From Bacteroidia bacterium (GTDB lineage: Bacteria; Bacteroidota; Bacteroidia; AKYH767-A; OLB10): 37,883 bases of DNA. Positions 1 to 37,883 of this stretch are shown piece after piece. The translations under genes were made by a program, and so were the position numbers. The stretch lies in the NCBI GenBank assembly GCA_017995075.1, contig JAGOJO010000019.1, positions 1 to 37,883 on the forward strand. The letters run 5' to 3'. How positions within the stretch are numbered: position 1 is the stretch's first letter; every line of letters begins with the position of its first letter. Below the pieces are notes generated by a model that was not told the DNA's origin, ran no database searches, and was given only the letters and a program-made list of their open reading frames with translations.

Positions 1-413
1 TTCAACTGCTTCGGGAGAAATACAACTACGACCGTAAAATTGTTGCCGTTGAACTCGACCCCGTAATTGTTGAAATTGCCCGCGATGAATTTGGCATACG
101 ACCTGACAATAACCTCCGAATTGAAACTACTGATGCTGCAGAATATGTCAGCCGGAAAACCCGCAAATTCGACCTCATATTGATCGATCTGTTTATAGAT
201 AATAAAGTCCCGGACATTTTACTTCAGCGACCCTTCTGGGAGAACACTGCAAAAAAAACTGCACCGGGAGGAATCATATTATTCAATGCATTTCTAGATG
301 ACGACAAACTGGAAACTGTCACCCAAGTACTTCAGGAATCCGGACACACAGTAGAACGTTGGCCGAAGATCAATGGAGCCAATATGATGATTTACGCAAT
401 TCAAAAACGTTGA
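1..413 (+). CDS. Spermidine synthase-like methyltransferase, C-terminal part
   Basis: The reading frame is open from the left edge of the window (complete codons from base 3) to a TGA at 411-413, so the N-terminus is missing. The 136 visible residues show the second half of a Rossmann-type SAM-dependent methyltransferase: VAVELDP (the acidic residue that would bind the SAM ribose), a strand with KFDLILIDLF, and PGGIILFNAF. This arrangement resembles spermidine synthase-like proteins, but the substrate pocket is not visible, so a polyamine role is not established. The next gene begins one base after the stop, which suggests co-transcription. Confidence 0.75.
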   Translation, partial: QLLREKYNYDRKIVAVELDPVIVEIARDEFGIRPDNNLRIETTDAAEYVSRKTRKFDLILIDLFIDNKVPDILLQRPFWENTAKKTAPGGIILFNAFLDDDKLETVTQVLQESGHTVERWPKINGANMMIYAIQKR

Positions 414-414
414 C

Positions 415-795
415 ATGCTTCAACTGCACCATATCGCTATTATCTGCAGCAACTACGAACGATCCAAGATATTTTACACCGAAATACTTGGAATGAAAAT
501 AATCCGCGAGGTATATCGACATGAACGACAATCGATGAAACTGGACTTGTCGCTGAACGACACTTATCTGATCGAACTCTTCTCCTTCCCCGAACCACCC
601 AAGAGACCAAGTCGCCCCGAAGCAACCGGACTGCGCCACCTTGCCTTCTCCACCGATCGTTTTGACATGGAATTAGCCGAACTAAAATCTAAAGGTGTAG
701 TTTTTGAAGAAATAAGAAAAGATGAATACACCGGCAAAAGATTCGCTTTTTTTCGGGACCCGGATGATTTGCCGATAGAACTATATGAGTCATAA
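415..795 (+). CDS. VOC family protein, YaeR/GloA2-like
   Basis: This 126-residue protein is a single vicinal oxygen chelate unit of two beta-alpha-beta-beta-beta modules. Likely metal ligands are H6, E54 (in IELFSFP), H75 (in LRHLAFS) and E122 (in IELYE). The stretches IELFSFP, RPSRPEA and GLRHLAFS closely match my recollection of the E. coli YaeR type, a glyoxalase-I-like group whose substrate is not settled. The start ATG lies one base after the preceding methyltransferase stop, so the two are probably translated from one message. Family membership is secure, the specific reaction is not. Confidence 0.88.
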   Translation: MLQLHHIAIICSNYERSKIFYTEILGMKIIREVYRHERQSMKLDLSLNDTYLIELFSFPEPPKRPSRPEATGLRHLAFSTDRFDMELAELKSKGVVFEEIRKDEYTGKRFAFFRDPDDLPIELYES

Positions 796-811
796 AAAGA
801 CTAAATCATCT

Positions 812-841
812 TTTGACATTTTGAAAATATACTTACTTTTA
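812..841 (+). promoter_or_regulatory. Possible Bacteroidota promoter for the T9SS gene at 902
   Basis: TTTG at 812-815 is followed after 18 bases by TACTTTTA at 834-841. This matches seven of eight positions of the Bacteroidota -7 element TAnnTTTG at nearly the usual 19-base spacing from the -33 TTTG. It would give a leader of about 50 bases. Confidence 0.4.
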
Positions 842-901
842 CTTAACAGTAGTCCGAAGCCTTATCGCTTACAAAAATTACAACTTTAACACGATGTTAA
901 A

Positions 902-2377
902 ATGAAACGAGGCATCCTTTCAAACCTGATCATTTTTTTACTCCTCCAAAGCACGACTCTCTATGCTCAAGTAGCGCTTGACACTACATACTCTTTTAAC
1001 GGAGGTGGTCCGCAGTACGCGCGAAGAATTTTCGCAACTCCACAGAACAATCTTCTTCTACAATCCACCATCTATGGAAACTGGTATAATGCAGTCATTA
1101 CTTTGTTAAACACGCAAGGTGACACACTACGCACCTCCAGACTAGGCAATGACAGTGTCCAGTTTCTGATTTACGACATGAAACTTGCCGGTGACAGCAA
1201 CTATATTTTATGCGGCGACTACCAAAACCAGCACGACTCTACCGGCATGCAAAGTTTTATCATGAAAATGGATTCAACAGCCACTATAATCTGGTTTAAT
1301 GAGTTTGGACATAACGATCTGAGTTCCCCTCCCTGGAATCCGAGTTCGTTCAAAGATAAAGCTGAAATTTTAACAGAACTATCCAATGGAAAAATTGCTG
1401 TTGCAGGAAACAGTAAATATTATATTGACGCCAACAACAACTATTTACCGACACCATTCTGGTCATCTTACCTTGCAGTATTTGATGGAACAACCGGAAC
1501 AAAACTACAGGAACGAACTGTTAGTTACCTGATCGACACCAATCCAAACTTCGCCATCAGCAATATACATCTGGAATCAATCGGAAATCGAATATTTTAT
1601 CTCGGGCGCTATTCTGATGGGTTTAACAGTGACACTATTATTTATGTATTTGACGAAAATGCTGACACGGTATTTACATCGACCAATCTTCCTTCGCAAT
1701 GTCACCATCTGGAAAAAACCAACAGCGGATACTTAATGCTGTTCAGTCCGGGCAACATCACCAAGGCAGACATCGACGGAAATTTACTTTGGACACACTC
1801 TTACTCCGGCACTGGATGGGTGCATGATTTTATCGAAGCTGACGACTCCACTTTTTTCATCACAACCGGAAATGCCCCCATTGAATTATTTCACAATGCC
1901 TACTACAACAGTACAACAGGCGATGTGCATTTTTATCAAACAGACAGCACCGGCACATTATTGAATCAATACACCTACTCCAATAACACTACACTATCCG
2001 GGCAGATTGCAGCATTACCTAACCATCAACTAGCGGCTGGAGGAAGAAAGAATTCCGAGAGCTGGGTTTTCATCGCCGACATGAATGCCACAGGAGCTGC
2101 GGATTTAGAAAACCCACTCCCCAATTCAACAATTCTCCTCTATCCGAACCCAAGCAGAAACGGCCTATTCCGGCTTCACCATGAACTTTCCTTGAACAAT
2201 GGCGGACACTTGGAAGTTTACACGAGCACAGGACAGTTGATCCACAAACAAACACTTTGTCCGGGCCAGGCAGAGATCCCCCTTTCGCTAACTGAACAAC
2301 CCTCCGGAATGTACCTCCTCATTCTCAGGAATGACCGGCAATTCATCACCGGAAAAGTTCTTATCGACCGCGAATAA
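902..2377 (+). CDS. Secreted protein with T9SS C-terminal sorting domain
   Basis: A 491-residue protein with a clear Sec signal peptide (basic MKRG, hydrophobic run, cleavage near LYAQ at about residue 23). The middle has repeated short beta segments rich in G, N, D and S, such as GDTLRTSRLG and DIDGNLLWTHSYSGTGW, resembling a beta-propeller, but I recognise no catalytic motif. The last 85 or so residues are a type A T9SS sorting domain: LLYPNPSRNG, then VYTSTGQLI, then PSGMYLLIL with a terminal basic-acidic tail. Such proteins are exported through the outer membrane and either anchored or released. The gene stands alone with its own candidate promoter. The function is unknown. Confidence 0.85.
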   Translation: MKRGILSNLIIFLLLQSTTLYAQVALDTTYSFNGGGPQYARRIFATPQNNLLLQSTIYGNWYNAVITLLNTQGDTLRTSRLGNDSVQFLIYDMKLAGDSNYILCGDYQNQHDSTGMQSFIMKMDSTATIIWFNEFGHNDLSSPPWNPSSFKDKAEILTELSNGKIAVAGNSKYYIDANNNYLPTPFWSSYLAVFDGTTGTKLQERTVSYLIDTNPNFAISNIHLESIGNRIFYLGRYSDGFNSDTIIYVFDENADTVFTSTNLPSQCHHLEKTNSGYLMLFSPGNITKADIDGNLLWTHSYSGTGWVHDFIEADDSTFFITTGNAPIELFHNAYYNSTTGDVHFYQTDSTGTLLNQYTYSNNTTLSGQIAALPNHQLAAGGRKNSESWVFIADMNATGAADLENPLPNSTILLYPNPSRNGLFRLHHELSLNNGGHLEVYTSTGQLIHKQTLCPGQAEIPLSLTEQPSGMYLLILRNDRQFITGKVLIDRE

Positions 2378-2487
2378 CCCTGACTGAAGCTCATTTTTAT
2401 TGACAATTCAACGTTTGATTTTTCTTCAGGCGCAACGAAAGCATTGGACGAAATCGTTTAATTTTAGCTTCCCACTTCGCAGGAACT

Positions 2488-4386
2488 ATGCAGTTAAAAA
2501 CACCTTCGTCAGCAGGCCTTATCATTGTATTCATTGCAACACTGCTTCTCTCTCTCAGCAATGCCAACTTTCAGGTACTGGGATTTGCAGATGCAGCCGA
2601 ATTTGCTTTACTGACAGATATTGCAGGTATCGCACATGCACCGGGCTTCCCGGCCTATATTTTAGCAGGGAAATTATTCTCTGTACTGCTCAGCATCATC
2701 GGTATTCAGCATCTTGCAGCGCTGGTCATACTGAGTGCTGTTTGTCTGGCCTCATCAGCTGTACTGCTTTATCGGATCACAGAAATTTTACTACACCACA
2801 GCTTCACCGGACTTCATCCCCTTCGCAATGCATTTATCGCCACCACCACAGCACTCGCTCCGGTAACCGGCACCACCATCTGGCACTGGTCACATTCAGC
2901 AGAAGTATACAGCGCACAGATTCTCTTTGTAACAATGGTGATGTACGGTTTAACACTTCGGGAGACGGGAAAATCCAAACAAGGTATCTGGTGGACCGCT
3001 ATCGGTCTTGGATTAGGACTCAGCAATCACCACCTGACCATGATTTTGCTTCTTCCCTTTGCTGCTTTGCTGTGGAGAGGAGGCTGGCTCATTCAGTCAA
3101 CAACAGCAGGCAAGAAAAACAAAAATATCAAGCCACAATGGTCGTGGGATGATTTCCGACGCACAGCAATGATTGCAACGGTTGTGATGGTGTTTTTTTA
3201 CGGATGGATGTATTTCCGTGCTTCAGCTGAGCTACCCTATGCCTTCGGTAATCCGGATACGTTAGACCGGCTCCTCTATCATCTAAAAGGAGGAGCATGG
3301 ATGCAAAACACCAAATCCGTTGTAAAAGGTATCATCGGTATGCGCACTCCCTTTTTTCTACGCATCACCTTCGAACAATTTTTCTTCTGTGGCATTTTTC
3401 TCGCACTCGGCATCATTTACCTCTACACCAGCAAAAGACACCGGCTCTGGATGGCCATCACCGGATATTTCCTCGTACTTTTCCTCTACCAGCTGCGCAT
3501 CGACCAGACTGCCGACACCGACGCCTATCTCTGCACACCATATTTCCTCCTCTACACTCTTCTACCATTCGGAATGGCGAGAGTCTGCACCTGGTACGCC
3601 CGGGCTTTTTACTTCCTACCTGTATTTATCATCGCACAAGCCTTCATCCATTTCCCCAAAACCGATCTCCGCGACTTCGACCTCAGCACTGCATTGCTGC
3701 GAGATCTTGATCAATCAGCAACCAAGGGCAGCGTAGTCATCATTGCCGACTGGACCAACGTCATCAACTATCATTACGCAAGGATCCACGACAACTTTAG
3801 AGAAGACCTCATCGTACTCAACTACGATCTCAAATTTACCCACTACGATCTTATCCGACGAAATTACCCGGAGTTTTACAAAGCAATTTCGGCTAGCTAT
3901 GACCGTTATATACAGCTCCTGGGCCAATATCATCCCGAAGAAATCTACAACACCGGCTGCACCCTCGACCAGCCCGATCTTCTTCAAGCTTATCTCGAAA
4001 CGATCAGATCCATACAAGCCTACTGCGAACAACAAAACGTACCCTTCATTGCAGATCCCAAAGCCTTTGTATTTCTCTCACAGCAACAGCTCTTTCCCGT
4101 CACCCATATCAGTGGAAGTTATGTCTCCAACAGACCCGGCACCGGCAACGACCAGTTTCTGCAGTTAAACCATCAATGGCTAAAGAACCGTCATGTAAGA
4201 ATGGATCCATCTGCCGCCGACAAAATCGTAGATCTCGAAGCAGCCATGGATTTTCAGCGCATGTACTGGAAACAAACCGGCGATTCCTCACGTTTACGCA
4301 TAGCCGAAAAGAACTATAAATCCATCAAACAGATGCAAAACAAGATGAAGAAAAAAATGAACTTCCTTTTCCGTCCGGCATCATGA
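2488..4386 (+). CDS. DUF2723 (TMEM260-like) integral membrane protein, putative GT-C glycosyltransferase
   Basis: This 632-residue protein has about ten hydrophobic segments in its first 400 residues, then a soluble C-terminal region of about 230 residues. The first loop carries ADAAEFALLTDIAGIAHAPGFPAYILAG, written here in pieces: the D/E-x-x-EF motif, then AHAPGFPAY. This is the hallmark of DUF2723 (PF11028), whose eukaryotic member TMEM260 is a protein O-mannosyltransferase. A role in glycosylating exported proteins is therefore plausible but inferred. The C-terminal part is not an obvious repeat domain and ends in a Lys/Met-rich helix. The stop overlaps the next start as ATGA, so translation is probably coupled. 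A 7/8 match to TAnnTTTG lies at 2459-2466. Confidence 0.82.
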   Translation: MQLKTPSSAGLIIVFIATLLLSLSNANFQVLGFADAAEFALLTDIAGIAHAPGFPAYILAGKLFSVLLSIIGIQHLAALVILSAVCLASSAVLLYRITEILLHHSFTGLHPLRNAFIATTTALAPVTGTTIWHWSHSAEVYSAQILFVTMVMYGLTLRETGKSKQGIWWTAIGLGLGLSNHHLTMILLLPFAALLWRGGWLIQSTTAGKKNKNIKPQWSWDDFRRTAMIATVVMVFFYGWMYFRASAELPYAFGNPDTLDRLLYHLKGGAWMQNTKSVVKGIIGMRTPFFLRITFEQFFFCGIFLALGIIYLYTSKRHRLWMAITGYFLVLFLYQLRIDQTADTDAYLCTPYFLLYTLLPFGMARVCTWYARAFYFLPVFIIAQAFIHFPKTDLRDFDLSTALLRDLDQSATKGSVVIIADWTNVINYHYARIHDNFREDLIVLNYDLKFTHYDLIRRNYPEFYKAISASYDRYIQLLGQYHPEEIYNTGCTLDQPDLLQAYLETIRSIQAYCEQQNVPFIADPKAFVFLSQQQLFPVTHISGSYVSNRPGTGNDQFLQLNHQWLKNRHVRMDPSAADKIVDLEAAMDFQRMYWKQTGDSSRLRIAEKNYKSIKQMQNKMKKKMNFLFRPAS

Positions 4387-5420
4387 AAAAAATACTTCAG
4401 CTGCTCAAGTACATTTCGCTATCCTTATTGCTGACAGTAACAGTATATGCAGTTTTCAACTATAAACTCGTACAATACGGACTAGCACAACTAAGCGGTC
4501 AATTACACATCGTCATGAACACTCGTCCCTGCGACGAATTACTCAACGACCCTGCATTTCCAGACAGTCTGAAAACCAAACTTCGACTCATCAATGAAAT
4601 CCGCCGCTTTGCAGTAGATAGTCTCGGCCTCAACGACTCAAAAAACTACACCACCCTTTACGACCAGCAAGGCAAACCATCGCTATGGGTACTCACTGCC
4701 TGCAAGCCCTACTCCATGGAAGCCTACGAATGGAAATTTCCTTTCCTCGGAGCAGTCAGCTACAAAGGATTCTTCCAACAGGAAAAAGGAATCGAAGAAA
4801 AGAAGCAACTACAACAAGAAGGATACGACACTGACCTACACCCCACAGGAGGATGGAGCACACTTGGCTGGTTCAAAGACCCCATACTCAGCAACATGTT
4901 ACGCAGAACAGATGGACAACTTGCCGAGCTCATCATCCACGAACTATCACACGCTACTTTATTCCTCCCCGGCAGCATCGATTACAACGAAAACTTCGCC
5001 ACCTTTGTAGGAGAACAGGGAGCCAAACAATTTCTGCGACACCGGTACGGCCAGGACTCAGAGGTTTACCGACGTTACCTGGAAGAACAGCAAGACGAAG
5101 CCCTCTACGGAAGTTACATGGTACAAGCCACCCGACGACTCGACAGCCTGTACAGACAGCTTCCGGACACAATGAAAACCGCTGAAAAGTCAAGAAAAAA
5201 AACGGAATTTATTACGAGTATCATTCTGAACATCAACTCCTTAAACCTCAAACGAAGAGAGAACTTTCCACAGTACAAAAGCGACATGAAACTACCCAAC
5301 AACTGCTATTTCATGACTTACAAGCGATATCGAAACATACAGGGTGATTTTCAGCAGGAAATGGACAAATCGGGAGGAGACCTACAAGCGTGGATTACAA
5401 AACTACGTGAATCACAATAA
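4383..5420 (+). CDS. Putative aminopeptidase, PF10023 family
   Basis: A 345-residue protein with one N-terminal hydrophobic segment (about residues 8-25), likely a membrane anchor or uncleaved signal, and the rest periplasmic. Residues 186-190 are HELSH, a zinc metallopeptidase HExxH motif, followed by NENFATFVGEQG at 202-213. E203 or E211 is the likely third zinc ligand. HELSHATLF plus NExFATFVGE is the signature of the predicted aminopeptidase family PF10023. The activity is a family prediction only. The start ATG overlaps the DUF2723 stop by four bases, tying this peptidase to the membrane protein upstream. Confidence 0.85.
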   Translation: MKKILQLLKYISLSLLLTVTVYAVFNYKLVQYGLAQLSGQLHIVMNTRPCDELLNDPAFPDSLKTKLRLINEIRRFAVDSLGLNDSKNYTTLYDQQGKPSLWVLTACKPYSMEAYEWKFPFLGAVSYKGFFQQEKGIEEKKQLQQEGYDTDLHPTGGWSTLGWFKDPILSNMLRRTDGQLAELIIHELSHATLFLPGSIDYNENFATFVGEQGAKQFLRHRYGQDSEVYRRYLEEQQDEALYGSYMVQATRRLDSLYRQLPDTMKTAEKSRKKTEFITSIILNINSLNLKRRENFPQYKSDMKLPNNCYFMTYKRYRNIQGDFQQEMDKSGGDLQAWITKLRESQ

Positions 5421-5484
5421 CTTACCGATAAAAACACTACCTGAAGAAATAGTCGCTTACGGTCAGGACAGTTAAAATATTCCC

Positions 5485-5492
5485 TATTTTTG
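5485..5492 (+). promoter_or_regulatory. -7 promoter element of the receiver-GDH gene
   Basis: TATTTTTG is an 8/8 match to TAnnTTTG, 28 bases before the ATG at 5521. I see no TTTG at the expected -33 position. Confidence 0.5.
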
Positions 5493-5520
5493 TCGCCTCA
5501 CAAAACTACTGATAACAAGC

Positions 5521-7185
5521 ATGGCTATTACAAACATTTCGAAGAAATCGAAAGCAGCTAAGGCACAGAAAGTCAAACCCCTGATTTTTGTTATTGAAGA
5601 CGACGCTCTGCAACTCGAGATTCTAAAAGATCACCTGGAAAGCACCACCGCTGAATGCGAGGTAAAAGTATTTCCAACCGGCGAAGATTGTCTCGCTAAG
5701 ATGGGCGCACAAAAGCCTGCAATGGCCTTCGTAGACTACAACCTCAACTCCAAAGTCAGAACAGCGATGGACGGAGTGAAAGTGGCCAAAAAAATCAAAG
5801 CGAAAGCACCGAAGTGTGATATCATCATGATGTCAGATGGCAACCGCCTCGAGACCATCAACGATACACTCCGCAAGAGCAAAATGAAATTCATCAAGAA
5901 GGACAGTGCAGCATTAGCAATGGCCACTGCCAAAGTACAGGACAACATGAATCCGTTTGAAGCAATGATTCAGCGATTCGACATAGCGGCAAAGATGTTA
6001 AAGCTTGAGCCGGACCTGTATGAAATATTGAAAAGCCCATCCAAGCTTATTGAAGTAAATCTTCCTGTGAAGATGGATGATGGATCTGTACGTGTATTCG
6101 ACGGATACCGTGTAATTCACTCTACGGCCCTCGGACCATCGAAAGGTGGAATCCGTTATTCACCCGAAGTAGAGGCTGACGAAGTAAAAGCGTTAGCAGC
6201 ATGGATGACATGGAAATGTGCGATTGCCGATATTCCTTACGGCGGAGCGAAAGGAGGAATCAATTGTGATCCTCGCAAGATGAGTGTAGGTGAACTCGAG
6301 AGAATGACACGTGCATATACCTCTGCTATGGCCGATGTATTCGGAGTAGACAAAGATATTCCTGCACCAGATGTAAACACCAGTGGCCGCGAGATGGCGT
6401 GGATTGTTGACGAGTACAGCAAAGTTAACGGAGGATTCACTCCAGGCGTTGTAACCGGAAAACCACTTCACCTCGGTGGATCACAAGGCCGTGTAGAAGC
6501 TACAGGACGCGGAGTATGCACTGCAGCACTCGAAGCGATTGCCAAAATGAAACTCAACCCGAAAAAGCTGAAAGCAGCAGTACAGGGATTTGGTAACGTA
6601 GGATCCATCACTGCAAAACATTTTGAACTGAACGGAATCACTGTAGTTGGTATCTCTGATCACACAGGAGCATTCTACAATCCGAAAGGAATCAGCATTA
6701 AAGCAGCGATTGAACATTGTGCGAAAAACGGCGGAACATTAAAAGGTTTCAAAGGAGCAACGTCAATTCAAGCTGGAGAACTGCTGGAGTTAAACGTAGA
6801 TCTTTTGGCACCATGCGCCCTCGAAAATCAGATTACTGCAGAGAACGCATCCAAAATCAAAGCGAAACTGATTGTTGAAGGAGCCAACGGACCTACATCA
6901 GCAGGAGCCGACGAAATCCTCAACAAAAAAGGAATTATTATTATTCCGGATATTCTTGCTAACGGTGGTGGAGTAACGGTATCTTACTTCGAGTGGGTAC
7001 AAAACCGCACAGGATATTACTATAGCGAAGAAGAGATCAACCGTCGCGCTGATCGCTGGATGAAGCAGGCCTTTGCCAATGTGTGGAAGGTTTCTGAAAA
7101 ATACAAAACATCCATGCGTATTGCAGCTTACATTTTCGCTCTTGAAAAAGTAGGTACTGCTACCCGTTCACGCGGAAGTTATTAA
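5521..7185 (+). CDS. Response-regulator receiver domain fused to glutamate dehydrogenase
   Basis: This 554-residue protein joins two complete domains in one frame. Residues 20-137 are a CheY-like receiver: the acidic pair E26-D27-D28 (VIEDD), phospho-acceptor D72 (FVDYNL), S105 in the Thr/Ser position (MMSDGN) and K126/K127 (FIKKD). Residues 143-554 are a full Glu/Leu/Phe/Val dehydrogenase: K208 (SKGGIR), K232 (MTWK), catalytic K244 (GGAKGG), D284 (PAPDVNT) and the nucleotide-binding GFGNVG at 356-361. The dehydrogenase most likely interconverts glutamate with 2-oxoglutarate and ammonia; co-factor choice cannot be read. Ordinary family members are about 410-450 residues, so the first 140 residues are extra. 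An internal ATG (M143, at 5947) sits exactly at the usual GDH start, so a receiver-free isoform is possible. There is a strong terminator downstream. Confidence 0.93.
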   Translation: MAITNISKKSKAAKAQKVKPLIFVIEDDALQLEILKDHLESTTAECEVKVFPTGEDCLAKMGAQKPAMAFVDYNLNSKVRTAMDGVKVAKKIKAKAPKCDIIMMSDGNRLETINDTLRKSKMKFIKKDSAALAMATAKVQDNMNPFEAMIQRFDIAAKMLKLEPDLYEILKSPSKLIEVNLPVKMDDGSVRVFDGYRVIHSTALGPSKGGIRYSPEVEADEVKALAAWMTWKCAIADIPYGGAKGGINCDPRKMSVGELERMTRAYTSAMADVFGVDKDIPAPDVNTSGREMAWIVDEYSKVNGGFTPGVVTGKPLHLGGSQGRVEATGRGVCTAALEAIAKMKLNPKKLKAAVQGFGNVGSITAKHFELNGITVVGISDHTGAFYNPKGISIKAAIEHCAKNGGTLKGFKGATSIQAGELLELNVDLLAPCALENQITAENASKIKAKLIVEGANGPTSAGADEILNKKGIIIIPDILANGGGVTVSYFEWVQNRTGYYYSEEEINRRADRWMKQAFANVWKVSEKYKTSMRIAAYIFALEKVGTATRSRGSY

Positions 7186-7196
7186 TATTAAAATCG

Positions 7197-7247
7197 GGCG
7201 AAGAGGTTTAATTTCAACAGGAATTAAATCTCTTCGCCTTTTTATTT
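7197..7247 (+). terminator. Intrinsic terminator after the receiver-GDH gene
   Basis: A long stem pairs 7197-7215 with 7221-7238 (GGCGAAGAG on the left with CTCTTCGCC on the right, continuing through an AT-rich part), with a five-base loop and a following T-rich tail, TTTTTATTT. Confidence 0.85.
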
Positions 7248-7255
7248 ACCCTGCT

Positions 7256-7263
7256 TAACTTTG
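7256..7263 (+). promoter_or_regulatory. -7 promoter element of psd
   Basis: TAACTTTG is an 8/8 match to TAnnTTTG, directly after the preceding terminator. A transcript would start near 7270, about 50 bases before the chosen ATG. Confidence 0.5.
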
Positions 7264-7322
7264 ATCCACACAGAGCTACGCAGTTGAATCAACAGGGCAA
7301 CAAACCCGCAATACAAAAAGCA

Positions 7323-7982
7323 ATGACAATACACAGAGAAGGATTCACCATTATCGGAATGACGATTTTAATACTCGCAGTATTAAACGCGGCAGTTTAT
7401 TATTTCCTTGGCGACATTCCCTATGTAATGCCATCATTTGCTGTGCTCAGTATTGCCTTCTTCTTTATCATCCTGCAATTCTTCCGTGTCCCTGCACGTC
7501 ACCAAAGTTTAGGTGAGAAACTGATTATTGCTCCCTGCGATGGTAAAGTAGTAGTTATTGAAGACACAGTAGAAACTGAATTCTTCAAAGAAAAACGCAA
7601 ACAGGTTTCCATTTTTATGTCGCCGATTAACGTACACGTTAACTGGTACCCAATCAGCGGCAGTATTAAATATCTCCGTTACCACGAGGGAAAATACCTG
7701 GTTGCATGGCATCCGAAAGCAAGCACTGAAAATGAACGCACCACAGTTGTAATCGAAAAAGAAGGAAAGTATAATGTCCTTTTACGCCAGATTGCAGGTG
7801 CTTTAGCAAAACGCATTGTGTATTATCCGCATGAAGGAGACATGGTGAAACAAGGAGCTGAGTTAGGCTTTATCAAATTCGGTTCACGTGTCGATTTATA
7901 CCTTCCGCTTGATGCAAAAATCAATGTCAGCATCGGACAAAAAACAACCGGCGGAGTTACTGTAATTGGTGAGTTTGTATAA
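7323..7982 (+). CDS. psd: Phosphatidylserine decarboxylase family protein
   Basis: The protein is a short-form phosphatidylserine decarboxylase, which makes phosphatidylethanolamine from phosphatidylserine at the inner membrane. I chose the ATG at 7323 (MTIHREGFTII, 219 residues). An upstream in-frame TTG at 7284 would add 13 residues unlike the family. Two hydrophobic segments lie near residues 9-55. SPINVHVNWYP at about 100-110 and the C-terminal FGSRVDLYLP contain the expected motifs; self-cleavage between G187 and S188 would generate the pyruvoyl group. The gene has its own -7 element and a terminator upstream. It ends exactly where the convergent VWA gene ends. Confidence 0.9.
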   Translation: MTIHREGFTIIGMTILILAVLNAAVYYFLGDIPYVMPSFAVLSIAFFFIILQFFRVPARHQSLGEKLIIAPCDGKVVVIEDTVETEFFKEKRKQVSIFMSPINVHVNWYPISGSIKYLRYHEGKYLVAWHPKASTENERTTVVIEKEGKYNVLLRQIAGALAKRIVYYPHEGDMVKQGAELGFIKFGSRVDLYLPLDAKINVSIGQKTTGGVTVIGEFV

Positions 7983-9107
7983 TCACCTGAGTCCCCAGGC
8001 ACGATAAAGTATATTCAACACACAGCGGTGCAATACGCCGCTATCTTCTATTGTACCTTCAGTATATTGCTTTTGAATCGCATCCAGATCCGCTTTTGAA
8101 AACTGCTGTTGCATTTGTATCCTGATCTGCTCTCTCGCCTGAAAAAGTTCCTTTAATCGCAGCTGGTACGCAGAACTCACATCTCCTCCAATTTCAGCAC
8201 TCAGTAAAGTGGAATTCGCCACGATATCGCAATCATTATAATTATGCTTGTAGTTCTCGGATGACTTCAGGTAAAGACGATTCAGGAACGCATCAGGTGT
8301 AGCATAAAACGCACCGGAATCAGAACCCTCCATTGCATGACGGCAATTAACACTATCAATTCCCGACCAGAGAAAAGTTGCATTGTATTTATCATTGATG
8401 CTTTTCAAGTCACCTTTCACAGACGGGAACACGATCAGATTATCCGGTTTATTCACGATCACCTCTGACTGCATTCCACCGGTAATGGTCGCTATTCTTC
8501 TCCAGCCAATCAGCTCCTTAAACCAATTCGCCGACTTCATCACATACAGCGAATGAATTACGATACCATTCTCTCTCGCCTGCTCACAATACTTCACATA
8601 CTGCATATCTGCACCACCCACCATACCATTCCCAACCAGATACACCAACTTCACCGCACCTGAACGATCTGTCCATTTCATATCGTTCACACATGCACGA
8701 AGAGCCGCGCTTACAATCTGATCACCTTTTTCAATAGACGGTTTCAACTTGTACAACTCCGACACCATAAAATCAAAATTGGGAGTAAGCGGAACTAAAA
8801 TTTTCACATACGCATTCTCCTTCCCGAAACTGGGACGCGAAAATCCAACCACACCGATACGTAAGGCCGGCTTCGGTTCCATGTGTTGAGCCTGATTAAT
8901 GATCATCCACAGGTTATCCCGCAGATCGTTAATCAATCCGTTGGTACTTCCACTCAAGTCAACACAAAAAACGATATCGAGTGGCTTACCATTCCCCACA
9001 GCCGACTTCCCTTTATCCTTACCATTGGCCATAACGGACAAACTGCCCATCGCCAACAGCAGGAACAAGAAACGAGTCGCCAAATACCGAAGAGATAATC
9101 GAAACAT
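7983..9107 (-). CDS. Secreted VWA domain protein
   Basis: I start this at the internal ATG at 9107 (374 residues), because that start gives a clean signal peptide (MFRLSLRYLATRF, hydrophobic core, cleavage near VMA at about residue 27). A start at 9155 would bury it behind 16 charged residues. The mature protein opens with a von Willebrand A domain whose MIDAS motif is D50-L-S52-G-S54, followed by a Rossmann-like sequence up to about residue 240. The C-terminal 130 residues are helical and Gln-rich, with no domain I recognise. It follows mqnB by 53 bases on the same strand. It is probably a periplasmic or surface protein with a metal-dependent adhesion site; the partner is unknown. Confidence 0.82.
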   Translation of the reverse strand: MFRLSLRYLATRFLFLLLAMGSLSVMANGKDKGKSAVGNGKPLDIVFCVDLSGSTNGLINDLRDNLWMIINQAQHMEPKPALRIGVVGFSRPSFGKENAYVKILVPLTPNFDFMVSELYKLKPSIEKGDQIVSAALRACVNDMKWTDRSGAVKLVYLVGNGMVGGADMQYVKYCEQARENGIVIHSLYVMKSANWFKELIGWRRIATITGGMQSEVIVNKPDNLIVFPSVKGDLKSINDKYNATFLWSGIDSVNCRHAMEGSDSGAFYATPDAFLNRLYLKSSENYKHNYNDCDIVANSTLLSAEIGGDVSSAYQLRLKELFQAREQIRIQMQQQFSKADLDAIQKQYTEGTIEDSGVLHRCVLNILYRAWGLR

Positions 9108-9160
9108 ATCACTACAAATTTCCGATTCCTTCGCCCTTGAAATCAGCGACGACAAAAAAG

Positions 9161-9835
9161 TTATGAATACAATTTTGTGATTTGTGAACGTAAAGCCGGC
9201 AGATAATCGGCCAATGCCTGCATCGCCTCCGGAATCTTCCAGTTACTACGATCACGCGGCTCCACATAATTTGAAATAGCCCTTATCTGAACACAAGGAA
9301 TCTCCAACATTCCACAAGCATAAAAAACCGCAGCCCCTTCCATCGACTCCACCTCTGCCGATGAACGCGACGTAAAAGCAGCAATCGACGATTGTTCACC
9401 ATGAACGGTATTTACTGTAGTCCCCTTCACCTTTCGCAAACCTGTTTCGAGCCCATCAAGCCGCAATGGCATCAATGATTTCCCTGAAAATGGTTTCTGT
9501 CCAGCCTCCACAAGACCCAACTGAAAAACATCCAGAAAACTACCACGATCATCCGCACCCAGATCACCAAATTCCTCTTCCGTCACTTCTACCAGATCTC
9601 CGGGATGAATAGTAGCCGACAGACTCCCAGCCAGTCCGAAATTAACCACCAGATCAACCGGTCTCTTCGACAAAATTTGTCCCAGTGAGAAAGCCGTAGC
9701 CACCATGCCAACACCGGTCACCAACAACGACTCACCCTGACCCAACGCCTCCGGGAAATATCCATCTCCCGCAGGATCAGCCAGTCCCGAAAGAGAAACC
9801 TCCTTCGCAGTAGCCGCAACCCATAGAATATTCAT
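9161..9835 (-). CDS. mqnB: Futalosine hydrolase
   Basis: The product is a nucleoside phosphorylase-fold hydrolase that removes hypoxanthine from futalosine in the alternative menaquinone pathway. I chose the ATG at 9835 (MNILWVAATAKEV, 224 residues), because family members begin with this strand and because a perfect -7 element on the minus strand (9852-9859) lies just upstream and inside the longer reading frame. NFGLAGSL at 65-72, VTEEEFGDLGADDRG and ESMEGAA at 163-169 (ribose binding) are typical. ISNYVEPRD at 188-195 is also characteristic of MqnB. No other menaquinone genes are present in the window. Confidence 0.88.
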   Translation of the reverse strand: MNILWVAATAKEVSLSGLADPAGDGYFPEALGQGESLLVTGVGMVATAFSLGQILSKRPVDLVVNFGLAGSLSATIHPGDLVEVTEEEFGDLGADDRGSFLDVFQLGLVEAGQKPFSGKSLMPLRLDGLETGLRKVKGTTVNTVHGEQSSIAAFTSRSSAEVESMEGAAVFYACGMLEIPCVQIRAISNYVEPRDRSNWKIPEAMQALADYLPALRSQITKLYS

Positions 9836-9851
9836 AGAATCAGACACGGCG

Positions 9852-9859
9852 CAAAGATA
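9852..9859 (-). promoter_or_regulatory. -7 promoter element of mqnB
   Basis: On the minus strand this reads TATCTTTG, an 8/8 match to TAnnTTTG. Transcription would begin about ten bases before the ATG at 9835, which excludes the longer start at 9904. Confidence 0.55.
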
Positions 9860-9914
9860 CTGCAAACCGCTGTCTTTGTGCGAATTGTCACTATGAAAGA
9901 TCATAGAAAAGCCC

Positions 9915-9922
9915 TAATTTTG
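9915..9922 (+). promoter_or_regulatory. -7 promoter element of the queD-folE-fabD operon
   Basis: TAATTTTG is an 8/8 match to TAnnTTTG, 22 bases before the queD start. It faces away from the mqnB promoter, so the two genes are divergently transcribed from a short shared region. Confidence 0.55.
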
Positions 9923-9944
9923 CAGTCCCTCCAACAGGTAATCC

Positions 9945-10355
9945 ATGATTTATATCACCCGACGCGAACGATTCAATGCAGCCCACAAACTATTCAAAGC
10001 AGAATGGAGCGATGAAAAGAATCTGGAGATTTTCGCCAAGTGCTCCAACCCGAACTGGCACGGACACAACTACGAGTTATATGTCACTGTGAAAGGCTCC
10101 ATCAATCCCGAAACAGGATTTGTAGTCGATTTAAAATTCCTCAGCAAACTCATCAAAGAGCGCGTCATCGACAAACTCGACCATGCCAACATCAACCTGG
10201 ATGTAGACTTCATGAAAGGACGAATGGCCTCCACGGAAGTACTTGCTTTGGCTATTTGGGAACAACTGGAAGCACCTATACGCGAAGAAGGGTGTTTACT
10301 GCATTGTGTTAAACTTTACGAAACCGAAAACAACTTCGTAGAATATTTCGGGTAA
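9945..10355 (+). CDS. queD: 6-carboxytetrahydropterin synthase (QueD/PTPS family)
   Basis: A 136-residue protein of the 6-pyruvoyltetrahydropterin synthase fold. Zinc ligands are H14 (FNAAHKL), H39 and H41 (NWHGHNYEL). C33 occupies the catalytic cysteine position, and the substrate-anchoring Glu is in the C-terminal [11 protein letters not shown]. The likely reaction converts 7,8-dihydroneopterin triphosphate to 6-carboxytetrahydropterin, the first committed step toward queuosine and other deazapurines. The next gene, folE, makes exactly this substrate from GTP, which supports the assignment. No queC or queE is visible here. Confidence 0.9.
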
Positions 10356-10368
10356 GAACAACAGAGAC

Positions 10369-11001
10369 GTGGCTAAAGATAAAATCATACCGCAAGGCGA
10401 AGAAATGGACGGTTACCGTAAAGTGGATCTGTACAATGCAGAGAAAGTAGAACGGCTAAGCGGATTTTACAAAAACATACTCGAAGAAGTCGGCGAAGAA
10501 ACCGAACGCGAAGGGCTACTCAAAACACCTGAGCGTGTTGCCAAAGCCATGCAGTTTCTCACACACGGCTACGATCTTGATCCCGTAGGCATACTCAACT
10601 CCGCCAAATTCCGCGAAGACTACAAACAGATGGTCATTGTAAAAGACATTGAGTTGTATAGTCTATGCGAACATCATATGCTGCCCTTCTTCGGGAAAGC
10701 ACATGTAGCCTACATTCCCAACAACTACATTGTAGGACTCAGTAAAATTCCACGCATCGTTGACGCATTCGCCCGACGCCTGCAGGTACAGGAGCGACTC
10801 ACCACACAGATACGCGACTGCATACAGGAAACATTACAACCACTCGGAGTAGCAGTAGTCATCGAAGCACAACATTTATGCATGCAGATGCGCGGCGTAC
10901 AAAAACAAAACTCCGTCACAACCACTTCTGCCTTCACCGGCGAATTTGAAAACGATAAAACACGCAGTGAATTCATTTCACTCATCCGTAACAACCGATA
11001 A
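10369..11001 (+). CDS. folE: GTP cyclohydrolase I
   Basis: FolE converts GTP to 7,8-dihydroneopterin triphosphate, feeding folate and, with QueD, queuosine. The zinc ligands C100 and H103 ([17 protein letters not shown], shown in part) and C171 ([10 protein letters not shown]) have the same 71-residue spacing as in E. coli Fol[22 protein letters not shown] is conserved substrate-site sequence in the family. The frame opens with GTG at 10369 (210 residues), 13 bases after queD. An ATG at 10405 would remove 12 residues that are not part of the core fold, so the start is uncertain. fabD follows after 12 bases. Confidence 0.93.
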
Positions 11002-11013
11002 AACTTCACACCT

Positions 11014-11883
11014 ATGAAAGCATATATCTTCCCCGGACAAGGATCACAATTCCCCGGCATGGGCAAAGACCTCTACGAAACATCAGCGCTTGCAAAAGCT
11101 ATGTTCGAACAAGCCAACGACATCATGGGATTTCGCATCTCTGATCTGATGTTCAACGGCACTGAAGAAGATTTACGACAGACAAAAGTTACGCAGCCTG
11201 CAATTTTCATTCACTCTGTGATTGCCGCACGCGTAATGGGCGATCAGTTTCAGCCAGACATGGTAGCTGGACACTCCCTCGGAGAATTCTCTGCACTTGT
11301 AGCCAACGGAACGCTCAGTTTTGAAGATGGATTGAAGCTTGTGATGGAACGTGCTTACGCCATGCAGGATGCTTGTGAAGCAGTACCTGGAACAATGGCA
11401 GCGATCCTTGCACTTGCAGATGAAAAAGTAGAAGAAGTATGCGAACAAACTCCCGGAGTGGTTGTCGCAGCGAATTATAATTGTCCCGGACAGCTCGTAA
11501 TTTCCGGAGAAGTAGAAGCAGTAAAAGCCGCCTGCGAAAACATGACCAAGGCCGGAGCGAAACGCGCATTACTGCTCAATGTTGGCGGAGCGTTTCATAG
11601 TCCGTTAATGGAACCTGCCCGCGAGCGACTTGCCAAAGCAATCGAAGCAACTACATTCAATACACCCTCCTGCCCTATCTACCAAAACGCCACTGCTACG
11701 CCACAGCAAAATGTTGAAGAGATCAGAAAAAATCTGATTGCACAATTGACCGCTCCGGTACGTTGGACACAAAGTGTTGAACACATGGTAGCTGACGGAG
11801 CAAATACGTTTACAGAAGTTGGTCCTGGAAAAGTACTGCAAGGACTTGTAAAGAAAATACACAAAGAAGCGGTAATTAGCTAA
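11014..11883 (+). CDS. fabD: Malonyl-CoA:ACP transacylase
   Basis: FabD moves malonyl from CoA to acyl carrier protein for fatty acid chain elongation. The 289-residue length is normal. FPGQGSQFPGMG at the N-terminus, the nucleophile S88 in GHSLGEFSAL, and H195 in GGAFHSPLM are the family active-site motifs. GPGKVLQGLVKKI closes the fold. It is the last gene of the queD-folE-fabD cluster, with gaps of 13 and 12 bases. No other fab genes or acpP are next to it. Downstream is a repeat-bearing region without a clear terminator. Confidence 0.95.
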   Translation: MKAYIFPGQGSQFPGMGKDLYETSALAKAMFEQANDIMGFRISDLMFNGTEEDLRQTKVTQPAIFIHSVIAARVMGDQFQPDMVAGHSLGEFSALVANGTLSFEDGLKLVMERAYAMQDACEAVPGTMAAILALADEKVEEVCEQTPGVVVAANYNCPGQLVISGEVEAVKAACENMTKAGAKRALLLNVGGAFHSPLMEPARERLAKAIEATTFNTPSCPIYQNATATPQQNVEEIRKNLIAQLTAPVRWTQSVEHMVADGANTFTEVGPGKVLQGLVKKIHKEAVIS

Positions 11884-11894
11884 TTAGTCAATTA

Positions 11895-12047
11895 GCCAAT
11901 TTGAAAATTTGATGATCGGATGGCTGGATGGTCGGATGATTGCCAATTCACCCCCGAGGTTCCTACGTCACTCGGGGCCTGCGGCAACTCACCCCTGAGG
12001 TTCCTACGTCAATCGGAGCCTGCGGCAATTTGCCAATTTGAAAATTT
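11895..12047 (+). repeat. Two 41-bp tandem repeats framed by a 16-bp direct repeat
   Basis: Copies at 11945-11985 and 11986-12026 share about 85-90% of bases and the core GAGGTTCCTACGTCA. In the first copy CCCCGAG pairs with CTCGGGG across GTTCCTACGTCA. In the second copy this stem is eroded. The 16-mer GCCAATTTGAAAATTT occurs at 11895-11910 and again at 12032-12047, bracketing the pair. Between the first 16-mer and copy one is a run of GGATGG-like words (11911-11940). Confidence 0.8.
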
Positions 12048-12072
12048 ATCGCAACATAATTAAATATAGAAA

Positions 12073-12095
12073 GTTCAGCTTCCAAAACACTGAAC
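12073..12095. repeat. Short inverted repeat before purB
   Basis: GTTCAG at 12073-12078 and CTGAAC at 12090-12095 form a perfect six-base inverted repeat with an 11-base spacer, 26 bases before the purB ATG. It could be an operator, but a stem this short may be chance. Confidence 0.25.
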
Positions 12096-12120
12096 ATAGT
12101 ACCTTGAATCCAAAACAATC

Positions 12121-13473
12121 ATGGAGCTTCATCCTTTAAATGCCATTTCACCTATTGACGGTCGCTACCGTAAAAACTGCGAAGAACTTGCTTTATATTT
12201 CTCAGAAGAGGCTTTGATGCGCTACCGGGTGATGGTAGAGATTGAATATTTCATCGAACTCTGCGAACTTCCGTTACCGCAACTGTCGGGCTTCGACAAA
12301 GGGCATTACAAGGCATTGCGGGCTATTTACCACGACTTCAAACACGAAGATGCACTTCACATCAAAAGCATTGAGAAAACCACCAATCACGATGTGAAAG
12401 CTGTAGAATATTTTATCAAGGAACAGTTTGATGCACTTGGTCTGGAAGCATTCAAGGAATTTATTCATTTCGGACTCACCTCACAAGACATCAACAACAC
12501 TGCGATACCGTTGAGTCTGCGCGAAGCCAACACTTTAATTTACCTCCCGGCCATTAAAGCCATCACCGAAAAGATTCTTCTCGTTTCGAAAGAGTGGAAA
12601 GACATTCCGATGCTGGCCCGCACACACGGACAACCGGCCTCTCCCACCCGACTCGGAAAAGAGATTTATATTTTCCACCACCGTTTACAGACACAAATCG
12701 AATTACTCAATACTATTTCCTGCTCCGCGAAATTCGGAGGAGCAACCGGTAACTTTAATGCTCACGCCATCGCCTATCCGCAAATTGACTGGATTGGCTT
12801 CAGCGACCGATTCATTGAACGTCTGGGTCTGCAACGCACTCCTTATACCACACAGATTGAACATTACGACAACATGGCTGCCTTATTCGACACCATGAAA
12901 CGTATCAACACTATTCTCACGGATTTATCGAGAGATATGTGGTCGTATATTTCCATGAATTACTTCACCCAACGTGTTGTAGCCAATGAAGTAGGATCCT
13001 CCGCCATGCCCCATAAAGTGAATCCCATCGACTTTGAAAATGCCGAAGGAAATCTGGGAATGGCCAATGCCCTCTTCGAACACCTCTCAGCCAAGCTGCC
13101 TATTTCCCGACTTCAGCGCGACCTCACTGACAGCACTGTCCTCCGCAACATCGGAGTTCCTTATGCCCATACGCTAATTGCCTGCAAATCGTTGCTTAAA
13201 GGGTTTAGTAAAGTCAGCGTAAACACCGCAGCCATTGAGGCTGATCTCGGAGAGAACTGGGCTGTTGTAGCCGAAGCGATACAGACTATTCTCCGCCGCG
13301 AAGCCTATCCGAATCCCTACGAAGCATTGAAAGCACTTACGCGCACGGGAGAGAAGATAAATCCAACCACGATAGCCAACTTTATTGATGGGTTGGATGT
13401 GTCGGATGAGTTGAAGGGTGAGTTGCGTATGATAACTCCGTATAACTATACGGGGGTGGTAAAAGACTTCTAG
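12121..13473 (+). CDS. purB: Adenylosuccinate lyase
   Basis: PurB cleaves SAICAR and adenylosuccinate, releasing fumarate, in the purine pathway. The 450-residue protein is the E. coli-like long form: MELHPLNAISPIDGRYR at the start, H169 in RTHGQPASPT as candidate catalytic base, and the flexible signature loop GSSAMPHKVNP at 292-302 with S294. FGLTSQDINNTA at 117-128 is also diagnostic. The gene appears monocistronic: repeats lie upstream and a perfect hairpin lies 26 bases after the stop. No other pur genes are in the window. Confidence 0.95.
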   Translation: MELHPLNAISPIDGRYRKNCEELALYFSEEALMRYRVMVEIEYFIELCELPLPQLSGFDKGHYKALRAIYHDFKHEDALHIKSIEKTTNHDVKAVEYFIKEQFDALGLEAFKEFIHFGLTSQDINNTAIPLSLREANTLIYLPAIKAITEKILLVSKEWKDIPMLARTHGQPASPTRLGKEIYIFHHRLQTQIELLNTISCSAKFGGATGNFNAHAIAYPQIDWIGFSDRFIERLGLQRTPYTTQIEHYDNMAALFDTMKRINTILTDLSRDMWSYISMNYFTQRVVANEVGSSAMPHKVNPIDFENAEGNLGMANALFEHLSAKLPISRLQRDLTDSTVLRNIGVPYAHTLIACKSLLKGFSKVSVNTAAIEADLGENWAVVAEAIQTILRREAYPNPYEALKALTRTGEKINPTTIANFIDGLDVSDELKGELRMITPYNYTGVVKDF

Positions 13474-13499
13474 TTTGGGGGTTGCAGATTACAGATGCG

Positions 13500-13540
13500 A
13501 AACGGGGGGACGTGCGGGGCACGTCCCCCCGTTTCTTTTA
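13500..13540 (+). terminator. Perfect 16-bp hairpin after purB, probable terminator
   Basis: AAACGGGGGGACGTGC at 13500-13515 is the exact reverse complement of 13519-13534, with loop GGG. The stem is followed by CTTTTA. The 3' arm ends in three T residues, so this could end purB transcription, though the U tract is short and the arms are unusually G/C rich. Confidence 0.6.
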
Positions 13541-13714
13541 CGGAGTGATTAGGATTATGCAGATTATACGGATTTACAGAGTACAGATCCTGAAGTATGC
13601 TTCGCTCACTTCAGGGCAGGGATGATGCCGATATACAGATTACGGATGGTAGGACTATTAATGATCTACAGATTACAGAAATACAGATGGGTGGATTACA
13701 GATGGGTGGATTAC
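13541..13714. repeat. Degenerate ATTACAGATGG-word repeat region with a small hairpin
   Basis: Short words such as ATTACAGAT, ATTACGGATGG and GGGTGGATTACAGAT recur many times. CCTGAAGT at 13589-13596 pairs with ACTTCAGG at 13608-13615. This is intergenic sequence with no credible gene. The AAGT/ACTT stem resembles the ends of the larger hairpin repeats that follow. Confidence 0.6.
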
Positions 13715-13928
13715 GGATGGCTGCGCCGTGAAGTGTGCCGTGATGGATGCTTTGCTTGCAAAGTAGACAGCGCGACTCTACTTCACGGATGGCTGCGCCG
13801 TGAAGTGTGCCACGAGGTTTGCTTTTTGGCCAAAGCATACTCGCGGTCTACTTCAAAGATGGCTGCGCCGTGAAGGGTGGCGTGATGGATGCTTTGCTTG
13901 CAAAGAAGACAGCGCGACTCTACTTCAC
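13715..13928. repeat. Three tandem 70-72-bp hairpin-forming repeats
   Basis: Copies lie at 13715-13786, 13787-13856 and 13857-13928, each beginning with (G)GATGGCTGCGCCGTGAAG. In the first copy CCGTGAAGT (13726-13734) pairs with ACTTCACGG (13780-13788), and CTTTGC pairs with GCAAAG in the centre (13750-13763). The third copy is nearly identical to the first. The middle copy has a different core but keeps a central GCTTT/AAAGC pairing and a CTACTTCA end. The unit resembles repetitive extragenic palindromes. Confidence 0.8.
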
Positions 13929-13986
13929 GGGGGTAGGTAGTTAACAGTTAAGTATTCATAACTTTCCCGAACGGTGGGAAGAAAAA

Positions 13987-14019
13987 TTTGAAGGCAATTT
14001 GGTTACCGCCGTACCTTTC
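13987..14019 (+). promoter_or_regulatory. Possible promoter for the T9SS gene at 14044
   Basis: TTTG at 13987-13990 is followed after 21 bases by TACCTTTC at 14012-14019, a 7/8 match to TAnnTTTG. The remaining space to the ATG is 24 bases. Confidence 0.35.
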
Positions 14020-14043
14020 CATTGCTAAAACCGCATTTTATTC

Positions 14044-15696
14044 ATGAAAACAAAACTTCTACTCTTAACAGTTCTTTGCCTGTCTATTTCGCGATTCAGT
14101 ACTGCTCAAACGCCCTGTACTGCAGGGGAATTGAAACTGGTTTCTGTACAAAAGGATTTCCCCTGTGAAGCTTCTTTTGGGACTACAACCTATGTAAACT
14201 TTGTTTCTATCACGGTGGACAGAAGATTTCTGAAAACTGGAACCTTAGAATGGCAGTTCAGGGCGGATTCGGTGAACGGAAGCTGGCAGCCGGTTTCGAA
14301 TTCCTGGTCGGGGCAGGGTACGGAGAGTATTGGATATTTGTATTTCAGTACGGCGGATAACGGTGAATACCGTGTGGTGTTTACCGATACTGCTACGGGC
14401 TGTAAAGACTATCGAAAAATTCTGGTTACAGTTTTTCCACGTCCGTTGCCAAGTATTGCAGTTGATTCATCGTCTTGCGATGGATTGTTTCTTGGAGCAC
14501 ATGATGCGAATAATCCGTCAGGAAGTAACAATACCTTTTGCTGGAATCCAGATTATAGTTCATTTCCTTTTACGTGCAGCTCAACCAATAATTATTACCT
14601 GTTCGACAGAGTTGGATGCGCCATGATTGTAGGGAATGCTTCAGTAATTGTTACAAATGAATTCGGCTGTGAAGGCGAAACATACACCTCAGGAATTTGC
14701 AACCTTGACTATATGGATATTCGCGCTGACTTAAGTTCACTTTCAAATGTATTTTGTGCAAACACTGAAAGCATCAATATCACCAGAAACTCAGGGGCAG
14801 GCTTTATTGGAAACTGGACTTTCCAATGGCAGAAGGATGGAACGAATCTTAACTGGGCACAATCATCCACTATAAAACCTACAACGAGCGGGAATTATTC
14901 CTGTCTGGTTTCTAACGGTAACGGATGCACGAAAAATACTGACCCCATTTTTGTCACTGTTTTCCCAAGGCCGGCAGCAACGCTCGCTCCAGCGGGAAAT
15001 GTGCAAATCTGCCAGACCGATACACTGACCCTGCTCTCGAATACAACAGGCACAAATACCTATGAATGGTATCGGAACAATGTTCCTTTCAGTACTGCAG
15101 GACCGAACCTCTCGACTAATCTATCAGGGAATTATAAAGTACTTGTCACAAACAATTTTGGCTGTACACGCATGACAAGCACCACTAAAGTTTCCAAGTA
15201 CAGGACAACGATCTCTGGAAACGGCCCGGTGGTTTTTTGTCAGGGAGACAGCGTTATTCTTTCGAGTACAACACCCAACACCGCTTCCTGGCAATGGCAA
15301 CTGAACAATGTCAATATTCAAGGAGCAACATTTCCAACCTATGCAGCTAAACAATCCGGGCTTTACAGAGCAAAATCAACGAGTGTGGCCGGCTGCATCA
15401 GCTACTCCAATCAGATAGATATAAGTGTGAATTGCAGAGCAGCAATCGAAACTGCTGCAAACCTGCAAGTTTATCCGGTACCTTCGTCCGACTTAATCGA
15501 AATCACAATTCCTGAAGGATTTCGTAATCACAGTGTACTGCTGCTGACAGATATTTCCGGCAAAGTTCTTTCTGGTCAGGATATTTCCGGCAATACAACT
15601 CTAAGTGTCAGCATCCGCCACCTTGACCCCGGAATTTATTTTATCAGATTACAATCAGACAATTCTTCTGCAACAGGAAAAATTGTCCGCCTGTAA
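14044..15696 (+). CDS. Secreted Ig-like repeat protein with T9SS sorting domain (paralog 1)
   Basis: A 550-residue protein with a signal peptide (MKTKLLLLTVLCL..., cleavage near TAQ at about residue 22). The N-terminal 215 residues are Cys-containing, opening with CTAGELKLVSVQKDFPC and containing SSCDGLFLGAHDANNPSG. Several Ig-like or PKD-like modules of about 80 residues follow, each with W-x-W (WTFQWQKDG, WQWQLNN), an SGxYxx turn and a Cys. The last 75 residues are a T9SS sorting domain (LQVYPVPSSD..., LTDISGKVL, DPGIYFIRLQS). No catalytic motif is seen; an adhesive or structural surface role is an inference. It is a tandem paralog of the next gene. Confidence 0.85.
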   Translation: MKTKLLLLTVLCLSISRFSTAQTPCTAGELKLVSVQKDFPCEASFGTTTYVNFVSITVDRRFLKTGTLEWQFRADSVNGSWQPVSNSWSGQGTESIGYLYFSTADNGEYRVVFTDTATGCKDYRKILVTVFPRPLPSIAVDSSSCDGLFLGAHDANNPSGSNNTFCWNPDYSSFPFTCSSTNNYYLFDRVGCAMIVGNASVIVTNEFGCEGETYTSGICNLDYMDIRADLSSLSNVFCANTESINITRNSGAGFIGNWTFQWQKDGTNLNWAQSSTIKPTTSGNYSCLVSNGNGCTKNTDPIFVTVFPRPAATLAPAGNVQICQTDTLTLLSNTTGTNTYEWYRNNVPFSTAGPNLSTNLSGNYKVLVTNNFGCTRMTSTTKVSKYRTTISGNGPVVFCQGDSVILSSTTPNTASWQWQLNNVNIQGATFPTYAAKQSGLYRAKSTSVAGCISYSNQIDISVNCRAAIETAANLQVYPVPSSDLIEITIPEGFRNHSVLLLTDISGKVLSGQDISGNTTLSVSIRHLDPGIYFIRLQSDNSSATGKIVRL

Positions 15697-15875
15697 CCCC
15701 AGGATTCGCCCTTGAAAGACAGCACTATTTCCAGCTCAATTGTTTATTTATCCTTCTGAACTCAGACTCTACGCGAGTATCAGGCATGATCACTGTCAGA
15801 TAAAAGAGGATTAACATCATCTGATACCGGTTACAAGCAAAGTAACTTTACATGACAACCAAAACAGGGAACGTC

Positions 15876-17528
15876 ATGAAAAAGATACACGTAATTGCTC
15901 TGTTTGCGATCATCCTGGTAATACCGGTTAGCTTCGCCTCAGCACAGTGTACCTGCTCAGCCGGTGAATTAACAGGATTGAATGTGAACAAAGATGGCGA
16001 ATGCAGTTCTGACCTCTATACAGGATATCAAAATCATATTACCATTGAAATCCTCCGCGCTCAACTTAAAACCGGCACCATTCAGTGGTCCTTCCTCCCT
16101 GAAAACAGTGCAGGAAACTGGATAGCTCTTCCTGCAGGATGGAGCGGTACAGAAAACATTGATCATCCTTCTTTTTCCATTGCTGAGAACGGCTCCTATC
16201 GCTGCATCTTTACGGAATCGACCACCAACTGCCGTGACACGAGCATCGTAGCTATCAATGTTGCTCCTCAACCAAACATATATGTTACCAACGATTCCTC
16301 CACCTGCGAAGGGATATGGTTCAGTGTACACGACAACAATAATCCAACAGGTGACGGTAACAACTATTGCTGGCAATTTGACGGCATGAATTGTCAGAGC
16401 AGTAACCCAGCTTTTCTATTCCCGACACCGGGGTGCTCAATGGGGTACAGCGATGTAAATATTATTGTATCCAATTCGGCGGCTTGTTTTGATGAAGCCC
16501 ACTTGACCGGTATCTGCAATCCTGAATTGCTGGACGTATACAATGATCTGAACGGCTCTGACATATTATGCAGAGGAGTTAAAACGTCACTTTTAAGTGT
16601 AAAACGTTATTCTGCGATCAGTTCCCCTTCCACCTGGCAATATCAATGGCGAAGGAACGGAAAGGCCATAAACGGTGCGACCGCTGTTGACTATACACCT
16701 ACTGTCGGCGGAGTCTATACCTGTAAAGTTGTTTCAGGAACCGGATGTCAGAAAGTCACCAACCCTATCACCATTTCTTTTTTCCCTGCAGTAAATGTTC
16801 AAATATCCGCAGTCACAACTGAAATCTGCAATAGAGATTCTGCTCTTTTGCAGGTTACTACCGGAAATGCGATTCAATATGAATGGTTCAGAAATGGAAT
16901 TTCCACAGGAGCTACCGGCACTGATTACTACGCCAAGAAACAAGGGAATTACAGGGTACTTGCAACTTCAATTGAAGGGTGTACAAAGTTCAGTAATGTG
17001 ATACATCCTTATGTCTTCACCACAACTATTCAGGCAAGCGGGAACCAAAATCTTTGCAATGGCGACAGTATTATGATCGAAGCGACCTATAATAGTGATG
17101 CGGTATCATTTCAATGGCTCAGGTACAGCAATCCGGTATCCGGTGCTACAGGCTCACAATTCTTCGCTACAAAGTCAGGCCGCTATCGGGTAGTGGCAGT
17201 TTCAACTGAAAACTGTACTGATACCTCTAACAGCATTTACCTTACCAGTAATTGCCGTGAACCAGCATCCGATGGAACCTTTTCGATCCAACCAAATCCT
17301 GCAAGCACCTATATTGAACTTACCTTTCCTGATACAATGAAAAATGCTTTCGGTGCCCTGATGATTACAAATACGCTGGGGCAGGTCGTGCTCTATAAAA
17401 ACATCAGCATTTCATCTTCGCATACCGAACGTATCACATTTACTCAGCGAATAGAAAACGGAAGCTATTTCGTAGTTGTGACCAGTAACGAAAAAAACTA
17501 CAGGAAGAAATTACTGATATCAGAATAA
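15876..17528 (+). CDS. Secreted Ig-like repeat protein with T9SS sorting domain (paralog 2)
   Basis: I chose the ATG at 15876, since it gives a standard signal peptide (MKKIHVIALFAI..., cleavage near ASA). The ATG at 15852 would add eight residues before it and lies within a few bases of a 7/8 -7 element (TAACTTTA, 15843-15850). The resulting 550-residue length equals that of paralog 1. The layout is the same: CTCSAGELTGLNVNKDGEC at the mature start, STCEGIWFSVHDNNNPTG in the middle, Ig-like modules with WQYQWRRNG and FQWLRYSN, and a C-terminal sorting domain with FSIQPNPASTYIEL and ENGSYFVVV. The gene converges on the LutA-like gene with a nine-base gap. Function unknown. Confidence 0.85.
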   Translation: MKKIHVIALFAIILVIPVSFASAQCTCSAGELTGLNVNKDGECSSDLYTGYQNHITIEILRAQLKTGTIQWSFLPENSAGNWIALPAGWSGTENIDHPSFSIAENGSYRCIFTESTTNCRDTSIVAINVAPQPNIYVTNDSSTCEGIWFSVHDNNNPTGDGNNYCWQFDGMNCQSSNPAFLFPTPGCSMGYSDVNIIVSNSAACFDEAHLTGICNPELLDVYNDLNGSDILCRGVKTSLLSVKRYSAISSPSTWQYQWRRNGKAINGATAVDYTPTVGGVYTCKVVSGTGCQKVTNPITISFFPAVNVQISAVTTEICNRDSALLQVTTGNAIQYEWFRNGISTGATGTDYYAKKQGNYRVLATSIEGCTKFSNVIHPYVFTTTIQASGNQNLCNGDSIMIEATYNSDAVSFQWLRYSNPVSGATGSQFFATKSGRYRVVAVSTENCTDTSNSIYLTSNCREPASDGTFSIQPNPASTYIELTFPDTMKNAFGALMITNTLGQVVLYKNISISSSHTERITFTQRIENGSYFVVVTSNEKNYRKKLLISE

Positions 17529-17537
17529 ACCACCGGA

Positions 17538-18260
17538 TTACTCCCAGCCACTGGCCAGCACATCTGCCAGGTGAATGGTTTGTAAAGGGAGCTTTTGTTT
17601 TTGGATCACCCCATTGAGGTGCATCAGACATAATGGATCATTCGAAATAATCATTGAAGCACCGGAAGCAGTAATCACACTCAGCAAATCGGTCGCCATT
17701 TTCACGGTCAGCTCCTCGTTCTTGCGATCCAGTCCTCCACCCATTCCGCAGCATACATTGCCCGAAGGATCGTTCACCAACTCAAGGTCACGCACCTTCG
17801 ACAAAAGTGAATGAACAGGATTCATATCAGCTCCTTCCGACTTACAACTGCAGGAATGCAGCACATAGGCCTTCCCGTTATACTTCGCACCGATATCACT
17901 TGCATTCATCACATTCACGAGAAAATCACTCAACTCAAAAAAGTGTTTCTGCACCAGTTTATATTCATTGTGCAGTGCTGAATTATGAAACATTGCCGGA
18001 TAATACTCCCGAACCGTCATCACACAACCCGGACCCGGACTCACGATATACCTCTCATCCTGGAATTCACGAATTAGTTTCTCGCCTACTTCCTTACAAT
18101 GATCGCGGTAACCATCTTCATAAGCAGGCTGCCCACAACAAGTTTGTTCAATATTATAATTCACACCACAGCCCACCCTTTGCAACACCTTCAGCGTATT
18201 TCTGGCTGTCTCAGGCTGGAACTGATCCACATAACAAGGAATAAAGAGATCTACTATCAC
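17538..18260 (-). CDS. (Fe-S)-binding protein, LutA/YkgE-like
   Basis: This 240-residue protein has the two CCG domains of the LutA/GlpC/HdrB group: CCGQPAYEDG at 41-50 and CCGMGGG at 170-176, plus PGPGC at 75-79 and LHSCSC at 134-139. Together these could bind a cluster and take part in electron transfer, as LutA does in the LutABC lactate dehydrogenase. The frame starts with GTG at 18260; no ATG lies near the conserved IVDLFIPCYVDQF start. No lutB or lutC adjoins it, so lactate oxidation cannot be claimed. The UMF1 transporter ends two bases upstream, so the pair is likely one operon. Confidence 0.82.
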   Translation of the reverse strand: MIVDLFIPCYVDQFQPETARNTLKVLQRVGCGVNYNIEQTCCGQPAYEDGYRDHCKEVGEKLIREFQDERYIVSPGPGCVMTVREYYPAMFHNSALHNEYKLVQKHFFELSDFLVNVMNASDIGAKYNGKAYVLHSCSCKSEGADMNPVHSLLSKVRDLELVNDPSGNVCCGMGGGLDRKNEELTVKMATDLLSVITASGASMIISNDPLCLMHLNGVIQKQKLPLQTIHLADVLASGWE

Positions 18261-18262
18261 GA

Positions 18263-19597
18263 CTAATTATTAAATTTCATTTCGAGGATTCTATTCTGAT
18301 GCTGCACACGCAGTAATAAGATAATACCGATGATAAAGAAAACGATTAATGCAACGATAGACTGACGCATACTTCCCGTAATCTCATTGATATAACCGAA
18401 GATAAATGTTCCCAACACTGTCCCTACCTTATCGCATACATCGTAAAAACTAAAGTAAGACGCATGATCATTTGTAGGAGGAAGTAATTTAGAATAGGTA
18501 GATCGGGAGAGCGACTGAATACCACCCATCACCATTCCCACAAATGCAGCAGTCAGGTAGAAATCGAAAGGCACATACACGAATTTATACACTGCAGTAC
18601 AAATCAGCATCCATACCACAATTGACACAATCAATGCTTTGATGTTTCCGAATCTCGCCGACAAGGCAGAAAACAGAAATGCTCCACCGATAGCCACAAA
18701 CTGAATCAACAGAATACAAACGATCAAGCCGCTTTGTTTACTCTCTTCATCAGGCCATGCAATTTCCTGCACACCGAACAATGTAGCGAGGTACATCACC
18801 GTTTGCACAGCCATATTGAAAAACAGAAATGCAATCAGGTACATTTTCAACGAAGGCTGACTCTGCAACTGTTTCCACACTGTTTTCAGCTCACGGTAAC
18901 CTTTTGAAAGAATATCACTTTGAATCGGACGAGCCTTTGGATCTTTCGGCAGGTTCGCAAATGAATACTGCGCAAAACCAAACCACCATACACCCACCAG
19001 AAGAAATGAAAAACGCATTGCCGTTCCTTTCTCGATACCGCCATACCAATCGGGGAAAAGGATCATGGTCAGGTTAAAGATCAGCAACAAACTGGAGCCA
19101 ATATATCCCATCGAGAATCCGCGGGCACTCACATAATCCTGATCTTCCTCCGAAACCAGCTCCGGCAGATATGCATTGTAAAACACGATACTACCGGCAT
19201 AACCAATCGCCGCCAGCATCGAGCAGAGAATCCCCACCCACAAAGTGTCGATCCCTTCGAAAAACCATAACAACGAACAGGAGATCGCCCCCAGCGTGCT
19301 GAAGAAGAACATAAACTTCTTTTTCTGACCGCTGTAATCGGCGATAGAAGATAACATTGGCGAAACGAGTGCAATGACCAGAAACGAAAAAGAGATGGCA
19401 TAGGACAACAAGGACTCACTATTAAAGGTACGTCCCAGAAACTCTACTTTACGCGAACCATTATTATCGGTAATAGCGCTAAAATAAATCGGAAACAAAG
19501 CAGAACTGATCACCAGCGAATAGGCCGAGTTCGCCCAATCGTAGAAGGTCCATGCCTTGATTTTCTTCGGATCGTCCAGTTCTAATTCCACATCCAT
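18263..19597 (-). CDS. MFS transporter, UMF1/Atg22-like
   Basis: A 444-residue inner membrane protein with about twelve hydrophobic segments. The N-terminal FYDWANSAYSLVI (residues 18-30) and a GGIQSLSRSTYSKLLPP loop in the C-terminal half are the trademarks of the UMF1 or Atg22-like MFS family (PF11700). Relatives include the yeast vacuolar amino acid exporter Atg22, but bacterial substrates are mostly unknown. The stop is two bases before the GTG of the LutA-like gene, indicating joint translation. The transported compound cannot be read from the sequence. Confidence 0.87.
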   Translation of the reverse strand: MDVELELDDPKKIKAWTFYDWANSAYSLVISSALFPIYFSAITDNNGSRKVEFLGRTFNSESLLSYAISFSFLVIALVSPMLSSIADYSGQKKKFMFFFSTLGAISCSLLWFFEGIDTLWVGILCSMLAAIGYAGSIVFYNAYLPELVSEEDQDYVSARGFSMGYIGSSLLLIFNLTMILFPDWYGGIEKGTAMRFSFLLVGVWWFGFAQYSFANLPKDPKARPIQSDILSKGYRELKTVWKQLQSQPSLKMYLIAFLFFNMAVQTVMYLATLFGVQEIAWPDEESKQSGLIVCILLIQFVAIGGAFLFSALSARFGNIKALIVSIVVWMLICTAVYKFVYVPFDFYLTAAFVGMVMGGIQSLSRSTYSKLLPPTNDHASYFSFYDVCDKVGTVLGTFIFGYINEITGSMRQSIVALIVFFIIGIILLLRVQHQNRILEMKFNN

Positions 19598-19674
19598 ATG
19601 CAGGGGTGAAAATAGTGAAAGAGTCGATACACGGGACAGTCAGCCCGCCAACTGTTTCCAACAACCGTCCTTGG

Positions 19675-20382
19675 TTATATCTCAAACTCGAACTTCACCA
19701 AAACCCGCATTGAGGTTGTGCTGATATCCACCGAGTCGGTATAGTTCACGGAAGTAGGAATTACATCACAAAAACAAAATGGGATCTCCCCTAACTTTTC
19801 CTTATCCGGCACATTTCCGAGGTCATAGTCAAATAGTTCAATGCGAATATCTTCATTGAATATATAGGATCCCTGGGGTGGACTCAGTGTAAAAGTACCT
19901 GTAGTGCTATTGTTCAGAACAGTAGTTGGTTCATAGAGTGTATCTCCCGGGAACGTCAGTTTATACATAAGATCCGGTGCATCTCCCGGATCCCAATCGA
20001 AGCCACCGGGTTTAAACGTCGGAATTTGAATCACCTTAATGGATTTAATTTTCGCCCGGCGATGAAATGTAATCGGCAAATCACGAATCAACGTTGCACT
20101 CTGACTACCCTTCACAACGGTAGCCTTCACTTTATAATTACCGTAAGCTGTATATGTATGCTGCACCGTAAAACCTGTACCTGTACTACCATCTCCAAAA
20201 TCCCAGTTAACTGCATCTGCTGAAGAAGTACTGGCAGTAAACGTAACTGTTTTCGGCAAGGAGGTAGTATATCCGGAGGTGGATGTAAAAGTGATGCCCG
20301 GTACTGATTCTTCATCCTCGTCTTTTTTACAGGAAGAGATCATCAAGAGACAGCCGAACAAGAGGAGCCATAGGTTTTTCAT
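19675..20382 (-). CDS. PKD-domain lipoprotein
   Basis: A 235-residue lipoprotein: MKNLWLLLFGCLLMISSC has a lipobox ending at C18. The next residues, KKDEDEE, fit the C-x-K-(D/E)2 pattern described as a surface export signal for lipoproteins in some Bacteroidota, so it may face outward. A PKD domain covers about residues 28-105 (VNWDFGDGSTGTGFTVQHTY, in part). The C-terminal 125 residues form beta-rich sequence (IKSIKVIQIPTF..., IRIELFDYDLG) that resembles a C2-like sandwich, a tentative guess. No enzyme motif is seen. Confidence 0.82.
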   Translation of the reverse strand: MKNLWLLLFGCLLMISSCKKDEDEESVPGITFTSTSGYTTSLPKTVTFTASTSSADAVNWDFGDGSTGTGFTVQHTYTAYGNYKVKATVVKGSQSATLIRDLPITFHRRAKIKSIKVIQIPTFKPGGFDWDPGDAPDLMYKLTFPGDTLYEPTTVLNNSTTGTFTLSPPQGSYIFNEDIRIELFDYDLGNVPDKEKLGEIPFCFCDVIPTSVNYTDSVDISTTSMRVLVKFEFEI

Positions 20383-20483
20383 AGCATAAAGTTACAAAAA
20401 CTTCATATTGGTCCGATTCATCCACTTATGGAATATGACCTGAATCCGACACTTCTTTTTCTCAGAGAAGAAGCTCCTTGGCT

Positions 20484-20520
20484 GATAAAAAAGAAACCCC
20501 GGCCATGATACACGACCGGG
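20484..20520 (-). terminator. Intrinsic terminator of aconitase
   Basis: On the minus strand, CCCGGTC pairs with GGCCGGG with one mismatch (plus coordinates 20498-20504 and 20514-20520), followed by TTTCTTTTTT. It sits 22 bases after the aconitase stop. Confidence 0.75.
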
Positions 20521-20542
20521 ATTTTCATTCAATTAAATTTTA

Positions 20543-22807
20543 TTAAGCCAGCTGTGCGCGGATAATATTCAATGCACCACCTGCTTTAAACCACTCAATC
20601 TGGTTTTCATTGTAGGTATGATTCACCTTGATTTCCTCTGAAGATCCATCCGCATGGTTCAACACCAACGTTAAAGGAGTACCGGGAGCGAAAGAGGTAA
20701 GTCCGATAATATCGAACGTATCATCTTCCAGGATTTTATCATAATCAGCCGGATTGGAGAATGTCAACGCCAGCATACCTTGCTTCTTCAGATTCGTTTC
20801 ATGAATACGAGCGAACGACTTTACTAATACAGCACGAACGCCAAGGAAACGTGGTTCCATCGCTGCATGCTCACGGCTTGATCCTTCTCCATAGTTTTCA
20901 TCACCAACAACGATTGAACCAATGCTCTGTGCTTTATACTGACGCTGCACCTTCGGAACACTTTCATATGCTCCTGTAAGCTGATTCTTCACGTTATCGG
21001 TTTTTCCATTGAAGAAATTCACCGCACCGATCAACATATTATTAGAGATATTATCGAGGTGTCCACGATACTTCAACCATGGACCAGCCATCGAGATATG
21101 GTCGGTAGTACATTTACCTTTTGCCTTGATCAGCAATTTCAATCCTTTCAGATCAATACCTTCCCAGGCTGCAAACGGATCGAGTAACTGAAGACGATCG
21201 CTGGTAGGAGAAACATTCACAGACACATTGCTACCATCAACAGCAGGCGCCTGATAACCGGCATCTTCCACAGCAAAACCATTCTTCGGAAGTTCATCAC
21301 CGGAAGGAGGATCGAGCTTTACCTTCTCCCCTTTATCATTGATGAGATAATCTGTCATCGGATTGAAGCTCAAATCACCTGCGATTGCGATTGCAGTAAC
21401 CATCTCAGGTGAAGCCACAAATGCATATGTATTAGGGTTACCATCGGCACGTTTCGCGAAGTTACGGTTGAACGAATGGATAATGGTATTCTTCTCTTGC
21501 TTCTCAGCGCCCATACGATCCCACATACCGATACATGGTCCGCAAGCATTCGTAAACACTTTCGCGCCTACTTCATCAAACACCTTCAGGAATCCATCGC
21601 GGTTAATTGTAAAGCGAATTTGCTCAGAGCCCGGATTAATCAGGAATTCAGCTTTCGCCTTCAGACCTTTCTCCGCTACTTGTTTAGCAAGAGAAACAGC
21701 ACGGGAGATATCTTCATACGAAGAATTGGTGCAGGAACCGATCAGACCTACCTCTACTTTGGTCGGCCAGCCGTTCTTCGCAGCTTCTTCCTTCATTTTA
21801 CTTACCGGAGTCGCCAGATCAGGAGTGAAAGGACCATTCAGGTGCGGCTCCAGTTCTGAGAGATTGATTTCAATTACCTGATCAAAATATTTTTCAGGAT
21901 TTGCATATACTTCTGCATCTGCTGTGAGATGTTCTTTCACTCCATTTGCGAGATCAGCCACCTCAGTACGACCAGTAGCACGCAGATAACGCTCCATGCT
22001 TTCGTCATAACCAAAAGTTGAAGTAGTAGCACCAATTTCAGCACCCATGTTGCAGATGGTACCTTTACCTGTGCAGCTCATCGAGGTAGCGCCTTCGCCA
22101 AAATATTCCACGATAGCACCTGTACCGCCTTTCACAGTCAGGATACCGGCCACTTTCAGGATCACATCCTTCGGAGCAGTCCAGCCATTCAGTTTACCCG
22201 TCAGCTTCACGCCAATCAGCTTCGGAAATTTAAGTTCCCACGGAAGACCGGCCATCACATCACAAGCATCAGCACCGCCGACACCGATCGCGATCATGCC
22301 CAATCCACCGGCATTAACCGTGTGACTATCAGTACCAATCATCATTCCACCCGGGAAAGCGTAGTTTTCTAATACTACCTGGTGAATGATACCGGCACCC
22401 GGCTTCCAGAAACCGATTCCATACTTATTGGAAACGGAACCCAGGAAATCGTACACCTCGCGGCTTTCATTGTTAGCAAATTCGAGATCCTTCGCAGCCC
22501 CGTCACGCGCAGTAATCAGGTGATCACAATGCACAGTAGAGGGAACAGCCACTTTCGGACGACCAGCCTGCATAAACTGGAGGAGCGCCATTTGAGCGGT
22601 AGCATCCTGCATAGCCACACGATCCGGGTTAAAATCGACATATGATTTCCCTCTCTCATAAGCCTTAGAAGGCAATGCCTCCGAAAGGTGAGCATAGAGG
22701 ATTTTTTCAGAAAGTGTGAGCGGACGTCCTGTCAGTTTACGGGCAGCTTCCACCTTTGCAGGGAGTGTGGCGTAAACACTCCTGATCATGTCGAGATCGA
22801 ATACCAT
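20543..22807 (-). CDS. Aconitate hydratase
   Basis: Aconitase interconverts citrate and isocitrate in the citric acid cycle. I chose the ATG at 22807 ([16 protein letters not shown], 754 residues). The longer frame to 22912 adds 35 residues unlike aconitase and would begin upstream of the perfect -7 element at 22879-22886. The [4Fe-4S] ligands are C359 (GSCTNSS), C422 and C425 (ACGPCIG). GTDSHT at 158-163 and a C-terminal swivel domain with [10 protein letters not shown] are present. The length and cysteine positions resemble the mitochondrial type rather than E. coli AcnA or AcnB, so I give no symbol. Confidence 0.95.
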
Positions 22808-23203
22808 GGTTGAATTCAGAATTTTAGAATGAATAACGAACTTCTCAATCCAGCCATAACAGCTGTTTTTGAGTGGTGCAAAGATAGGCAGAAAAACAAG
22901 AAAAGCGGACATAAAAAACCGGAAATATTACATGGACTAAGTGCCTGTTATTCACGCAGAACGGAGACATTGTCAAGGCTTAAACAAACTGATGAAAAAC
23001 AAACAGGTAGCTCCCACAATCTACTGCGGATTTTCAGCAATTAATTCCCAACAGAAAACCTTAACTGAAGAACTATTTCGGACAAAGTCACCACGAAACA
23101 TTTATAGTTCAGTACATTTCTCACATTCAGCACGGTCAAAACGAAGAAAGGCAGTAAACGGAACGTTATTTTCACTAATTTGCCCTCCTCAATCCACCAA
23201 AAC
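22808..23203. other. Divergent intergenic region between aconitase and a T9SS gene
   Basis: This 396-base gap holds the aconitase -7 element and presumably the promoter of the plus-strand gene at 23204, where I see only an imperfect TAATTTG at 23176-23182. Short open frames on both strands lack family-like sequence, so I call no gene. I see no repeats or strong hairpins. Confidence 0.6.
22879..22886 (-). promoter_or_regulatory. -7 promoter element of aconitase
   Basis: On the minus strand this reads TATCTTTG, an 8/8 match to TAnnTTTG. It would give a leader of about 65 bases to the ATG at 22807. Confidence 0.5.
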
Positions 23204-24844
23204 ATGAAAATACAAACATTTAAAACAGCGGTAATGCTGGTTGTAGTTACCCTTCTCTGCAATTTCAAATCACAAAGTCAAAGCTGGACCACCTTCACTT
23301 ACACGGCGTCAAATGATACAGTACTGGACCAGGCAACCAAATGCGTATATGACGGCTCAGGAAATTCATACTGGGCGGCCCGGTTTTACATCTCCCGAAC
23401 AACAAGAGTTGGTTATATGTTATGGAAACTTGATAGATTCGGAAATATTGCGGCTAAGCAAGTAATCACGACCAGTGTAATTGGATCTACTATGCAACCA
23501 ATTAAAGATCTGAAAATTATTTCAGGAAACCTCTATGTGCTATTTGATCTTAAGAAATCAATTAATGGTATTGACTATGATGTATGCACTCAAAAATACG
23601 ATCTCTCGCTTGTAAAAAAATGGGAGTCAGTTTACAATAACCCCAACTCAAAAGATGATTTTGGGATCATGCTGGGAGAGGGGCCGAAATCAGGAATAAT
23701 TACTTCTATTTCTACCGGACAAGATGGCGGAATTATTAACTATTCAAGAACAAACGGATCAATTATCAACAGCTACTTTTACGGAGTTGGCAACAACCAA
23801 AAAGAGAATATACGGAAGACGATTTTAACTTCTGGAGGGGTTTACTTTGCCGGACAAGACAAATCACTTTTGACAGGAACCAGCGACATGTTTATCGCCA
23901 AACTCGATACTAACTTAAGTTTAAGCTGGAACAAAGTATTTGACGCATCGGCAGGATCTGTTTATGATGAGGCGATTGATATTTATGCTGATGCTTCAGG
24001 AGATATACTTGTCACCGGCAATTTTGAGTTTTCTACAGGTGCAACAAGAGTATTCTACACTAAATACAACGACACGAACGGTTCCAGGCTATGGATTCGC
24101 CGACTAACAAACGACGATAATACTGCAGTTGCCGTCTTTGCAAATTCTTCTGCCAATATCATTTCCGTTGTCAATGGAAACCCTTGCAGATATGTCAATA
24201 TAAACGGTAATACCGGAGCGCTCATCGCATCAAAAGGGATTTTCACAAATTCAAGTATCAATTTTCAAATCGCAGACTGCATCAACGGCACCAATGACCT
24301 GTACATCACCGGGAATTTTGATTCTACATACAATTCCGGAGGAAATTCTGTTACTGAAACAGGCGTAATTATTTCAAAGCTTGACGGTACTGGATCCAGA
24401 CTTTGGAACGAAAAAATTTCAACTACCGGTCAACAAACTTATATTGCATCAGATATAGCCATTAGAGGTAATAGCCGACTTTGCTTTATCGTTAATATTA
24501 CCGACCTAACGGTGGCAAACAAAACAACACATAGCATCTTCGCATCAATCAGTGCTTCCACTGGCAACCGTTTAGCAGCAGAAGTTTCAGAAAACTCCGA
24601 CCTCACACTTTACCCTAATCCTGCAAAAGACTTTTTGACCATCCGTATGAACAAAACCATCGGAACAGAAGCCCTTGTAGAAATTTATAATTACACAGGA
24701 CAGTTAATAGCCCGCAACACGGTATATTTTGCTGATGAAGGATCAGTTCAAACTGTAGATATCTCCGGATTATCTGCAGGCACATACATGCTGAGATTAC
24801 AATCCGGCAATGAACAATTCACCCAAACGTTCATAGCAGAATAA
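23204..24844 (+). CDS. Secreted protein with T9SS C-terminal sorting domain
   Basis: The ATG at 23204 gives a good signal peptide (MKIQTFKTAVMLVVVTLLC..., cleavage near SQS at about residue 26) and 546 residues; an in-frame TTG at 23180 would only add eight residues. The body has repeated motifs with YxKYDLSLVKKWE, IAKLDTNLSLSWNKVF and YTKYNDTNGSRLW, the pattern of beta-propeller-like repeats in Bacteroidota secreted proteins. The final 80 residues are a sorting domain (LTLYPNPAKDFLTI, IYNYTGQLI, LSAGTYMLRLQSG). It has a strong bidirectional terminator downstream. The function is unknown. Confidence 0.85.
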   Translation: MKIQTFKTAVMLVVVTLLCNFKSQSQSWTTFTYTASNDTVLDQATKCVYDGSGNSYWAARFYISRTTRVGYMLWKLDRFGNIAAKQVITTSVIGSTMQPIKDLKIISGNLYVLFDLKKSINGIDYDVCTQKYDLSLVKKWESVYNNPNSKDDFGIMLGEGPKSGIITSISTGQDGGIINYSRTNGSIINSYFYGVGNNQKENIRKTILTSGGVYFAGQDKSLLTGTSDMFIAKLDTNLSLSWNKVFDASAGSVYDEAIDIYADASGDILVTGNFEFSTGATRVFYTKYNDTNGSRLWIRRLTNDDNTAVAVFANSSANIISVVNGNPCRYVNINGNTGALIASKGIFTNSSINFQIADCINGTNDLYITGNFDSTYNSGGNSVTETGVIISKLDGTGSRLWNEKISTTGQQTYIASDIAIRGNSRLCFIVNITDLTVANKTTHSIFASISASTGNRLAAEVSENSDLTLYPNPAKDFLTIRMNKTIGTEALVEIYNYTGQLIARNTVYFADEGSVQTVDISGLSAGTYMLRLQSGNEQFTQTFIAE

Positions 24845-24855
24845 TCAACTAGTAC

Positions 24856-24904
24856 AAAAAAAGAAACGGCTGCATCGCAATCGATACAGCCGTTTCTTTT
24901 TTTT
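24856..24904. terminator. Bidirectional terminator
   Basis: AAAAAAGAAACGGCTG pairs with CAGCCGTTTCTTTTTT, extended by ATCG with CGAT after one mismatch, closed by a CAAT loop. A-run and T-run flank the stem, so it can serve both the T9SS gene on the plus strand and the dienelactone hydrolase on the minus strand. Confidence 0.88.
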
Positions 24905-24912
24905 AATAACAT

Positions 24913-25788
24913 CTACTTTGTTTCAACTGCACCCTTACGAAGAGGTGTCTCAAAATTTTTCTTCAGAAAATCCACCACTAATGCATGCGCTGCCGCCGTT
25001 GCTACTTTATCGAATTTAGGATTACTTGGATTCGCAAACGCATGATCAGCATCGTACATATGAAACGTAAAGGGCTTTTGGAGTACTTTCATCCGCTTAT
25101 CAAACTCCCCTACCAGCTCAGGAGTAATCCATTGATCTTTTTTACCATAGATACCCAACACAGGAGATTGCAACTGCACCAGTTTAGCACCATCGAGCTC
25201 AGGCATTCCATAATACACCACACATCCATACCCTTTATCTCCCGCCATAATTGCAGCCTGCATACTCCAGCCACCACCCATACACCAGCCCAGCGTCTGA
25301 AACTTTGCAAACTTGCCACCATATTCGATAGCTGCCCGGATAATAGCCTGAGCCCGCTCTGCCTTTAACTCCTGCATCCATTTCGCTGCTTCTTCCGGAT
25401 TATAAGTAACCCGCTTATCGTAAAGATCCAAAGCCAACACAGTAGCTCCGGTTTCCTGATGCAAACGCTCTGCTTCTTTCAAAATCTGATCAGTGAGCCC
25501 CCACCATTCATGAAACAACAGGATAATTTTACCAATTGAAGCACCCGACTTCACCTCAAAAACACGCGCTTCCTTACCATCATCCGTTTTCAGACTCACC
25601 ATCTTCCCGATCTTCGGTTCATAGCCGATTTTTTCCGGAGGAAGATGCGCATCAATGAACGATGATTCATTTCCAAACTGTGCAAAGGCCAGATCGGCAC
25701 TCTGCGGAGACGAACAACAGGATTTTTGGGCATTTACATTGACGGAGCTGACTATTAGCAAGGCAATGACAATCAATAGATAACGCAT
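24913..25788 (-). CDS. Secreted dienelactone hydrolase family protein
   Basis: A 291-residue alpha/beta hydrolase with a signal peptide (MRYLLIVIALLIVSSVNVNA, cleavage near residue 20), so it should act in the periplasm or outside. The triad is C169 (GWCMGG nucleophile elbow), D218 (GKKDQW) and H249 (YDADHAF), with E94 in FHEWWG, all as in dienelactone hydrolase. The mature protein opens with KSCCSSPQS and a segment FAQFGNESSFIDAHLPP, which I recall as common to a secreted Bacteroidota subgroup. The physiological substrate is unknown; ring cleavage of aromatics should not be assumed. Confidence 0.88.
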   Translation of the reverse strand: MRYLLIVIALLIVSSVNVNAQKSCCSSPQSADLAFAQFGNESSFIDAHLPPEKIGYEPKIGKMVSLKTDDGKEARVFEVKSGASIGKIILLFHEWWGLTDQILKEAERLHQETGATVLALDLYDKRVTYNPEEAAKWMQELKAERAQAIIRAAIEYGGKFAKFQTLGWCMGGGWSMQAAIMAGDKGYGCVVYYGMPELDGAKLVQLQSPVLGIYGKKDQWITPELVGEFDKRMKVLQKPFTFHMYDADHAFANPSNPKFDKVATAAAHALVVDFLKKNFETPLRKGAVETK

Positions 25789-25889
25789 AGTATAGAAGTA
25801 ATTGAAATGTAAAATTAAGGAAAGATTCTGACAAGCCTTTAGCGTATCAATTGCATTCCTTATTTTCGGACTCCCTTTACAAAAATTCT

Positions 25890-26300
25890 ATGCAATACTG
25901 GCTGATCAAGTCAGAACCCTTCAAGTACCCTTGGGAACAGTTCGTCAAAGACGGCATTACCTTTTGGGACGGTGTTCGCAATTATCAGGCTCGCAACAAT
26001 CTGCGCAGCATGAAGAAAGGCGATCTTGCTCTGTTCTATCACAGCAACGAAGGAATGGAAGTAGTTGGCATCGCCAAAGTTGCAAAGGAAGCATACCAGG
26101 ATCCCACCACGGAGGACAGTAACTGGGTGGCCGTTGACTTCAAGCCACATAAGCGCCTGAAAAACCCGGTTCCACTGGCTGCCATCAAAGCGGAGGCACG
26201 ATTAAAAAACATAGAAATGCTTCGCCTCAACCGCTTATCGGTGGTGAGTATTAAACCTGAAGAGTTTGACGTCATTCTCGAAATGAGTCAGACGAAATAA
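25890..26300 (+). CDS. EVE domain protein
   Basis: I chose the ATG at 25890 (MQYWLIKSEP, 136 residues), because EVE proteins normally begin with this strand; a TTG at 25851 would add 13 unrelated residues. YWLIKSEP, TFWDGVRNYQARNNLR, GDLALFYHSN and DPTTEDSNWVAVDF are the family signature motifs. The EVE fold belongs to the PUA-like group, and related domains bind modified bases in DNA or RNA, so a nucleic-acid-binding role is likely but the ligand is open. The next gene starts 39 bases later. Confidence 0.9.
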   Translation: MQYWLIKSEPFKYPWEQFVKDGITFWDGVRNYQARNNLRSMKKGDLALFYHSNEGMEVVGIAKVAKEAYQDPTTEDSNWVAVDFKPHKRLKNPVPLAAIKAEARLKNIEMLRLNRLSVVSIKPEEFDVILEMSQTK

Positions 26301-26339
26301 AAAAGTATCTAACGTTACCGAATATCCGAACCTACAACC

Positions 26340-28652
26340 TTGAAACAGCCTATCCGACTTCTGCAGCTCTCCTTACTGTTACTTTTATTTCCACTGGCCC
26401 TTCTGGCACAACAGAAAGGAACAGTACGAGGCTTCATCTACGACAAACAAAACGGAGAACCCGTTCTCTTCACACCTGTTTTCCTGAAAGGTACGCAGCT
26501 AGGATCACTCACTGATGTAAATGGCTTCTATTCCATTTCCGATGTACCGGTAGGGAATTATGAACTCATGGTGAGTACCATCGGATTTGACACACTGGTA
26601 GTGCCTATCACCATTCTCGCGAACCAGGTAATTTCAAAACAGCTTTATGTCACCAAAACGACCGTGAATCTGAAAGCGGTAGAAGTAAGTGCCGAAAGAG
26701 AAGCACAGAAAACTGAAGTAAGAACATCTGTTACGAAGATCACCCCCAAAGAAATCCGTTCAGTACCTTCAGTAGGCGGAGAACCTGATCTCGCCCAATA
26801 TCTCCAGGTATTACCAGGTGTAGTATTCAGCGGTGACCAGGGCGGACAACTTTACATCCGCGGAGGTACACCCATCATGAACAAAGTATTGCTTGATGGA
26901 ATGATTGTATACAATCCATTTCACAGCATCGGTTTATTCTCTGTATTCGATACTGATGTAATGCGCAACGCTGAAATTTACACCGGAGGATTCCCGGCAG
27001 ATTATGGCGACCGCATATCCTCTGTAATGGATATCACCACCCGCGACGGAAACAAACGTCGTTACGGCGGAAAGATCAGTGCCACTACGTTCTCCAGCAA
27101 ATTAATTTTTGAAGGTCCCATCAAAAAACAAAAGGAAAACGGAGGTGGAAGCAGTTCATTCCTGCTCAGCTACAAAAACTCTTATCTTGATCAAAGCTCC
27201 AAAGCATTGTACAGCTATATTGACGAAGATGGATTACCATTTAACTTCCAGGATTTTTATGGAAAGGTATCTCTCAACGGAGAAAACGGATCGAAACTTA
27301 ATCTCTTCGGGTTCGACTTCAGCGACAACGCCACCTTCCGCGATGTTACAGATATCAACTGGAAATCTACCGGATTCGGATCCAACTTCATTCTCGTTCC
27401 AAAAGGATCGAACACACTTGTAGACGGAGTATTTTCTTACTCACAATACAAAACCAAACAAACAGAAGCAGGCGGATTACCACGCAGCAGCGCCATCAAC
27501 GGATTCAATTTCGGATTCAACTTCACCAGCTTCATCAAAAAGGACGAATTAAAAATCGGTCTCGAAGTACTGGGATTCCGTACGGAGCTATACCAGAACT
27601 CCATCACCGGCATCACCTACGAACAAGTAGAAAACACTACTGAGTTCGGTTCGTTCATCCGTTACCGTATATCCAGAGATAAATTTGTAATTGAACCAAG
27701 TATGCGATTACAGTATTTTGCTTCCCTCTCTGAATTCTCACCTGAGCCACGTATTGGAATCAAGATAAACGCCTTCGAAAAAGTTCGCTTCAAACTGGCA
27801 GGAGGTATGTACGCACAGAACCTCATCAGCGCTGTATCTGACCGTGACATCGTGAACTTGTTTTACGGTTTCCTTAGCGGACCTGAGAGTCTGCCGGCTG
27901 AGTTCGACGGAGAAACAGTTGAAACCCGATTACAGAAAGCACGTGATATCATCTTCGGAACAGAGATTGATGTCACCAAGCATTTTGATGTAAACATTGA
28001 ATTCTTCTACAAAAAATTCGTCCAGCTTTCCAACATCAACCGCGACAAAGTATATCCGGATAATGGAATTTATGCTGACAAACCTGATTACCTCAAGAAG
28101 GATTTCATTATTGAAGAAGGAAAATCATATGGAGCCGACATCGTGTTGAAATATGAATTCAAGCGACTTTACCTCTGGGCCGTATACTCCCTCACTTTTG
28201 TAGATCGATACGATGGAATCCGTACCTATAATCCACACTTCGACCGACGCCACAACGTCAACCTCGTTGGATCTTACACCTTCGGTAAAAAGCTCGACTG
28301 GGAATTCAACGCACGCTGGAACTTCGGTTCCGGATTCCCTTTCAGCGGAACACAAGGCTTCTATGAATACCTCAATTTCAGTGGCGGCCTCTACTCCGAC
28401 CCTATCACAGATAACGGACAGCTGGACTATATCCTCGGGCCACTCAATGAAAAACGACTACCCACCTATCATCGTCTCGACTTCAGCCTGAAGAAAACCT
28501 TTGTGCTCAGTAAAAACTCCAATCTGGAAGTCACTGCCAGCGCCATCAACATCTACAACCGCGAAAACATCTTCTACATTGATCGTATTCGCGACCAGCG
28601 CGTCAATCAGCTTCCCTTCCTGCCATCGTTAGGAGCTAGCATGACATTTTAA
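26340..28652 (+). CDS. TonB-dependent receptor with carboxypeptidase-regulatory-like domain
   Basis: A 770-residue outer-membrane receptor. The frame begins with TTG at 26340: no in-frame ATG lies between it and the upstream stop at 26310-26312, and the signal peptide follows directly (KQPIRLLQLSLLLLL, cleavage near LLAQ at residue 24). Residues 25-110 are a CarboxypepD_reg-like Ig domain (GTVRGFIYD, TDVNGFYSISDVPVGNYEL). Residues 125-235 are the plug (LAQYLQVLPGVVF, IRGGTPIMNKVLLDGMIVYNP), and the rest is the 22-strand barrel, ending in F. No SusD gene is adjacent, so glycan uptake should not be assumed. It may import siderophores or other ligands. Confidence 0.9.
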   Translation: MKQPIRLLQLSLLLLLFPLALLAQQKGTVRGFIYDKQNGEPVLFTPVFLKGTQLGSLTDVNGFYSISDVPVGNYELMVSTIGFDTLVVPITILANQVISKQLYVTKTTVNLKAVEVSAEREAQKTEVRTSVTKITPKEIRSVPSVGGEPDLAQYLQVLPGVVFSGDQGGQLYIRGGTPIMNKVLLDGMIVYNPFHSIGLFSVFDTDVMRNAEIYTGGFPADYGDRISSVMDITTRDGNKRRYGGKISATTFSSKLIFEGPIKKQKENGGGSSSFLLSYKNSYLDQSSKALYSYIDEDGLPFNFQDFYGKVSLNGENGSKLNLFGFDFSDNATFRDVTDINWKSTGFGSNFILVPKGSNTLVDGVFSYSQYKTKQTEAGGLPRSSAINGFNFGFNFTSFIKKDELKIGLEVLGFRTELYQNSITGITYEQVENTTEFGSFIRYRISRDKFVIEPSMRLQYFASLSEFSPEPRIGIKINAFEKVRFKLAGGMYAQNLISAVSDRDIVNLFYGFLSGPESLPAEFDGETVETRLQKARDIIFGTEIDVTKHFDVNIEFFYKKFVQLSNINRDKVYPDNGIYADKPDYLKKDFIIEEGKSYGADIVLKYEFKRLYLWAVYSLTFVDRYDGIRTYNPHFDRRHNVNLVGSYTFGKKLDWEFNARWNFGSGFPFSGTQGFYEYLNFSGGLYSDPITDNGQLDYILGPLNEKRLPTYHRLDFSLKKTFVLSKNSNLEVTASAINIYNRENIFYIDRIRDQRVNQLPFLPSLGASMTF

Positions 28653-28691
28653 TAGTGAACATATGATGGCTTTGTGTACTTTTATAGAGCC

Positions 28692-30113
28692 ATGACCAAA
28701 CAAACGGCCCAACGATCCAATCTCCAGTTTAACTGGCTGGTGATTTTATTGCTCTTGCCGCTCACCTTTGCGGTTTGTTTGTGGCAACATTTCAACGGAC
28801 TCTACGGTCAAGAACCGCACGAGATCCAGCGATACATGCAGAATCTGTTTGCCTTTCTCACGGGAGGTCCGGCACCTGCAGCACAAACCATTCCTGTAAT
28901 TTATCCACTCGCGGGCTCCATATTCAATCTTTTCATTCCGACGTTATACACACTTCAATTTGTCAACTTGGTCGCCTCTGGGTTCTGCTACATCAGTTTT
29001 TGCAGATTACTCAATCTCATGTATCCGGAAGGAACTCAACGACAACGATTCGCCTTCCTGATATTATTTCTAAGTCCCTTCTATTTCAGAGCCGCTGTAT
29101 CAGGATTAGCCGATATGCTCAGCATGGCCTTTGTAGTGAGCTCCCTCCTCGAATGCTACCGGTGGAACAAAACGAAGAGCAGCACATCCCTCATCCTCGC
29201 ACTGGGAACAGGATTGCTCGCACTACAAACACGCTACTCCACCGGACTATTATTAATTCCACTGCTGCCGATGTTATGGACAGCCATGCGCAGCCGCTTA
29301 TCTCTTTTTCTCATCCTCATCTTCACTATCCTCATCACCTTAACGCCAAGTATCTTTTTAAAAGGCCAGGACGGACTCGACTTTCTCCTTCACCCATGGT
29401 TATTTGACTGGTCGCCCCTCAATCTGTTCAGAAGCGCCTTTGATGCAGCAGGGAATAAAGTCAGCTACAGCTTACCCAACGCCCTTTACCTCTTCAGCTT
29501 ATTGTTACATCCCGGATTCTGCATCATCGGAATTGTTTTCATCATTTACAGCATCAGCACACGCGTAGCACTACCTTTCAACTGGAACATCGGACTCGGG
29601 TTATTTCTACTATTCATTGGAGGTTTACCAGTACAGGACTTACGACTTCTTCTACCCGCCTTCCCCATTGCATTACTGGCACTTTATCCGGCCTACGAAA
29701 AACTCATCTACAAACTCCCTTCCCGTAACCAACGCGTAATTGCGTATATACTAGCCGTTATAGTACAGGTTGGATTATCGGTCAGGGTTTTAAAACCGGT
29801 TTACATTTATCAACAGGAAGAATATCAAATTGCAGAAGCACTTAAAAAACTACCTGCCGGCACACTCAACACTTTCGCCATTGATGGTGCACTGAGAACT
29901 TACAACGTTCCGCAAGAGATTGTAAACATGTGGAGCACTGCTAGTCCATTATTCAATGCCGGCGACCTCCTGCTTTACAACCCGCAACGTTTCAACAGCC
30001 AGTATCCCGAATCAGAACCCGTAAAAACTTTCCAACGACTACGCAGAACGGGACGACTCATGTTTGTAGCTTCCTACAACAATGGATGGGAGCTATACCG
30101 GATAAAAAACTAG
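28692..30113 (+). CDS. Multi-pass membrane protein, possible GT-C glycosyltransferase
   Basis: I chose the ATG at 28692 (MTKQTAQRSNLQF, 473 residues); a GTG at 28674 would add six residues. About ten to twelve hydrophobic segments run from residue 18 to 380, followed by a soluble C-terminal part of about 90 residues. The first large loop carries GQEPHEIQRYMQN, which fits the acidic-loop position of GT-C enzymes, but no conserved family motif is certain. I would call it a membrane protein of unknown function with a GT-C-like layout. The following gene is another polytopic protein 62 bases on, so the two may act together in envelope glycan assembly. Confidence 0.6.
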   Translation: MTKQTAQRSNLQFNWLVILLLLPLTFAVCLWQHFNGLYGQEPHEIQRYMQNLFAFLTGGPAPAAQTIPVIYPLAGSIFNLFIPTLYTLQFVNLVASGFCYISFCRLLNLMYPEGTQRQRFAFLILFLSPFYFRAAVSGLADMLSMAFVVSSLLECYRWNKTKSSTSLILALGTGLLALQTRYSTGLLLIPLLPMLWTAMRSRLSLFLILIFTILITLTPSIFLKGQDGLDFLLHPWLFDWSPLNLFRSAFDAAGNKVSYSLPNALYLFSLLLHPGFCIIGIVFIIYSISTRVALPFNWNIGLGLFLLFIGGLPVQDLRLLLPAFPIALLALYPAYEKLIYKLPSRNQRVIAYILAVIVQVGLSVRVLKPVYIYQQEEYQIAEALKKLPAGTLNTFAIDGALRTYNVPQEIVNMWSTASPLFNAGDLLLYNPQRFNSQYPESEPVKTFQRLRRTGRLMFVASYNNGWELYRIKN

Positions 30114-30175
30114 AGATAAAGCACCCATTTCCCGAGGTGAAACAAATTCTCCATCCAGCCGTATAAACGGGGTTG

Positions 30176-31351
30176 ATGGATCGCTTAAATCAATATACCA
30201 CGGCACTTATACCACAGGTTGCTTACCGCTTTTTAAAAGAAGGAAGTGATCAGGCCGGCATATTATTGATTGCATCCATACTCACTTTAAAATTTGGTGC
30301 AACAGCTACCGGACAATTCATTCCGGTCTATCTCATACTCCAGTTCATACTACAGCTTTCTCTATTTGGATTCCATACCCATGTACAGGAACATCTACAA
30401 CATGAAGGTGACAGATTCATTGTTTGGAACAATGCAGTAAAAGCACGCACAAGTATTTTATACTTAAGCATACTTACACTTCTCATCATCCGGTTCAATA
30501 GTCCGTTTGTTATACCGGCGGCTGTTTGGCTCATTGCCAGGTTCTACAATGAAATCATCTCCCTATCTGCCCGATACAATGGCAAAACGAAGGAAGCATT
30601 GTTGATCCAATGGATTTTCATTGTAGCAATTGGGGTTTGGATAAATGCAGAAAGTAATTCTTTTTCACTCACCAATTTTATCACTACAATGGCAATAGCT
30701 GAATGCGGACGTATTGCCATCCAATTGCTCTTTCGGCTCACCTACTTCAGGCTTCCGTTAATTCCACGCATTGACTTCACACAACTATACACAGCCATTC
30801 CACATTTAGGAACCCGGCTTTTGTATATCCTTCCGCTCAACATCACATTACTTGCTGCAATCCTCTTTCTTCCCTCCGGACAGCTAACAATCTACACACT
30901 TGAAATCTGCTTCCTCGTTTTAGGCACCTTGCCCGCTTTTGCGTTATGGTCGACAGAGAGATACAGGCCCAATGCGCTCAGCACAGATGCCGTTGTCATT
31001 AGCAGTCTACGGCTCACCATGCCCGGAACGATTATTTCTGTCCTGTGGATTTTAAGCACCCACTTTCTCATCAACATCATCACCGGAAGAGAAACAGAGC
31101 CCTGGGTCATCGTACCGCAATTCATCATATTACTCACGGTCTACTATCAACTCCCGTGGCTTTCCGCATTTCAACGGTTAAAAGAAACATCTACACTCCG
31201 AGTACTTCTATCCATCACCCTTTTCATTGAGTTAACACTCTCCATAGTGCTGCTCTCCCAAGGCGAAGTACTAACAAATTACATGGCGATTTCCGGACTT
31301 CTTTTTCTCAATACCATTGCCATACGGCTATTAGCGAATAAAATTTTGTAA
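30176..31351 (+). CDS. Polytopic membrane protein, flippase-like
   Basis: A 391-residue protein that is hydrophobic nearly throughout, with about ten to twelve membrane segments. The start has overlapping TTG and ATG at 30173-30178; I chose the ATG. The segment FGATATGQFIPVYLILQFI near residue 40 and the regular TM spacing recall polysaccharide flippases of the MOP superfamily (Wzx-like), but no diagnostic motif is present, so the call is tentative. It follows the GT-C-like gene on the same strand, a neighbourhood typical of envelope glycan genes. No genes for sugar nucleotides are nearby. Confidence 0.5.
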   Translation: MDRLNQYTTALIPQVAYRFLKEGSDQAGILLIASILTLKFGATATGQFIPVYLILQFILQLSLFGFHTHVQEHLQHEGDRFIVWNNAVKARTSILYLSILTLLIIRFNSPFVIPAAVWLIARFYNEIISLSARYNGKTKEALLIQWIFIVAIGVWINAESNSFSLTNFITTMAIAECGRIAIQLLFRLTYFRLPLIPRIDFTQLYTAIPHLGTRLLYILPLNITLLAAILFLPSGQLTIYTLEICFLVLGTLPAFALWSTERYRPNALSTDAVVISSLRLTMPGTIISVLWILSTHFLINIITGRETEPWVIVPQFIILLTVYYQLPWLSAFQRLKETSTLRVLLSITLFIELTLSIVLLSQGEVLTNYMAISGLLFLNTIAIRLLANKIL

Positions 31352-31454
31352 TCGCTGTATTGCAAACGAATCAAATCAACAAGATTTACTGCAAGCAACA
31401 ATACAGCGTAACCCGTACCTGAACATCGACGAATGCAACAGGATCCGGAAGCGC

Positions 31455-31480
31455 AATAAAAAACCCCGCCGAAGCGGGGT
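31455..31480 (-). terminator. Intrinsic terminator of type III glutamine synthetase
   Basis: ACCCCGC (31463-31469) and GCGGGGT (31474-31480) pair across CGAA. On the minus strand the stem is followed by a run of T residues (TTTTTTATTG), so it serves the minus-strand gene ending at 31515. Confidence 0.88.
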
Positions 31481-31514
31481 CTGTGTTACAATGAAGAAAC
31501 TAACCTAACCGTTC

Positions 31515-33707
31515 TTAACGAATTGTAACCATTTCTCTATATTTAGGAAGAGGCCAGCTCTCATCATCCACGATGAGTTCCAGCTTATCCACATGATAAC
31601 GCAAGGTATCAAAATGCGCTTTCACTTTATCGCAATAAGCAATTGCTTTCGTACGCACATTCGTGATTCCATTTGCCTTTTTACGCGCCTCAATCATATC
31701 ATCCACATTCTTTTTGATAATAGTGATATGGCTGCTGATCTCCTTGATCAATTCCAGTTGAGCAGCATAAGTATCTTTCGGCAAACCGATATCTTTCAGA
31801 CCTTCTACGTTCTCCACCAATAGAGTTTGGTATTTAATAGCAGCTGGGAGGATATGGTTAATCGCCAGGCTACCCATCACACGAGACTCAATCTGAATTT
31901 TCTTGATATATGTCTCCAGCATGATTTCATGACGTGCTTCATTTTCACGATGAGAGAAGATATTGTTCCGCTCAAAGAGATCCATTGATTTCTTCGTTAC
32001 GAAAGCATCCAATGCAGGAGGAGTAGTAGTTACATTGCTCAAGCCACGCTTCTTCGCTTCCTTCTTCCATTCATCTCCATAACCGTTTCCTTCGAAGCGA
32101 ATTGCTTTCGACTCCACGATATATTTACGCAACACTTTCAGGATCGCCTCATCTGTCTTGGTACCTTTCTTCGCGATAGACTCCACTTCAGCATGGAATT
32201 TCTTCAACTGATCTGCCACAATCGTATTCAGGATGGTCATTGGCAGCGCAGAGTTAGCAGAAGAACCTACTGCACGGAATTCAAACTTATTTCCGGTAAA
32301 TGCAAAAGGAGAGGTACGGTTACGATCGGTATTATCGAGAAGGATCTCCGGAATTTTACCGATATTCAGTTTCAGCGCTGTTTTCTCTTCAGGCGTCATC
32401 TTTTTATCCTTCACCGCTTTCTCGATCTCATCCATCACTGCACTCAGCTGTTCACCGAGGAAGATCGACATAATAGCCGGAGGAGCTTCATTGGCACCTA
32501 AGCGATGATCATTCGAAGCAGAAGCGATAGAAGCACGCAAGAGATCTGCATGTTCAAATACGGCACGGATCGTATTAATGAAGAAGGTCAGGAACCAGAG
32601 ATTACTCTTTGGAGAGTTGCCCGGTGAAAGCAGATTCTTTCCGGTATTGGTACTAATACTCCAGTTATTGTGTTTACCGGAACCATTGATACCAGCATAA
32701 GGCTTCTCATGCAACAACACTTTAAAGTTATGACGACGTGCGATTTTATCCATCACGTCCATCAACAACTGATTGTGATCTACTGCCAGGTTGATATCTT
32801 CAAACACAGGAGCACACTCGAACTGCGAAGGTGCTACCTCGTTGTGACGTGTCTTCAATGGAATACCCAACTTCAACGACTCCACTTCCAGATCAACCAT
32901 GAACGAATTTACGCGTGCAGGAATAGAACCGAAATAGTGATCTTCCAACTGTTGACCTTTCGCAGGTTCAGCACCGAACAAAGTACGACCGGTCATTTCC
33001 AGATCAGGACGTGCATTGTACATGTCGATATCCACCAGGAAATACTCCTGCTCGATACCCAATGTAGAATAAACATTCGTCACGTTTTTATCGAAGTACT
33101 GACAAACCGGAACAGCCGCCTGATTCAATGCATGCAGGGCCTTCAATAACGGAGCTTTATAATCGAGTGTTTCACCTGTATAAGAAACGAAGATGGTAGG
33201 GATACAGAGCGTACGACCGGAAGGACTCTCCATAATGAATGCAGGAGAACTAGGATCCCATGCTGTGTAACCACGCGCTTCAAATGTATTGCGGATACCA
33301 CCACTTGGGAAAGAAGATGCATCCGGCTCTTGCTGTACCAATGCAGAGCTCGAGAACCCTTCAATAGCACGACCATCATCACTCAATTCAAAAAACGCAT
33401 CATGCTTCTCCGCAGTTGTACCTGTTAAAGGCTGGAACCAGTGCGTATAATGTGTTGCACCCATGCTCACTGCCCAGCTTTTCATTGCCGCAGCAACGAG
33501 TTCAGCCACTTTACGGTCAATACGCTGCAACGTATTGGTCGCCTCCATCACTTGTTTAAACACCTCTTTGCTGAGGTATTTGTGCATTTTTTCTTTGTCG
33601 AAGACATTCACACCGTAATAATCCGACACCTTCGCTGAAGGAGGAGTTACGACTACCGGCACGCGGTTGATACTGCTTTCAAGCGCGCGGAAACGAAGTA
33701 GAGCCAT
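31515..33707 (-). CDS. glnN: Glutamine synthetase type III
   Basis: A 730-residue GSIII enzyme, which makes glutamine from glutamate, ammonia and ATP. The length is right for GSIII (about 700-730) and far above GSI. The N-terminal region has DYYGVNVFD and MGATHYTHWFQPLTG, the metal site GIEQEYFLVD is at 217-226, HNEVAPSQFE is at 288-297, and the glutamate/ATP site HEKPYAGINGSGKHNNW is at 333-349. The C-terminal extension is helical. Upstream is a long leader with a perfect -7 element and hairpins, so regulation at that level is possible. With the receiver-GDH fusion it forms the ammonia-assimilation capacity of this segment. Confidence 0.95.
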   Translation of the reverse strand: MALLRFRALESSINRVPVVVTPPSAKVSDYYGVNVFDKEKMHKYLSKEVFKQVMEATNTLQRIDRKVAELVAAAMKSWAVSMGATHYTHWFQPLTGTTAEKHDAFFELSDDGRAIEGFSSSALVQQEPDASSFPSGGIRNTFEARGYTAWDPSSPAFIMESPSGRTLCIPTIFVSYTGETLDYKAPLLKALHALNQAAVPVCQYFDKNVTNVYSTLGIEQEYFLVDIDMYNARPDLEMTGRTLFGAEPAKGQQLEDHYFGSIPARVNSFMVDLEVESLKLGIPLKTRHNEVAPSQFECAPVFEDINLAVDHNQLLMDVMDKIARRHNFKVLLHEKPYAGINGSGKHNNWSISTNTGKNLLSPGNSPKSNLWFLTFFINTIRAVFEHADLLRASIASASNDHRLGANEAPPAIMSIFLGEQLSAVMDEIEKAVKDKKMTPEEKTALKLNIGKIPEILLDNTDRNRTSPFAFTGNKFEFRAVGSSANSALPMTILNTIVADQLKKFHAEVESIAKKGTKTDEAILKVLRKYIVESKAIRFEGNGYGDEWKKEAKKRGLSNVTTTPPALDAFVTKKSMDLFERNNIFSHRENEARHEIMLETYIKKIQIESRVMGSLAINHILPAAIKYQTLLVENVEGLKDIGLPKDTYAAQLELIKEISSHITIIKKNVDDMIEARKKANGITNVRTKAIAYCDKVKAHFDTLRYHVDKLELIVDDESWPLPKYREMVTIR

Positions 33708-33842
33708 GTTGTTTTTTATATTTTGTATTAGATGAGACCGGGTTGGTTACTGCTTTAAAATCCACAAAAGAAAACCGGAAGCCGGGACGAACCTTTTTTT
33801 TGCTTTTCCGCTGATCCGGGGTTCCTTTTGTCAATTCCGACG

Positions 33843-33874
33843 CAAATATAGGTTAGAACCAGGGGGGTGGTCAA
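33843..33874 (-). promoter_or_regulatory. Promoter of glnN
   Basis: The minus strand reads TATATTTG at 33850-33843, an 8/8 match to TAnnTTTG, with TTG at 33874-33872 in the -33 position after 21 bases. It predicts a leader of about 130 bases. Confidence 0.55.
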
Positions 33875-33900
33875 GAAAAAACCATTATTTTTTGAACAGA

Positions 33901-33919
33901 CCCCCTATTTTTTAGGGGG
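33901..33919. repeat. CCCCCTA/TAGGGGG hairpin upstream of glnN
   Basis: A perfect seven-base inverted repeat with a TTTTT loop, 27 bases upstream of the glnN -33 element. It lies on the side of the promoter where a regulator could bind. Confidence 0.6.
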
Positions 33920-33969
33920 GTACACCAAAAAAAACGACTTTTTAAGGCCTTTCTACGCAAAAAACGGGG

Positions 33970-34002
33970 GTAGGTTTCAAAAAAAATCATTTTTTAACCT
34001 AC
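33970..34002 (-). terminator. Hairpin downstream of kup, possible terminator
   Basis: GTAGGTT pairs with AACCTAC, and the A run pairs with the T run inside, with a two-base bulge. On the minus strand it lies 90 bases after the kup stop. The stem is AT-rich and no T tract follows immediately, so termination is uncertain. Confidence 0.4.
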
Positions 34003-34092
34003 TCAGCCCACTTTTTCAGCCTTTAAAACGCAAACATGCCCATCCCGACTGAATACCAGCCAGAGAACACCCATCTTCAAAACCAACTCAGA

Positions 34093-36033
34093 CTAGCTAA
34101 TCCGCTTCAATTTCAGCCCTGAAATAGGCTTCACAATAAGCGGCACTTTCTCCACAGCAACGGTAGAGGTATCCAGACCAAAGGCCTTTTCATCAGAGAG
34201 CGAAAACTTCTTAATAAAGAAATACAGATCCATAATGATCTTCTGTATCCATGGCAATTCATTATCCAGGCTCAGGAATTTCTCCATCACCACAAAACGG
34301 AAATCACCCACCATATGACGTTTTCCCAGTGAAGGGTAACGACTCACAATATCTACTTCCTTGTTACGCACCAGATCTTCCACCACCTGACGGAACATAA
34401 GATTAATTCTTGGATCTACACGGAAGCCGATTTTGAAGTCTACCCGAATCAGGCGACCTTTCATAATTTCCGTCACCTTATACTCCAGTGTATACGGCTC
34501 ATCCAGTACATCCACGTGAACAAACCAATAGATGTCTGCCCGCTTCGGCTGCTTATAAAGGATGGAATATAAAATCTTCTCCTCGATTTCATTCCCATGA
34601 TTCGCACTGGTAAGGTAAACCAGATGTGTTGAATATTTCGGGATAGAAGTATCGTTACTCAAGGTATCCAGCAAGGGCAGATACTCATCTACCTTCACAA
34701 ACTCCACCAAACGATTCCTGATTTTACGAGAGTAATAAAGCACCACCATTATCAGGATCAATAGACTGGCGATCATCAACGTCACCCAACCACCATGTGA
34801 AAACTTACTCAGGTTGGCAACAAGGAATGAAAATTCAATGGTAACGAAAACAAGAAACACACTATAGGCAATCCACTTCGGAAAATCATACAATACGAGG
34901 TAATAGGTCAGCAGCAATGTCGTCATTAACATCGTGAGAATAATCGCCAAACCATACGCCGCCTCCATTCCTGAAGATTCTTTAAAGTGAAGCACGATTC
35001 CCACACAACCGGCAAACAACAACCAGTTTACAGAAGGAATATATAATTGTCCGCGAAGATCAGTCGGGTAAACCACTTTCACTTTCGGCCAGAAATTGAG
35101 TCGGATTGCTTCATTGATCAAGGTGAATGAACCGGAAATCAACGCCTGTGATGCAATGATCGCCGCAGCAGTTGCAATAAAGATTCCGATCGGCAAAAAC
35201 CAGGGAGCCATCAACGCGAAGAAAGGATTCTGACCATCCAGTACCTTCCCATGATTACTCATCAACCAGGCACCTTGTCCAAAATAATTCAAGAGCAAGC
35301 TTGTTTTCACGAAGCCCCAGGTCAACCGAACGTTTTCGCGACCGCAGTGTCCGAGATCACTATATAAAGCCTCTGCCCCTGTAGTACAAAGAAATACAGC
35401 ACCCAACAACCAGAAGCCGCCCGGATGATTCACCAATAAGGTATAAGCGTAATATGGATTAATTGCTCTCAAAACAGAGAAATCGCCCCCGATTCCGATC
35501 ACACCCAAAACTGCCAGCATTCCGAACCATATCAGCATCATCGGACCGAAAAACTTCCCTACCATGTTTGTACCGAAACGCTGAATAACGAACAATGCTG
35601 CGATAATAGAAATGACAATCGGAATAGTAGGTATATCCGGATTAATTGCCTGCAACCCTTCGATAGCCGAAGAGACAGAGATTGGCGGAGTAATAATTCC
35701 ATCGGCCAGCAAGGTACTACCACCAATAATCGCCGGGAAAACCAGCCAGGGAGTCTTGCGTCTACGCACCAATGCATAGAGCGAAAATATTCCACCCTCC
35801 CCCTTGTTATCAGCACGAAGAGTCAGGAACACATACTTGATAGTCGTTTGGAGTGTGAGCGTCCAGAAAATACAGGAAATCCCTCCCAGCACCACCTCAT
35901 CATTGATCGGGAGATTACCCACAATCGCCTTCATCACATAAAGCGGTGAGGTGCCGATATCACCGTAGATAATCCCTAAGGTAATCAGTAAACCGGCGGC
36001 GGTAATTTTTTGATGAGAGGAGTGTGAACTCAC
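34093..36033 (-). CDS. kup: Kup-type potassium transporter
   Basis: Kup is a KUP/HAK/KT family potassium uptake protein of the inner membrane. The N-terminal motif GDIGTSPLYV and a following sequence of about twelve TM segments to residue 430, then a soluble C-terminal domain of about 200 residues, are as in the family. I chose the GTG at 36033 (646 residues). The frame extends to a TTG at 36054, but that codon lies inside a perfect minus-strand -7 element (36059-36052), so a transcript would begin downstream of it. No ATG is available near the conserved HQKITAAGLLITLG start. Confidence 0.92.
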   Translation of the reverse strand: MSSHSSHQKITAAGLLITLGIIYGDIGTSPLYVMKAIVGNLPINDEVVLGGISCIFWTLTLQTTIKYVFLTLRADNKGEGGIFSLYALVRRRKTPWLVFPAIIGGSTLLADGIITPPISVSSAIEGLQAINPDIPTIPIVISIIAALFVIQRFGTNMVGKFFGPMMLIWFGMLAVLGVIGIGGDFSVLRAINPYYAYTLLVNHPGGFWLLGAVFLCTTGAEALYSDLGHCGRENVRLTWGFVKTSLLLNYFGQGAWLMSNHGKVLDGQNPFFALMAPWFLPIGIFIATAAAIIASQALISGSFTLINEAIRLNFWPKVKVVYPTDLRGQLYIPSVNWLLFAGCVGIVLHFKESSGMEAAYGLAIILTMLMTTLLLTYYLVLYDFPKWIAYSVFLVFVTIEFSFLVANLSKFSHGGWVTLMIASLLILIMVVLYYSRKIRNRLVEFVKVDEYLPLLDTLSNDTSIPKYSTHLVYLTSANHGNEIEEKILYSILYKQPKRADIYWFVHVDVLDEPYTLEYKVTEIMKGRLIRVDFKIGFRVDPRINLMFRQVVEDLVRNKEVDIVSRYPSLGKRHMVGDFRFVVMEKFLSLDNELPWIQKIIMDLYFFIKKFSLSDEKAFGLDTSTVAVEKVPLIVKPISGLKLKRIS

Positions 36034-36051
36034 GGATAGTAAACCGAGCGG

Positions 36052-36059
36052 CAAAGGTA
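36052..36059 (-). promoter_or_regulatory. -7 promoter element of kup
   Basis: The minus strand reads TACCTTTG, an 8/8 match to TAnnTTTG. Transcription would begin near 36045, some 12 bases before the GTG at 36033. No -33 TTTG is evident. Confidence 0.5.
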
Positions 36060-36160
36060 GGGGTTATTTGAGATTCCCATCGCTTTCTCCAGGAAATAAT
36101 TTTCCGGTGGAGTCTCCCCCTATTCTTAGGCAGATTCAACCAACCACAAAGCCATTCGGA

Positions 36161-36168
36161 TATCTTTG
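36161..36168 (+). promoter_or_regulatory. -7 promoter element of the Kelch T9SS gene
   Basis: TATCTTTG is an 8/8 match to TAnnTTTG, 20 bases before the ATG at 36189. It forms a divergent pair with the kup promoter, about 100 bases apart. Confidence 0.5.
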
Positions 36169-36188
36169 TAAACATCAACCTACCACCT

Positions 36189-37505
36189 ATGAACAACCGT
36201 TACGCCACACTACTCTTTATTCTGCTTACTACTTTCACCGCCAACGCCCAATGGTCGACCAATAATTTACCTTCCGGGGGACGCTCCTTTCTCGCTGCAG
36301 CCACCTCCGGAAACTACGCCCTGTTCGCAGGAGGAATTGGAATGATCAGTATACCCCCGGGAGTATCCGATAAGTTCCAGCTAAGCACCAACACCTGGAG
36401 CGGAGGCACCCTCAGCACCGGACGTGTAAAGCTGGCAGGAGCAGGAAACGGGAAGTATGCAGTATTCGGCGGTGGAGCCAACGACTGGATTTTCGCCGTG
36501 TACGACGCAGTTGATATCTACAACAGCACCACCAACACCTGGAACACCAGCCAAACCCTCTCGGCAGCCCGTTATAGCTTAACCGGAGCCGCAGCAGGAA
36601 GCAAGATTTTAATGGCAGGCGGCATGGACAACAACGGCACCTATTTCACCACCGTAGATCTCTTCGACACCCTCAACGGCGCATGGACAACTGCCGCACT
36701 TTCCACCGGAAGAGCGAATCTCGCATCAGCTTCAACAACGACGCATGCATTTTTTGCCGGAGGAGAAAACGGAAATGGCTACTCGGATGTAGTTGATATC
36801 TACGAAGCAGCCACCGGCACCTGGACCACCGCACAACTATCCATCGCACGAGCCAATTTAGGAGGGACAGCCTGCGGAAATAAAATCTACTTCGCTGGCG
36901 GACTCACCGGAAGTACCGTCAGTAAGCGCGTTGACATTTACGACATCACCACCAATACCTGGAGCATCGACTCCCTCTCCATTGCGCGCCAGAATGTAAT
37001 GGTAGCAGCAGTTGGAAAGTATGTATTGTTTGCCGGCGGCTCAGATGCATTGGGCATGACCGTTTACAACAACGTTGACATCCTCGACACCCTCACCGGA
37101 ACCTGGACCACCGCCACCCTCACCACAGCCCGCACATACGGAGCTGCCACATCTATTGGCAACAAAGCCATATTTGCAGGCGGAGCAGGAAGTAACGGAT
37201 TTGCGGTAGCCACAGCAGAAACCTACACCGTCACCAACACAGGATTATTTATTCCACAAGAAGCAGAAGGGTTATTGGTTTATCCGAATCCGTCGAATGG
37301 AACTTTCCATCTGAATACATCCACATTGAAAGGAGACATTACCTGCTCTATGTTTAACCTTCAAGGTCAATTAGTCTATTCAAAACAATTTACTGCAGGC
37401 GACCAAAATATAACTATTGGGCTATCCGAAATTAACGCCGGGGTTTATATTCTGAAAATTGAGGACAGTCAAAAAATCAGAGTAGAGAAGATTCAGGTTG
37501 ATTAA
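36189..37505 (+). CDS. Secreted Kelch-repeat protein with T9SS sorting domain
   Basis: A 438-residue protein with a signal peptide (MNNRYATLLFILLTTFTANAQ). It has seven Kelch-like units, each with a hydrophobic strand ending in a double Gly (FAGG, FGGG, MAGG, FAGG x4), then VDIYD and TWTTAxLSxAR; seven such blades would close a beta-propeller. The C-terminal 80 residues form a sorting domain (LLVYPNPSNGTFHL, MFNLQGQLVYSKQF, INAGVYILKIED). The repeats are similar at DNA level too (recurrent ACCACCAACACCTGGA-like words), suggesting expansion by duplication. A binding role at the cell surface is plausible, but no ligand can be named. Confidence 0.9.
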   Translation: MNNRYATLLFILLTTFTANAQWSTNNLPSGGRSFLAAATSGNYALFAGGIGMISIPPGVSDKFQLSTNTWSGGTLSTGRVKLAGAGNGKYAVFGGGANDWIFAVYDAVDIYNSTTNTWNTSQTLSAARYSLTGAAAGSKILMAGGMDNNGTYFTTVDLFDTLNGAWTTAALSTGRANLASASTTTHAFFAGGENGNGYSDVVDIYEAATGTWTTAQLSIARANLGGTACGNKIYFAGGLTGSTVSKRVDIYDITTNTWSIDSLSIARQNVMVAAVGKYVLFAGGSDALGMTVYNNVDILDTLTGTWTTATLTTARTYGAATSIGNKAIFAGGAGSNGFAVATAETYTVTNTGLFIPQEAEGLLVYPNPSNGTFHLNTSTLKGDITCSMFNLQGQLVYSKQFTAGDQNITIGLSEINAGVYILKIEDSQKIRVEKIQVD

Positions 37506-37597
37506 GAATTTTTACACGAATTAATTTTAGGGGACTAATTAAAGTAACGGTAATTGCAACTTGTTGCGTAATCTTGACTACGGGCGACATGCTGATG

Positions 37598-37709
37598 GCT
37601 ACAGGCTACAGGCTGCAGGCTGCAGGCTACAGGCTGCATGCTACAGGCTACAGGCTGCATGCTACAGGCTACAAGCTACAGGCTGATTACTACAGACTAA
37701 TTGCTACAG
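37598..37709. repeat. Tandem repeat of a 7-bp unit, 16 copies
   Basis: The unit GCTRCAG, with variants GCTGCAT, GCTACAA, GCTGATT, ACTACAG and ACTAATT, runs without slippage for 16 copies. The first twelve are closest to consensus and the last four decay. A 21-bp higher-order block (two GCTACAG then GCTGCAT) appears twice at 37640-37660 and in part before. No reading frame here is credible. Confidence 0.9.
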
Positions 37710-37747
37710 GCGATTAGTTGATGGTTGATATATGTGCAACTAAACTT

Positions 37748-37793
37748 CGCTACCAAAAAATCCCCGGAAAACTCCGAGGATTTTTTGGTAGCG
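37748..37793. terminator. 46-bp inverted repeat, terminator-like, sharing the tRNA 3' end
   Basis: CGCTACCAAAAAATCC at 37748-37763 is repeated in inverted form at 37778-37793, continuing through CGGA/TCCG with one mismatch on each side. A and T runs make it look like a bidirectional terminator. The outermost CGCTACCA is the 3' end of the tRNA-like remnant, present here in both orientations. Confidence 0.7.
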
Positions 37794-37883
37794 GGGATAG
37801 TCCCGATAGCTATCGGGATCGAACCTATGTCCGCCGCGGCGGATATGAGCCCAACGAGCTCACCTGTTCTTTAAGACGATGAT
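37786..37883 (-). pseudogene. tRNA-Met-like remnant interrupted by two palindromes
   Basis: Read on the minus strand, the sequence holds GAGCTCGTTGGGCTCATA (D-stem end and CAT anticodon arm), CATAGGTTCGA (T-arm) and CTATCCCCGCTACCA (acceptor end with CCA), in tRNA order. Where the 3' strand of the anticodon stem should be is TCCGCCGCGGCGGA (37830-37843), and within the T-loop is TCCCGATAGCTATCGGGA (37801-37818), both perfect palindromes. The 5' acceptor strand expected to pair with CCCCGCT is not recognisable. It cannot fold as a tRNA. The anticodon would have been CAT. Confidence 0.65.

Follow-up and report, generated by a model that had tools for sequence, protein, structure and literature searches.

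Rickettsia palindromic elements (RPE) are palindromic repeats of about 100-150 bp that lie within genes, including RNA genes, and HIP1 is an 8-bp cyanobacterial palindrome. SegB of phages T4 and T6 is a free-standing GIY-YIG homing endonuclease enriched beside phage tRNAs (PMC13096335). It cuts inside tRNA genes at the motif RAWTSGAAC and drives tandem amplification of the segment holding the tRNA and the nuclease through recombination (PMC13096335). The SegB study surveyed phage genomes, and its text does not contain the word palindrome (PMC13096335). The reverse complement of the SegB motif, GTTCSAWTY, is the tRNA T-loop consensus.

The window, meaning the whole stretch of DNA that was analysed (37,883 nucleotides), is one whole contig (C94) of G000, an 80%-complete assembly of 3.24 Mb from a Bacteroidia bacterium. 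The minus strand holds, at 37786-37860, three exact pieces of initiator tRNA-Met in collinear order, separated by perfect palindromes of 18 nt and 14 nt. The features are, in minus-strand order:

37861..37883, minus strand: contig end upstream of the copy, with a possible end of a GIY-YIG frame (IIVLKNR*, its stop overlapping the D-arm), suggested by analogy with L144 (..WDMISKLK* and then a tRNA copy) and too short for proof
37844..37860, minus strand: piece 1 of the tRNA-fMet copy (AGCTCGTTGGGCTCATA), D-arm 3' side, anticodon 5' stem and CAT anticodon loop, 17/17 identical to the intact fMet of the sister genome G002
37830..37843, strandless: 14-nt perfect palindrome TCCGCCGCGGCGGA in place of ACCCAAAGGT (3' anticodon stem and variable loop), the same palindrome standing at the same place in L106
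37819..37829, minus strand: piece 2 of the copy (CATAGGTTCGA), T-stem 5' side and start of the T-loop, 11/11 identical to G002 fMet
37801..37818, strandless: 18-nt perfect palindrome TCCCGATAGCTATCGGGA in the T-loop, in place of GTC; its 16-nt core has 11 genomic copies, 3 of them in T-loops of tRNA copies
37786..37800, minus strand: piece 3 of the copy (CTATCCCCGCTACCA), T-stem 3' side, acceptor 3' side and CCA, 13/13 identical to G002 fMet before the CCA
37755..37785, minus strand: terminator-like hairpin and T-run directly after the tRNA copy, read from the sequence and found likewise after copies in related loci

Read along the minus strand, the order is AGCTCGTTGGGCTCATA, TCCGCCGCGGCGGA, CATAGGTTCGA, TCCCGATAGCTATCGGGA, CTATCCCCGCTACCA and the terminator-like hairpin, and the intact initiator tRNA of G002, used as the reference, reads ..AGCTCGTTGGGCTCATA ACCCAAAGGT CATAGGTTCGA GTC CTATCCCCGCTAC.. 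at the corresponding place. The exact, in-order matches to this tRNA are AGCTCGTTGGGCTCATA (17), CATAGGTTCGA (11) and CTATCCCCGCTAC (13), giving 41 collinear bases, compared with a maximum of 19 in 1254 other pieces of the window and a maximum of 30 in 2000 shuffles. A sequence-only reading of this DNA had claimed tRNA pieces in the correct order, and this chance check bore it out. It had called the tRNA Met-like with a CAT anticodon; Met is right, and the copy is now placed as initiator-type, on the minus strand, with the 5' third of the tRNA absent and the contig stopping 23 nt upstream. The two perfect palindromes of 14 and 18 bases that it described were found exactly at 37830-37843 and 37801-37818. 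Of the positions it gave them, the T-loop was retained, where the 18-mer takes the place of three bases, and the anticodon stem was amended to the 3' anticodon stem plus the variable loop, where the 14-mer takes the place of ten bases. Among the perfect palindromes of the window, the 18-mer ranks first in length and the 14-mer joint second; chance would give 0.14 palindromes of 18 nt per window and 0.006 cases of a 14-mer lying no more than 45 nt from one.

In the complete-cloverleaf test of the window copy, two tRNA searches detected nothing: ARAGORN called 0 genes and Rfam gave no tRNA match even at E 10, as expected for a copy so broken. An intact tRNA with palindromic introns was rejected, as the 14-mer replaces ten tRNA bases and both programs see no tRNA. 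The RNA fold of the copy is not special (z -1.3). The terminator hairpin is lengthened by an inverted copy of the tRNA 3' end (CGCTACCAAAAAATCC / GGATTTTTTGGTAGCG, window 37748-37795), so the terminator too carries tRNA-derived palindromic arms. A terminator-like hairpin also follows the tRNA copies in related loci, and in several of these it repeats the hairpin after the intact tRNA. Directly downstream of the scarred copy, heptad-like simple repeats (ctacaggctgcaggctacagg...) occupy window 37588-37720; in other loci (e.g. L303, L305) the palindrome is flanked by other short periodic repeats. Window 36189-37505 was read by eye as a Kelch-repeat-like protein with a tail resembling a type IX secretion sorting domain (PNPSNGTF...KIQVD).

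The window feature is a partial duplicate of the initiator tRNA, not a ruined host gene. The initiator tRNA is intact and single-copy in 19/24 genomes of the family, and in G002 the intact fMet is followed by its terminator and then by a decayed copy, TCGTTGGGCACATA[TCCGCAAAGGCGGA]CATAGGTTCGATC, with a hairpin at the same position. Destruction of the host gene by mobile palindromes was rejected for the lineage on these two grounds. No intact fMet was found in the 80%-complete G000 assembly, and the contig-end sequence of the window matched no other contig of G000. Since neither of its two other CAT-anticodon tRNAs resembles an initiator, the intact initiator tRNA of G000 probably lies just beyond the contig end, a placement drawn from an incomplete assembly. 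The nuclease gene belonging to the window copy would also lie beyond this end; no nuclease gene is visible in the window, the contig ending first.

The sequence-only reading had suggested one class of small mobile or templated-insertion element, with both palindromes to be sought in the genome and in other genes. The 16-nt core of the 18-mer, CCCGATAGCTATCGGG, occurs in 11 copies in G000 and in 25/61 relatives (1 to 54 copies), and its reversed control was absent from G000 and the 61 relatives; the 14-mer is unique in G000. A recurring class is thus present, and it interrupts tRNA sequences, namely the T-loops of three tRNA copies of G000 and, with both palindromes as an identical pair, tRNA-Met copies in Cognataquiflexum; movement of the palindromes by themselves stays conjectural. 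Public genomes have CCCGATAGCTATCGGG directly behind GGTTC in at least 117 stretches, and every title listed for these is from Bacteroidota. Many of these sites are T-loops of partial or full tRNAs, and the T-stems pair 5/5 in 39/166, compared with 11 when partners were shuffled. The combination of GGTTC and the 18-mer gave 27 matches in 395 genomes, which is weak alone and about the chance level, as estimated roughly by hand on the assumption that palindromes are as common as in the 61 relatives. The argument therefore rests on the spacing (GT, AT or T), the T-stem pairing and the linked tRNAs.

The contexts of the core differ among genomes. When read by eye, nearly all of its 17 occurrences in G012 and most of the 6 in G016 fall within tRNA copies, at D, anticodon, variable and T positions; most copies in G002 lie in AT-rich repeats. 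The 18-mer is also widespread outside tRNA sequence, as in most G002 contexts, so it is not a dedicated protection device. At the tRNA position of the 14-mer, TCCGC..GCGGA hairpins were found in 9/247 genomes of the phylum. A long tRNA array (L148 7087-7500; L170 about 2529) holds tRNA-Gln, tRNA-Arg(ccg) and tRNA-Arg(acg) genes at full length whose T-loops carry the 18-mer, and has no GIY-YIG gene in its vicinity. In tRNA-Val-like copies of L091, L214, L075 and L130, the whole anticodon arm is swapped for another hairpin (TCCCGAC..GTCGGGA), so that the arm is kept and its sequence is not. IMG/VR contained a T-loop palindrome in one contig only, and a phage origin was rejected on this result. 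A literature search found no report with the 16-mer, nor any that brings together GIY-YIG and partial tRNA.

Cognataquiflexum rubidum, an isolate from a different family, matches the window most closely; in it, a 5' tRNA-Met copy with TCCGCCGCGGCGGA, an intact tRNA, a GIY-YIG gene and then two 3' copies follow each other; these 3' copies carry exactly the two palindromes of the window at its two places. This order of intact tRNA, terminator, intact-looking GIY-YIG nuclease gene of ~90 aa and one or more partial, palindrome-scarred tRNA copies, often in tandem, is found in Cognataquiflexum and many other Bacteroidota. For tRNA-Met, the series of intact tRNA, terminator, GIY-YIG gene and a CATA[TCCGC..GCGGA]C..GGTTC copy occurs in several families, including on megabase-scale contigs. 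Most of the TCCGC..GCGGA Met loci that were read consist of tRNA-Met, GIY-YIG ORF and copy, the ORFs numbering up to six and standing mostly 364 bp apart, and 5' copies upstream of the intact tRNA are present in some loci. Many GIY-YIG-linked Met copies keep an intact T-loop, so T-loop loss is not universal. The recurrence of this layout across Bacteroidota points to a selfish-element family that exploits tRNA genes and spoils its own copies of them.

For several sets of loci the palindrome itself was the search key, so the counts from those sets are biased. In loci fetched without regard to palindromes (via GIY-YIG genes or tRNAs), 16/20 tRNA copies carried inserts, and 15/18 unique inserts were significant hairpins by folding. 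T-arm inserts were present in 28/38 nuclease-linked insert loci, many of them fetched by the T-loop pattern. Among the examples, a Val array on another contig of the window genome (G000:C60, L219) has seven partial copies of tRNA-Val whose T-loops all hold TCGCGARGCYTCGCGA, and the GIY-YIG gene is kept only at the last; Asp copies carry TCTCGTCANNNNTGACGAGA; in Arg copies the anticodon loop contains a hairpin of 27 nt; two hairpins occupy the D-loop of Ser 5' copies that precede the intact gene; and the G012 initiator copy has hairpins in the D-loop, variable loop and T-loop. Some tRNA copies carry two or three palindromes. In L054, L062, L118 and L162, GIY-YIG frames read on into the tRNA copy and terminate within the palindrome (..GSSR*), which thereby also provides the stop codon.

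In the relatives, the small ORFs ending just before T-loop sites are GIY-YIG proteins (Pfam PF01541, E 1e-10 to 1e-20), and the catalytic residues Y, Y, G, R, H and E are conserved in 46-48 of 48 nucleases. All small GIY-YIG genes found in G000 (7 matches) have a tRNA at a distance of about 1.4 kb or less: Arg, Asn (two), Ser (two), Val and Leu (a broken one). Across the set, 48/80 small GIY-YIG ORFs were within 1.2 kb of an intact tRNA. Around 64 paired T-loop sites, GIY-YIG ORFs within 1.5 kb were same-strand in 20 cases and opposite-strand in 0, and a same-strand intact tRNA lay within 1.5 kb in 47.

A tree of the 48 nucleases, built on only 90 columns and with weak inner support, requires 20 changes of the linked tRNA compared with 34 when shuffled (0/200). 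The Leu-linked nucleases form one group that spans several families and orders. On the tree with six more Met-linked proteins, rows that were fetched by palindrome, the presence of a palindrome at tRNA position 36-41 requires 3 changes compared with 11 (0/1000); the three Met-linked nucleases without this palindrome fall elsewhere. An Asp-linked nuclease with T-loop-interrupted copies groups with Ser and Arg nucleases whose copies are likewise interrupted, and not with the two Asp nucleases whose copies break near position 38. The split between T-arm and other positions clustered marginally (7 vs 9.1 changes, 29/500). The nuclease phylogeny tracks the linked tRNA and, for the one site tested, the palindrome position.

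The explanation that we favor, with confidence somewhat above even, is that the window feature is the 3' tRNA copy of a chromosomal SegB-like element composed of a tRNA and a GIY-YIG gene, whose copies persist since the palindromes destroy the cut site. The comparison with SegB was proposed because the reverse complement of its motif is the T-loop consensus, the place most often interrupted here. The putative nuclease, acting like phage SegB, would cut the DNA of tRNA genes, each lineage at a site of its own. Repair by recombination between segments homologous to the tRNA would then spread the unit and amplify it in tandem, and copies whose site has been replaced by a palindrome would escape recutting and be those that persist, a presumed immunity by site erasure. 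The data show the architecture, its recurrence, the linkage of nuclease genes to tRNAs and the correlation of nuclease lineage with palindrome site; the activity of the nuclease, its cut sites and the immunity are inferred from these and from SegB. The palindromes may be drawn from the pool of short dispersed palindromes common in Bacteroidota genomes, entering either by capture at the break or by insertion followed by selection. Several points stand against this explanation: the intact tRNA in carriers keeps an unaltered site, so that self-protection of that copy does not follow from it; the two or three palindromes in some copies are more than one site would need; and the lack of a visible nuclease gene in the window, the intact T-loops of many Met copies, the spread of the 18-mer outside tRNA sequence, the marginal T-arm clustering and the fetching of locus sets by palindrome count against it as well.

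A rather unlikely alternative, though one to be taken seriously, is neutral accumulation, in which small mobile palindromes (REP-like hairpins of Bacteroidota) insert preferentially into folding DNA such as tRNA arms and survive only in redundant copies, since hits in functional tRNAs are lethal, and GIY-YIG genes merely make the copies. The dispersal of the palindrome in simple repeats and intergenic DNA agrees with this, as do inserts in the D, anticodon, variable and T arms, sometimes three per copy, and full-length tRNA copies with a T-loop palindrome in arrays without a nearby GIY-YIG gene. However, each nuclease lineage keeps its insert position across families and, in the case of the Met lineage, across more than one class; inserts are present in most tRNA copies next to GIY-YIG genes; and the concentration of the 18-mer of G012 in tRNA copies is unlike random insertion. 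The claim of the sequence-only reading that tRNA is a favored target holds in that tRNA sequence is a favored place for the palindromes; the invaded sequence is nevertheless a duplicate in a tRNA/GIY-YIG cassette, with the functional copy intact elsewhere.

We consider it improbable that the unit is a natural cleave-and-rescue element, in which the nuclease destroys the resident essential tRNA gene and the element supplies its own intact tRNA, so that the scarred pieces are the remains of the resident gene and the host is left dependent. The shape expected for it is seen in L106 and L233, where scarred 5' copies precede the intact gene and further scarred copies follow it. Quite improbable is an action of the hairpins at the RNA or recombination level, blocking either the processing or charging of spare copies as tRNA, or their recombination with the essential intact gene and its conversion by them. 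The palindromes do break copies into identity pieces of roughly 9-20 nt in several cases, and one copy (L233) has its D-loop, variable loop and T-loop all interrupted with the anticodon arm kept; yet identity over >=38 nt or an identical terminator survives in many copies (L238, L219), and truncation by itself already leaves a copy without tRNA function.

Very improbable is a remnant of tyrosine-recombinase integration, namely an attR-like 3' duplicate of the tRNA that belonged to an ICE or prophage and was overlaid with repeats. Such elements typically leave 3' tRNA duplicates downstream of an intact tRNA, but the related units that were read closely have ~350-400 bp between tRNA and copy with only the GIY-YIG ORF and no integrase, 5' copies upstream also occur, and IMG/VR gave a single T-loop match. 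As to tRNA genes as favored integration sites, a point raised in the sequence-only reading, no integrase-type integration is indicated here. An assembly artefact, which the sequence-only reading had allowed for, is scarcely credible: the feature touches the last bases of a metagenome contig, but the identical architecture inside long contigs of isolates and ~100%-complete genomes refutes this for the architecture.

On the favored reading, the observation of the sequence-only reading stands and leads further, to a kind of homing endonuclease element that is associated with tRNAs and recognizable by its palindrome-scarred tRNA copies. If the SegB-like explanation is true, Bacteroidota chromosomes carry widespread, largely overlooked minimal selfish elements, whose small nucleases target essential tRNA genes. 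The palindromes in tRNA copies would then be a readable record of the cut place of each nuclease lineage, so that cut sites could be predicted from sequence and tested directly. It would also account for the recurrent short palindromes and for broken tRNA copies missed by tRNA finders, and would tie phage SegB biology to bacterial genome evolution.

Compared with known systems, the units resemble SegB in that genes with a GIY-YIG catalytic domain lie beside tRNA genes, here on the chromosome. Unlike phage SegB, they are found in bacterial chromosomes, encode about 80-110 aa (the catalytic domain only) and are accompanied by partial tRNA copies with palindromes. As in RPE, palindromic repeats lie within RNA gene sequence; those described here are mostly 14-40 bp, perfect or near-perfect, and sit in nonfunctional tRNA copies linked to GIY-YIG genes in a different phylum, RPE being set apart by description. 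Short palindromes dispersed in many copies per genome are shared with REP and HIP1-type palindromes, whereas a class of different palindromes occupies defined tRNA positions here (REP was compared by description). Partial 3' tRNA duplicates downstream of an intact tRNA are shared with tRNA-targeting integrative elements (ICEs, prophages, tycheposons); unlike these, the units that were read have no integrase, are <0.5 kb, and carry hairpin-interrupted duplicates and 5' copies as well.
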